NCBI GenBank assembly: GCA_949752735.1
Contig: OX457039.1
Span: 22,056,830-22,120,829, forward strand
Direction: 5' to 3'
DNA from: Lumbricus terrestris
Taxonomy: Eukaryota > Annelida > Clitellata > Crassiclitellata > Lumbricidae
Length of the DNA: 64,000 nucleotides
Part shown: piece by piece, positions 1-64,000 of the stretch
How positions within the stretch are numbered: position 1 is the stretch's first letter
Layout of the letters: the number at the start of each line of letters is the position of its first letter
Notes under the pieces: model-generated
Databases searched by the model: none
Told to the model about the DNA's origin: nothing
The model's input: the letters and a program-made list of their open reading frames with translations, nothing else
Position numbers and translations under genes: made by a program

Positions 1-329
1 AAACCAACTCAGCAGATAGAAATAGCAAGTGAAAAACGTAGGCCTACTGCAAAGAACCTACATAGCTAGGCAACATCCCGCGAGCAGCCACATGCGGCGT
101 TCCTATAATTATAATAGTCGTGCAATGTGTAACAAAGAATCATCGTGTTTCTTAGTAATAATTAAGGGGCTATGCTTGCATTTTGTTACACAATTCGAAA
201 TAATCTTTCATTAGAATAACTGGAAACTCCGAATATTTGACTTGCGACTTTAGCTGCACTGGGGTACAGACCTAGCCTATATCAACTTTTTGGTTGCTGA
301 ACCTAACTTTTTTTAATAACGTCTCTGGA
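1..329. other. Intergenic, no feature seen
   Basis: AT-rich sequence with stop codons in all frames beyond about 60 codons. No recognisable protein, TIR or tandem repeat. One copy of the window-wide TAGGCCTA motif lies near base 40. Confidence 0.6.
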
Positions 330-336
330 GTTCTGT

Positions 337-761
337 CCAAAGCCGTAGCTAGGGGTGTTTTGGGTGTTTGAACACCCCCCCCCAAAGAAAAATGTAAAAA
401 TAGTATAATGCATTTGCTAGCACATAGTGTAAGCAAAGACCTTATAGTCTACGACTATAAAACTCTAATATCTTTGGTGTAAGAACTACATGAACTACGT
501 GATTTTAGCATTTTTTGGACGATGTATAAATCTTCTACAATGATTACCTTGCAGTCCTCCATCATCGCTCACCCACCATTTTCTAATCATGTTCTTCTAT
601 AGAATAGAAGAAAAAACACGAATTTAGATCTTTTACGCCGCGGTGAAGGGTTTTCTGGCGAAAAATCCTACGAAAAGCATGTGACGACTAAAAAAAGGTC
701 AAAATATTTGGCCGAAAAAGTTCGTAAACCCCCCCCAAATCAAATCCTGGTTACGGCCTTG
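337..761. mobile_element. MITE with CCAAAGCCGTAGC-type ends
   Basis: The ends are inverted copies: CCAAAGCCGTAGCTAGG on the left and CCTGGTTACGGCCTTGG on the right. A 7-bp direct repeat GTTCTGT flanks the element at 330-336 and 762-768. Long C runs lie just inside both ends. There is no coding capacity, so this is a non-autonomous element; a TSD of about 7-8 bp suggests hAT-type mobilisation. A relative with similar ends lies at 27005-27292. Confidence 0.75.
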
Positions 762-844
762 GTTCTGTATGTCAGCTCTGCTTAACGATTACCGCTGGTG
801 TCATTTTCGTTCTAGGCGTCCTAATTTTCGGATTGTTGATTCGC

Positions 845-1060
845 CATAGCCATATGGTCCTCCACCTTCCAATTCCAGACCCGAACAATTAACACCCGCC
901 TTGATAGCTGTTCCGGCCCCCTCTGATCCTCTGGCAACTTTTGACTACAGTAAACTGTTGCTCACCACGCTTTTGACTCAACGCAGTGCTGGTGAATAAG
1001 CTGGTGCCCCGCGCTTGGCTTTCGAGTAGCGCTCTAGAAGTCTGGAGATTATGATTACGA
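845..1060 (+). mobile_element. 3' tail of a CR1/L2-like non-LTR retrotransposon (copy 1)
   Basis: It shares a 3' untranslated tail with copies near 9276-9560 (minus), 19353-19757 (plus), 20790-20873 (minus), 39518-39575 (minus) and a divergent one at 51715-51790. The shared block includes GCTGGTGCCCCGCGCTTGGC and TTCGAGTAGCGCT and ends in short repeats of the type GATTACGATTA. A microsatellite-like 3' end is typical of CR1/L2-type elements. The copy is 5'-truncated and contains no usable ORF. Confidence 0.6.
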
Positions 1061-1254
1061 TTGCTATGGAAGTTGCAAATTAGAAATTAGTAGAATTATG
1101 CTGCTCGAAAATTGGGCACTGCTTTTTATTCTGCTATAATTTTCATATGCCTCTTTTCAACCATGGTAGCCTATGTCTAAAATATCACACAAGCACATTC
1201 ATAATATGTGCAGAAAGAATTGGGTATAGGCATCATGTTCGAAGAAAATCTATG

Positions 1255-1388
1255 ACATGCACGTATCGGTCTCAAGTCGCCTCAATTACTGTAAGTCACT
1301 TCTTGTTTGCGTTACATGGTCAAACACGATTAAACCACAGATGGTTCAGAACTCTTTCCAGGCCATAACTAATCGCCTACCCCAAAAT
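1255..1388 (+). pseudogene. CR1/L2-like reverse transcriptase fragment
   Basis: The plus-strand translation contains VSSRLNYCKSLL followed by a QNSFQAITN-like stretch. This matches the conserved region after the catalytic core of CR1/L2 reverse transcriptases (SRLDYCNSLL ... QNAAARLV). The fragment is about 45 codons and ends next to the 8-bp TSD of the palindromic element starting at 1397, which may have interrupted it. No continuation was identified on the far side at 3770. Confidence 0.5.
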
Positions 1389-1704
1389 ATGAACATTAGG
1401 GTTGTCCAGAAAAACAAAAAGTTTCAGAAAACACCCATACTCAAGTTTTCCCCATGCTTTTATTCATGTGTGGCCTACAGATATTTTTTACAGAATTTTA
1501 AAATGTCATCCTAGGGTCCCTCATGGACCCTGAACTTATGGACCGATTTTGGTAGAAATCGCACTGTATTTTCAATACGAACAACTGATAGCAAAGTAGA
1601 TAGGACTCACAGTTGCACCATTAGACACCAAACTGATATAATTTTCATTACTCTTGACTAATCATCAATAAAATAAGCTGAAATGTACTATCTGAGCAAT
1701 ATAA

Positions 1705-1879
1705 GGGGCCGTCCATAAATGACGTCACGCAATTTGGGACGATTTTTGACCCCGAAACCCCTCGTTGCATGTCGTCACAAAATTTATACGATATCTAGTA
1801 AGAAACTGTCACAAATAGTCACAGATGTGTGACCCGGCCCTTCCCCCGGGGTGCGTGACGTCATTTATGGACGGTCCCC
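1705..1879. mobile_element. Hairpin MITE in left arm of palindrome
   Basis: It begins GGGGCCGTCCATAAATGACG and ends with the near inverse (…CATTTATGGACGGTCCCC). A second copy lies in the opposite arm at 3281-3453. The GTCCATAAATGACGTCACG end type is, from memory, common among animal MITEs. No protein is encoded. Confidence 0.7.
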
Positions 1880-2926
1880 AATGAAGCACCAGTACGCACC
1901 CGCCGCAGGCGTCGCATCATATGGTTCAATCCCTATTTTTCACATAATGTTAGTAACGCGACTGATGCGAATACCTTTGACACAAAGCCTATATGCTTAA
2001 AGATGTTGACTCTCCAACAGCACCCAGATTTATTCGTATTGTCTTGCTTAATATCTTCTCGTCAAAAGTTTGGAATTACTTGATGTGCTCTTTGACACCC
2101 TGCAAAAGTCATGGAGGATCTTTGTTCAGGATCGGTCGTAACAGTGCTTAAATTGTGGAAAAAACAAGTGCCTGGACAACCATTATCTTTCCAAAACAAG
2201 TGCCTGGATGCTCCATACCTTTCCAGGCTGTGCTGGCCAATAAGTGGCAGGACGGCGTTCAGATTTTAAACTAAGTGCATGGACGCCGTCCATGATCGTC
2301 CAGCCGCACTTTAAGCCCTGGGTCGTAATAATGGTTGCAAGTATAAGCTTCAGTCCACGCTCAGCTGTGTCGTTTGCTGATGCTCCAGCAAGATGATCTC
2401 CCGCTTTGTCCATGACATGATTGATTTTAGTGTAGTAGATAATGGCAGCCGACAATACTGAAATTGATTTACATGGCAACCACCGATGGTACCCAGCCCC
2501 AGAGCAAGAATCCCCAGGGTGGTTGGGGTTTCAACCTTCCCGTCTTTCCTACAGACCCATAGTAAAGTATACTTTTCACACACCAATTCCTAGTGGATCA
2601 TAGGAGGTCAACCCATCCCGTTATTTGTCCACAATTCTCACACTGGTGGTACCTCACGGAATGAATTGTTCCATTTGTACTTTAGAGCAAAAATTCCATG
2701 ATAGCAACAATAATAGTGACTCGATTGTTAGCAACACCACTGCATGCCTGAGGCCATCTACAAGTTTCGATAGGTCTTGCCTTGAAGCAAGTTGCTCGCG
2801 GTACAACCTTAACGAAACTTAACTGACCCAGAATCACACACTCTGTTCTGACTGCTGGATATCAGCAATGACTGGCTAGTTAAGCCAGCCAATCAATGGT
2901 CATGCGACCAAACATACATCTCAGCT

Positions 2927-2990
2927 GAGAAATTGTTTCGTGCTGTAAAAGTTGTAAAGGACACAGCTGAGCGTGGACTGAAGCTTATTA
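2927..2990 (+). pseudogene. Transposase-like relic, family shared with 17660-18766
   Basis: The plus strand reads EKLFRAVKVVKDTAERGLKLI. The element near 17.3-19 kb contains HVKVVNDLAERAVKLIQDF in the corresponding place. The match covers about 15 residues, with VKVV, AER and KLI shared. I recall similar 'AERGVKLI' proteins as repeated, uncharacterised ORFs in many invertebrate genomes, but have no family name. The inverted copy is readable on the minus strand around 2350 (DTAERGLKLI). No full-length enzyme remains. Confidence 0.5.
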
Positions 2991-3280
2991 TCAGTCTTCG
3001 CAACCATTATTACGACCGATCTTGAACAAAGATCCTCCATGGCCTTTACAGGATGTCGAAGAGCACATGAAGCTATAAGCTTACCAAACTTTTGACAAGA
3101 AGACATCAAGCAAGGCACTACAAATAGTGTCCCGTAATCATAGTCTGGGTGCTGTTGCAGAGTCGACATCTTTAAGCATATGGGCTTTATGTCAAGAAAT
3201 TCACAACAGTCGCATTACTAACATTATGCGACAAATAGGGATGTGATGCGCCTGTGGCGGGTGCGTACTGGTGCTTCATT

Positions 3281-3453
3281 GGGACCGTCCATAAATGACG
3301 TCACGCAATCCGGGGGCGGGCCGGGTCACACATCTGTGACTATTTGTGACAGTTTCTTACTAGATATCGTATGAATTTTGTGACGACATTTAACGAGGGG
3401 GTTCGGGGTCAAAAATCGTCCCAAATTGCGTGACGTCATTTATGGACGGCCCC
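3281..3453. mobile_element. Hairpin MITE in right arm of palindrome
   Basis: Inverted counterpart of the MITE at 1705-1879, starting GGGACCGTCCATAAATGACG and ending TTATGGACGGCCCC. The two copies differ at several sites, so the arms have diverged since duplication. Confidence 0.7.
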
Positions 3454-3992
3454 TTATATTGCTCAGATAGTACATTTCAACTAGTTTTATTGCTGATTAG
3501 TCAAGAGTATTGAAAATTATATCAGTTTGGTGTCTAATGGTGCAACTGTGAGTCCTATCTGCTTCGCTATCAGTTGTTCGTATTGAAAATACAGTGCGAT
3601 TTCTACCAAAATCGGTCCATAAGTTCAGGGTCCATGAGGGACCCTAGGATGACATTTTAAAATTCTGTAAAAAATATCTGTAGGCCACACATGAATAAAA
3701 GCATGGGGAAAACTTGAGTATGGGTGTTTTCTGAAACTTTTTGTTTTTCTGGACAACCCTAATGAACATACATGATAGGCCTACAGGTAGACCTACCGTC
3801 ACTGTGATTAAATCTTCCATTGGATTTATATTTAGTGAAGGATTTGATTTGTTCAAATTAAGCTTCGTAGACGTAGGAAGAATTCCAAAGTCTAGGGTCA
3901 TAATCCATTATCTGTCTTAGTCGCGTTTATGTCATCTGCTTTGCAACGTATGACTTGCCTTTTATCCACTAGCCTATTGCTTGTCCACTGTT

Positions 3993-4160
3993 CAGTGGCG
4001 TAGGCAAGGGGGGGGTTTCGGGGGTTAAAACCCCCCCCATTGGCTCCGAAAAAAAGATTTTTTTAAGGTTATTTTTCCATTTAAGTAAGAAAAAATAGCA
4101 AAAAACAGGGTTTCCGGCCATAAAACCCCCCCCCATGAAAAATTCCTGGCTACGCCACTG
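3993..4160. mobile_element. hAT-type MITE, 8-bp TSD
   Basis: Ends CAGTGGCGTAGGC and GGCTACGCCACTG are inverted copies, flanked by the perfect 8-bp repeat CCACTGTT at 3985-3992 and 4161-4168. The interior is rich in G and C runs and has no ORF. The ends and TSD length are those of non-autonomous hAT elements. Confidence 0.85.
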
Positions 4161-4591
4161 CCACTGTTGCCTGTGTCTGTCTCTGAGTAGACTGAGTTAG
4201 CTGACTTCTCTTCTGGATGATGGTCTAATTGCGATTTTTCGATTAGATGGGCCATCGCTTGAAGCCTTGCGCATCAGAACACATTGGAAGTTACTATAGG
4301 CCTGCAATTGCATTCTGGAGCCAAAGGAACAGATTCAACAGAATCTACTTCAAATGTTAATTCGAAGTTTAATCCTTATTTCTTCCCTTATGAAACGCCT
4401 CACGGATCTTTTTTCTCTTGGGTTTGAATTTATTAATTTTTGATAATCCTGGCGGCCGACAAACCTTTGTTTACGTCAGATTCTCGATTTTGAGTGACTT
4501 TGTGTGCGTTAACTATTTGCTTAGTAATTAGACCTTGAACAATACCGGTAACGACCCAGTTTGAAAGCACTGGACTAGAGACAAGTTAGAA

Positions 4592-4930
4592 CAGCGGTTC
4601 CCAACCCGTGGCCCGCGGGCCAAAAGTAGCCCGCCAGGCCTCAGAAAATGGCCCTCATCTCTAAAAGAATTATTAAAAATATATGAACAATTAACAATTT
4701 GGACATGATAGAACACATTATTATTTTCTATTACAAATTATTTTATGTAAATGTCGATAAATAACATCAAACATTATATTTTGAATCAATTATAACAATT
4801 TTATATGCTTTTAGTTAATACGATTTTAACCTTGTGGCCCCCTAATGTCCTTCGACTAAGAAAAAGTGGCCCTCGTGTCCTCCAACTTAGAAAAAGTGGC
4901 CCTCAAGTCAAAAAAGGTTGGGAACCACTG
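4592..4930. mobile_element. hAT-type MITE, 8-bp TSD
   Basis: The TIR is CAGCGGTTCCCAACC on the left against GGTTGGGAACCACTG on the right. The TSD AGTTAGAA lies at 4584-4591 and 4931-4938. The interior is AT-rich with a GTGGCCCTC direct repeat near the right end and no transposase. The end sequence is the same type as the large element at 41098-44708. Confidence 0.85.
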
Positions 4931-5134
4931 AGTTAGAACATCACTCACTCCTGATTTCGCTGAAATATCCATGTAAACCTCCTTTGTCTGTTGGCGGAGA
5001 TTTCTGTCTAGTTTCATATTTCGTCGTCATGCAGCCAACGTGTGTCAATATGCGTTCAAGGGTCGAGTATCTACCACTCGAACCAAAAGATAATACACGA
5101 GGCAATGCGCTGCGTTGTCATAAATCTCAGTCTA

Positions 5135-6119
5135 CAGGGTGGGCCATAAAAAGTAGCCCCCTTCGGTTTTTTACCCATATCTTGGCCAGAAATAAGAATT
5201 TCGAAATGAAATTTTACAGGCTTATAGACAATTCATATTTACACATGATGGCCAGATTTCAATAAAATATTTCAAACAGAACAAAAGTTTTACCACTTTT
5301 AGTGAAGCCACCCACCGTTTTTTGTCGATTCAAAAACGCGACGCAACAAAACGTATCAAAAAACAATTAAATTATTCTGGCCAATATCTTGGCCAGAAGT
5401 AAGAATATCGAAATGAAATTTTACAGGCTTAAAGACAATTCATATTTACACATGATGGCCAGATTTCATCAAAATATTTCAAACAGAACAAACGTTATAC
5501 CACATTCAGTGAGGCCACCGCCCTTTTTTGACGATTCAGTAGGGTAACACAAATATTTTTAGCAAAAACACAATTTTATTAAGTCTCATCTCAAATATTT
5601 GTTATCAAATAGCCTTGAATTTGCCAGATGATCATTATTATTACTTTTTAAAATAGAAACAGCCTACAGGGTACCAGCGTAGCTGCACGTCACTGAGAAG
5701 TCACTTAGCAAGATGACAGTCAAATTCGTAAATGAGCAATCTGTCAGATTAATCAACAGGCCCATCAAGAACTTTGCAAAGAGACTCAAAAGTAGTTTTG
5801 GCACTGGTGGTGGGCACATTGAACACAAGTTGTGAAGCACTACCAAGTTCATTTGACAACAGTTATTTGAGTTGAGACTTAATAAAATCGTGTTTTTTAA
5901 CTTTTTGTTGCGTTTCGTTTTTGAATCGTCAAGAAACGTTGGGTGGCCTCACAAAAGTGGTTTAACTTTTGTTGTGTTTGAAATATTTTGATTAAATCTG
6001 ACCATCATGCGTAAATATGAATTGTCTTTAAACTTGCAAAATTTCATTTCGAAATTCTTACTTCTGGCTAAGATATTGGCAAAAAACCTTAGGGGGTTAC
6101 TTTTTTATGGCCCACCCTG
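5135..6119. mobile_element. Mariner/Tc1-like element, copy A, defective
   Basis: Inverted ends CAGGGTGGGCCATAAAAAGT and its complement are each followed by TA (5133-5134 and 6120-6121), the TA target duplication of the IS630/Tc1/mariner superfamily. A ~120-bp sub-terminal block (TTGGCCAGAA...GAAATGAAATTTTACAGG) is tandemly duplicated inside the left end (near 5170 and 5390). Only the transposase C-terminus survives, on the plus strand at about 5700-5836, ending FAKRLKSSFGTGGGHIEHKL and a stop. Copies B (40230-40983), C (46635-50735, split) and D (end only, 37190-37311) belong to the same family. Confidence 0.8.
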
Positions 6120-6636
6120 TATGTCTATAATTAGTCTGCATAGCAAATTGTTACCACTAGACACTGTAGGCCTAAAACGTTTCTAAAAACGTTATGCAAT
6201 CCCAATCGACATTTTCAAACGATATGAAATATATAATGGTTGGCACCGATTTTTAGCAGGGGCATTCTTCGTCACCACATAACATTAGCCTAAGTTTCAA
6301 TCCCTCGTAAAATGCACCAATGAAGCTGCGTGGTGGCATGCTGTGTATGTGCGTAAGCGGTAAGCTCCTAAAGGCCCTTTTTATGTATCATGGAAGTTGT
6401 AAGCATGCATACAGATCACAGAGTGCAGGATTGCAGAAATTAAAGCAGCGTAGTTCTGGAACAGATAGTTGTCGCAGGTGATTTTATCGATGGGAAAAGA
6501 TCAGCCAAGCTTCTGCGTTAAGTTCTTGTTAACCATGCCTTGCCTTGCCTTCAACCTTCCTCGACACGAGGGTTGGTCGCATTTTGGACAGTTCTTCTCC
6601 ATCCTCTCCTGTCTTCGGTTGCTCTCAACAATTCTT

Positions 6637-8060
6637 CTACTGATAATCCCGTCCATTCACACATGTTGTCCCACCACCTCTTCCTATAGGTCTTCCTTTT
6701 GATCTTGCTCCCGGAACCGTTCCTTGCATAATCTCCTTCTCTAAGCAGTCTCCATGTTTCCTCATGATGTGCCCGAAGTATGACAACTTCCTTCCTTTAA
6801 TTGACTCCAGTAGACTCCTTTCTACGCCAGCCATCTCCAGAACCCATTCATTTGTTTTCTTCTCAGTCCATGATATTCCGAGGATTTTTCTTATACCTTT
6901 CATTTCAAATGCCTTTATTCTATCTTCATCACTCTTTTCAATTGTCCAACTCTCACAACCATACATCATCACTGGCCATACAAGCGCCCTCATTAACTTT
7001 AACTTTGTAGATAGTTTGATGTTATGGCTTTTCCACAGTTTCTTCAGATCTGCACTTACTCCATGTCCTCTCGCGATTCTTACTCTTATCTCCTTGCTAC
7101 ACTCTGCATCTTTTGTTATGAGTGAGCCTAGGTACACGAATGTGTCCACTTGCTCTATCATGATGTCCTGCACTTTGATGTTACATTGTTCTCCTGACAG
7201 CGCCATACACTTTGTCTTCCCCATGTTGATCTCCAGACCTTTCTTTCGACCTTCTCTGTCCAAGCGAGACACCAGATCCTGCAGTTCTGCTTCTGTGCTT
7301 GCCATTAGCACTATGTCGTCCGCGTACCTTAAGTTTGTTACCCTTCTTCCTTCAATTTGAATGCCTCCTGCATATCCTTTCATTGCTTCCCTCATGACCA
7401 TTTCTGATAGTAGATTAAACAAAGATGGCGAAATCACACACCCCTGCCTAACACCCCTTCTTATCCTGAATCACTCGACATTACACCGCCAATTTTTACC
7501 TTTGCTGTCTGCTTGCTATACAATTCGGCTACCAGTACCAGGTTGATAATATGTGGTGGAAAGCCCATTTCAATCATCGATAACCATAGTTGCTCATGGA
7601 ACACACAATCGAATGCCTTCTTAAAATCGACAAAGCACATGTGCAGCGGTTGTTGGTGCTCTCTCATCTTTTCAATTATAATTCTAAGATTCGTCACCTG
7701 GTCTCTTGTCCCTTTGCCACGCCTAAACCCCGCCTGTGCGTCCGCTAACTCCGATTCTGTACGTCTTCTTATTCTTTCCAGTATGATCTTTAACATGGTT
7801 TTGCTCGCGTGCGAGACTAGTGCAATGGTCCTGTAGTTCTTACATTGTTTCAAATCCCCACTTTTTGGTATTGGAATAAATATTGACTGTGTCCAATCCA
7901 TCGGCCATTCCCCCGTCTCCCACACCTCCACACATATTCTATGCATTCTGTCCGTAGCCGTATCTCCCGCAAACTTGAACAACTCCGCTGGTACCTCATC
8001 TGGCCCGGCACTTTTCCTTCTTGCTGTTTCATTTATCGCGCGTTCTATCTCTGATCTCAA
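6637..8060 (-). pseudogene. RTE-like non-LTR retrotransposon reverse transcriptase, broken
   Basis: A reverse transcriptase copies element RNA into DNA at the insertion site. Two adjacent frames on the minus strand carry it. 7461-8060 has the N-terminal RT blocks (KNYRTIALVSHASK; FRRGKGTRDQ; the motif-A stretch FVDFKKAFD). 6637-7437 follows with SPSLFN and the catalytic LRYADDIVLM (YADD at residues 38-41). A long tail then ends in YFGHIMRKHG-type residues. The join near 7437-7461 is a frameshift in the 'RQGC-SPSLFN' region. Nothing upstream of the RT (endonuclease) is visible, as expected for 5' truncation. Low-complexity 3' sequence at about 6540-6640 is probably its 3' end. The clade call (RTE-like) is by eye. 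Confidence 0.75.
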
Positions 8061-8340
8061 CGGCGCAGGTTCCCTTGTGTGTACTGTTAACCATGCAGAC
8101 AGGTTAAGAGATGAAAGAGGAAAGTTGTCTCCATAGGACCTAGACCTATTCCGATACTTGGGTTAGGCGTTAATCGAAGAAGTTGACCAGCAGAAAAGGT
8201 CATCTATTTTTTATATTGCAATTAATATTTTTCATTGTTATTATTTTGTCAAAGTCTAAGCTGGTTAAAGCACCGTGAATGACTATGTGCTAAAGCGCTG
8301 AATTTTTAGTGCAAGGCTTTGAAATGAAAGGTGGTTTCAT

Positions 8341-8597
8341 CATGGGCGAAGTTTGGTTTCCGTTCTTGAGGGGAGGGCTAAAAAGAACTTGGGCTTTGTT
8401 TGGCCGGAGACTTGGTCCATCATTCGATTGAAATTTCGTTCGTGAAAAGAACCATTTTCCCAGAACAAATTTATGAGTCTGCGCCTTCTGGGGGGGGAGC
8501 TAAGCCCAGGAAAAGATACCATTTACACGGGAAAAGGCTGAATCTGGATCTTCTTGTGGGCTTAGCCCACCCTAGCCCCTGATAAACTCCGCCCATG
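8341..8597. mobile_element. MITE, 8-bp TSD
   Basis: Ends CATGGGCGAAGTTT and AAACTCCGCCCATG are inverted copies, flanked by GGTTTCAT at 8333-8340 and 8598-8605. The right half (GGAAAAGATACCATTTACAC ... CCTAGCCCCTGATAAACT) recurs at 32377-32466. No ORF of its own. Confidence 0.85.
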
Positions 8598-8917
8598 GGT
8601 TTCATGGAGGTCTTCCGCAGCGCAGCAGAAAGGAGGGCTAAGCCCGCGTTATCAACCGGACCCGGGTATTCAAAAGTCAAGGAAACAAATGTACGCTGTG
8701 TCCGGATGAAAAGTAGAACACCCAAAAAAGTGTCATAACTCGGTCAAAACTTTTAGGATTTGTCTGAAATGTTAAGCACAGCAACAGTGACCATATTTAC
8801 ACGACATCCTAGAACAAATTAGAAATATTCGCGAGTTTGTAAAATTTATGAGCGTTTCAAATGCAGCACCGAAAAATTGAACTTTCCAACATGGAAAACC
8901 TGAAAGGAAGTGAAATT

Positions 8918-9188
8918 CATGGGCGTCCGCAGGAATTTTTCTAGGGGGCGCAAACTTGCAAATAATTGTCACAGAGGTTAAATAGGTTGTCGAAAGCAAC
9001 AGATCGCTCCACCTTCGACGCTGGCTCCCTGTCGATCAGCTGTCACGGAATCAGCATGCGAAAAATCATAGACATTCATTGTCGCTTTGCAACAATCAAA
9101 ACCAAGTAATCAACATTTATCTGCAATTATGCGAAAAATCCAGAGGGGCGCAAGTGCGCCCCCTTGCGCCCCGCTGCGGACGCCCATG
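8918..9188. mobile_element. MITE, 8-bp TSD
   Basis: The TIR is CATGGGCGTCCGCAG and its near-complement CTGCGGACGCCCATG, with TSD GTGAAATT at 8910-8917 and 9189-9196. Blocks of GGGGCGCAA lie inside both ends. Its terminal CATGGGCG is shared with the neighbour at 8341-8597, so the two may use the same transposase. Confidence 0.85.
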
Positions 9189-9275
9189 GTGAAATTCGGT
9201 TATACATGTATATTATGGTGCTCAAAATGTCCTCTTGTTCACGGACACGCGACCGTAGACGTAGTAGATTAATAG

Positions 9276-9560
9276 CTGTCCCGTAATCGTAATCGTAAAC
9301 TCGAAATTTCTAAAGCGCCACTCGAAGCCAAGCGCGGGGCACCAGCTTATTCACGAGCTCTGCGTTGAGTTAGAAGGGTTGCCCGTGAGAGTAGTCCGCG
9401 GTGGTCCGGGTCGAGTTACCATAGGATCAGGGGGAGGACCAGCTACTAAGGTGGGTAGCGTCTGAGCCGGGAAATGGATGGTGGAGGATCAGATGAGACA
9501 GGGTAGGCCTAAGAGTTCGTGAAAAGAAGTGCCTTAAGTTTCGAATGAAATGTCCCGGGA
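9276..9560 (-). mobile_element. CR1/L2-like 3' end (copy 2)
   Basis: Reverse-oriented copy of the tail family. The 3' tail repeats (read on plus as TAATCGTAATCGTAAAC) lie at 9280-9300, followed inwards by the conserved AGCGCCACTCGAAGCCAAGC block. The distal part translates on minus to HFIRNLRHFFSRTL, resembling the last residues of a CR1/L2 ORF2 (LKTHLF-type). 5'-truncated. Confidence 0.6.
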
Positions 9561-9564
9561 GACA

Positions 9565-10406
9565 CTCGGCTTCATATCCCGCAGCTGTGGCCGTCCAGCA
9601 GCTCAGACCTTGATCCGGAGTACATGTACTGGAGGAGCGCGTTTTTCGTTCACGCGTTTTCATTACATCGATAACCGTATAGTGACCATATATATAGTCG
9701 TAGGGCGGGTCCGTTTGAAGAGTGGCAGCTGTTTGACCAGGTGATCATCGACCGGACCATCAAACAGTAGCGTTTACGTCTACGGTCGTGTGTCCGTGAA
9801 CAAGGAGTTATTGCACTTTTTGTGTGTTCTACTTTTTATTTGGACACAGTGTAGTCTATGACTAACAGATAGCCTAGCTATTCACAGTACCGGTATTTTG
9901 ATGTGTTCAAGGGCGGATACAGGAATTTTCGAAGAAGGGCCAAAATTTTCGGTCTTGGAGCAGGGAAGATTCTCGTCTTGATAGTCGAAAAATCTGATGA
10001 CCTTTTTTTAGTCATTTGTCTCCAATTCCCAAGAAAAGATACCATTTCATCCGCCAAAAAAGTTGATGACCTGGTTGAGGCGGATGACAATGGACCAATG
10101 GTGACCATGCGTTGCTGGGCCTTCTCGATCTCTCGGCTGCGTTCTACACTGTCGATCACAACATCTTACAAATGGGATCAGATTAGGAAACGAGAAACAC
10201 ATGCACCATAAAACAAGTGTAACTTATTGTGACTTGGCTTGCTTAAAATCAGGAAAAGTGGTGAATTCTGATCAATTGTAGGCCTACTACTCAGTGTGCT
10301 TTGACAAAGAAACTTTAAAGCACTGCAAGCACCATCATCTGTTGACATAATTGCATGACTTTGTATTCATTCACGATAGCTCCCACTTTGCGACAGACTA
10401 ACATTT
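9565..10406. other. No gene; fragment of a GGGCGGATACAGG-end MITE
   Basis: No supported coding region. At about 9908-10080 a sequence beginning AGGGCGGATACAGGAATTTT resembles one end of MITEs of the 55785-56104 type (a shared GTTGATGACCT...TTTTAGTCAT interior). A clear partner end and TSD were not found, so it is listed only as a fragment. The rest is unassigned flank of the gypsy-like element. Confidence 0.4.
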
Positions 10407-11973
10407 TGTACAACAGTAGGACTGTTGACAAAGGATTTAAACGTTAAGTAATGTAATAGTAATGTAATAAGACCCATATTATATGTAGGGAAAGGAGATC
10501 CTAGGCCCACATAATATAGATATAGCGACGCCCTTGCTGCAACTGGTGTCCACGTGTTCCCTGCGTGTAGAGAGTGTGTGACCGAGTCAGCATGACTTGC
10601 AGATTTAACTCGGCCTGCCCTGGAAAGACAGCGTGTCCCGATTGAGTTGGCAGACTGCCAATGCATGGTAGTAGCAACAACTGGGGCTGAAGCGTCCCCC
10701 AGAATCATATAAAAGCCCTTTTGCGACGGACCAAAGGGCCGATGCCCAGATTCTTGATCCAGGAAGGACCTACGCTGGTATCGTCAGAGCCCGGAGGTGA
10801 AGAATAATGCCGCCTTCGTCAACCCAGGAATAGACGATCTGCTTTCCGAAGTGTGAGTAACCAACTCAAAGAAGAGTTTAGCGTCTCCTTCGTCGAGTGC
10901 AGGATAGTCCTCTTCCGATCCGTTCTACCTCAGGACAGGAGTCCGTAACCGCGTACTCGGAATGGATAGTCTACAGCGAGATCCCCGCCATTGATCGGGA
11001 GTATAAGTTGTTTTCTGTTCCGTTGCCACTGTCAGCCGTACAAACAGGTCTGGACGGATCTAAGGTATGAACCGTAGGGATTATTCGAGTGCTCTGTGAA
11101 TCCTAAATTCATAGAGAATTGCCTCCCCTCCCTATTTTATTAAGGTAGAATCAAAGACTATAATAAGACTGTGCTTTGTCGAAGGTTCGTGTGTGAATGC
11201 TCTGACATTGATCTGAATGACTGCATACTTTGTGTGCCTAAATAGATATTAGTTTGTAGTACTAGCTTAGAAATTATTTACTCTGCTTTGACAATATATA
11301 CTTTGAAATGGAAGAGAGTTGTGTTACGGCTACCACCGATGGTGAGGTATTGGTAAAGGAAAAGACAGGTGACCATACGGCCGAATTGCTGGAGCGTATG
11401 TTGACCCAGATCACTCGGATTGCCACCACCCAATCCGACCAAGCGTCCCAGCTAAATCAGATCACTCACACCCAATCTGATCTGGCTTCCCAGCTAGACG
11501 AGGTGGCCAGTGGTCAGTCTGGTTTATCCCAGAGCCATCAAGAAGTAGTCGAAAGAATGAGGGAGATGGAAGAATACGTACACGATCGAGTGGGCCCAAC
11601 CCAAACGAACCCTGACTTCTACTTCCCGGAGGAAGAAGTTGTGAATCCCACGATCACCGCTCTTCCACTCAGACACCTATCGTCAGGAACCATCTTTCCC
11701 CAGCTCCCGTCACGATCTCGCGAGTTCGAATACCTCTCGGATGAACCGAGACAGGAGGCCAGTGCAGCTTCCTTCCAGCCTCGCAGAAGCGAGAGAATCC
11801 GAGAGCGACAGTCGTATCTGTATCATCCAGACACTAGAGGCCCACTAGCTGCTGCAGATGCTTCATTCAAACCCTCTCTGGTAGCGCGGAGAGGGGAGGC
11901 ATTCATTCCCCTTGACGAGGGCGGATCTAGGGATCGTCTTCGTAAGGGGTTGCACCGGCGAAATCACTACAAT
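10407..11973 (+). repeat. 1567-bp direct repeat, left copy (LTR + leader + 5' gag)
   Basis: It matches 15400-16966 over its whole length, with the same length and, as far as I could compare, no differences. It includes the LTR start, the TATA box, the leader and the first 222 codons of gag. It begins with a small palindrome, CAACAGTAGGACTGTTG. Such identity means a very recent event, gene conversion or an assembly duplication. Confidence 0.85.
10708..10715 (+). promoter_or_regulatory. TATA box in 5' LTR
   Basis: TATAAAAG about 300 bp into the LTR and 600 bp before the gag ATG. Position and sequence suit an RNA polymerase II promoter starting the genomic RNA about 30 bp downstream. The same box lies at 15701-15708 in the second repeat. 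Confidence 0.6.
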
Positions 11974-14733
11974 GGCGACGAAGATGCGGATTTAGATGAC
12001 CCTAACGATGATGATTGTGATGATGACACAGAACGACTGGTTGCCAATAGACAGAGGTCTAGTGATAAAATGGTTAGTTTTAGCATGCTGACGAATCGTT
12101 CTATTGGACAAAACACGGATTTAAATGAGTACGGCGAAACAAACTCTCAAGTAAAAGCCGTCTCTAGCAGTTTAGGAACGGTAGAGGGGACGTCTGCAAA
12201 AGAATATGACGTAACCTCTTACCAGTTCATTGGCACTAGTGAAAAACAAGTCGGTGGTGCTACCCAATCAAACCACGAAAGACAAACCGACTTTATAAAT
12301 GTAGGAACCAGGAGAGAAGGGCAGACAAAAGAAACTGCTTTCTGTCTCAATCGGTTCAGTCGTAGGTCCAAAGAATGTGATGATGATGAAGCTGATGATG
12401 AATATGAAGCGTGTGATGTGGCTGAAGATGAAAATGCTTTGTTGTGCAATGTGAATCGAACCGGAGACAAAGAAATAGGGAAAGATAGAGGGTTAAGCCA
12501 AAGTGGGGTGAATTTCGGCCAAAGTGAAATTATCGTTCATTCTGAAATTGACCACGACAGATCCCGTAATTTAGAACCACGGACGGCCACTGCCTTGCAT
12601 TCATCGTCTAAAGACAACCATGCAACACGACAGCCAACAGATCGTCTTTCGCAACAAGTTCACTGGCCGATGACTCACACAGCGTCTGTGTACAACGGCG
12701 ACCCCGTCTTCAGCCGCTCCGTTGATGCTGCTGCCGCTTCGACCACCTCTCGCTGCAACCACAACCCCCGACGCGCGATGCCTTCGGATACCGCAACCCT
12801 GATGACGTCAGAGCGACGGCCGATACTTGCTGTGCATCAGAAAGCGCCACCTTACGGACGACAAACCGTCAGCGGCCATTCTGATTACTACGCTGTGCCG
12901 AGTGATTCGTATTACTCGGACAGGCAGCACGAACTATTTGTGCCTCGTTGTACTGATGACCTTAGAGTGACCTACGTGAACTTACCGAATGTAAGCAGCA
13001 GAATTGGCGCTCAACGCTTCGAACCACTGTACAACAACCCCTACCCACCCCGCTTGTCCACCTTCGCCCCAAACAACCCTGTAACTTCGGTGGCGACACA
13101 AACTGACTCAACTGATCTGTGGAAAGAGTACGAGCGACATATTAATGCGCCTGCAACGAAAAATAGGCCTACGATTACGTCGACCGCGACTGCAACTGCC
13201 AATGCGCCTGAATGTCGGAAAGAGCCAGCGAAGAAAAGAAATCCGTTGAAGCTACGTGACTATGGAGGCGTTGAACCGCTTGAGGAATTCCTGCACAGAT
13301 TTAATATCTGTGCCAGTCATAACGAATGGTCTGAGATAGAAAAAGTAAACCATTTGTCTTGCGCGTTAGTTGGAGAAGCTGCGCAGGTTCTCTGGTGTCA
13401 TGAAGCTGGTCCGTGTGATTCTGTAGATGAAATAATAGAGCGACTGACCAACCGTTTCGGTGCGACTGAACAATCTTCTCTGTATCAGGTGAAACTGGCG
13501 ACCCGACGGCAGAGGAGAGGAGAAGAACTGGCTGTGTTAGCACAAGACGTGCGCCAACTGATGTCAAAAGCCTTCCCTGGTAAAAGCTCTGTCCATAGCG
13601 AGGCCATTGGCATAAAATCGTATCTCGACGCTCTCCATTCGAAAGAGTTAGCCCTTCGCACAATGGAACTTGAACCAAAAACATTGAATGACGCCATCAA
13701 GATATCCCTCCGCCTTCATGCCTATAGACAAGCAACAGCAGGAAATGATGAAACCTACCACAGAAATACTGGCCGAGTCAGTGCAATCAAAGAAGTTAAA
13801 TCACCGCTCGCTGAACTCTCTGAGCGAATCGATCGCTTAGAGCGCGCTAACACGGCCAGAATGTCATCACTGTGGGATGACCTTCCAATCACTCGCTCTT
13901 TTCACCGCCCAAACCCAGTCAATCAACGTAATAACGTCCAATCCAGGATTTGGCCTACGCAGAACCAGGGCCATGACCAGCGACGAAATCAACCCCCTCG
14001 CTTCGACCAACGCCAGTGGTATAACCAACGATCTCCCCAACGAGCACAGACGCCATTCAACGACCAACGACAAAACCCACACGGAGACGAGTTTGCGTCT
14101 GTCAACCATATTCAAAACTGCGAAAGTGCCTACCTGCAAATCCGCATCCATGGAAAGGAAGTCTTGGCCCTGATCGACTCTGGGGCATCTCTGTCTCTCT
14201 GCCCCTCCCACCTTGTGGAACCCCACGAGATGCGACCAACCACTCGACGTCTACTGGCAGCAAATAACACTGAAATCCCTGCAGTTGGCCAGACACTACT
14301 GTGCTGTGAGATGGATGATGCGTCGTTTCAAGTGGAATGTATCGTGACTCCCGCTATTAGTCAGCCGATCCTAGGTCTGACATGGCTGGAACAGGAGCAA
14401 GTCAAGTGGGACTTTGGACGAAAACAGCTGACGATTAATGGTCGACCGCTGCCACTCCACTATCCATCTGATGACGTCAGATGTCAACGCGCCGCTGCGA
14501 CGAAGAATGTCCACCTACCACCCCTCTGCGAGATGAACGAAGAGGCAGTTGCTACACTGTCGAACCCGGAAGTAAGCGAGGATCTCGGGGCCACGCAATC
14601 AACCGTACCAGACACGGGACAGCCAAACGAAGCTGAGCCATGTCGACAAACTGCGGAAATGCCATGGAACCTATCCCGACGCCGGAGAGCAGCCAAGAAA
14701 AGAAAGCGATCTAACGCCAATGCCTGGCGATGA
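11308..14733 (+). CDS. gag: Gag-protease polyprotein of gypsy-like element
   Basis: 1141 residues. Residues ~25-90 form a glutamine-rich predicted coiled coil with repeats of the QSDxASQL type. Residues ~100-600 are low-complexity and charged, with an acid stretch near 224-243. Residues ~646-810 resemble a Ty3/gypsy capsid domain (LRDYGGVEPLEEFLHRF onward). Residues ~860-930 are rich in R, Q and N, like a nucleocapsid, but show no CCHC zinc knuckle. A retroviral-type aspartic protease follows, with catalytic DSGAS at 957-961 and the flap-side ILGL near 1021-1024. The C-terminus is strongly basic (SRRRRAAKKRKR). The ATG at 11308 is the first in frame and is preserved in the repeat copy. The role is assembly of the particle and self-cleavage. 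The unusual point is that the ORF stops at TGA with no pol behind it. Confidence 0.8.
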   Translation: MEESCVTATTDGEVLVKEKTGDHTAELLERMLTQITRIATTQSDQASQLNQITHTQSDLASQLDEVASGQSGLSQSHQEVVERMREMEEYVHDRVGPTQTNPDFYFPEEEVVNPTITALPLRHLSSGTIFPQLPSRSREFEYLSDEPRQEASAASFQPRRSERIRERQSYLYHPDTRGPLAAADASFKPSLVARRGEAFIPLDEGGSRDRLRKGLHRRNHYNGDEDADLDDPNDDDCDDDTERLVANRQRSSDKMVSFSMLTNRSIGQNTDLNEYGETNSQVKAVSSSLGTVEGTSAKEYDVTSYQFIGTSEKQVGGATQSNHERQTDFINVGTRREGQTKETAFCLNRFSRRSKECDDDEADDEYEACDVAEDENALLCNVNRTGDKEIGKDRGLSQSGVNFGQSEIIVHSEIDHDRSRNLEPRTATALHSSSKDNHATRQPTDRLSQQVHWPMTHTASVYNGDPVFSRSVDAAAASTTSRCNHNPRRAMPSDTATLMTSERRPILAVHQKAPPYGRQTVSGHSDYYAVPSDSYYSDRQHELFVPRCTDDLRVTYVNLPNVSSRIGAQRFEPLYNNPYPPRLSTFAPNNPVTSVATQTDSTDLWKEYERHINAPATKNRPTITSTATATANAPECRKEPAKKRNPLKLRDYGGVEPLEEFLHRFNICASHNEWSEIEKVNHLSCALVGEAAQVLWCHEAGPCDSVDEIIERLTNRFGATEQSSLYQVKLATRRQRRGEELAVLAQDVRQLMSKAFPGKSSVHSEAIGIKSYLDALHSKELALRTMELEPKTLNDAIKISLRLHAYRQATAGNDETYHRNTGRVSAIKEVKSPLAELSERIDRLERANTARMSSLWDDLPITRSFHRPNPVNQRNNVQSRIWPTQNQGHDQRRNQPPRFDQRQWYNQRSPQRAQTPFNDQRQNPHGDEFASVNHIQNCESAYLQIRIHGKEVLALIDSGASLSLCPSHLVEPHEMRPTTRRLLAANNTEIPAVGQTLLCCEMDDASFQVECIVTPAISQPILGLTWLEQEQVKWDFGRKQLTINGRPLPLHYPSDDVRCQRAAATKNVHLPPLCEMNEEAVATLSNPEVSEDLGATQSTVPDTGQPNEAEPCRQTAEMPWNLSRRRRAAKKRKRSNANAWR

Positions 14734-14849
14734 TGGCGATTCACGTATAGTAGGAAACTCTACGATGATGACGATGACTCTGTAGAACTCCCGATCCCCC
14801 GCCCCGAACGCACCATGCGTTTACCCGCACGTTACCAGGATAACGTGTA
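14734..14849 (+). other. In-frame remnant resembling the C-terminus of a Pol protein
   Basis: After the gag TGA the same frame stays open to a TAG at about 14849. It encodes an acidic stretch followed by PRPERTMRLPARYQDNV. Ends of the type R-x-P-x-R-Y are common at the end of gypsy integrases, so this may be what remains of pol after an internal deletion. This is inference from about 38 codons only. Confidence 0.35.
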
Positions 14850-15399
14850 GTGTTTCGTGTAGTTTTTGTAGCCTTTGATCTGATGTGTTTTATGTTGCCC
14901 TATTTTGCTTTTATTGAGCTGGCATTTGAATCGTGAGTCCAAATGAGCCGGAAACAGACACTTCTTCTGCGAATTTACCCCTTATGCGTGAAATCTCGTC
15001 TGCATAATCAAGTGCTCTGATTTCGGACAGCCGATGGAATGTTGATGTTATGAGTGACACTGAACACTATATGTTATAGGTAGCTTTTAGTATGCATAAC
15101 GGACACTGATTGCATTGACATGGTGATTATGATGTGAAGGAAGATTTATACTAGCGTCAATTTGCCCTAATAGATCTAATCCCCTGTATGGCTTGGACAA
15201 ATAAGAGACTGAGGTGGTAGGAAAGGGAACTGATCCGAAGCGCGTCAGTCGACCTCCAGACCACCGCAGTACGAGAAATGTCCTCGAGGTAACCTGAGAC
15301 CAGGGTTATGCACGGCCGAAAACGATGTCTCCATGAGACGGAAGTAGTTGAAAAATTCCGACCTACAGCCTGAATTTTTCACGAGTCGGTCGCGGAGAG

Positions 15400-16966
15400 T
15401 GTACAACAGTAGGACTGTTGACAAAGGATTTAAACGTTAAGTAATGTAATAGTAATGTAATAAGACCCATATTATATGTAGGGAAAGGAGATCCTAGGCC
15501 CACATAATATAGATATAGCGACGCCCTTGCTGCAACTGGTGTCCACGTGTTCCCTGCGTGTAGAGAGTGTGTGACCGAGTCAGCATGACTTGCAGATTTA
15601 ACTCGGCCTGCCCTGGAAAGACAGCGTGTCCCGATTGAGTTGGCAGACTGCCAATGCATGGTAGTAGCAACAACTGGGGCTGAAGCGTCCCCCAGAATCA
15701 TATAAAAGCCCTTTTGCGACGGACCAAAGGGCCGATGCCCAGATTCTTGATCCAGGAAGGACCTACGCTGGTATCGTCAGAGCCCGGAGGTGAAGAATAA
15801 TGCCGCCTTCGTCAACCCAGGAATAGACGATCTGCTTTCCGAAGTGTGAGTAACCAACTCAAAGAAGAGTTTAGCGTCTCCTTCGTCGAGTGCAGGATAG
15901 TCCTCTTCCGATCCGTTCTACCTCAGGACAGGAGTCCGTAACCGCGTACTCGGAATGGATAGTCTACAGCGAGATCCCCGCCATTGATCGGGAGTATAAG
16001 TTGTTTTCTGTTCCGTTGCCACTGTCAGCCGTACAAACAGGTCTGGACGGATCTAAGGTATGAACCGTAGGGATTATTCGAGTGCTCTGTGAATCCTAAA
16101 TTCATAGAGAATTGCCTCCCCTCCCTATTTTATTAAGGTAGAATCAAAGACTATAATAAGACTGTGCTTTGTCGAAGGTTCGTGTGTGAATGCTCTGACA
16201 TTGATCTGAATGACTGCATACTTTGTGTGCCTAAATAGATATTAGTTTGTAGTACTAGCTTAGAAATTATTTACTCTGCTTTGACAATATATACTTTGAA
16301 ATGGAAGAGAGTTGTGTTACGGCTACCACCGATGGTGAGGTATTGGTAAAGGAAAAGACAGGTGACCATACGGCCGAATTGCTGGAGCGTATGTTGACCC
16401 AGATCACTCGGATTGCCACCACCCAATCCGACCAAGCGTCCCAGCTAAATCAGATCACTCACACCCAATCTGATCTGGCTTCCCAGCTAGACGAGGTGGC
16501 CAGTGGTCAGTCTGGTTTATCCCAGAGCCATCAAGAAGTAGTCGAAAGAATGAGGGAGATGGAAGAATACGTACACGATCGAGTGGGCCCAACCCAAACG
16601 AACCCTGACTTCTACTTCCCGGAGGAAGAAGTTGTGAATCCCACGATCACCGCTCTTCCACTCAGACACCTATCGTCAGGAACCATCTTTCCCCAGCTCC
16701 CGTCACGATCTCGCGAGTTCGAATACCTCTCGGATGAACCGAGACAGGAGGCCAGTGCAGCTTCCTTCCAGCCTCGCAGAAGCGAGAGAATCCGAGAGCG
16801 ACAGTCGTATCTGTATCATCCAGACACTAGAGGCCCACTAGCTGCTGCAGATGCTTCATTCAAACCCTCTCTGGTAGCGCGGAGAGGGGAGGCATTCATT
16901 CCCCTTGACGAGGGCGGATCTAGGGATCGTCTTCGTAAGGGGTTGCACCGGCGAAATCACTACAAT
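15400..16966 (+). mobile_element. Second, truncated gypsy-like unit (LTR + leader + 5' gag)
   Basis: Head-to-tail continuation of unit 1. The 3' LTR of unit 1 is directly followed by a second leader and gag start, cut off at 16966 where microsatellite-like DNA begins. The order LTR-internal-LTR-internal is what recombination between LTRs of tandem copies would give. TATA box at 15701-15708. Confidence 0.75.
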
Positions 16967-17035
16967 TTCTACGTAAACACAGTATGTAAACTATGTATGT
17001 ATTGTATGTATATATGTACATATGTATGTGGGTAG
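16301..17035 (+). pseudogene. gag: Truncated gag ORF (second copy)
   Basis: The first 222 codons are identical to the 11308 ORF. Then 22 codons come from flanking TATG/TACA microsatellite before a stop. It retains the coiled-coil N-terminus but has lost the capsid-like, basic and protease regions. Confidence 0.8.
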
Positions 17036-17110
17036 GCATGTATGTTTGTGTGTGTATGTATGTATGCAATATATATATATAATATATATATATATACTAT
17101 TATATAGCCC
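16980..17110. repeat. (TATG)n and (TA)n microsatellite
   Basis: Runs of TATGTATG followed by TATATATA, immediately downstream of the breakpoint of the truncated gag copy. Confidence 0.8.
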
Positions 17111-17295
17111 AATATACATGTAGGCTATGTACGTCACTCACTAACAAAGAAATGAAATATTCAGAAATAGGTCATTGCATAAATTATCCACCATCAGTCA
17201 GTGTGTGTTTTCTTTTTAGTTTAATGTATACGCAAATACGCAATGCATACACTGAGACAGTGACACAAATACGGACACCACGGAATTTTTTATTG

Positions 17296-19080
17296 GAGTC
17301 CCATGGATGCATCGTTAATAGGCCATTGCAAAAAATATTTTTTTTGAATGTTCATTGTGCACCCCTGCCATGTTGTTACTATTACTTAAACATAATTGCC
17401 TGCAAATTTTCAGGTCTGTAGGCCATGTTTTGACCCCCGCCCACCTAAAAAGTAGTTTTATGTTCAAAATGGACATCGACAACATGATAGCAAATTGTAA
17501 AATGTTTGCTTTACCTTTTAGAGGCTGTACCCATGGTAGCAAGGAGTGAATATATGAAAAAAGAACCACCTCGGGAAGTAGTTCCTCCAATTTCATCCAC
17601 ACCAAACCGCCCATTACTTAGAAAGGATGATAGAGAAGTGCCTGAAGCGTGGCTCATAGGTGGCTTGTTGGCATCACATATTTGAAAGAAACTTGAGTTC
17701 AGTTCACAAAGACTTGTTTGGTGCAACATCAGACCCTGACAACACCAATTTCATACAATTAAGAGATTCCATTTGGCCAGCAATTAACACAGAAGCTGGT
17801 TTTAAAACCCTGGTAATCAAAGACAGGTCTTTGAAACGCACTAGGAAATCCTATACAGTCACTGAAGAGAATACTTTCTACTTCAAATAAATAGAACTTG
17901 CTACCTCGCGCTGACTATCGGGAATGTGCTGAATTAATGTTGATACTTCTGGGTGAGACACCTGAAAGAGGAATAAACTGGCTGAAGCCAGGAGCAGCGC
18001 ATCATGCTCGATGGATGCCATCCATTTTGAATCCTGCAAAGATGTTGGATTTCAGTGCTCAAGAAGGATATGACAAGGACATGATCGGCAAATTGGAAGC
18101 ACTGTGTAAATTTAATGCGCTATTCTACGTTGAAAACTGGCTCTCTTCATCCATTGGGGCCGATGGAGCGTATAATGATCTCAAGCTATGGCATGACTTG
18201 AACAAGTATTGCAAGCATGATCCACAAATTGCCAATGCAGCCATAAAAGCCTTGGAAAGGCACTTCTGGTACTTAACAGAAGAATGTGCTGTATTCTCTC
18301 TCTTTTCAAACAGGCTTTCCATTTCAGTAAGACAGCAGATTGCTCAAACATTGCTCCGAATTCCTAGACCAAGACAGTTTGAAAGGGACCATCCAACGTT
18401 TCCTATGCTGAGCCACAGTACAAAGCTATCATCCCTCATTTAGCCAAAATCTTGGTTCTTGTTTCACAGCATGGGAATTGGCGCCGACTGGCTAGAAAAA
18501 CCTGTTAGTGAATTTCATAATGATCCCAATTAGGCTACTAAAAAGCTGATACATATGTGCGGCATGTCAAAGTGGTGAATGATCTGGCGGAACGGGCTGT
18601 GAAACTAATCCAAGACTTCTCAACTAGTGTTACCAATGATGAAACACAAAAACAGTTTTTATTGCAAATGGTCGAATATCAACGCAAAGAAATTCCCAAC
18701 TTTCAAAAAGAGACATTAAAGAAATTAACCTTCTCCTCCACAAAAACCTTAAATTCAGTAAAGTGATTTGACATGATATCATTGTGTAATGCGTGTACAC
18801 TATCAAACTTGCTAGTTTCTATATGTAGTTTGCATTCTTTGTATAGTAAACTGTCTTATATTACAAACATTTTGTCATGCAGGAAAACAATGATTTATTA
18901 ACTAAATCAGTTGATCGTGATGGGCGGGGGTCAAAACACCACGAAATGACCTAAAATTTGGTGAACATTCACATTTTGCCATGAGAAACAATATAGGAGG
19001 GGTGCACCATAGAATTTTTAAAATAATATTTTCCCCATACATAAATGAAATGGCCTAATCGTTAATTTATTTGTGCGTCC
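17296..19080 (+). mobile_element. Degenerate TIR transposon with broken transposase-like gene
   Basis: The left end carries GTGCACCCCTGCC (about 17357) and TTTTGACCCCCGCCCA (about 17430). The right end carries the inverses TGGGCGGGGGTCAAAAC (about 18920) and GAGGGGTGCAC (about 18998). Outer parts (TAATAGGCC versus GGCCTAATC) extend the match to about 17310 and 19060. The exact termini and TSD could not be fixed. Repeated CGTCCATGGACGCACC-like palindromes at 19080-19180 may also belong to the right end. The interior encodes a broken protein on the plus strand. Confidence 0.6.
17660..18766 (+). pseudogene. Broken transposase-like protein, uncharacterised family
   Basis: Three open segments in different frames: 17660-17890, 17898-18443 and 18557-18766. 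The middle piece has GAAHHARWMPSIL, an alpha-helical stretch with FYVENWLSSSIGADGAY, and HFWYLTEECAVFSLF. The last has VKVVNDLAERAVKLIQDF and FLLQMVEYQRKEIPNF. I recall such proteins (GAxHHARWM ... HLWYLSEE ... NDxAERGVKLI) as repeated uncharacterised ORFs in invertebrate genomes. TIRs around this copy and an 8-bp TSD around the related relic at 1397-3761 support a DNA-transposon origin. The catalytic residues are unknown to me. Upstream bases 17540-17660 may hold a further out-of-frame part. Confidence 0.6.
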
Positions 19081-19352
19081 ATCCACAATTTCGGTGCGTC
19101 CATGGACGCACCACGGTGCCACCACCTTTATTTTTGTGCGTCCGGCGTCAAAATTTGTGCGTCCCGGACGCACGGACGCACACTAACGAAATCACTGGTG
19201 GTAGGTGATATCAGACAGAGGTCTAGTCAAAAGGTCAAGAGGTCACATTGGGGAATGGAGATTGACAAACCACAGCTGAATTAATTAGATTTGGGTTTGT
19301 CACTCTCTATTTCTATACTACTGCTGTCCTGTCTACCTCAATCAGTGGTCTA

Positions 19353-19757
19353 TCCCACACCCTCTGCCTGCTCCGAAGGGGTCTGCACTGCTCGGCTGGG
19401 TGGCTGGTCCACCTCGCCTTTCATTCGAAACTAAAGACACTCCTTTTCAAGAACTCTTACCCTGTTTCATCTGATCCCCCACCGTCCAATTCCCGGCTCA
19501 GACGACACCCACCTTAGTAGCTGTTCCGCCCCTCTGATCCTACGGTACCTCGACCCGGACCACCATGGACTACTCTTACGGACAACCCTTTTGACTCAAC
19601 GCATTTGATCCTGATCCTATGGTAACTCGACCCGGACCACCACAGACTACTCTCACGGACAACCCCTTCTAACCCAACGCAGCTCTCGTGAATAAGCCGG
19701 TGCCCCGCGCTTGGCTTTCGAGTGGCGCTTTAGAAATTAGGAGATTACGATTACGAT
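19353..19757 (+). mobile_element. CR1/L2-like 3' end (copy 3)
   Basis: Plus-oriented tail copy. The start translates to SFHSKLKTLLFKNSYPVS, resembling the end of an L2-type ORF2. A ~66-bp segment (CGACCCGGACCACCA...) is tandemly duplicated at about 19555-19680. The copy ends with GAGATTACGATTACGATCACG. 5'-truncated. Confidence 0.65.
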
Positions 19758-19907
19758 CACGAGATCTTCTCTAAACACGCTAGGCCTATGCATTATACGT
19801 CGCATGCGTTCAATCCAACCTTGCAGTCGGCCTTCGATCGGCATTGCAATACGTGTTTGTCTGAAATGTCGCAGACGTCTAGTCTGACGAAGATTAGGCC
19901 TAAGCTT

Positions 19908-19942
19908 ATATATATGTATATGTATATAAATGTATATGTGTG

Positions 19943-19988
<46 letters not shown>
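19908..19988. repeat. (TATG/TA)n microsatellite
   Basis: TATATATGTATATG grading into at least 20 TA dinucleotides. The apparent ORFs across it are repeat artefacts. Confidence 0.85.
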
Positions 19989-19989
<1 letters not shown>

Positions 19990-22190
19990 GAAGAGCGAGT
20001 GGACTGCTTAACATAGACCAGACAGTATAACCTACAGTATGTAGGCTATACAGAGAGGCTGTGCCTACAGATTGAGTGGCAGGCTACTGGCGGGGAGGTA
20101 CGGTGGCTCCACCCTAGATCTCGATAGTGGAAATACCCTCCTCAGTTTATCAAGATCTTGACCTTAGTGCTGATTTGGATATTCTCTGGCTCGTGCGCTG
20201 CTGCTCTGTTGACTGCATAAAAACTTAGGCCTACTTCCTTGCTACGCTTGATACGCTGATAATTAGCTGATGAACTCTGGATCCAGATTTATTTGTTTAA
20301 CCGAAAAATCCTGCCTAACGAAGAACCCGTCGACGAGCGAGCCATCTTTTAGATTTGCCCATCAGCCACAGTGGCAGCGACAGACATTTGATGAAGCCAC
20401 GGCATAGTCGAGTCAGTCACACAAGACATGTAGTGACCGAAGCAGAAGGCGATTTATGGCGAGCGCGATAACACGAACTTAGGTCTATAATGAGTTTTAA
20501 GGTGACCACCTGATCTCGGCTACCGCGCTCGCTATAACTCGTCTACACTAAAATTATGGTTGAATGGTCAGAGGGTGAGATGGACAAAGCCCCTAAAGCT
20601 CAATTCTTTATGATATTCTGTGTAAAGTACATTTCTAACACGTCAGTGAATTTATGAAGTGTTATAACATTAACATAGTGCATCTAATGTATTTAAAACC
20701 GCTTGCTGAGCAGAGGAAAGTGAAGTCATAGGAAAAATAACGCAGCGATATATAATAATTAGGCTTAATCGCCTACATTGTGAATTCCAAACTTCTAAAG
20801 CATAACTTGAAAGTCAGGCGCAGCACCAGCTTATTCACGAGCGCTACGTCGAGTCAGAGGGGCTGTTTAAAATGTAGAGCAGCTGTCGTAGTAGGCTAGC
20901 TGTTAAGGATGGAGTCAGATCACGCAATAAAATAACCTACCAGAAAGATTTTGCACGTACCAAAACAAGACAGTTTAGGCTACTAGTCGTAGACCTTGTG
21001 TATGGAATCCTCTGCCTGCTCCTTTTACTAATGTACCTACTTTAGGAACCTACTTGAAGTTAAGGTAATTGGGGTTCGATCCCTGGCAGCGGAGCATTGC
21101 TGCTTCTTTAGGGATGACCCTTTGACACTAAGAAACATGCTTTGGGGTACAGAGTGTGACTGTATTTAATTATCTAAAACGAATATATGCAGGCAGTGTT
21201 TGTTTCAGTTATTGGTTTTCAATTTCGGTTTTGTAACAGTTATCTTATTTTTTTATTTTTTTCGTCACAGTTACAATTAACTGCAACCTAATTTTTCAGT
21301 CTTCAGTTGCGATTTTTCAGCTTTCAGTTGCAATTTCAGTTATTATTTTCAGATGTCCAGATATGTGCATGCCTACCCGGTATGTGGAGCGATGCACGTG
21401 ATTCTGCGTTTCTTTTTCAGATAAATGGAAAGATAATTTAATTTCCAGGGCTTTATCCTATCGCGACTTTGAGCTTAGATTGAGTAGCTCTAACTTTGTC
21501 ATGAAGCTGTTTCTTCTGCTTTTCCTTCAGCAGCAGAGTCGCATGCACATTTGCACATCCTTATGTTTGCTATGCAAATGGTTTTAAAGATCTGTCGAAA
21601 TCCCTCCCCCCGTCCGTCAATTCTTGTTTTTCAGCGTAATTGCGAGCAACAGTGCGAGTAGCCTATAACATCAACTCCTGTCAACTGCCCTTTCATAAAC
21701 AAAATATTCACACACACAAACCACTTTCTACTTTTCGACCGCTGCTTCTCTTCGACACTTTTCTTTAAATCAACGATTTGTTAACGGTTAGAGAATGAAC
21801 GCTGATGAACATTAACGAACGATAACACAGCAAAAGAGAAAGAACCCGGAAGTTAAATGAACATAGAAAATTGACCTTAGACTACAGTATAGGATTAGCC
21901 TACAATTCAATAATCAAGTTAAAAACACTCGTGTTCACTTTAAAGTTAACACTTCGTGATTATTTAGTTATACAGTTTTTGGTTTTCAGTTTCTATTATA
22001 GTTACAGATATTTAACATTTTCAGTTGTTGCTAGATGCTACAGTTAACTGCCAAGCATTTTCCAGTTATAATTTTTATTTCAGTTACAGTTTCAGTTAAT
22101 ACAAATAAAATACTGAATGCAGGTTTCTGATCGAATTTGTTGAGGCTGTGATGTTTGCTGTCAATAAAAGTCTCGACTTGAATTGAGTTG
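19990..22190. other. Intergenic with repeat traces, no gene
   Basis: No supported coding sequence. It contains the tail copy at 20790-20873 and a lone B-box-like GGGGTTCGATCCCTGG at about 21066-21082 (possible decayed SINE). It also has two regions rich in TTTCAGTT/CAGTTAC repeats (about 21200-21360 and 21970-22110), which look like sub-terminal repeats of an unidentified element. Confidence 0.5.
20790..20873 (-). repeat. CR1/L2-like tail (copy 4, short)
   Basis: CAAACTTCTAAAGCATAACTTG then GCGCAGCACCAGCTTATTCACGAGCGCT on the plus strand match the minus-oriented tail seen at 9310-9360, with substitutions. No coding part. Confidence 0.5.
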
Positions 22191-22992
22191 AATTCAGTTA
22201 GGGCAGAATAATTGGAATAAGATTGGGGTAAGAATTTTTGAAGAGGCAGAACAAGTTTTGAGTGGATAGTTCAAGGACTGTTGGATAGAAGGGCTTGAGT
22301 GATCGTGGGTGATTGGCAGTGGTGGTGGAGAAGCTAAAAGAGCAGGATTCATAGGTAGGCCTAAGCATTATAATAGCGCAATACAAAAAAATAAAAGTAT
22401 AAACAGTTGTAGGCCTATCTTCAACAGTGACTGTTGCCACAATCGATGATGCTGGCGTCTCGAACTCAACAGTGTGGCGCTGATAAACATAGCACAAGCC
22501 CTCGGAACTCCGGTGCTATGCTGCAAGTTCTTGCATGCAATCGCCGGAAATGCTAGGTGAATATTTAACAATAAGCTTAGCCTAATTATAGGCTGCAAGA
22601 AGTCCGAATACAAAAACTTTATAACAATGAAAACTTACAACCAAAATAAACACGCGTCGCCTTCAAAAACAGATAGTTCAATGTTACAATGTCAAATAGT
22701 TGCTTGTTAAATACTGTGAAATAGCACCTGTGGAGCGTAGCATATTATTTTTGCTAATCGAGCTGAAACGCATCATAGGCCGCATCAAAGTTTTAAAGTA
22801 AGTCTATGGTCGTTATGAGCTGCAAATCAAACGGTAATACAAAACGATTCTAATGAAGCCTACATTAGAAGTAGACCGATCATACAACCATGATATTATT
22901 CTTCAATTGTAATCTTATTTGAAATTAAAAGACAGACGTAGGCCTATCTGACTGATCCGAGCAAGACAGTATTTGTCGCTTATCTTATTCTT

Positions 22993-24330
22993 TCACGTGT
23001 CTGTGCTGTCTGGTGTTTTGAGTTTTCGATCGCTGTTCACCTCCTTTTGCGACGTGCCAAGGCCGCCGACCTTTGAGGCTACTTTTGCTGTGCAGCTGAG
23101 TGGTCGATTGTCGACGCAGAAGCCATGAACATACGTTCCTAGTGAGGTCAAGTTTCTGATCCACTGTTCGCTACAACGACAAGCTCGTATCGGAGACACA
23201 AACACGCTTAAATTCTTAAATGAAAACTTCTCCGCAAACATGTTCCTTTGTAGTCCTGTAAACTTGGCGATGTTGTCGGTGAGGGACAAACGTCGGAGGT
23301 TAAGCATAGAAGAGAGAAAGCGATCGGGCAGTCTCTGGTGCACTATTTCTCCGATGCTCATCGTCTTGAGACGACCTAAACTGCCAAATGTGCTTGCTGT
23401 TAATGTGCTGACGTTCGCAATGTCGATCGACAAGTACTCTAGTTTATTAATCGTCCGAAAAGTATTGTTTGCAATGCTAATCAACTGATTGTTCTCCACC
23501 TTCATGTTTCTGAGGTTGCGAGCTCCTTTAAATGTGTCACGATTGAGTGATTTAATCATGTTGGATTCCAATTCAAGCCATCGAAGACTTTTAAGACCTT
23601 CAAATGTTCCTGGCAAAATATCGAGTATAAAGTTGTGGGAAATGTCAAGACTCGTAAGGTTTGTCAAGAACTTAAATAGTTTTGCAGGTAAGCCGTGGAT
23701 TTGATTCTGACCAAGTTTCAGCAGCTTTAGATTTCTCAATTCAGAAAATGCATCAACACTGATTGTCTTTATGCTGTTGCGGTTAAGATATATTTCACGC
23801 AATTGTCTGTTCATGGAAAGAAATCTAGAAGGAATCTCCGACATACGATTTTCTTCAAAGTGCAAGACTTTCAACTTTTGCAAAATAGACAAACTTCCAT
23901 TGGGGATTTCGTGCAAACCGCAGTCACTTAACCATAAAGTTTCTAATACATCTTCCAATCCAGTAAATGCCTTGTTATTTATTCGCTCCATGTGAAGTGG
24001 GTTACTTGAAATGTCAAGTAAACTCGTGCGTGCGCCTCTGAATCCGTTCTCTGGAAGTTCAGTCAAATTTTTCTTAGCCAAATGAATTTCTGCAAAAGTT
24101 ATATTCAGCTTAATAAATTCAGGAAGTCTCTCAGATACCTTGATGCATCTTACAATAACATCTCCATGTTTTGCAGGCTTACATTGGCACCTCGGATGCG
24201 GACACATCACATACGATTCTCTGGGTTTTTTCCTGTCTCGTTTGATGCTGTCGACATTAGGAAATAATCCAACCAGTAGACACACCTCTATCGAGTAAAG
24301 TAGAAGTCTGTTGATATTAAACACCAGCAT
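22993..24330 (-). CDS. Secreted leucine-rich-repeat protein
   Basis: 445 residues, single exon in this window. Residues 1-28 form a hydrophobic signal peptide (LLLYSIEVCLLVGLF). An LRR N-terminal cap follows with cysteines at 43, 48, 50 and 62. About eleven 24-residue repeats of the LxxLxLxxNxI type span ~76-350 (for example LKLLKLGQNQIHGLPAKLF). A C-terminal cap region has C384, C386, W390, C405 and C413. The last ~30 residues are hydrophilic with no membrane segment, so the product is probably secreted. LRR proteins of this build bind protein ligands at the cell surface or in the matrix. The exact ortholog is not recognised; resemblance to connectin- or chaoptin-like and Toll-like ectodomains is generic. 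No TIR domain or transmembrane helix is present. Start ATG at 24330 gives the signal peptide directly. No close gene neighbours; surrounded by repeats. Confidence 0.85.
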   Translation of the reverse strand: MLVFNINRLLLYSIEVCLLVGLFPNVDSIKRDRKKPRESYVMCPHPRCQCKPAKHGDVIVRCIKVSERLPEFIKLNITFAEIHLAKKNLTELPENGFRGARTSLLDISSNPLHMERINNKAFTGLEDVLETLWLSDCGLHEIPNGSLSILQKLKVLHFEENRMSEIPSRFLSMNRQLREIYLNRNSIKTISVDAFSELRNLKLLKLGQNQIHGLPAKLFKFLTNLTSLDISHNFILDILPGTFEGLKSLRWLELESNMIKSLNRDTFKGARNLRNMKVENNQLISIANNTFRTINKLEYLSIDIANVSTLTASTFGSLGRLKTMSIGEIVHQRLPDRFLSSMLNLRRLSLTDNIAKFTGLQRNMFAEKFSFKNLSVFVSPIRACRCSEQWIRNLTSLGTYVHGFCVDNRPLSCTAKVASKVGGLGTSQKEVNSDRKLKTPDSTDT

Positions 24331-26072
<1,742 letters not shown>

Positions 26073-26465
26073 TAGACGGTAGGCCTAAACCCAGCGGCGC
26101 CCGCAGGCGTACGCACTTACGGAAGAGCGTACAGCGCTTAAAGGCTAAAAATAAAAATAAATTACAAATTAAAGCGCAAAATATTATAAGCTATGGAATT
26201 CTTAGTCTATTGAATTTATATAATAATCTATCGTTTCAAACAATGTAACAACTTGGTACTTCTAGGTCACCGTCTGCTTTCGTCACTTGCTACAGGCTAA
26301 TAGGCCTAGAGAGTTATCCAATTTCGTGGCAATGAGCGTTTTCGAGAATCTTCGTGATTTAGTCTCGCCGGGAAAGCATTGTTTTTGGGTTATGTAGAAA
26401 TGAAGCAAGCAAGTCAAAACACAATTTAAACTTTCTTCAATCTTCAAACGTCCTAACACCAGGAG

Positions 26466-26860
26466 CAGGGCCGGTGTCACGAAATAAAGTCTCCCCCCGA
26501 TACAAAGTCTCCCCCCCGAAACAGAGTCTCCCCCTGGCTGAAAATCTGTATTGGAAGACATTTTTCTAGTGTAAAAGTACATTTATGTTCGTGTTAAATG
26601 ATCTAACAACGTAAACTAACGGTTTAATATGCTCATCTATAAATTTCAGGCGACTGTAGACGATTTTACGCTCAACGGGGGAGACTCTGTTTCGTAGACG
26701 GAGGAAATATTCTCTCCCCCCGGAGACTTTATTTCAGAATATAGTCTCCGGGGGGCGAATTTATTCTGAAACAGATCCTCCGGGGGAGAATCTATTTCGA
26801 AATAAAGTCTCCGGGGGGAGACTTTTAGGGGGGAGACTCTGTCACGCGACACCGGCCTTA
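26466..26860. mobile_element. MITE with CAGGGCCGGTGTCACG ends and AGTCTCCCCC repeats
   Basis: CAGGGCCGGTGTCACG at the left is matched by CGCGACACCGGCCTT at the right. Inside both ends lie multiple copies of GTCTCCCCC or its complement separated by ATACAAA/AAACAGA, read outward-in on opposite strands. No ORF. Its right end overlaps the left end of the next element. Confidence 0.6.
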
Positions 26861-27518
26861 GCCCAAGTGGCGCCCTAGGCAAGGCATACATTTGGCGCCC
26901 CAGGCATAGGCCTGCATTTGGCGTCCTTAGTTTCCCACTCAATTGTTCAGCCCACGTTAGAATCTAGAGATGAATATTATTAGGCAGAGCCGGTATACGC
27001 TAACAGGGCCGTAGCCAGGATATTATTTCGGGGGATGCTTTCTTGACCGTGAATTTTGATGTGCGTACACGCTGCGGGCGACTTTTTTGGGTGAAATTTT
27101 CTGACGACTTTTGTTAGTCGTCGAATTTTCTGTTTTCTAAAAAACACTATTTTCCGCGATTTTCGACTATTTTCTGCTCAAAATTACATTACACACTGTC
27201 ATGTGCTAGCAAATGCATAATTATTTCGTTTTTACATTACTTCATTTGGGGGGGTGTTCAAACAACCAAAACATCCCCCTAGCTATGGCCTTGTAGGCCT
27301 ACGCTCAACCGAGTAATTCATTATAATTTCTTTATTAGTAGGCCTACACTGAAGACTGGATAATATTCAATTTTGTGGAGAATGGTATAAGTTAAAAAAT
27401 ATTTAAAAACACTCTTTATGGAAATGGCGCCCTTTTTATGGAAATGGCATTATGGCACCCTCTAGAACTTGGCGCCCCACGCAACTGCCTGCTTTGCCTA
27501 TGCCTTAGGTCGGCCCTG
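26851..27518. mobile_element. MITE-like element with GGCGCCCTAGGCAA sub-termini
   Basis: The left side has GGCCTTAGCCCAAGTGGCGCC and the right side has the inverse pattern, GGCGCCCC...GCCTTAGGTCGGCCCTG. A second right end of the same family, ending GGTAAGGCCGGCCCTG, lies at 27890-27973. It contains another MITE at 27005-27292. No TSD could be fixed because of nesting. Confidence 0.5.
27005..27292. mobile_element. MITE nested in the 26851-27518 element
   Basis: Begins AGGGCCGTAGCCAGGATATT and ends CCCCCTAGCTATGGCCTTG. Related in its ends and G/C runs to 337-761 (both carry TTGGG...GTGTTCAAAC or its inverse near an end). No clear TSD. Confidence 0.55.
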
Positions 27519-27889
27519 CATGCCTCAGCTACTGCCCTTTCTTCATCATCGTCCCTACATAACTAGACTATTTTATTTCAATATGAATAAAGGGCAGGCT
27601 GTAATGTTGTACTCTCATCTTCATAGTCAGCAAGGCCCACTCCCATTTCATACATTTAATTTCTTGCAACATCTTCACTATCGAAATTGAGCGTCGCGTA
27701 TTTTAACCTGTCTCCTAAAGCAAAGAGTACGGAATGCCGTTAAAAATCGAATTTTATTTGTCGATTTAAAATTTATGCAGTCCTTGAAATTGAATTAGGC
27801 CAGCCTGAACAGGTGCAAAGAATACATAATTATTTTAAATTCTTTCCATTAGCGAAAGTTTTGAGTTTAAAAGAATATAGTGTAAAAAA

Positions 27890-27973
27890 ATAAATTCGCC
27901 GGAGCCGCGGCGCCCCCCAAAGACTGCGGCGCCCTAGGCAACTGCCTACTTTGCCTATAGGTAAGGCCGGCCC
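27890..27973. repeat. Solo right end of the GGCGCC-type element
   Basis: GCGGCGCCCTAGGCAACTGCC followed by AAGGCCGGCCCTG matches the right end at 27470-27518. The sequence between 27519 and 27890 has no recognisable content. Confidence 0.5.
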
Positions 27974-29491
27974 TGACCAGGAGGTAAGTTTACAGGCTTG
28001 TTCTGCAGCATAATCAAGGTCGCTTATAGGTCTATGTAGTGCGAATGGCGTTTCAAAATAGCGCGCACGGCGTTCAAAAGATCGCAGGTCCTTATAATGT
28101 GTCATCCTCTGCAGTACGATCCACAGCATATGTAGCCTGCTTCAAGATATATGATACTCGGAGCAGATTATGTATGTGCGGTGTCGGTCTATAGGTCACC
28201 CACATACTGCCAAACAAACGCTCAGTTGCAGGCCTATAGGCTATAGGCCTATGTACTTACTTACTGTGAGCCTATCCTGGCTTAGCTTTACTTCCGGTAA
28301 CTAATGGCTAGTTATAAGTAGGCCTATCTACAGTTCTTTAACTTTGTAACGCAAAACAACGACAAGTTTCTCGTTTTTTTTCTTCAAAATCCATCAATAG
28401 AAAATGACATAAACGACACGACAACGACTAATTTTACGTGTATCAAAACAACTCAACGTTAAGACTACATCGCCATCTTATCAAACTCTCTCTCTATACT
28501 CTTTATACACACGACTGGCACTCCTACCCAAGCCTATCTCACTCTTAGTGTACATCCCTCCTAACCTCCTTTAGCCGCTCTGTCTCTCTTAGTCGGGTCA
28601 ATCTACGAAAAAACTTCGGTGAACCCGGAAAAATTTGCAAGAAAGCGTTTTATGATGATTTTATGGTATATTGGGTCTGGTGATGAACATACTAAAAGTT
28701 GACAAAAATTGCACCACGGCAAGTGGGCTAATTTTGGCGGGAAAAAAGATGGCCGCCAATTGGACTAGGCATGGAATCTGGAAATTATACTGTTATGAGC
28801 AAATCATGTAATATATTGCTAACATGCTTTTCTAAACTAATTCGACCCTCCTGAAAACGAAAATCGTGGTTAGCAAGCTTGATTTTCAGCGGTTGCATGG
28901 GAAAACACGATGGCGGCCAAAATGGCGGTCTATAATTGATTCAAAAGGTTGTATAGTCGGGTCAATCTACGTAATGATCCGCAAAATTGTAAGAAGGCGT
29001 TTTATGATGATTTTCTGGTGTATTGGGTCTGGTGTTTAACATACTAAAAGTTGCAAGAAATCGGACAACAGCAAGTGGTCTAATTTTGGCGGGAAAAAAG
29101 ATGGCCGCCAATTGGACTAGGCATGGAATCTGGAAATGATACTGTTAGGAACAAATCATGTAATATATTGCTAACATGCTTTTCTAGACTAATTCGACCC
29201 TCCTGAGAACGAAAATCGTGGTTAGCAAGCTTGATTTTTAGCGGTTGCATGGGAAAACAAGATGGCGGCCAAAATGGCGGCCTATTGCTTAAAAGGCTGT
29301 AGGTCGGGTACATGTATGTGATAAAATTATGAACACGATTTTGCAATTAAAATTAAGATGTATGGGTTCTAGGCATGCAATGGAATCAAAGACACGTATG
29401 TAGCACTGGAAGAAAACCAAAATGGCGGTCAGAATGTTGAAATTGCTAAAAGTGAAGTGATGTATGCAATGGAAACATGTCTCGGAAATGA

Positions 29492-30008
29492 ATGGATCTT
29501 TCGAAGGCGGAGGCGGACGAGAAGTGGAATGGGGTAGAAGGCGAATGGAATCTATCCTGCGCAATACCATCCTCCACCAACCCATCCACATCATCATCAG
29601 CATCATCTCCATCACAGCCTGACATCAAAAGGCGCTGGAGGGGGTTCATTCCAGCAACGTCTCAAAAGCCAGGCCTAAGGGCACTTGCCGGGAACACTCA
29701 AACGGGACAAGAGTTTGCTATCCATGGCGCATCTATCAGCGCACCCCTACGAACCGTACACCCGAGGGAGGCTGCCCTTACCATCCGCTGTTCCATCGTC
29801 GTCGTCGCGTGTTCTCCAGCCGTCGTCCAGTCCCAACCCGCACACTACGAACTTCTTCTTTTTGCGCTATTCTCCCCCTCGCGTTGCCAGCCTTCGTCTG
29901 GCAAAAGGAGCGCTAAGAGAACGATCATCTCCCACGGGTGGCCTCGAACGACTCTCTGGCAAGGGCGGTCACGACCACCAGCACCACCAGCTCAACACCA
30001 CCACCTAG
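29492..30008 (+). pseudogene. Ser/Pro-rich ORF in left arm of palindrome, frameshifted
   Basis: Starting MDLSKAEADEKWNGVEGEW, the protein matches the right-arm ORF through FAIHGASISAP. A ~10-bp extra segment (CCCTACGAA-like, near 29743) then shifts the frame. The rest of the homologous sequence continues in the next frame (29685-30008) to SGKGGHDHQHHQ. No known domain. Composition is rich in S, P, H and R; no signal peptide or membrane segment. Confidence 0.45.
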
Positions 30009-30128
30009 AGATGGAAGAGATCAACACGAAGGACCTAGCGCAGAAGATTAGCAGTGGGGTACAGCAACCCTCCTCCAACTATCGATTCAGACTGAACCCC
30101 TGAAACATCGCTGTACAAACAGTGGTTT

Positions 30129-30683
30129 CTAATATAATGTGATCTGCGTTTGGAGTGCAGAAAATAGTTCAACAACTTCCATCTCAAGGTGGTGGTGGAG
30201 CTGGTGGTGCTGGTGGTGGTGACCGCCCTTGCCAGACAGTCGTTCGAGGCCACCCGTGGGAGATAATCGTTCTCTTAGCGTTCCTCTTGCCAGACGAAGG
30301 CTGGCAACGCGAGGGGGAGAATAGCGCAAAGAGAAGAGGTTCGTAGTGTGCGGGTTGGGACTGGACGACGGCTCCTGGACACGCGACGACGACGATGGAA
30401 CAGCGGATGGTAAGGACAGCCTCCCTCGGGTGTACGGTGCGCTGATAGATGCGCCATGGATAGCAAACTCTTGTCCCGTTTGAGTGTTCCCGGCAGGTGC
30501 CCGTAGGCCTGGCTTTTGAGACGTTGCTGGAATGAAACCCCTCCAGCGCCGTTTGATGTCAGGCTGTGATGGAGATGATGCTGATGATGATGTGGATGGG
30601 TTGGTGGAGGATGGTATTGCGCAGGATAGATTCCATTCGCCTTCTACCCCATTCCACTTCTCGTCCGCCTCAGACCCATACAT
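30129..30683 (-). CDS. Hypothetical Ser/Pro/His-rich protein in right arm of palindrome
   Basis: 184 residues. It is the unshifted version of the left-arm ORF: an acidic/tryptophan start (EKWNGVEGEWNLS), a serine run (SSTNPSTSSSASSPS), a middle block RRWRGFIPATSQK, a Ser/Pro-rich part and a histidine-rich end near residue 155. I do not recognise the family. That a reading frame is kept across two diverged arms hints at real coding, but it could be chance in GC-richer DNA. The function is unknown and could be an element-encoded accessory protein or a captured host exon. Confidence 0.35.
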   Translation of the reverse strand: MYGSEADEKWNGVEGEWNLSCAIPSSTNPSTSSSASSPSQPDIKRRWRGFIPATSQKPGLRAPAGNTQTGQEFAIHGASISAPYTRGRLSLPSAVPSSSSRVQEPSSSPNPHTTNLFSLRYSPPRVASLRLARGTLRERLSPTGGLERLSGKGGHHHQHHQLHHHLEMEVVELFSALQTQITLY

Positions 30684-31444
30684 CTTAATTTTAATTGCAA
30701 AATCGTGTTCTTATCACATACAATACCCGACCTACAGCCTTTTAAGCAATAGGCCGCCATTTTGGCCGCCATCTTGTTTTCCCATGCAACCGCTAAAAAT
30801 CAAGCTTGCTAACCACGATTTTCGTTTTCAGGAGGGTCGAATTAGTCTAGAAAAGCATGTTAGCAATATATTACATGATTTGTTCCTAACAGTATCATTT
30901 CCAGATTCCATGCCTAGTCCAATTGGCGGCCATCTTTTTTCCCGCCAAAATTAGACCACTTGCTGTGGTTCGATTTCTTGCAACTTTTAGTATGTTAAAC
31001 ACCAGACCCAATACACCAGAAAATCATCATAAAACGCCTTCTTACAATTTTGCTGATCATTACGTAGATTGACCCGACTATACAACCTTTTGAATCAATT
31101 ATAGACCGCCATTTTGGCCGCCATCGTGTTTTCCCATTCAACCGCTGAAAATCAAGCTTGCTAACCACGATTTTCGTTTTCAGGAGGGTCGAATTAGTTT
31201 AGAAAAGCATGTTAGCAATATATTACATGATTTGCTCATAACAGTATAATTTCCAGATTCCATGCGTAGTCCAATTGGCGGCCATCTTTTTTCCCGCCAA
31301 AATTAGCCCACTTGCCGTGGTGCAATTTTTGTCAACTTTTAGTATGTTCATCACCAGACCCAATATACCATAAAATCATCATAAAACGCTTTCTTGCAAT
31401 TTTTTCCGGGTTCACCGAAGTTTTTTCGTAGATTGACCCGACTA

Positions 31445-33390
31445 GAGCATGGAAATTTAAGGAAAAATAACAATTCGAGAAGACGCTTTTGAAGTTTTAA
31501 ACCACGACTATCAACAGGGCCGTAAATCTGCTTCTAGATGTGGGGAGGGACAATTAATTTCCCCTTCGGAAATGTGCGCAGTATACCGGTACCCCCTCAA
31601 GGAACCACTGGTCGCTGAGTTCAGTGACACCCTATATATAGGTTAGGGTTAAGGTTAGTGCGAAAAAATTGTAGATTGACACTCATCATCTTGACCATCG
31701 ATCCTCATTGCTGCGGATCGGAGACCAAAGCCAACAACGTCAGTTTCCTCCGTCTAGGGTTACCATGCGTCCGGGTTTCCCCGGACATGTCCTCTTTTTA
31801 GGCCCCTATCCGGGCGTCCGGGCGGGTTTCCGGAAATATGACTTTTGTCCGGGTTTTCCCGTCCGTCTCCGATCGATCGATCTTACTCACTTTTTCGTGT
31901 TATAATACTATTCCGTTCCGTGAACTAAACACGCGTTCCAGCAATATTTTAGCTCGATGGGTGATTACAATTGGACTTCCGCTTCCTAAAGCGGTTTTTT
32001 GTAGACCAAACGCAATATAACGCGAATTACATAATGATAGTTGTAAATAAAATGATTATTTTTTCAAATTACCCCCAAAAACGAAAAAATACCGAAACGT
32101 AAGTGCTTATTTACAGACCCACTGAACGCCCAATAGGGCCTACAATAAAATATGTGCAGTAGTGTGACTGTCGAGGAGTGGATGGGCCGGGTTGTCGATG
32201 GCAGATTGCATAAGGAGAGCGAGGGACAGAGAGGGATGGAGGTAGGGTTACCATAAGTGCTCAGATGAAAAAGAGGACACATAAAATGTTTATCCAGTTA
32301 CCGCTGCGCATGCCAAACAGCTTCCCAATCATAACGACCTGCATGGAAACCTTGTATTGGGCGTTCAGTGGGTCATCCTGGAAAAGATACCATTTACACA
32401 GTAAAAAATTAATCTAGGTCTTCTTGGGGGCTTAGCCCCCCCTAGCCCCTGATAAACTCCGCCCATGACTGTGCATCAGAAGCAACATATTCGTTGCAGA
32501 AAAGGGCTCACCATAACGGGCGCCCATGGGCCGGACCACCCTAAATCCGGCCCTGGTCTCAGTTGAGTGGCCTTTTCGGAAATCAGACTGAAAGACCGGA
32601 AGCAGACGGTCGTTGAAGCACTGAAGCAGACTGTGCGGTTGCTAGGTGAGACTCCGCCCACCATCTGTAGGCCTACCCAACGTACCTGTTATCAGCAAAA
32701 TGTCTATCGGAGGCGGGGACTATAATAAACGTCTATGCATCATACTAACGACGTTCCAGCCTTATTGACTGATGGAATGCGAGTAGGCGAGTTAAAAACA
32801 TCCATTTCCTGCAAAGTGTTTGGGAACTGCTCATTGGCATTGCATGGCTATGTATGATTAGGAATATAGGTTACTCCTATAAGCTCTGTTATTTCTAGTG
32901 ATCTCTGGATTCTTTGAACAGGTAGGCATTGCAAGGCATATTATCGGTTGGCTATCGCAGAGTAGAATTAGCGGACTAGCTGTAGGCCTATTTGATACAT
33001 CTTTAGAAGTAGGCCTAAGAAGATTATCTGATATAGGCTACTTAAAATTGTAAGCTTGCATTTTATCGTCGTAAGTCATTCGTTCGTTGCAGTAGGCCTA
33101 TGATTATTTTTTTCAATCAAACCAGCTTCTAGTTTTGCAAAAATCCTAATCGATCCAGCTGGCTGCCAGCGGTCCTGTTCAAAAACACCAAATCACAAAA
33201 AAAATTGCCGTTTTTTATATATTTTTTGCAAAGCAATTAAAATTTAGTTATTACATATCGCTCACTTGCACTCTAAGCCAAGCTGGGAATCGAAATTTAA
33301 CGTTTTTGCTGAACGTTTGATCCCCAAAAATTAAAATTTCTCCACCCGGAATCATTCACTGGCCGAAAACACGTATCCGGTTCGGGCAAA
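31445..33390. other. Repeat fragments, no gene
   Basis: About 31495-31620 (ACAGGGCCGTAAATC...GGGGAGGGACAAT) resembles 36547-36645. A one-sided hAT-type end TAGGGTTACCATGCGTCCGG starts at about 31756, and a second (TAGGGTTACCATAAGTGC) at about 32243, without matching partners or TSD. 32470-33390 has several TAGGCCTA motifs and nothing else identifiable. Confidence 0.4.
32377..32466. repeat. Half-copy of the 8341-8597 MITE
   Basis: GGAAAAGATACCATTTACAC through CCTGATAAACTCCGCCCATG matches 8510-8597. The other half is absent. Confidence 0.65.
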
Positions 33391-33394
33391 CAAT

Positions 33395-34755
33395 TTGGGC
33401 AAAACTCCGAACGACGGTCCCAAATTAAAATTGCTGTTTTCCCATGCTATTTTGTGTGCAGGCCCACATTAATGTGGATGCTAAGGGTGCTGCAACACCC
33501 GGGCCCACGGTTTTACTTTTGAGGGTGTCACAACTGGTCTACAGACAACTGGTCCAGCGCTTGAGAAATGGAAGCTGGATGAAAGTTTTTACAGGTTAAA
33601 TGGAGGTGGGATTGCTGAAAAAAACACTGGAGAAAGGGAATCTGGATGAAGGTTCTTTTACAGGTGGAATAGAAGCTGGGTAAAAGTGTATTTTAGCGTA
33701 TTTTATTATTTCGAAATCGATATGGTGTATTTTAGCATATTTTATTATTTAGCGTATGTATTTATACATTTCGTTGATGAAATCGTTATAACGTGACAAA
33801 CAGACAAAATTGAGTGATATGGGAAGCTGGATTGATGAAAACTTCTGGATGAAATAAAAGCTGAATTGATGAAAAACACTTGAGACATGGAATGTGGATT
33901 ACTTAAGGTATCTAATGGCTGACGTAGGAGCTGGATGGACAAAAATAACGCTCGAGAAATGGAAACGGAATTGATGAAAAGATTGCTTGAGAAATAGAAG
34001 TTGGATTGATGAAAATTATTTCCCTTAAATAGAAGCGGGTTGCTGAAAAGATACTTAATTAAATGAGAGCTTGATTGATGACAAATAATTGTTATTTAAA
34101 TAGAATTTGGATTGATGAAAAAATAATTACTGCTACAACAGAAGCTGGATTAACGATTGATACATGCCAAGGTAGAAGTCTGATTGATGAAAATACCTGC
34201 GGAAGTTCGAAAGCGCACACAAATAATAAAATACGCTATTTATTAAATAATAAAATACGCTATTTATTTTGAGCTAACCTGTCTTGAATAAAATACGCTA
34301 AAATACACTTTTACCAGAAGCTGTATTGAGGAAAATAACGCATGAAAAATAAAAGCTGGATGAAGGTATTTCTAGATCTGAAATATAAGCTGGATTGATG
34401 AAAAAACCACTTAAAGTAATGGAAACTGGATGAGGGTATCTTTATATCTGAAATAGAAGCTGGATTAACAAAAATAACGATTGAGAAATAGAAGGTATTT
34501 TTAGATCTGAACATCCACACACAGACTATTGAGGGATTTTGGATGCATGCCAAGCGCAAGTTGCATTACCAAAGTGGAACAAGTCGTGGTCTTTTCTCAA
34601 GTTACTTGTCTGCTTTCCAGTGGCGCTTTAGCCACAAGTTGGATGTTTTCGGAAAGTACCTCAAGTTGTTGTGTGACAATTACAACATTTGACGATATAG
34701 ATTATGTATTTTAATTTGGGACCGCCGTTCGGAGTTTTGCCACAATTTGCATGCT
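33395..34755. mobile_element. TIR element with minisatellite interior (copy A)
   Basis: The left end GGGCAAAACTCCGAACGACGG then TCCCAAATTAAAAT is matched by ATTTTAATTTGGGACC then GCCGTTCGGAGTTTTGCC at the right. The interior is mainly a degenerate tandem repeat (33550-34560). A nested inverted pair, AAAAGTGTATTTTAGCG (about 33680) and its complement (about 34300), lies inside. A sister copy lies at 62910-63520 with the array in the other orientation. No transposase. Confidence 0.65.
33550..34560. repeat. Degenerate ~30-bp minisatellite GAAGCTGGATTGATGAAAA
   Basis: More than twenty imperfect units built around AAATAGAAGCTGGATTGATG with spacers of 8-15 bp (often AAAAnnnnTTGAG). The array is broken at ~34205-34300 by an AT-rich part of the nested inverted repeat. 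Confidence 0.75.
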
Positions 34756-34835
34756 AGCATGTCATCACAATAACACGAAAAACAGTTAATATACAATTCA
34801 TTGTTTTTCTCGGATTGTTTATCTCGGATTAGTGG

Positions 34836-35286
34836 GTGTAAAGGTTTCAAATTACCCCCTCCTAAACATTACCCCTTCCCCCTGTAACTTGAAACCGGTT
34901 TCAGATTACCCCTGGACACTAGATTTGCGTCAATCATCGCATTTATTGCACTAAAGAAATCAGAAAAATCATCCCGCTTCTTGTTTTGGTCTGAAGATTT
35001 TCATCCTTCATCCCACTTCGTGGTATGCTATCAATTTTTTTATCAGAAAAATAGCCTCGAAGCCATTTTCTCCATTGTAACTTCAGCGGCGATTAGTATT
35101 TTAGTTACAGATGAAAATATTGATAACAAGCCACGAAGTGGGATGACGGATGAAAATCTTCAGACCAAAACAAGAAGCGGTATGATTTTTCTGATATTTT
35201 TAGTGAAATAAATGCGATGATTGATGCAATTTACAGTTTGCAGAGGGGGTAATGTTTAGGAGGGGGTAATTTGAAACCTTTACACC
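34836..35286. mobile_element. Palindromic MITE, ~450 bp
   Basis: GGTGTAAAGGTTTCAAATTA at the left is matched by the exact inverse at the right. The arms (~180 bp each) also share AAAGAAATCAGAAAAATCAT-like and AAGATTTTCATC blocks around a ~90-bp centre near 35060. The left arm has one extra ~50-bp stretch. No TSD identified, no coding. Confidence 0.75.
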
Positions 35287-36045
35287 GGGACAGTCCTGGA
35301 ATCGGTCCTGAGCATCCTGTGTTCCGGATTGATCCCATATTGTCCCGGAATTTGCTGTAAAGATCGGCTTCATAAAATGTTCTTATTTGGCACACTAAAC
35401 TCAGGAACTTGTATGAAATTAAACTTAACTTGTCTGAACATCGAATGCTGGGATGGGTCAATCTTCAAAACTTTACAAGCCACGGCCACATACGTAGAAT
35501 ACTGTAAATCCGTTTTAAATACTTTTTGCATGGGATTATATAGCGATTATTTGTTTTAGTATATTGTAGACCCTAAATTGAAATGACACAACATTTAAAA
35601 TAATTTACTTTATGCAGCTATGTGGACAGTGTCAATTGGTACTAGAATATCGAGAGACTAAGTCTCGGAATGGCAAAATCCAAAGTTGGCAACCCTAATC
35701 CAGTTTCTGTTTTAAAATCCAAGAATTCGTTTCGTCAAGTGGCAATCCCCGACAGCAATCTTTCGGCAGCAATTATTTTTCATCAATACAACTTCTTTTT
35801 AATTAAAAATTATTTTTCGTGAATCCAGTGTCAATTTCAGCTCATGGGTGCCCGAACATAGGGGGCAAGAAGGGCACTTCCCCCTGGAAAATTGGGTAAA
35901 TGGACACTATCCCCTAGACATTATCCCTTGGACAAAAGCCCCTGGACATTATTCCCCCAGGGTAGGACATTATTCCCCAGGCTATGATATCATTATCTAA
36001 AGGTGATGCAAAAAAATAGGCCCAGGGTTTAAAGTGGGTGGGAAC
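35287..36045. other. Repeat fragments, no gene
   Basis: A one-sided hAT-like end (GTTGGCAACCCTA) lies at about 35683-35695. 35898-35985 holds five loose copies of GGACATTATCCCC, related in form to the GGACAATTACCCC arrays at 48.5 and 49.3 kb. No supported coding sequence. Confidence 0.4.
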
Positions 36046-36515
36046 TGTGTTCCCAATGCACTGGAAATTCCTGGCTTGCGTTCCCACTGTTCACCATACA
36101 TGGAACGCTGGAAATATGAGCGTTCCAATAAAACTCTCTTCAGTGTTCCTACTGCTCGCACATTCAGCGTTCCCACTGCTCATCCAAGGCACTTTGACCA
36201 CTGAATAGGCCTATGTCGAGGTCAATATCTATGCATTAGACACTGGTTGAATATTGTAAGAATATGTTAGAGTTTATATTTGTGTTCCCAATGCACTGGA
36301 AATTCCTGGCTTGCGTTCCCACTGTTCACCATACATGGAACGCTGGAAATATGAGCGTTCCAATAAAACTCTCTTCAGTGTTCCTACTGCTCGCACATTC
36401 AGCGTTCCCACTGCTCATCCAAGGCACTTTGACCACTGAATAGGCCTATGTCGAGGTCAATATCTATGCATTAGACACTGGTTGAATATTGTAAGAATAT
36501 GTTAGAGTTTATATT
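36046..36515. repeat. 235-bp tandem duplication (two units)
   Basis: 36046-36280 and 36281-36515 appear identical, from TGTGTTCCCAATGCACTGG to AGAGTTTATATT. Inside each unit GCGTTCCCACTG and its variants recur. No ORF. Confidence 0.85.
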
Positions 36516-36727
36516 TGCATATTATGCATGAAAACTATACATTGAAACAGGGCCATAAATCTTTTACTAAATGTGGGGAGGGAAAATTGTCCCTTCAGAA
36601 TAGTATAGTATAGAAGGCTTATACCTCCCTCAAGGAGCACACCCAAAGGTAATGTTAAAAATTGTTGGTTCACACTTTAGGCCTACTGCACAACAGTGCA
36701 CATAGCCTATAATATGTTCGGACTATA

Positions 36728-36812
36728 CAGGGAACGACACGACTGGTCACTAGAGGTTCTTTTGCCAAACCGAGAACCTCTAGTGACCAGTCGTGTCGTG
36801 TCGTTCTCTGTA
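36728..36812. repeat. Long perfect-stem hairpin
   Basis: CACGACTGGTCACTAGAGGT and its complement form a stem of ~34 bp, with only a 12-base loop (TTTTGCCAAACC region) and one small slip in the outer part. It lies 210 bp downstream of the tandem duplication. Confidence 0.8.
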
Positions 36813-37189
36813 TTATTAGGCCTCTTCATTTTAACTTTTCCATCTGCATGGTTTAGTAGGCATAATACATCCATCTTTAGCAACTCATTTGTACTGTAAA
36901 GTGAGCTGCTCCTGCTTCTGTATTCAGTGTCAAATGTTTAATCATCAAGTTAAACAACAACACGGTTGTAATCTGCCACAATGAGTTGACAAGAGATTTA
37001 AAACATGTCTAAACGTTGAGTGAATCTCAGTCAACTATAGGCCTAAGATGAAAACTAATTTTTATTATACATAACTTCCTACTTGCAGGCTCATATAATC
37101 CACACCAATACTTTATCATATCATTTTGTCGTTTTGTCATTTCTTGCCTATCGATTGTTTTAATAGCCGAATTTATTTTGACTGAAATC

Positions 37190-37311
37190 CACAAAATTGT
37201 TGTGCGTAAATTGCCTTTAAGCATGTAAAGTTTCATTTAAAAATTGATACTTTTGACCAAGATATCGGCAAAAATACTTAGGGGTTACTTTTTTGACACA
37301 CCCTGTGCACA
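37190..37311. mobile_element. Mariner-like copy D, right end only
   Basis: AAATTGCCTTTAAGCATGTAAAG then GACCAAGATATCGGCAAAAA then GACACACCCTGT matches the right ends of copies A, B and C. The left end and transposase were not found. Confidence 0.6.
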
Positions 37312-37920
37312 CATAGATACAAAGGCTTACATACATACACACATACATACATAGGGGTCATTGCATAATTATGTAACACTCAAGGGTGGGTGGGGTCATT
37401 GAAAACGTTACGAAATGTTACGTGGGTGGGTGGAGAGAGCTGAACGTTACGTAACGCCTTGAAACATTTTTCAATGAATATTACCATCGAATGACACTTC
37501 AGACAAGATGCGATCGAAGTTTGTACTTCGTGATATTGATTTAAAACGTAACCGAAGTAGGTTTATATATTTGAAGAAGATACGGCAGCAGACACCAAGG
37601 TCAACATTAGCCTGTCTATTCTCCGGTTTGTGCAAACCGGAAACCGCTGTTCGAATTTTTTGAATCTGTGATAGTTTTGCCAACGGAACAATTAACGCAC
37701 GCGGTGGGCCTAATTCCCCTTGGATTCCTGACATCGAAGAAACACTTTGAAGCATATTTTACTTAGTGGACACGAATCTCAAACATTTTAAATTCATGCT
37801 CAACAGAACTCTGCAATATTTCTATTAATAATTATTGAAGTGCCCAGACTAAGCAAATAATTAGTTCATCTTAATTTTGATTAATCAGTTGCTCATGTGA
37901 AGCCCCAAACGATTCTTTAA

Positions 37921-38263
37921 CCCCTTTACCGTTCGCCCCGAGTTAAGTCGTCCGGAAAAAATCGTATGACAAACGTTCACCCCGAGTTATCTCGTCCAAT
38001 AGATGAAAAGGCTACCCTAGGACATACATACATACATACGTACGTACGTACGTACGTACGTACGTACGTACGTACTTACGTACGTACGTACATACGTACG
38101 TACATACATACATGCGTACATACGTACTTACGTACGTACGTACATACGTACATACATACATACGTGCGTGCGTACGTACATAGTACGTACATATATACAT
38201 ACATACATACATACATACATACATACATACATACATACATACATGCGTACATACGTACATACG

Positions 38264-38295
<32 letters not shown>

Positions 38296-38912
38296 TACAT
38301 ACATATATACATACATACATACGTACATGCGTACATACGTACTTACGTACGTACGTACATACGTACATACATACATACATTCATACGTACGTACATGCGT
38401 ACATACGTACATACGTACCTACGTACCTACGTACATACGTACATACGTACGTACATACGTACATACATACATACATACATACATACATGCGTGCGTACAT
38501 ACATACATACATACATACACACATGCGTACATGCGTGCATACGTACTTACGTATGTACGCACGTACATACGTAAGTACGTACATACGTACATACGTACAT
38601 ACATACATACGTACATGCGTACATGCGTACCTACGTACACACGTACACACGTACACACGTACATACGTACATACATACATACATACATACATACATGCGT
38701 ACATGCGTACATACGTACTTACGTACGTACTTACGTACATACATACATACATACGTGCGTGCGTGCGTATGTACATACATACATACATACATACGTACGT
38801 ACGTACGTACATACATACATACATACATGCATACATACATACATGCGTACATGCGTACAAGCGTACATGCGTACATACGTACTTACGTACGTACGTGCAT
38901 ACGTACTTACGC

Positions 38913-38943
<31 letters not shown>

Positions 38944-39269
38944 CATACATATATACATACATACATACGTACATGCGTACATGCGTACATACGTACGTAC
39001 GTACATACGTACATACATACATACATACGTACGTACATGCGTACATACGTACATACGTACCTACGTACATACGTACGTACATGCGTACATACGTACATAC
39101 ATACATACATACCTACATACATACATACATACACACTCATACACTGTAAAACGTTCTGTTGATGTACGTTGCTGCTGTCAATAAAAACTAGAAAAATTAA
39201 AAAAGTTTAAAAAAATTTAAGTGACCAGATAAGGGTAGGTTTTAAAAAATTTAAGAAACGGTAAAGGGG
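37921..39269. mobile_element. piggyBac-like TIR element filled with a microsatellite
   Basis: CCCCTTTACCGTT and AACGGTAAAGGGG are exact inverse ends, each flanked by TTAA (37917-37920 and 39270-39273), the target duplication of piggyBac transposases. CCCTTT-type ends also fit that superfamily. Sub-terminal CCCCGAGTTAnnTCGTCC is repeated at the left. About 1.1 kb of the 1.35 kb interior is (TACA/TACG)n. No transposase. Confidence 0.75.
38025..39140. repeat. (CATA/CGTA)n microsatellite, ~1.1 kb
   Basis: Continuous four-base repeat alternating ACAT and ACGT, with occasional GCGT, TTAC and TATA variants. All overlapping Tyr/Thr/His-rich and Cys/Val/Tyr-rich ORFs on both strands are artefacts of the repeat. 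Confidence 0.95.
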
Positions 39270-39279
39270 TTAATGTTGA

Positions 39280-40229
39280 ATATGAATCATTATGCGTCTG
39301 CCTATGTGTATGATGCATCCAAGACTTAAACCAAGCACAAATTTTGAAGTAAACTTGAAAAAGGATTCTTTAACACAACTTGTCCATAAAACTGATCAAG
39401 AACAGATCGTAATTTTCATGCTTCAATATTCTATTCATCTGTCAGATGGATGGGTAGTTGTTGCTGAAATAGAACAGAAATGCAGTTGTTCTCTGACAGT
39501 CTTTTGACTCTTTTTGTAATCGTACACTCAAAATTTCTAAAGCGCTACTCGAAAGCGAAGCATCAGCTTATTCTTTTGTGCACTGGACCAACACTTCTAG
39601 AATTCTAAAGCACGTATTTGCAATGTGATACTATTGACTGCATCAGAAGTGCAAGTAACGTACATTTAATCTAAATATTACATAATTTTACAAGTTACAA
39701 CTGTAGGCTAAGTATTTGCTAGGTATTTCTTGAAATACTGGACAGGTGAAACGTGCTTTGAGAAAAGTTCCGCCACTAGAAAAGGTTGAAAACCACTGAC
39801 TTGCCAGCGCACCATCCTGCTTTAAGTCATTTGGAAAAAATGAAAGAGATGAGTCTTCTTAAATCATTAACGCACAGCACTCTATTCACGAATTTTATTT
39901 GTTTACATTTATTTGTAATACTCTGTCGGCCTTCAGTCGAATATGCGGTATAACGTGGATTCTTATTGTCAGCTGTTTCATTTAATCGATTTCTACATTT
40001 TACTTCTGGTCCAGTAAAATATGAGAATGCAGTTATGTGGCAAATGTTAATTGGGGTGTTCTTTAACTAGCCCATTCCATACATCGATCAGTGACAGTTG
40101 ATTAGAATTCTGCTTCATTTGCGTTAGGCCAATAAGAAGTTCGTAGTCTTCAACCATAGAAATATGATGTTGATGAAATGATACTCTACGAACCTGCCTG
40201 AGGGCAGAGAACGTCAAGAAGAAGAAGAC
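39280..40229. other. No gene; repeat traces
   Basis: A short minus-oriented CR1/L2-like tail lies at 39518-39575 (AAATTTCTAAAGCGCTACTCG). A one-sided hAT-type end AAAAGGTTGAAAACCACTG lies at 39781-39799. The remainder is unassigned; it may include the decayed 5' part of mariner copy B. Confidence 0.4.
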
Positions 40230-40983
40230 AAGAAGAAATGATACTGGCTCAATGTCAATTGTGCCGGTTTCATTGAGAAGAACCAATGGCCCTCAAACCT
40301 TCGGATTTGAACCCGATGGATTATCAAGTGTGGAGAGCTATACTGGAGAAATCCCACATATCTTTGGCCAAAACCAAGAGCAATAAGAGAATTGATGGTC
40401 ACATTGCATTGGAATTGATACATTGGAGGGAAGATTTTCCAGTGGAACACGCCAACAGAGCAATCAGGAACTTTACAAAAAGGATGAGAACAAGTGCTGG
40501 TACTGGTGGTGGACAAATTGAACACAGGTTGTGAAGCAATATCAAGTTTATTTGATGGCAATTAGTTGACATGTGACTTAAATAAAATCGTTTTTTGTTG
40601 CTTTTTTGCATTATGTTGTGGATCATCAATCAACAGTGGCCTGTGGACTCACTAAAAGTGCTATAACTTTTGTTCTGTTTCAAATACGTTGGTGAAATGT
40701 ATGTGCACTCTTCAGATTTCTACTCGGAGCCACTCATGACTACAGCGCGGATATTAAATCTGAATGTCACGCCGAAGCGCATGAGGAATTGCGAATGAAG
40801 GACTTGCTCAAGGTTCCTACAAGGCGGCTGAGGTGGATTCGAACCTGCAACGCTCCAGCTGCAACTACTGTTGTACGCAAATATGAATTACCTTAAGCCT
40901 GTAAACCTTGATTTGAAAATTCTTACTTGTGGCCAGAATAGTAGCAAAATAAAGTAGTGGAGTATTTTTTTTGGCCCACCCTG
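40230..40983 (+). mobile_element. Mariner-like copy B with transposase C-terminus
   Basis: The plus strand from about 40286 encodes LKPSDLNPMDYQVWRAILEK, containing the DLNPxDY signature around the third catalytic acidic residue of Tc1/mariner enzymes. It ends ...RNFTKRMRTSAGTGGGQIEH RL and a stop at 40534. The right TIR ends GGCCCACCCTGTA at about 40975-40985. About 120 bp of foreign sequence (40737-40870) interrupts the right arm. The left TIR and the N-terminal half of the gene were not found. Confidence 0.7.
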
Positions 40984-41324
40984 TATGTGCAAGTAAAGAT
41001 TGCTTTCATTATATATCTGTGATCATCTTCATTAATGTGACAGAGTTAAAAAATGCATGATAACTTACATTTCAGTTGAATTTGATTCAGTTTAGTCCAG
41101 TGGTTCCCAAAGTGATGGTCCGCAGACCGGCATCGGTTCGCGGAGATATGATCGCCGGTTCGCGGAGACGTGTTAAAAATTAAAAATAAACTGTAATTAT
41201 TAATTTATTCGTTTGAAATTGTGAAATTATTCGAATTGTTGTCCAATATTTATTAAAATTTCTGTCTTAACATTTAAAAAAATCAACAATGACTGCAGTC
41301 AGTTTCGAGCATAGACAACATATA

Positions 41325-42291
41325 CACGGTGTCTCAAAAAAAACTGTGCAGAATTGTTTTTGCCAGAACATCGTCAAATTTCCACCAATCTTAGTAACTT
41401 TTGGTAGGTAGATGGCAAAATGGCTGAAATTTTATGCTATATATAAATTTTCCACCTCACCTGATTCATATCTCTGCACTACCTTGTTAAACACAGATGT
41501 ACCAATTTTTCATATAACGGCGTCTCGAAGCCTGGCTGCACTGAAATCCATTGCATCGCGACGGATGTCAAAGTGAATAGGGCATAGGCCTACTATCGCG
41601 ACAACCTACTTGCCCAGAAGATACCATCAGACATACGCCGGATATCCCAGGGCGAGTTTATTGTCTTTCAACAGGATGGCGCCCGGGTGCATCAAGCGCT
41701 CGACGCTGTCTCTTTCCTGGAGTGAGACGCCCGACTTCATCCCTCCAACACTGACCACCAAATTCCCTGAATCTTCACCCAATCGACTCTAGCATATGGA
41801 GTGTGCTGCAGGAGGTTTACCAGTCCAGCATAACCAACGACTACGAACTCAAAACGTTCCTGCTTGACGAGTGGGCGCGCTTTGACCAGTCGATCGTTGA
41901 TGCTGCTATAGGCCAGTTGCGTCGCCGTCCAAGAGCTTGTGTCCATGTATTCGGGGCACATTTCGAGCACCAATTCTAACACTTTTAAGCAGATCTGTCA
42001 TAGCTATTAAAACACTCTGCTAAGTAAGCCATATTTTACCTTACTGAATGCTAATTCAGTCGTCAGATAGTTTGTTGCAAGTCATAAAATTTGAGCGTTA
42101 TATTGCAAATTGGCACATCTGTGTTTTACAACGTAGTGCGGTAATATGAGTCAGGTGAGGTGGAAAATTTATATATAACATGAAATTTCAGCCACTTTGC
42201 CGTCTACCTACCAAAAGTTATTAAGATTGGTGGAAATTTGACGAAGTTCTGACAAAAACAATTTTGCACAGTTTTTTTTTGAGACACGGTG
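41325..42291 (+). mobile_element. Mariner-like element nested in the hAT element, broken
   Basis: Ends CACGGTGTCTCAAAAAAAAC and its near complement, flanked by TA (41323-41324, 42292-42293). The plus-strand interior has FIVFQQDGARVHQALD (around the second catalytic Asp). After frameshifts comes IWSVLQEVYQ, then EWARFDQSIVDAAIGQLRRR, ending FGAHFEHQF and a stop at about 41981. Stops and frame changes make it dead. The N-terminal part is deleted. The ends differ from the copy A-D family. Confidence 0.7.
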
Positions 42292-42365
42292 TATTAGTAA
42301 ATGTAAGATGTCTATGGTTTCGAGCTTATTAATGCTGATCTATGGTGAGCGATAACCTAGTCGGG

Positions 42366-42606
42366 GTGGGAGCGGTAGCGCAATGGATAACCGCTGGCAT
42401 AGAGTGCGAGAGGTAGCGAGTTCAAGCCCCCGTTGGGTGAACATGCTTTGTAGGATGCTATTAGCGCCATGTAATTGCAAAGCTGTCTGTTCTGTTAGTA
42501 GTTAAGTTTAATTAAGTTTACTGCATAACTTGTAAATGTAAAGCACAGAGCGTCTTGCAGGCGCTTCATTAAAGAAAAGATTATCATTATTATTATTATT
42601 ATTATT
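42366..42606 (+). mobile_element. tRNA-derived SINE (copy 1)
   Basis: The head resembles a tRNA: box A-like TAGCGCAATGGATAACCGC and box B-like GAGTTCAAGCCCC about 45 bp apart. A ~150-bp body ends GTCTTGCAGGCGCTTCATTA, then an (ATT)n tail. A reverse copy lies at 57570-57808. Transcription by RNA polymerase III from the internal boxes and mobilisation by a LINE are expected. Confidence 0.8.
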
Positions 42607-42610
42607 AAAC

Positions 42611-42713
42611 CTGGGACTAATATCGAATATTATAGTTATAATATTATAATATTATAATATTATAATATATTAATATTATAATATCGAATATTATAATTTC
42701 GATATTAGTCCCA
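42611..42713. repeat. AT-rich perfect hairpin
   Basis: CTGGGACTAATATCGAATAT at the left mirrors ATATTCGAAATTAT...GATATTAGTCCCAG at the right around an (ATATT)n centre. Probably a tiny palindromic MITE. It directly follows the SINE tail. Confidence 0.65.
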
Positions 42714-42916
42714 GATTAAACGCTGGATGCAGAATTAAAAAATTGTCTAACATAGTATACAACTTTTAGTTTAAAACTTTAAATATAAACAAATGTCTTT
42801 GAATGAAAAAAAAGAGCAAACGTAAGGAAACAAATCTGAAAAAAGAGCAGATGCAGATGGTTAAAAGCACCAAGGTTAGTTTGCGCATTGAAAACATCTT
42901 TCCCTGCATCTCTACA

Positions 42917-44375
42917 CAGTGTTTAATCTAGTCCCCTTCCTCTGGGGGGGAACTGGGGTTTCTGGGGGGGGAGACATTTGAACGTCCGAAGGACGCTCGT
43001 GATGCGCGTAGCACCGAGACTGGGAGAGGGAGGGTATGGGGAGGGGGATACACCTCTCCCCATCAGAAACTTTTGAATTTCCACATTGCAATGGCAGCAT
43101 TTAAGGTGTCGTCTTAACAAAATAGCTGTACTTTTTCAGTGACCCATCAGAAAAATTTTTGGATTTCCACATTGCAATGGCAGCATTTTAAGGGGTCATC
43201 TTAACAAAATAGCTGTACTTTTTCAGTGACCCATCAGAAAAATTTTTGGATTTCCACATTGCAATGGCAGCATTTTAAGGGGTCATCTTAACAAAATAGC
43301 TGTACTTTTTCAGTGAAACATTAGAAAATATTTGGATTTCCACATTGCAATGGCAACATTTTAAGGGGTCATCTTAACAAAATAGCTGCAATGTTTCAGT
43401 GACCCATTAGAAAATTTTGGGATTTCCATATTGCAATGGCAGCATTTTAAGGTGTCATCTTAACAAAATAGCTGTACTGTTTCAGTGACGCTTTAGAAAC
43501 TTTTTGAATTTCCACATTGCAATGGCAGCATTTTAAGGTGTCGTCTTAACAAAATAGCTGTACTTTTTCAGTGACCCATCAGAAAAAATTTTGGATTTCC
43601 ACATTGCAATGGCAGCATTTTAAGGGGTCATCCTAACAAAATAGCTGCACTGTTTCAGTGACCCATTAGAAAATTTTTGAATTTCCACATTACAATGGCA
43701 TGCAGCATTTTAAGGTGTCATCTTAACAAAATAGCTGTAGGCTACTTTTTCAGTGACCCATCAGAAAATGTTTTGGATTTCCACATTGCAATGGCAGCAT
43801 TTTAAGGTGTCGTCTTAACAAAATAGCTGTACTTTTTCAGTGACCCTTAGAAAGTTTTTGAATTTCCACATTGCAATGGCAGCATTTTAAGGTGTCGTCT
43901 TAACAAAATAGCTGTACTTTTTCAGTGACCCAATAGAAACTTTTTGAATTTCCACATTGCAATGGCGCCATTTTAAGGGGTCATCTTAACAAAATAGCTG
44001 TAATTTTTCAGTGACCCATAAGAAACTTTTTGAATTTTCACATTGCAATGGCAGCATTTTAAGGTGACGTCTTGACAAAATAGCTGTACTTCTTCAGTGA
44101 CCCATTAAAAACTTTTTGAATTTCCACATTGCAATGGCTGCATTTTAAGGTGTCATCTTAAAATGATAGTATCATATATTACAGTAATAAAATAATGTCA
44201 TTATAATCATATAATAATAAATAATATCACGATATATTATAACACTTCATGCAAAACAATGATGAAAGCAATAACTAAAAACCAATATCATTTCGTCAAA
44301 TTTTTTTTTGGCGGGGGAAATGTCAATCCTGGGGGGGGGAACTTTCCCCCCCAGAGACGTCTAGATTAAACACTG
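42917..44375. mobile_element. TIR element with an 87-bp minisatellite interior
   Basis: CAGTGTTTAATCTAG and CTAGATTAAACACTG are inverse ends flanked by ATCTCTACA (42908-42916 and 44376-44384), a 9-bp direct repeat (8 bp if one base belongs to the element). G-rich blocks (GGGGGGGAA) lie inside both ends. About 1.1 kb of the interior is one tandem array. No ORF. Confidence 0.8.
43050..44170. repeat. Minisatellite, ~87-bp unit, about 13 copies
   Basis: Each unit contains TTTCCACATTGCAATGGCAG, TTTTAAGG(G/T)GTCATCTTAAC, AAAATAGCTGTACTTTTTCA and GTGACCCATCAGAAA. Units differ by a few percent. The array is higher in quality in the middle and fades at 44170 into ATAAT-rich DNA. Confidence 0.9.
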
Positions 44376-44727
44376 ATCTCTACACATCGCAAAGACCATT
44401 ATTATTATTAGTAGTAGTAGTATTATTATTATTATTATTAATAATATTGAACTGTCATTTATTTATGACACGCCTAAACAAAAAAGGCACAAATAGCATT
44501 TAACAGCAGTCTACTCATAATAAATCTTAAACAAATAAGGCTTCAAGGACATGCAAATGTAGGCTAATTGTAAATGGCCTTATATATTAGTTTTTTATAA
44601 TTTAGGTTGCTTTTGTTTGCCATCGCCATTTAGGCCTAAGTTAGCAGTCCGTGATCTTCACCAAAAATTATTGCCAGTGTGTGGCCTACTGAACATTGGG
44701 AACCACTGGTTTAGTCAATGCTGCTTA

Positions 44728-44736
44728 TTGTTTCAG
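44728..44736 (+). promoter_or_regulatory. Probable 3' splice site before LRR-Ig start codon
   Basis: TTGTTTCAG followed by GTCTCTAAATG fits a pyrimidine-rich acceptor ending in AG, 20 bp before the ATG. It implies an upstream 5' untranslated exon and places the nested hAT element in the intron or immediate upstream region. Confidence 0.45.
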
Positions 44737-44755
44737 GTCTCTAAATGAAGTCAAG

Positions 44756-46267
44756 ATGAATAAATCAAGAGTTGATGGTTTTGCTTATGTGCTGGTAGTA
44801 TATATTCTTCTTATGGTCAAGTTCAGTGTTTCATCAGATTGTCCGATTGGGTGCCAGTGTGGAAGCGAAGCACCTTTTCTCACTTCTTGTATAGATAAGG
44901 GTCTGTCTGAAGTTCCATCTGGAATTCCAGGAAATGCAGAAGAACTATACATTAAAGGAAATCACATACAAATTTTGCCAGAAGGAGTCTTTGGTGATCT
45001 TCGTTCCCTCAAAAGGCTTGTTTTCACGTACAATAAATTGAAGACTATTGAGTCAAATGCATTTGTTGGGCTTGAAGAGCTTGTTCATTTAGATCTTCGT
45101 TGGAATCAGTTGGAACTGCTCCAGATCCATGGATTCAGTGGGCTGTCCAGTCTAAAAAAACTTGATCTTGACTTCAACAAAATTCATTCTATTGCAGAAT
45201 TGGCTTTTCATGAACTGAACCTGACTAAACTTGGTTTGGAGAACAATCCGAACCTAACAGAGATGTCATTTGGTGCATTTCAGGAGTCTGACATTTCTGA
45301 GGTATACATTTATGGCAGTAACTTAAGCTCTCGTTCAGCAAATGCCTTTAGGGCCCTGAAAGGTAGTTTACGGGAACTCTACTGGCAGGAAAACCAACAA
45401 CCTGTAATACTGCCAGTAGATATATTTGAAGGCTTTAAATTTATAAAGCTCAACTTAGACAACAATGGTATTTCAGATGTATCTTTCCTGAAACACATCT
45501 CAACAGATGATCTGAGTCTTGTGGGAAATCCTATTGGACCAATAGACTTTAGTCGCTATGCTTTGCTGCGTACAGTTCAAGCTTTGCATCTTGAATCCAC
45601 TAACTTCTCACAGTTTGACCAGACTTATTTCTCTGGTCTACAACAGTTGGAAATTCTGCACCTCGAAAATAATGGAATCACTACACTTCCAGAAAGTCTA
45701 AAGTCAATATTTTCAAAGTTAAAGAGTCTAAGGCTGGAAGGAAATCCACTGCATTGTAATTGTGAACTAATATGGTTGAAAGACTGGTTGACTCAACTAA
45801 GCAACAGTGGTGTTGATGTAGCAGGAGCAGTTTGTTCAACACCATTTGTGGATGATGTTACTTCTGCAGATGAAAAAAGCATGCTGTGCTCAATGCCTAG
45901 GATGATAAATATCACTAGCCAAGTGACTGTACAACATGGATCTCATCTGAGCATCACTTGCACTGCAGAAGGTGATCCAACTCCACAGATTTACTGGGAG
46001 TTGCCTGATGGGCGGATCAAGACGTACCCGTTATCCCATAATCGAACAGAGACAGTCACTCGGAAAACTTACCAACTGAAGAATGCCAAGATGCTGGATG
46101 CTGGACTGTACCATTGTGTCGCTGTTAATCTGAGAGGCAACGACTCGTCTGCTGCATTTGTTGAGGTCTTGAATTCATTAGCTGCATCCTCATCTTCCTT
46201 TTTACTCATTGATACTGAGTTTAAGATAAGCATGTTTTTTGCCTTTTGTTTTGCCTGCTTCATGTAA
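44756..46267 (+). CDS. LRR-Ig surface protein
   Basis: 503 residues from the ATG at 44756. The open frame extends 60 bp further up but without an earlier ATG. A signal peptide spans ~1-27. The LRR N-cap has C29, C33, C35 and C45. About eleven LRRs span ~60-330, including LHLENNGITTLPESL. An LRR C-cap (PLHCNCELIWLKDWL) has C334, C336, C360 and C378. One I-set Ig domain spans ~383-472, with C402, W414 and the DAGLYHC signature ending at C454. After a serine-rich linker the last 14 residues are hydrophobic (ISMFFAFCFACFM) with no cytoplasmic tail, which suits a GPI-attachment signal. Several N-x-S/T sites are present. The architecture is that of LRR-Ig adhesion and receptor proteins (LINGO/AMIGO/ISLR-like in form); the exact ortholog is not recognised. 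No clear AATAAA was seen within 350 bp. Confidence 0.9.
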   Translation: MNKSRVDGFAYVLVVYILLMVKFSVSSDCPIGCQCGSEAPFLTSCIDKGLSEVPSGIPGNAEELYIKGNHIQILPEGVFGDLRSLKRLVFTYNKLKTIESNAFVGLEELVHLDLRWNQLELLQIHGFSGLSSLKKLDLDFNKIHSIAELAFHELNLTKLGLENNPNLTEMSFGAFQESDISEVYIYGSNLSSRSANAFRALKGSLRELYWQENQQPVILPVDIFEGFKFIKLNLDNNGISDVSFLKHISTDDLSLVGNPIGPIDFSRYALLRTVQALHLESTNFSQFDQTYFSGLQQLEILHLENNGITTLPESLKSIFSKLKSLRLEGNPLHCNCELIWLKDWLTQLSNSGVDVAGAVCSTPFVDDVTSADEKSMLCSMPRMINITSQVTVQHGSHLSITCTAEGDPTPQIYWELPDGRIKTYPLSHNRTETVTRKTYQLKNAKMLDAGLYHCVAVNLRGNDSSAAFVEVLNSLAASSSSFLLIDTEFKISMFFAFCFACFM

Positions 46268-47555
46268 TTTACATCTCATGTTGATGATGTAGGTTATGCA
46301 ATTTTTATTTTGACATTTTCAAACAGCGTTGCAAGATTCATCTGTTTTATGGTATCATGGTAATTGGTGCAATGCTTTCAAATTGATGCCTTTACTAGAA
46401 CTGACAGAAAATGGCAATCCACTTTTTTCTTGCTTTTAATGCATTAGTTTCTTTTTATAGCATATACTCGCTGTTTGCGTATGATACGAGTGTATCGTTT
46501 TTTAACTCATTTACATTTTTTTTCTTGTTGACTAACGAAGTACAGGTAGGCTGTATCAGCAGTGGGTCATCAATTGAATATTGTCATGAGCTTCTAAATA
46601 TCATTAAGCCTGTTATATTGTATCCATATGATGCTTTGTGGACCAAAAAAGTAATCCCCTGCATTTTTTGTCAATATCTTGGCCAAAAATAAGAGTTTTC
46701 AAATCACGTTTTATGGACTTGAAGGTAGTCATATCTACAATTCTAAATACAATGGTCAAATTTTACCAAGAAATTCTAAACAGAACAAAAGTTATATCAC
46801 TTTTAGTGAGCCCACCCACTGTTTTTTGGCGATCAAAAAACTTAACGCACAAAAGTAAGAGAAATAGATTTTATTAAGTCACTTGTTATCAAATGAACTT
46901 TGTGTTGCAGACAATCGTTATTTTTTTTATTTTCAAAAGTTACATGTACCAGCGAGTCACTGTGAAGTCCCTCAGCAAGATTACATTCAAGTTGGTCAAT
47001 ATGGAATCAGTCAGATGAATAATTTTTTATTAAAGCAATGAAATTCAAATTTATAAAATATGAAAATGGTTAATGTGTCAATGACAATGAGAGTTAAGAA
47101 ATATGCCATTGATAAAAGGAGATCGGCTCAACGTCAATATTGTACTGGTTTCATTGAGCAGAACCAAAAGCCCCTAATCTTCGTATTTTTATCCGATAGA
47201 TTATCAAGTCTGTAAAGCTATGCCGGAGAAATACCACAATATGCGGCCAACACCAAGAGTGATAACAGAATTGATGGTGGCATTGGTTTCGATATGGGCA
47301 GATTTACCTCTGGAACACATCAACAAGGCCATCAAGAACTTTACAAAGAGACTGAGAACAAGTGTGAGCACTGGTGGTGGACACATTGAACACAAGGCAT
47401 GAGGCATTATCAAGTTCATTTCAATTCAATTCGCTTTTTATTGCAACTAGAAACCAGAAAATCAGATTACATCAAAAGCATAAAATATAAAAGCATTGGC
47501 TACAAAGGGCTGTAGGGATGGATATCCCGCTGGGGAGGGTCACTCCAGTAAAAAA

Positions 47556-47702
47556 TTACCAAGAAATATTATACAAGATAGCGCCTGCGTGCCTCTTTGA
47601 TGGACTCCAGTCGGTGCTTAACGCTGCGGCGAGGCTAGTCTGCAACAGGAGCAAGTACGACCATGTCACGCCGCTGCTATGTGATGTCCTCCACTGGCTG
47701 TA
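47556..47702 (+). pseudogene. CR1/L2-like reverse transcriptase fragment
   Basis: The plus strand reads LQSVLNAAARLVCNRSKYDH then VTPLLCDVLHWL, the conserved post-catalytic region of CR1/L2 elements. It stops abruptly at LHWL where the minus-strand RTE fragment begins. Its C-terminal continuation is probably 49020-49265. Confidence 0.75.
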
Positions 47703-48290
47703 GTAGTTCTCTTTTCGTAAACGTCTCCTTTCCAATTGCAATCCTCCTTCTGATTTCCTTATGACATTTAGCATCTGTTGTCATCAAGCTTCCCAGGTAG
47801 CAAAATTCCTTCACCTGTTCTATCTCCTTGCCTTCTATTTGAACGTTGACTGTAGTTTCATCTCCCTTGTTGATCTTCATTACTTTTGTCTTCTTGATGT
47901 TAATCCTCATGCCATATTCAATTGACGTTGTGTTCAGTCTATACACCACTTCTTGTAGCCCCTTCTGGCTTCTCGCCAACATTGCCTGATCGTCCGCAAA
48001 CCTCAGCGACTTAAACCATCTTCCTCCCACCTATATGCCTTCTTCCAGATCATCTAGTGCTTCTCTAACCAGTTCTTCTATATATGTGTTGAATAAAAGA
48101 GGTGATAGAAGGCACCTCTGTCTTACTCCTCTGCCCACCTTTCCTGGTTCTGAGTACTCTCCGTCGATTCTTATTCTTACTTTCTGCCCCATGTACAACA
48201 AGTTTCCTATTAATCTTCTGTCTCTCCAGTCTATTCCCATCCTCATCAGTACATGTAGTACAATAATTGTTGTTTATTGCTATTCCTCTT
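47703..48290 (-). pseudogene. RTE-like reverse transcriptase fragment
   Basis: Minus-strand pieces in two frames: IDWRDRRLIGNLLYMGQKV with GVRQRCLLSPLLFNTYIEEL (about 48031-48246), then LRFADDQAML (catalytic FADD) with KTKVMKINKGD, and FCYLGSLMTTDAKCHKEIRR (about 47720-48010). The frame break near 48030 and lack of both ends show it is dead. It is related to, but clearly different from, the 6637-8060 element. Confidence 0.75.
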
Positions 48291-48486
48291 AATTTCAGAA
48301 CAGTTCTGTGTAACAGAAATAATCGATTAAACACTAAACAGTAAACAATTCAAATCAGCCAGTGCTGCCAAAAAGTTTTCTACTTTCCTTTTAGTTTGAG
48401 CTAGGCCTACTTTACAACGACATCAACTTCTATTTATTTATTTATGATTTATAATTATATTAAATTTAAATATACTAGAAACGGTG

Positions 48487-48693
48487 ACAGGACAATTACC
48501 CCCTGGACAATTACCCCCCGGACAATTACCCCCGACAATTACCCCCTGGACAATTACCCCCCAGGACAATTACCCCCCCGGACAACTACCCCCCATGCCA
48601 ATTACCCCCCGGACAACTACCCCCCGTGCCAATTACCCCCCGGACAATTACCCCCCGTACCAATTACCCCCCGGACAATTACCCCCCGTGTCA
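48487..48693. repeat. Minisatellite (GGACAATTACCCCCC)n, forward
   Basis: About thirteen units of 14-19 bp, GACAATTACCCCCCG with GACAACTACC and GCCAATTACC variants. The inverse array lies at 49286-49515. The Pro/Thr/Gln-rich ORFs over it are artefacts. Confidence 0.9.
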
Positions 48694-48699
48694 CGTTAG

Positions 48700-49019
48700 A
48701 TGCAAGTTAGTGTTAAGCATTCACGAAAAATATTAAATAAAATCCAATCTAAAAACGGCTCTAAGCTAGTTGTAACGCCTGCCTAATAAAATCTTAAAAT
48801 GTTTATCTTTCCCTCTCTGAGTGCTAGAAGGAGGTATGTACGCAGATAGCTGAGAAATAATGGTAGTAAGGTAAGGATAAATTAAGTACCCCAGCTATAG
48901 AGTATATATATTATGCAAGAGCGTGCAGGTAACGTATGCATGAGAGCGAGAGAAACAGATACATGGAGATAAATAGAGAAAGACAGCGAGAGGAACAGAA
49001 GAGGCATGGAGTGCTAGAA
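48700..49019. other. Unassigned spacer between inverted arrays
   Basis: AT-rich DNA with no ORF of note. It contains AGTGCTAGAAGGAGG twice (about 48820 and 49010), a short direct repeat of unknown meaning. Confidence 0.4.
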
Positions 49020-49265
49020 GGAGGTTTGGCGCTGTCTCGCGGGTGTGGCCCCTGTCTATTTGCAGGAGCTCTGTTGCTCCACCCTGAACGTTCAGCGCCG
49101 TGGCTCTCTCCGCTCTTCTAAACAGGCTCAGTTTCTTGTCCCCTGGTCACGCACTTCTATTACACAGCACCGTGCCTTTTCTGTCGTTGACCCTATAACC
49201 TGGAATGGGCTTCCTGTGGAACTACGTCTTGTGCCTAGAGCCTTTGAGACTACGTTCTACAACTG
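49020..49265 (+). pseudogene. CR1/L2-like ORF2 C-terminus
   Basis: VYLQELCCSTLNVQRRGSLR then SKQAQFLVPWSR and HRAFSVVDPITWNGLPVELR match the last ~80 residues of CR1/L2-type ORF2 (APxYL..L, RAFSVxAPxLWNxLP.ELR). It is probably the other half of 47556-47702. Confidence 0.75.
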
Positions 49266-49285
49266 AACAAGCTCACACTGTGCCA

Positions 49286-49515
49286 CGGGGGGGTAGTTGT
49301 CCGGGGGGTAATTGGTACGGGGGGTAATTGCCCGGGGGGTAATTGGCACAGGGGGTAGTTGTCCGGGGGGTAATTGGCACGGGGGGTAGTTGTCCGGGGG
49401 GTAATTGGCACGGGGGGTAGTTGTCCGGGGGGTAATTGTTCTGGGGGGTAATTGTCCAGGGGGTAATTGTCGGGGGGTAGTTGTCCGGGGGGTAATTGTC
49501 CAGGGGGTAATTGCC
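49286..49515. repeat. Minisatellite (GGGGGGTAATTGTCC)n, reverse of 48487-48693
   Basis: About fourteen units, GGGGGGTAATTGTCC with GTAGTTG and GGCAC variants, in opposite orientation to the first array and about 600 bp away. The pair could be the two ends of one element. Confidence 0.9.
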
Positions 49516-49639
49516 CTAGACCCCTAGAAACTAAGGGTTCAACTAACACATAAAGGTGAAACTAACACATTTTCGTTAATTACATTAATGACTTAGTCAA
49601 TTGCTTAAGCAAATAAGTTTGTTTACGTTGGCTGGTTCA

Positions 49640-50330
49640 AGTAAGGCTGTTTTTTATTCACAGCATAGCCATATACAGAAAAGAGACGTTCACTTGGGAC
49701 TGTGGTGGCCGGGGATCCTAGGCATTTCCTAGCTAACTTAGCTAGGGCTGGGTATTTGTCCTCCTGTAACTTCCACCACTGCAATGGATCCAGGTCTTTC
49801 TCTATTAATTTTGTCGAACAAGTTTGTATCGTTCAACAACTGATTTCGTGGAGGACGAACAAGACATCAGTGGCTCATCTTCAGAGTCGGATGACAGTTC
49901 ATGCAGTCGCATTTTCTTTTGGGGTGGTTCTTCTGTGTATACTGAAGGTCAGCATGTTGGTCTGAGTTTTCCACAAGAACTTTCAGCTCTTGCCAAACCT
50001 CGTCTCTTCTGTCTTTTTGCAAAGCATTTCAGATGTTTGAAACGCAGGTCAAGAGCAGTTGCTATTCTCAACCATGACATGTTGAAGTCTTGTTTTCGTT
50101 GTTGAAGATCTGCGATGAAGGCAGTTTTGAACCGTACGATGCTTGCAGGATCATCATCGTGTACTGCCATTTCTAATTCAATATTAGAGATAGGCCTACT
50201 GTGGCGTGCAATGGTCATTATAATTGGTATTACAGTAACGTGCGCGATTAATGCGTTAAAAAAAGTAATTGCAAATTTTTTTAACGCGTTAATCACTCGC
50301 GTTAACGGCAATTAATCAACAGCCCTAGTT
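49640..50330 (-). pseudogene. Decayed hAT transposase (ZBED-like) with one terminus
   Basis: On the minus strand: FKTAFIADLQQRKQDFNMSW then LRIATALDLRFKHLKCF, typical of the ALDPRFK block; a D/S-rich stretch; DPLQWWKLQEDKYPALAKLA; and ATTVPSERLFSVYG, the hAT dimerisation region. The upstream end CTAGGGCTGTTGATTAATTG at about 50330 (minus) looks like a hAT terminus (CAGGGCTG type). A stop and frame changes are present; the catalytic N-terminal half is missing. Confidence 0.7.
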
Positions 50331-50735
50331 TAAATTGTAAAGAGCATGTGGAGAAACAAACTTTACTATATACTTAAATAAAAACCTTAACTCCAAGTGC
50401 TTAGTGGTCATGTGCACTTCTAAGTAGATTTAGTGGAGGAAAATAGAAAAACACGAAGTCTCTTTTTATTTGATAACAATTATTTGAGATGTGACTTAAT
50501 AAAATCGTTTTTTCTACATTTTGCTGCGTTACGTTTTTGGATCATCAAAAAGCGGTGGGCGGACTCACTAGAAGTGATATAAATTTTGTTCAGCTTGGAA
50601 CTTCTTGGTAAAATTAGGCTAGTGTATGTAGATATGAATTGCCTTTAAGCCCATGAAATTTGATGTGAATTTTTTTATTTTTGGCCGAGATATTGACATA
50701 AAATTGTAGGCATCAGTTTTTTATGGCCCACCCCG

Positions 50736-51714
50736 TATATGTGCTTAAGAAAGTTGGACAATAGCATATATACTTAGTTAAGTACCACATTAGCAGAAGT
50801 ACAAATATATAGATCTTATGATATATCGATGGCCGTCGGGTACCAAAGGTGTGCTGGGCGCAAAGGCCGTCTGTCTGCATGGGGCATATATAAGGGAGAG
50901 GAGGGCTGAGATGCGAAGTCGTGAGTGGTTATGGGTTATGCACGCTCTACTATACCGAAGAAAGTTCGATCGTAAGAAATCGCAGAAAGGTGCAGTCAGA
51001 CGAGGATGGAGCACAACGTTGCGACCAGACGAGGATGGAGACAGAAAGAGCGGACATTTCTCCTCAACTCCTCTGACACTTCTATGCCAGACGTGGGCTG
51101 TGTCAGAAAGAGTGGAAGCTTCTCTGCCACTCCTACGCCAGATGTGGACACTGCCAGGACGAACAGACACTTCTCTACAAGGCACGACCAGCTGTCTTAA
51201 CTTGAACACCGGCAGGGCTGCGACTATCAACGCTGGGGCCATCTTCCATCCTGGGATGAGGACCAACGGAAGAAGTCGCCTTCAGAACGAGCCAAACCAG
51301 GGGAGAAACGTCGACAGAAACCCTTTGCTGCGTAACATGTATGACTCCTTTACACCTGCAGAAACTGTCACCATGTGAACGGAAACATGAGTGCTCCAAC
51401 AGTTCCTGGGAGCGGGGAACCTGAGGAGGGCATGGCCATCGATTAGGGTACTCTAGGTTTAGTCAATTGACGATAAAAATTGCTCTACATGTACATGTTT
51501 TTGGTTTATTGTTCAGTTGTTTTTTACCTCAATAATTTTTCAATCGGTATATATGAGTTTGTGCTTTGTTCTCTAGTAATTCGATGACAATCCTAAACAC
51601 CCTGGTCCATAATAGGCTAGGGCTTAACTCAACATTAGATAAAAACCCATGACAAATACATCCTTTCTTCAAGTTTCAGGCACCTGGGAAGGGGAATATG
51701 TAAAGTCAAAGGAA
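50736..51714. other. Unassigned; one open frame and a TATA-like site
   Basis: A 186-codon frame at 50818-51378 (plus) is rich in R, T and S and resembles nothing I know. CATATATAAGGG at 50885-50896 looks like a TATA box and lies within that frame. Together with GC-richer composition this could be a solo LTR, but its edges were not found. Treated as non-coding unless transcript data exist. Confidence 0.3.
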
Positions 51715-51790
51715 AATCGTGAACTCAGAACTTCCACAGCACTCACAAAAGCTAAGTTGCAGGAACCAGCTTATTCACAGGCGCTCAATA
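51715..51790 (-). repeat. Divergent CR1/L2-like tail (copy 6)
   Basis: GAACTCAGAACTTCCACAGC then GGAACCAGCTTATTCACAGG align with the tail family at 9300-9350, with many changes. Confidence 0.4.
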
Positions 51791-51942
51791 AAAATCAAAT
51801 AAGGGAAGAGGATTCCAGAGGTATTTTTATGGACATTTTATATAGTTGACTCAATTGCAAGGGACTGTGGGCCAACCGTAAACTATACACTCATAGGTTG
51901 GTCTGGTATATGGGGGTTGGGCTGAAGTGAGCCGATACAGTT

Positions 51943-52747
51943 ATTAGGCCAAAAAAATAATGGTGTGTTTCCGGTAACAGAGCTAAAAAAAATTGGGTAG
52001 GTAGGTCGAAAAATATTTTTATTTTGGTAAAATATTTTTATACAGTGACTATTCGAAAAATTATACCCAACTACTCTTTTTTGCAAAAAGGTACATGCTG
52101 CAACAAAGTACGTGTTCTAAGCAAGTATAAACTGCCTATGAATCACTGTCTGCACCTAAAATTGCTCTAGAAAACAATTCTATTAATTGCATTTTGTTGA
52201 CATTTCTTCTGGTAAGATAAAGTGGGAAGGGAAGGGGAAGATGAGTGCAAACAGAACATCACTGCTAGGGGTCGTTCCAGACTGGCCGAGCCAGTGACTA
52301 GTTACACCTAGATGTTGCTAGGTTTATTTTCCCTAGTCACCATTAGAGGTGGCTCAAGTGAGAATGATAAGGCTAGAGGTTTCTCAAGACTGGCAACCAG
52401 GAAGTAGTTAGGCAGGCGTGAAACTCTAAGGCAATGTCACTGTAAATAAAAAAAATTACACAGAATTTTCCGAGTCGCGGCAATAAAAGTGAGTCGGTCG
52501 GGTTACCCGAAACACAACATTTTTTTTGCCTAAGATCCAACTCTATACGGAAGGCAATGTCACCGTATTATGCCAATACAAATTTTAAAAAACAAATTTA
52601 AAATTTTTAAGAAAAAATTTTTTTATTAAAATTTTTTTTTATAAATTTTTTTTAAATAAAATTTTTTTACAAAATTATTTGGGTCGCGGTTATAAAAGAG
52701 GGTCGGTCGGGTTACCGGAAACACATTATTTTTTTTTGGCCTTATTA
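51943..52747. mobile_element. TIR element with GGCCAAAAAAATAATG ends
   Basis: AGGCCAAAAAAATAATGGTG then TGTTTCCGGTAAC at the left is inverted as GTTACCGGAAACACATTATT then TTTTTTTGGCC at the right. A third related end (GTTACCCGAAACACAACATT) sits inside at about 52503, so two copies may be nested or tandem. No ORF. AT-rich runs at 52580-52680. Confidence 0.65.
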
Positions 52748-52909
52748 TTAAATAAATTTGTAATGCGCGCAAGGTCACACCAAAATGTGAATCTGAGGCA
52801 CATATAGTCATTTGCCAGAGGAAGATGTAGTTAGAGATCCATGTGCTTGAAAGCCAAGGAGAAATAGTAAGTTTTGAGCCATTTTTTGAAGGTAGGAAGT
52901 GAAATTGAG

Positions 52910-53199
52910 CTACAAAGAGAGCGGAAGCCGATTCCATTCCCTGGATGCAGAGGCATGGAATGCACGCAAGCCCATAACTGTTTTGCATCGAGGTTCAGCT
53001 ATAGTTACTATACCGATGAACGCAAGCAACGAGGAGGAATGTAAGGAGTTAGTAGTGACTGAAGGTAGGAAGGTGTGTTGGTGCTGGGGGATTTGCAGGT
53101 CAGACATACCAATTTGAATTTTATCCTGTACTGAACAGGAAGCCAGTGCAATTGATGAAGTAAAGCTAATGAACTAGTTTGTATTGGGACGCGCAGCAC
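52910..53199 (-). pseudogene. CR1/L2-like ORF2 C-terminus
   Basis: Minus strand: LLHQLHWLPVQYRIKFKLVC then LTCKSPSTNTPSYLQSLLTP and, in the next frame, RAFHASASREWNRLPLSL. These are the conserved last ~100 residues of CR1/L2 ORF2, with at least one frameshift. It is on the opposite strand to and distinct in sequence from the 49020 copy. Confidence 0.75.
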
Positions 53200-53475
53200 T
53201 ACCCACGCTCAGGGGTTTTGGATGTGTTGCAGCCTGTTGAGCTCCAGAGGTATTTTGATGAATAAATTTATGCCCCCGGATGGAATTAACCGGTCTAGAC
53301 TACCCGGGGTATAAACCAATCTATCCCTTTATTGAAAAATGTGTAGAATTGAAAAATTTGTTGTAATCAAACTTTAGAAGTGAGTCTAATTGCTTTAAGT
53401 GTCCTAAACAATGTTCAGAGCAAGGCAACTCGAATTTACTTAGTGGCTCAAAGTGTTCTTCATCGTCGTCGGTGC

Positions 53476-53630
53476 CCTATTTGTAAGTCCGAACTTTGGC
53501 GGCACAAAGGACGATATCCAAGAAGATCTCTGCTGCGTTGCTCGAATCGTCTGCTCCAACGTCATCCCAGTCTACTCTTTCACATCGTTGACCCACACAC
53601 TACGTGGTCTTCCGTCTCCTTTTTCCCTTC
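53476..53630 (-). pseudogene. 3' remnant of RTE-like ORF
   Basis: Minus strand reads GRPRSVWVNDVKE, an in-frame stop, then TGMTLEQTIRATQQRSSWIS. This resembles the 'GRPRxxWxDxVKEW...A.DRxxW' tail of RTE-type ORFs. Short and broken. Confidence 0.5.
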
Positions 53631-53639
53631 GTTTCTTAT

Positions 53640-54936
53640 GCAGGTCAAGTGTTCTTAAGCATTCTAAATGTTCTAAGTGCTCCAAAATCAAAACAAGCAA
53701 CAATTATCTAATACCTGACCTGTTAGTGTCATTGTTCAAAACAAAGCAGATGGAATTTAATTTGAACAAATAAATGCACTTGCAAGTGACTTTTTCAACT
53801 TCTGTTCCGTTCATAGGGCTATCAAGTTTCTTCTACCCTCGATGGCATCGATGCAGTCGACCCTCACAGTTATACGAAAATTTCCTATATTTCATCTCCT
53901 CCGTCCCTGTGATATATTTCCCAACTGACTCACAACGTGTAGTAGATGAAGTTGCAGTTTAAAGAACCTTGTGACAACTCAGATAAATTATGGATTAGCA
54001 TTCTTCTTTCATCTAGCGGGGTATGTTTAGAAGGCAGAGACGTCATTGGGGGGGGGGGGGGGGCAGGGAGGGGGCATTTCCCCACCTCTGAATTTCACCG
54101 ATTGTTCTTACATGTGACATATTTTGCAACGCCACACGTTGTTCAAAATAGAAAATGCCTGTGTCTTCACGGCCTGTGTAATTTTGTATTTGAGGGCAGC
54201 TTCGATCTGCACACTAGCACAGTATATAAGGCCCCAGATATCGGCCTTTGTGTATTGTCTGCTAAGCAGCTAAGGGAATGAACTCTGGCTGATCCTCAAG
54301 AGCCGTACAGTTTGTTCCTGCTAGATAAAGGGAAGACCTTGTCCCAGGTCAGTAAGGTCGCCAGTCGCCAGATGTGTGGGTCCTGCATGTAAGCCACAGT
54401 GCAAACCGCCACCCAGACTGACCCAGTTACATGAAGCAGCCAGACAAGATTATCCCCTCCAGCCTTACAAGCATTAGGCTCACATGCACCCCATCCCGTC
54501 TGACCGGGAGCTGGAGCGGTTTCGCCTTTCCTCAGCCTATCAACACCAGGGACCACTAGGGCAAGTAGCCCGCAAAGGAAGAATGAGCGGGAAATTCTGA
54601 AAGGCAGTAGAAAGACAGATTGCAAGGTGCTGACTGCAGCAGTTGAGGGGGACTCTGGGGGAGGTTAATGAGTATGTGTGTTGCCAATGGCGGGCGTCAG
54701 TGGGCTCTGGTGGTCAACTGATGATTGGAGTTTCTTGAGAACTGGTGAGAGGACAAAAGCGGACCAAAGGACATGAAAATCCAGCCAGAAATCGTAGATA
54801 TACCATACACGCTAAAGCACTCACGGTAGGCCTAATATTATGTGACATCTAATTGAACTGAAATTTACAGAAACTGATTGGATTTATAGTGCAATGGTTG
54901 GACAGATTTACTTCTTATACATGAAGTCTTGGATAT
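53640..54936. other. No gene seen
   Basis: Contains an 18-base G run at about 54049-54063 inside a MITE-like GGGGGCATTTCCCC stretch, and short repeats of GTTCTAAGT/AAGTGTTCTTAAGC near 53650-53690. Short ORFs (for example 53946-54281) show no family features. Confidence 0.4.
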
Positions 54937-55014
54937 TGTAACGAACTTGGCCGTTGTTTTCGTCTACTTCTTCTTTTGGTGGGTGGCGCTGTATGTTGTT
55001 GTTTCCCGCTTCAC

Positions 55015-55140
55015 TTTGAAGCGCTTCACGCTTCACTTGAAGCGCTTCACGTTACGTCACACCTTGCGCTTCACGTTACGTTTCACTGAAGCGCTTCACT
55101 TTCGCTTCATGCTGCCGCTTCACTGAGGCGCTTCACTTTG
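55015..55140 (+). repeat. GCGCTTCAC repeat cluster upstream of TATA box
   Basis: About nine copies of CGCTTCAC or GAAGCGCTTCAC, several palindromic, end 8 bp before the TATA box. Their place in the U3 of an LTR suggests binding sites for a transcription factor. Confidence 0.7.
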
Positions 55141-55147
55141 AAGCGCC

Positions 55148-55154
55148 TATATAA
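55148..55154 (+). promoter_or_regulatory. TATA box in LTR
   Basis: TATATAA followed by GGGGCTCTTCTTCGTCAGTC. The start of transcription would be expected near 55178 in TCAGTC. Confidence 0.55.
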
Positions 55155-55469
55155 GGGGCTCTTCTTCGTCAGTCAGGAGGGACGCAAAGAGAGACACAAG
55201 CTGAGTGATCGAAGGAGAGGCAGAAAGCTCGGAGCTCAGTCAAGTCAGTCGGTCGCCGTCAGTCGCAGTCAAGTGCGCCGTCAGTCGTCCGTGGAGTCAA
55301 GGGAGTCAGAAGGAGAGAGTGGAGCAGACAGTCGTCGTCGTCGTCCTCTTCACCGGACGCCATTGCCTGTGGTCTACATCGTCGTCGTCGTCGTCAACTT
55401 CTTCGCCGGGCTGTGACATTGCCCGTTGCACCGACGTCGTCGGCCATCTCCTCTTCGACGGACGTCATA

Positions 55470-57127
55470 TAGACCTGGGAGTCGACCCCAATAAGTCGAC
55501 CCCAGTCGACTTGGTCATCCCAAGTCGGGTCGGGTCGTTTTTGCTCACCGCAACTGACCCCAAGTCGAATTTTGTAGAGAGAAGTCACTTCAAGTTGTTT
55601 TTACCTCAAGTGGACTTAAACCGACTTCAGACACAAACCACAAACATAGTTGAATTTGTCACTTCAAACCAATGATTGTGACGACATTTAAGCAGCTTTT
55701 GTTGCCTATAGTGTCTACAAGAATGAATGAGGCCTTTGCTGAACAGAGACTTAGGCTAGGCTGCGGATTATTTTGCCGGTAGGCCATAGGCGGAGACCTG
55801 CGCTGAGAATTGGGGGGGACGGAAAGACGCGAGATTTTCCGAAAATTTCTGACGACCGGCGAAATCTCGGAAAATTTTCTATTTTCGCCGCCAAAAAAGT
55901 TGATGACCTTTTTTTTTTTTTTTTTTTTTTTTTTAGTCATCCGGCCAAATCTCGACCAAATCCCGAAGAAATTTTCTATTTTCGCCGCCCAAACAAGTCT
56001 TGACGCTCAAACATTGGGGGGGACAAATGCATGGGCCGTCCCCCCCCCCAACACTTTTATTGGGGGGACCGTCCCCCCCTGTCCCCCCTAGGTCTCCGCC
56101 ACTGCGGTAGGCTATCGTGCAGACTGCCGTCTGCCGATCTATTCATATAATTTGTAATTTTATACTTAAGCGTCACGCTTAGGCATGCGCTTAATTAAAA
56201 TGGTGAAACAAAATGTTAATAAATATTAGCACGTGTGCTTATCAAGCAATCAGTGAACTTCTAGGGGTCAGTGAATTCGGCGCAAAGAAAGCTGGATCTA
56301 CAAGGCCTATAATAAATCGATAGTTTGGCGCTACTTTGGAGCGCTGCATCTGGAGTTGTCTGCAGACGGAAATACTATTGTAGGGCCAATTTGACAATGA
56401 AAGACTTTATACTGTCAGTGAGTAGGCCTAGTAGCTGTAGGCCTATATAGTAACCTACTTTAGGATGATGCGCTTGCAATGCTATAAGTAGGCCCTATGC
56501 TAATTAAGTTGCGAAATGATGTTAGGGGCCAAATAATTATGAAAACAGAATTACAAATTGCGCTTATCATAACACGCCATTCAGTGCAACCATGCAGTCC
56601 GCGGTCCGCTAATTTATCTTAAATCTTGCGCTTTTTATAAATTTATTTAATATTAATATAAAAATAATAATAATGAGTGTAATCTGAATAATCACAGACA
56701 ATGGACAAGCTAAAATTCATAGGCCTAATAATTTGCCGTCGCATTGTCTATAGGTTACTAGATGGCCCAAAGCATCACAAAACTATTCAAACTGAAACAC
56801 AAAGAGCTTGAAATGGGCTTAGTAACACTTTAACAAATTCATGCATCAATTAAGTGTTGAGGCCTCATCACTCATTAGTAGGTCTATATATTAAATTAAT
56901 GCTTGCCAGGAAAAATTGGCTATAGACTTCTTGCATTAGTAGCCGTACGTACGTAGACATGTAGGCCATTACCATGTCAGAAGTCGACTTCAAGTCGGAA
57001 GTCGGTTGTTTTTCTGCCAAGTCGGGTCAAGTCGTTTTGACGCCGAGAAGTCGACTTCAAGTCGACCTCAAGTCACTTTAGGGTCAAGTGGGGTCAGATT
57101 AGCTGACCAAAGTCACTCCCAGGTCTA
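55470..57127. mobile_element. hAT-type element inserted in the LTR, 8-bp TSD
   Basis: TAGACCTGGGAGT and ACTCCCAGGTCTA are exact inverse ends with TSD ACGTCATA (55462-55469, 57128-57135). Sub-terminal regions on both sides are rich in AAGTCGACTT and CAAGTCGGGTC motifs, likely transposase-binding sites. The interior has no ORF of note and contains the MITE at 55785-56104. Confidence 0.85.
55785..56104. mobile_element. MITE nested in the hAT-type element, 8-bp TSD
   Basis: CATAGGCGGAGACCT and AGGTCTCCGCCACTG are near-inverse ends, flanked by CGGTAGGC at 55777-55784 and 56105-56112. The interior has inverted CGAAAATTTCT/AGAAATTTTC blocks, a 25-base T run and C/G runs. Confidence 0.85.
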
Positions 57128-57486
57128 ACGTCATAGTCCGTGTCGTCGTCCTTCTCTTCGTCGGACGCCGTAGTCCGTGTCTTCGTCGTCGACGGGCGTC
57201 TTAGCCTGTGTTTCCCCGTCGTCGTCATCGTCCTCTTCACGGGTGTCGTAGCCGTGTCTCTCTTCGACGGCGTCGTAGCCGTCGTCGACAGGCGTCTTAG
57301 CCTGTGTCCCTCCTCGTCGTCGTCGTCCTCTTCAGTGCACAGTTGTCGACGAAAGACGTGTAGAAAGAACTGTAGGCTACTGTGAAAAGGAACGTTGAAA
57401 GAAGCGAACTGTGTAGTTGATTAACTCTGCCGAACTGACGTCAAAGACAGACGTATTTCTGTTGCCATATTTCACGTTTTATGATA

Positions 57487-57492
57487 AATAAA
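57487..57492 (+). terminator. AATAAA polyadenylation signal in LTR
   Basis: AATAAAGTG about 17-20 bp before the proposed LTR end. Suits the U5/R end of the interrupted LTR. Confidence 0.45.
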
Positions 57493-57515
57493 GTGTTTAA
57501 CTTATTTCAAATCTC

Positions 57516-57538
57516 TGGCTGACTAGCGGAGTCGAACC
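57516..57538 (+). other. Candidate tRNA primer-binding site
   Basis: TGGCTGACTAGCGGAGTCG starts with TGG and its complement (…TTCGACTCCGCTAGTCAGCCA) looks like a tRNA T-loop and acceptor end with CCA, although it is two bases shorter than a standard tRNA 3' arm. It lies 6 bp after the proposed LTR end. Confidence 0.4.
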
Positions 57539-57569
57539 CAGCGCACATATGCACGTATTGAGATAGTCA

Positions 57570-57808
57570 TCCTAATAAATAAAAAAATCTTTTCTATAAT
57601 TAATTGAGCGCCTGCAAGACGCACTGCGCTTTACATTTACATGTTATGCAGTAATCTTAATTAAACTTAACTACTAACTGAACAGACAGCTTTGCAATTA
57701 CAACGGCGCTAATAGCAGCCTACAAAGCATATCCGCCCAACGGGGGCTCGAACCTGCTACCTCTCGCACTCTTGGCCAGCGTGTTAACCATTACTCTACC
57801 GGCCCCCC
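57570..57808 (-). mobile_element. tRNA-derived SINE (copy 2)
   Basis: On the minus strand: GGCCGGTAGAGTAATGGTTA (box A region), GCAGGTTCGAGCCCCCG (box B), then a body with GTCTTGCAGGCGCTCAATTA and an AT-rich tail. Same family as 42366-42606, with many shared blocks. Its box A region preserves the tRNA form better than copy 1. Confidence 0.8.
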
Positions 57809-57814
57809 CTCCTG

Positions 57815-58339
57815 GTAGTTTAGATCTCAATACGAGTAATAATAGTAATATACTAATATGCACAACTGATGCAATCTTACCAGTTCGTCCCTTTGGCTTT
57901 GGAAACAATGGGACCAATCAACGCCAAGGGACAGGCATTTCTCGCCGACCTGGGACGTCTCTTGTCCCAAGTTTCTGGTGAACCAAGAGAAACCAGTTGT
58001 TCCAGCGCCTGTCTATCATTATTCAGCGCTTCAATGCTGTTGCCTTTCGCAGCACTTTTGTTCTCCGGAACTTCTCCCTGATCTTGACTCGGATGGTCAC
58101 TCCAGAGTTAAAATTGCGTATTAATATCTGACACCTGAGGAATTATAGATAGGCCTACCTCGGGTAAAAAAAAATAATATATCATTATTATTATTATTAG
58201 GCTATCGCCATCATCGTCATCATCATCAATAACCCAGCGCGCGGTCGACTTCGATGATGACATGTTATTGGCAACTCGAAGACTTTTTTAAAGTTCGCGC
58301 TCGAGGCTTAGCTGTTGTCTGTTGAATTAACCTTGTTAC
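57815..58339. other. Flank of copia-like element, no gene
   Basis: (ATT)n and (CATCAT)n short repeats near 58180-58230. The ORFs here are short and unsupported. Confidence 0.4.
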
Positions 58340-58537
58340 TGTTAAGAAACGAAGCGGATCACTTGGTAAACGATAAGATTTTAATAAGATTAATCGCCAT
58401 GATCTAGAACTGAAACTAGCTGTCTTTAAGCCATTACCGGAAAAGGAAGAACTAAACGCGAGAAAGAAGAACTGACGACTACATAATGTTAGGATAATCA
58501 TAGTCGTTATATAGCGCTAGATCTATAAAGTCCAACA
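58340..58537 (-). repeat. Copia 3' LTR (minus orientation)
   Basis: 198 bp starting TGTTGGACTTTATAG on minus, with TATATAA (rc of 58507-58513). Same as 61551-61748. Confidence 0.9.
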
Positions 58538-58593
58538 CCCCTCCTTAACGACTACTTTACCATAGCATCATAACAAAAAAATAAACTGTTCTC

Positions 58594-58765
58594 TCAATTT
58601 AGCCCAATTTCACTAGTAAACTTCCTAGTTTTAACTGCTTCCAAAGGCTTAGCTAAGAGATCAGCTATCATGTGTTCACTAGAACAATACTTAATGTCTA
58701 GTTCCTTCTTTCTGTACATTTCCCGTACGAAATGATATTTAGTTCCGATATGCTTTGTTCTGTAA
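58594..58765 (-). pseudogene. pol: RNase H C-terminal remnant of copia pol
   Basis: Minus strand: TKHIGTKYHFVREMYRKKEL then YCSSEHMIADLLAKPLEAVK and a stop at 58594. This is the conserved end of copia RNase H. It joins the RT remnant out of order at about 58766, showing a deletion of the middle of RT-RNase H. Confidence 0.8.
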
Positions 58766-58770
58766 CTGTT

Positions 58771-59105
58771 TCAAAACACCCGGATCTTCATGACCATAGT
58801 TTTATTCATAAGTTCTTCAAACTTCTTTAACATTGTAGATTTTGTCGATGCTACAATCAGGTCATCCACATGAATTGAGATGTAAATCCATCCATCATCG
58901 TACTGTTTTGAATATAAACATAGATCATTGTCACTTCTCTTGTATCCATCAGTGACAAGTACTTCATTGAGCTTTTTGTTCCATTCATTTGCTCCTTGTT
59001 TAAGTCCATATAAATTCTTTTTCAATTTACAGACTTCTGTAGTGCCTTTCTGATATCCATCAGGTTGTTTCATGTAGACTTCATGAGATAGTTCACCATT
59101 CAGGT
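58771..59105 (-). pseudogene. pol: Reverse transcriptase remnant of copia pol
   Basis: Minus strand: YLNGELSHEVYMKQPDGYQK, CKLKKNLYGLKQGANEWNKK and YISIHVDDLIVAS. These are the middle RT blocks including the DD catalytic pair (HVDDLIVA). The N-terminal part of RT is absent: the frame before YLNGEL belongs to the region after integrase, marking a second deletion near 59105. Confidence 0.85.
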
Positions 59106-61373
59106 AAGCTGAGTGTCTGTAGTTTCTGTAATTTCCTTATCAGGCTGTGTAATTTCTTCCTCGGGTAATTGATGTGTCGGAAAAAGAATACTTTCATCAT
59201 CAAAATCCGAATTTGATGACAGTTCTTCAATGTCCAAATCTGTTTCACCCTCTTTCGACAAATGTGGATCTGTCTCGAGAAAAATTACATCTCTACTAAT
59301 GTATACTTTGTTAGTATTCACATCTAGTAGTCTGTAACCTTTTGTGCCTCTTTCATAACCGACGAAGGTCAATTTCTTGGCTTTATCGTCCAATTTCTGC
59401 CTTTTCTCTGCAGGAATTGCTACGTACGCTTTAGATCCAAATCTCTTTATGTAGCTTAAACTTGGTTTTCTTTTGTTCCATCTTTCATAGGGAGTGACTT
59501 CAATCCCTTCCACTGGTAATCTGTTCTGTAAATGGTTTGCTGTCTTTATGGTTTCACCCCAAAATTGTAGCGGTAGATCTGCATCCTTTAACATGCATCT
59601 TGTCATCTCGGTGAGATAACGATTCTTTCTTTCTGCACAACCATTCTGTTGAGGAGTATAAGGGTTTGTGAATTCTGCTTGAATTCCTTCACTTTTCATG
59701 AAATTCTGTAACCTTTGAGCTGTGTATTCCCCTCCTCTATCTGATCGAATTCTTTTCGGTGTTTTACCAAACCTTGTCTGAACATGCTTGACGTACTCTT
59801 GAATCTTTTCAGGTACTTCAGATTTATTTGCCAATAAATACACTTCTGTATATTTACTGTAATCATCAATCATCGTCATGAAATATCTTTTCCCACCAGG
59901 TGTTGTTGTCTGCATTGGTCCACAAACATCTGTATGTATTAAGTCTAGAATCTCATCTGACTTGGAATCTGACTTCTTTGGAATTGACTTTCTTGTCATC
60001 TTTGTTTGAATGCAACATTCACACACACTTGAGAATTTACACGGCTTGATGATGATCCCTGATACTTTATTCTGATTCACCATGTTTTGTATGGCTTTTG
60101 GATCTCTGTGTCCCATTCTGTTATGCCAAACGTGTATGCAACCTGTGCAACTTTGTGCAACCTGTGCGATATGTGTTTCCTTTACTTTATTCGTTTGGTC
60201 ACAGATTCTCAATTCAAACAAATCATTTTTGTCATCTGCAATTGCAATTGCTTCTCCATCCTTTATGATAGTGCATTTGTTTTCCTTGAATCTCACCTCA
60301 CAACCTTTACTGACAAGTTTCTTTACTGAAATTAAATTTCCTTTCAATTGTGGGACGTACAAGACTCCACACAATTTTGCAACATGTATCTCTCCGTTTT
60401 CCTTTATGAAATTTATCATCACATCACCACTTCCAGCAGTTTTAATCTTTCGACCATCAGCGAGAAAAACTTCACTGTTGTACTGTCTGTTAATGTTCAA
60501 GAAGAAATTTCTGTTACTGCATATATGTGTTGTTGCACCAGAATCAACGTGCCAAACACTGCTTATGTCTTTTTCGTTTGCTTTAAGACATGTATGTGCT
60601 ACACTTTCTGTTGGTTTTTCTTCATTGAAATTTTCTCTCAACGTTTTAACCGCGTGGTCTGGATTTCTTTTCTTCCACTGGATATATTTTCTGCAATCCC
60701 TTTTTATGTGGTTAGGTTTCTTACAGAAATAACATGTGAGATGTTCCTTAGGATTTGTTTCTGGTTTTGTTGCCTTTAAAGCCTTTAATTCCTGTCCTTT
60801 ATGTGTTGAGGAATTACTTGTCCTTCTTGTAAACTCTTCAAGAAGTTTGTTTTTGACTAATTCAACAGTCAAATCATTTTCAGGTCTACTTTCTAATGCC
60901 GTAATCAGTGTCCCGTAACTTTCTGGAAGACTACTGAGGAAGAAAGCAACTGTTAAATGCTCTGCCAACGTTTCTCCCAACGCCGTGAGCTGGTCAATTA
61001 AATTTTCCATTTCCGCAAGATGGTTTTGCATATCACCATGTTCTGTTAACTTTAATGCACACAGTTTTCTCAATAAATTGACTTTACTGGACAGTGTTGC
61101 CTTTTGATAATACTTCTTTAATTGTTCCCATAAACCTTTTGCCGTAGTTTCTTTCCTTATTAGATGAAGTTGGTTGTCTTCAACTAACAAACCTATCGTG
61201 GCTCTTGCTTTTCCATCTTTACTTTGCCACGCTTCCGTAATAGGATCGGGGGTTTCTTTAGTGACAGTGTCCCACAAGTCCTCTTTAATTAGCAGAAGTT
61301 CAACTTTAAACTTCCAAATCTGGTAGTTGCTATTATTCAGTTTTGCGATTTTACCTGAGCTTTTATCCGTCAT
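59100..61373 (-). CDS. gag-pol: Copia-like Gag-protease-integrase polyprotein (RT part lost)
   Basis: About 757 residues from the ATG at 61373 (MTDKSSGKIAKLNN). The upstream 24 in-frame codons are probably leader. In order: copia Gag (UBN2-type, ~1-220, with LWEQLKKYYQ); one CCHC zinc knuckle (CYFCKKPNHIKRDC); aspartic protease with WHVDSGATTHIC; GAG-pre-integrase HH..CC motif (VWHNRMGHRDPKA ... CECC); an integrase core with D (LIHTDVCGP), D (IRSDRGGEYT) and E (QNGCAERKNR); and a C-terminal integrase region (FGSKAYVAIP). It ends at 59100, just beyond a deletion junction. Gag, protease and integrase look intact; reverse transcription would need help in trans. Confidence 0.9.
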   Translation of the reverse strand: MTDKSSGKIAKLNNSNYQIWKFKVELLLIKEDLWDTVTKETPDPITEAWQSKDGKARATIGLLVEDNQLHLIRKETTAKGLWEQLKKYYQKATLSSKVNLLRKLCALKLTEHGDMQNHLAEMENLIDQLTALGETLAEHLTVAFFLSSLPESYGTLITALESRPENDLTVELVKNKLLEEFTRRTSNSSTHKGQELKALKATKPETNPKEHLTCYFCKKPNHIKRDCRKYIQWKKRNPDHAVKTLRENFNEEKPTESVAHTCLKANEKDISSVWHVDSGATTHICSNRNFFLNINRQYNSEVFLADGRKIKTAGSGDVMINFIKENGEIHVAKLCGVLYVPQLKGNLISVKKLVSKGCEVRFKENKCTIIKDGEAIAIADDKNDLFELRICDQTNKVKETHIAQVAQSCTGCIHVWHNRMGHRDPKAIQNMVNQNKVSGIIIKPCKFSSVCECCIQTKMTRKSIPKKSDSKSDEILDLIHTDVCGPMQTTTPGGKRYFMTMIDDYSKYTEVYLLANKSEVPEKIQEYVKHVQTRFGKTPKRIRSDRGGEYTAQRLQNFMKSEGIQAEFTNPYTPQQNGCAERKNRYLTEMTRCMLKDADLPLQFWGETIKTANHLQNRLPVEGIEVTPYERWNKRKPSLSYIKRFGSKAYVAIPAEKRQKLDDKAKKLTFVGYERGTKGYRLLDVNTNKVYISRDVIFLETDPHLSKEGETDLDIEELSSNSDFDDESILFPTHQLPEEEITQPDKEITETTDTQLT

Positions 61374-61550
61374 TTTTATTCTTTCGGTGAAAAGAAATAA
61401 ACAACTGTTTCTCGCATTTCTGTCGCGATGTAAGAAAACAGTCACGCTATACTGCGCAGTTGACCGGATTATCCTTATATGACTTATTAAAGTTCCGTAT
61501 CATAAACTTTTGTGATCATTACGTGCTCTAGGCTTGCTGGGGCCATAACC

Positions 61551-61748
61551 TGTTAAGAAACGAAGCGGATCACTTGGTAAACGATAAGATTTTAATAAGA
61601 TTAATCGCCATGATCTAGAACTGAAACTAGCTGTCTTTAAGCCATTACCGGAAAAGGAAGAACTAAACGCGAGAAAGAAGAACTGACGACTACATAATGT
61701 TAGGATAATCATAGTCGTTATATAGCGCTAGATCTATAAAGTCCAACA
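61551..61748 (-). repeat. Copia 5' LTR (minus orientation)
   Basis: Same 198-bp sequence as the 3' LTR. TATA-like CTATATAAC on minus lies at about 61717-61725, directing transcription leftwards. Confidence 0.9.
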
Positions 61749-61753
61749 GTTAC

Positions 61754-62340
61754 ATGTTTAACGACACTGCATATCAAAGATGATTAGTGTTAGCGTATAT
61801 AGGCCTAGGCCTAAAACGTTATAAAACCTATAGAGGCTAGGCTATAGGCTGTAACTGGTGATGACCACGTACGCGATGAGTGCCAAACTTAAACATGGAA
61901 GAAGACCTTGAATAGGCCTAGTCTAGAAGTAAATTTTAGCCGACTGTTCTAGCATTTCAAACGTAGGCTATATGCATTTGAATGATAGGCCTAGGCCTAA
62001 TGATTTATTTAATATTGCTTGTCGTTCGGATCGTTCCTGCTGCCATGCACTGTCAAATTAGTGTCTGAAACTTTTCTTAGAAACAAAAATGCAATTCAAG
62101 AAAACATCCTTCATACTCATTAGCAGACATGGTAGAATTATATGCCTTGTGGACCGCTGGCTGACAGATAAGAGGGGGGCCCGCAAGGTTGTCGCATCAC
62201 CCGGGCCCGCTCTGACCTTAATGCGGGCCTGGGCCTAATATTCTTGGAGGCTCGATCGACCCGCTGCACACACGACACATTCATTCATTCAGTTATTTCA
62301 AGAATTTATATAGCGCCCCATCAAGAAGTTCACTTAGAGT
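61754..62340. other. No gene; one shared repeat end
   Basis: 62176-62238 (GGGCCCGCAAGGTTGTCGCA ... GCGGGCCTGGGCC) matches in inverse and diverged form 33459-33515 (GCAGGCCCACATTAATG...CACCCGGGCCC). Many TAGGCCTA motifs at 61800-61990. Confidence 0.4.
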
Positions 62341-62996
62341 CAGGGCCGGATTTGAACAGAGTGAGGCCCTAAGCAATTTCAATTATGAGGCCCCCGGATA
62401 AAAACAGACAAAATGCATGCATATTTGCTAGCTCTAAGTATATTCCTAATGCATAGGCCTATTGCGCAAGTGATCCATGTTTGATCAACTATAGTAACTG
62501 TTAGTCTTTATAACGAGTCGAATTGTAATTGATGCACTCGTTTTAGGCTATTCCAGTTTTTTATGGTAGGTCTATACATACTAAAAATCACAATGAAGTT
62601 TTACGTAAACTTTTTCTGCATTTCTGCATCGCATTATCTGCGATAGGCTAATGCCATCGAAAGGAATTTTGTGTAGTTGTTTGTATTCGATGAAAAGCAA
62701 GCTGAATGAGCAGATCGAGTTTATTCTGGTACATCGTGGAGCGAAGTTCGCTTTTTTATGCGCTTCAGCTGCGAGAACGATCGCTCGCCAGTGCAATTTG
62801 TTAGGCCTACCATTAGACTCAGAAACATACGAACCACCACTTCAAGGTTAGGAACAGCGCTTTTGATGCCGTCCCTGATAATGTCATGCAAATCTTGATG
62901 ACTGTATTTCGGCATAGGCCTACCTGGGAACGGCGGTCCCAAATTATAAAATTCCATAAATCGATAGTGCGGAGTATTGGATGGGCAAAAAGACAA
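62341..62996 (-). pseudogene. hAT transposase C-terminus (TTF-type) and terminus
   Basis: The left end CAGGGCCGGATTTGAACAG at 62341 is a hAT-type TIR. The minus strand encodes VPNLEVVVRMFLSLMVGLTN then CTGERSFSQLKRIKKRTSLH (62721-62996), and after a frameshift LLFIEYKQLHKIPFDGISLS to a stop at 62581. The GERSFSxLKRIK block is the hAT dimerisation domain. The catalytic part and the other terminus were not found; the TIR element at 62910 interrupts the frame. Confidence 0.7.
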
Positions 62997-63520
62997 AGTG
63001 TGGGTTTTTCATCCAGCATCCATTTCTTAAGCGTTTCTTCATCAATCCAGCTTCTATTTCACATGTAGAAATACCTTCATCCAGCTTCTATTTCACCTGC
63101 AAAAGAACCTTCATCCAGATTCCAATTCTCTTGCGTGCTTTCATCAATCCAGCTTCTATTTCACCTGCAGAAGAACCTTCATCCAGCTCTTATTTCACTT
63201 GCGTTTTTTCATCAATCCAGCCTCCATTTCACCTGTTGCCTAAAAGGTCTTCATCCAGCTTCTATTTCTGAAGCGTGGTTTCTATGCGCCCATCCTATAC
63301 ACCGCGCTATTACGACACGTCAGGTTGATTTATTTCCCAACGGAATGCCGTCAAAACAACGCAAACAATGACGTAAAAAGCTCGAGAAGTTCGTAAGTAA
63401 GTGAATAAGTAAAGAATGAAGAAAATAAGTGAATAAATGCAGCATTAACTGTAGTTGGCTCTTCCTCTGACGAAAATATATGCTTCAGAATTTGGGACCG
63501 CCGTTCCCAGGTATGCCTGT
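62910..63520. mobile_element. TIR element with minisatellite interior (copy B)
   Basis: TAGGCCTACCTGGGAACGGC then GGTCCCAAATT at the left; AATTTGGGACCGCC then GTTCCCAGGTATGCCTGTA at the right. The interior holds about nine units of TTCATCCAGCTTCTATTTC (63010-63280), the reverse orientation of the array in copy A. The left TIR falls inside the hAT transposase relic. Confidence 0.7.
63010..63280. repeat. Minisatellite TTCATCAATCCAGCTTCTATTTC
   Basis: Units of ~28-35 bp: TTCATCnAGCTTCTATTTCA with variable spacers ACCTGCnnAAGAA. Same repeat family as 33550-34560. Confidence 0.8.
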
Positions 63521-64000
63521 ATTTCCTTATATTCACCATTTCTCCAGTTGGATTGGAAGCTTTAATTTGTTTAGCAGGAATTAGGCCTATATGTCATCAA
63601 TATAATTTTTAAGCCACTGATCGAGTTTTTTCTTTAGTTCACTTTTGGAGGCCCCCAGATTCCGGAGGCCATATACTATACCCGTTTAATTGTATCCCCC
63701 CAAATTAAAAAAAGTCGAAAAAACCACTTCCGCGTGTATTAATTTGTTTCGCAAATTGATTTTCATCTGCTTTGTTTTGAAAAATGACACTAACAGGTAT
63801 GTTTATTCCTACTAGATAATTTGTTTTGCCCTGTTTTTAGAGCACTTAAAACATTTAAAACACTTAAGAACACTCAGAGTCACTAAATAAATTCGAGTTG
63901 CCTTTATCTGAGCATTGCTTAGGACACTTAAAACAATTATTCACTTAAAATTTTGATTACAGCATAACTTTTTTTATTATGCGCATTTAAAAAAGGGGAT
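63521..64000. other. No gene seen
   Basis: Possible remains of the hAT element (GGAGGCCCCCAGATTCCGGAGGCC at about 63648). 63840-63920 has short AGCACTTAAAACATTTAAAACACTT repeats. Cut by the window end. Confidence 0.4.

Follow-up and report, generated by a model that had tools for sequence, protein, structure and literature searches.

The 64-kb stretch of DNA analysed here (hereafter the window) contains a palindromic element of 2855 bp, including the TA at both ends, whose exact limits were placed at 28590-31444. A preliminary description of the locus had reported a palindrome of ~2.85 kb with exact inverse ends, which proved to be real: the element begins with TAGTCGGGTCAATCTACG and closes with its exact inverse (written 5′/3′ as TAGTCGGGTCAATCTACG...CGTAGATTGACCCGACTA), and the same palindromic structure was found repeatedly across the genome and is hence beyond chance. 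The arms pair as an outer couple of 721 nt (28590-29310/30724-31444, 99% complementary), a further couple inwards (29510-29745/30436-30671, 98%) and an innermost couple (29750-29996/30195-30441, 94%), beyond which lies the central spacer. Comparison of the element with the window revealed no second copy within these 64 kb. The features are as follows, the Onecut gene fragments being those identified below.

28590..31444, no strand: whole element, 2855 bp, termini TAGTCGGGTCAATCTACG...CGTAGATTGACCCGACTA; many relatives are ~3.0 kb
28590..28953, plus strand: left-arm outer tandem unit (U1)
28954..29313, plus strand: left-arm inner tandem unit (U2)
29314..29504, plus strand: left-arm subterminal block M, without a match to the Onecut locus and mostly deleted in the right arm
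29505..30054, plus strand: left-arm Onecut fragment, sense towards the centre, its 3′ end just within the CUT domain (...LEMEEINTKDLAQKIS)
29492..30103, plus strand: open frame of 203 codons, of which residues 13-159 follow an alternative Onecut frame and residues 172-194 that of Onecut itself
30055..30175, no strand: central spacer between the arms, ~120 bp
30176..30671, minus strand: right-arm Onecut fragment, sense towards the centre
30129..30683, minus strand: 184-codon open frame, residues 11-84 in the alternative Onecut frame and 83-172 in the Onecut frame
30672..30724, minus strand: what is left of right-arm block M, ~140 bp less than in the left arm
30725..31080, minus strand: right-arm inner tandem unit (U2)
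31081..31444, minus strand: right-arm outer tandem unit (U1)

From the outside inwards, each arm is built of two tandem units of ~360 bp, block M and a GC-rich block. The paired, diverged tandem units noted in the preliminary description were borne out (termini 364 apart, 300-nt cores 92–93% alike), as was its GC-richer block, with a GC content of 0.57–0.58 compared with 0.40–0.41 in the left-arm tandem units. The 184-codon frame ascribed to the right arm is indeed open; the left arm includes a stretch of 10 bp that is absent from the right. The window copy is shorter than its ~3.0-kb relatives, its right arm having lost ~140 bp of block M together with further short stretches. Very long, internally repetitive inverted repeats occupy most of the element, as is typical of foldback elements. 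The tandem units also contain AAGATGGCCGCC and AANATGGCGG motifs (present in all five copies counted), which we take to resemble YY1 sites.

Elsewhere in the window, a 15-bp unit (GGACAATTACCCCCC) and its complement form a pair of inverted tandem arrays ~600 bp apart at 48490-49513, likewise foldback-like in appearance, and a second long inverted repeat of ~770 bp (1388-3770, 90% alike) lacks TAGTCGGGTC termini. A Copia-type retrotransposon with identical 199-bp end repeats (58339-61748) encodes gag, integrase and related domains in one open frame of 799 aa. Within 10407-16966, a pair of identical direct repeats, each 1567 bp long and separated by 5 kb, flanks a 1155-aa frame, which starts within the repeat and shows weak gag and protease matches.

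The preliminary description had proposed a mobile, multi-copy element, and the genome (1.056 Gb, 331 contigs) contains abundant relatives. With the left arm (1401 bp) as query, there were at least 44 matches in at least 31 loci, with the best 40 of 1809 candidates scored, and 30 loci other than the window copy were retrieved from this search. Allowing ≤2 mismatches, the 18-base terminus occurs at 1234 sites (616 + 618) compared with 11 (3 + 8) for a reversed control. Since an intact element offers up to four terminus sites, we estimate from this count a family of ~300 element equivalents or more. The copy in the window belongs to a non-autonomous, foldback-like family of DNA transposons with hundreds of members. 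The 99.7% identity of the closest pair (L029/L031), combined with their differing target duplications, suggests that a transposase has probably been active recently. A further sample of 22 loci (20 + 2), chosen by terminus alone, took the earliest listed places of contigs 1 and 2 and is therefore non-random.

Both ends were surveyed at 51 loci, of which 41 have ends >700 bp apart and ten were excluded (an end missing or a span ≤700 bp). The locus had been described as a TA-flanked insertion, and in each of the 41 two-ended copies GTCGGG is indeed bordered on its outer side by TA at either end, as would be expected of a Tc1/mariner-type element with a TA duplication. However, 39 of the 41 carry a further 3-bp direct repeat, varied in sequence, beyond the terminal TA; shuffling the right flanks (2000 trials) gave a mean of 2.2 copies with a 3-bp match and a maximum of eight, and direct repeats of 4–12 bp beyond the TA were found in none of the 41. 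Two copies depart from this pattern: the window copy (tct/gag), which may have been rearranged after insertion, and L019, for which the left end detected is an inner one. Of two short copies outside the 41, L072 has a matching 3-bp repeat and L073 does not (GTA/ATA).

One insertion (L035) lies in a short repeat, an uninterrupted relative of which occurs inside another copy (L017). The predicted L035 empty site, with a single CCA, is identical to this relative at 141 of 147 positions across the junction and contains no TA; the relative is one C shorter in a C run beside the junction and is related but non-orthologous. For a second related site (L021 versus L070), the alignment reached only 69%, broken by a gap where the junction lies, and is of little informative value. 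Because the 39 duplications lie beyond the TA and the L035 empty site agrees with them, the TA is best read as part of the transposon terminus and the target-site duplication, and thus the stagger, as 3 bp; the claim of a TA-flanked insertion does not stand, and a Tc1/mariner-type element has next to no probability. The family has the inverted termini, the duplication of constant length and the intact related (non-orthologous) site that characterise a DNA transposon with terminal inverted repeats (TIRs). The alternative of a single-copy inverted duplication lacking an empty site, against which the preliminary description had warned, likewise fails before a multi-copy family with a related, non-orthologous empty site. 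The short repeat itself (~145 bp) lies nested within the Onecut piece of the B arm in both L017 and L020, and a relative of it is the L035 target.

PIF/Harbinger elements usually make a 3-bp duplication of the TWA type, from which the present family differs: five of the 39 duplications were TAA and none TTA. CACTA/EnSpm elements have CACTA-type termini, and the ends here are TAGTCGGG...CCCGACTA. The 8–10 bp duplication of Mutator-type foldback elements (Tetris) was not found, none of the 41 copies matching at 4–12 bp, and a 3-bp duplication of the Zator type is present in the family. The preliminary description saw no known transposase, and we too recognised none among the frames of the element. 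By eye, no transposase was recognised in the frames of L054, L056, L060, L063 and L067 either. We searched the genome with the PF07592 profile (DDE_Tnp_ISAZ013), chosen because Zator is related to ISAzo13 according to the part of the source consulted (PMC10045372), and obtained no match; control genomes were equally silent. As no autonomous partner was found, the cut-and-paste assignment is drawn only from the TIRs and the target-site duplication.

Two candidates for such a partner were rejected. An 8.4-kb copy (L052) has an extra 5.4 kb within one arm, which we read as a nested insertion; it holds two identical sets of frames 3.39 kb apart, and the three frames tested had no Pfam match. A frame of 91 aa in L057 that looked transposase-like to us had no Pfam match, and the stretch concerned has 16-bp inverted ends of its own; we read it as another nested element: positions 990-2876 of L057, between U2 and M, form a ~1.9-kb insertion with the ends CAGGGGTTCTCAAACT.

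The origin of the GC-rich block became apparent from protein searches. A protein query derived from it matched P0001, a 438-aa sequence containing a CUT domain, with 71% identity across 76% of the query length (E 3.7e-50), as well as P0002, which has CUT and homeobox domains (E 2.8e-49). A search for CUT domains in the host genome gave 15 matches, and when 12 loci were compared with the block, only L040 (C5:31342328-31342558) showed an extended match (84% across 397 nt and 78% across 144 nt), the others having just short stretches in common with it. The donor is an exon of a host Onecut (HNF6-type) gene (L040/L051, C5:31.34 Mb), whose frame is a single open stretch of 455 codons. The GC-rich block belongs to a captured piece comprising ~770 bp of this one exon, which is present in both arms with its coding sense towards the centre. 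Because the gene keeps a conserved domain and has homologues on other contigs, the transfer ran from gene to element. Seven host loci (L039-L045) with strong CUT domains (109–122 bits) and open frames of 287–532 codons suggest that the host may have an expanded Onecut set.

Choosing copies by terminus alone brought up older copies with a longer Onecut piece. Among six such long-capture copies, the A-arm piece ends at exon nt 1150-1157 in all six and starts at nt 383-386 in five, the sixth being truncated; the B-arm piece starts at nt 385-386 in all six and is shortened further in. As these borders are nearly common to the six, they suggest one capture event, with the piece probably shortened later in the subfamily of the window copy. 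Onecut sequence was present in 12 of the 13 two-ended copies chosen by terminus (11 + 2) and in 15 of all 22 terminus-chosen loci. What is expected of transduplication is found here, namely a fragment of a gene still present in the host, enclosed by TIRs and a target-site duplication and with sharp borders, although the window copy itself has no such duplication. One 624-bp relative (L073, positions 79-702) has the same termini and units and no Onecut sequence; it may either predate the capture or have arisen by deletion.

The preliminary description had suggested an element-encoded or captured protein, of which the capture stands—the block is host Onecut DNA—and the protein does not, its frame being chimeric and free of visible constraint. 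In the 184-residue frame, residues 83-172 follow the Onecut frame (69%) and residues 11-84 the donor’s alternative frame, shifted by −1 (47%), while in the 203-residue left-arm frame residues 13-159 are in the alternative frame (55%) and residues 172-194 in that of Onecut (78%). A functional protein might nonetheless be argued from the length of the frames, since across 75 arms (a B arm with a nested insertion was omitted) the longest frame had a median of 175 aa within a median of 573 nt. Selection need not be invoked to explain an open wrong frame, because in the donor exon the alternative frame already runs open for 322 codons, and the openness can be put down to inherited composition. New stops in the open frame, counted in 28 A and 28 B arms from the 31-locus set, were fewer than expected in A arms, though not significantly (four observed, 8.3 expected, P = 0.08), but not in B arms (seven observed, 6.7 expected), and the net length departed from the consensus by a number not divisible by three in 14 of the 28 A arms and 22 of the 28 B arms, cut ends included.

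Codon positions tell the same against coding. Among the 75 arms, variable columns numbered 79/236, 87/238 and 99/236 at codon positions 1, 2 and 3 (p = 0.16), so no significant excess of synonymous changes, by which a protein was to be recognised, is seen among copies, which counts against one. A third-position excess does appear when the donor gene is compared with the arm consensus (19/236, 16/238 and 47/236 differences; p = 5e-6), and we attribute it to synonymous changes that the gene lineage underwent once the capture had taken place; an early phase of coding constraint before amplification would also fit. The proposed profile search with the 184-aa protein gave no Pfam match, nor did the other frames tested, and the sole matches in a protein search with it were three similar predicted frames (P0003-P0005) on three public contigs, which might be taken as support for a functional protein. 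With half of its frame that of Onecut, half the alternative one, and no significant codon-position bias among copies, we rejected a novel 184-aa protein. Structure matches of the 203-aa frame to NEDD8-buster (best E 0.054) fell in its out-of-frame part (residues 29-88) and were deemed due to chance. The frame is not conserved beyond chance, as that of a protein-coding gene would be, and we consider it very improbable that the element encodes or retains a functional captured protein. Judged from its sequence, the captured piece is broken and bears no sign of retention as a protein.

The two arms of a copy resemble one another more than they do those of other copies. Both ends and a centre match were available for 38 of the 51 loci (13 were skipped), and leaving out three more gave 35 elements for arm comparison, in which same-copy arms were 98.5% alike in the inner unit, compared with 95.2–95.4% between copies, and 95.6% alike in the Onecut part, compared with 93.2–94.4%. 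The partner arm was nearest, or tied for nearest, for 13/58, 30/62, 39/68 and 18/62 arms in four segments respectively. From this greater likeness within copies we infer partial arm-to-arm conversion.

Overall, we favour, with a probability of roughly 0.88, the reading of a non-autonomous foldback transposon of the cut-and-paste type that captured a piece of Onecut once, was amplified and has since decayed as non-coding DNA. A transposase, presumably supplied in trans, would move the element by a 3-bp staggered cut, and the tandem units could serve as repeated transposase-binding sites, as has been proposed for Galileo. One lineage would have acquired the ~770-bp single-exon piece through aberrant transposition or repair. 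Since the two arms hold the piece in opposite orientations and with a common 5′ border, capture would have preceded the palindrome or arisen together with it. The family would then have been amplified to some hundreds of copies, in which the piece appears to decay like ordinary non-coding DNA through internal deletions and frameshifts.

In plants, TIR transposons commonly capture fragments of host protein-coding genes. In animals, according to the consulted part of a 2008 paper, such capture was unknown before Turmoil-1 of C. elegans (PMC2572040), which is the closest precedent among the sources as consulted. Turmoil-1, a member of the Harbinger superfamily (usually with 3-bp target duplications), resembles the present family in being an animal DNA transposon whose long inverted repeats both hold fragments of host genes (rsp-2 and cpg-3), and the same extracts report no purifying selection on its captured domain (PMC2572040). 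It differs, as there described, in having its own transposase, one full copy and eight fragments, and an intron within the rsp-2 piece (PMC2572040), whereas the present family has no recognised transposase, numbers some hundreds of copies, forms a nearly complete palindrome with tandem units in its arms, and carries part of just one exon of a transcription-factor gene.

Tetris (PMC4079207) and Galileo (PMC3688188) likewise have non-autonomous copies and inverted repeats that are very long and repetitive within, and foldback-type kin include the sea urchin TU element, as cited in the Tetris paper (PMC4079207). Tetris has 8–10 bp duplications and was placed in Mutator by its authors (PMC4079207), in contrast to the 3 bp found here, and Galileo belongs to the P superfamily (PMC3688188); the portions of these two descriptions available to us do not include gene capture in the arms, which is present here. 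Plant Pack-TYPE elements, from extracts of the literature on them, are likewise non-autonomous TIR elements carrying host gene fragments with sharp borders (PMC8903248, PMC8616336), but they are usually not highly repeated, unlike this animal family with its fragment in both arms. The Zator superfamily, as partly consulted, shares the 3-bp target duplication (PMC10045372) and differs in that no linked transposase accompanies the family here, PF07592 being without a match in this genome and silent in the controls too. Among the top results from the open-licence literature, we found no published description of this palindromic family or of any Onecut capture.

The presence of Onecut pieces in both arms, in inverted orientation, makes a hairpin small RNA against Onecut possible: transcription of the palindrome would yield double-stranded RNA as well as small RNAs able to silence the family and, by way of the captured piece, the donor Onecut gene. 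All 38 elements have at least one perfect 21-mer in common with the donor exon (longest run 53 nt), the shared stretches lying at exon nt 557-611, 865-906 and 1072-1109; of eleven other CUT-domain loci, eight share no 21-mer with any element and three share one with 2–3 of the 38. In maize, according to a review passage, donor genes of captured fragments show higher siRNA and methylation (PMC8616336). Against this, the captured fragment decays without visible constraint and part of the shared sequence consists of simple runs of His or Ser codons, so that we regard such silencing as unlikely, if worth entertaining. Slightly less likely again is that the hundreds of palindromes would form a dispersed reservoir of hairpin RNA feeding small RNAs onto Onecut, in a conflict between a transposon family and a developmental regulator.

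For annotation, these frames are a warning, as they mimic a novel Ser/Pro/His-rich gene and frames of this kind already sit in public data as predicted proteins (P0003-P0005). For the biology of the family, the finding means that a captured fragment of a transcription-factor gene has been carried in both arms of a palindrome to some hundreds of copies. With apparently one capture, many copies and a living donor gene, the family offers a natural experiment in which whether such captures create a small-RNA conflict with their donor becomes a directly testable question.
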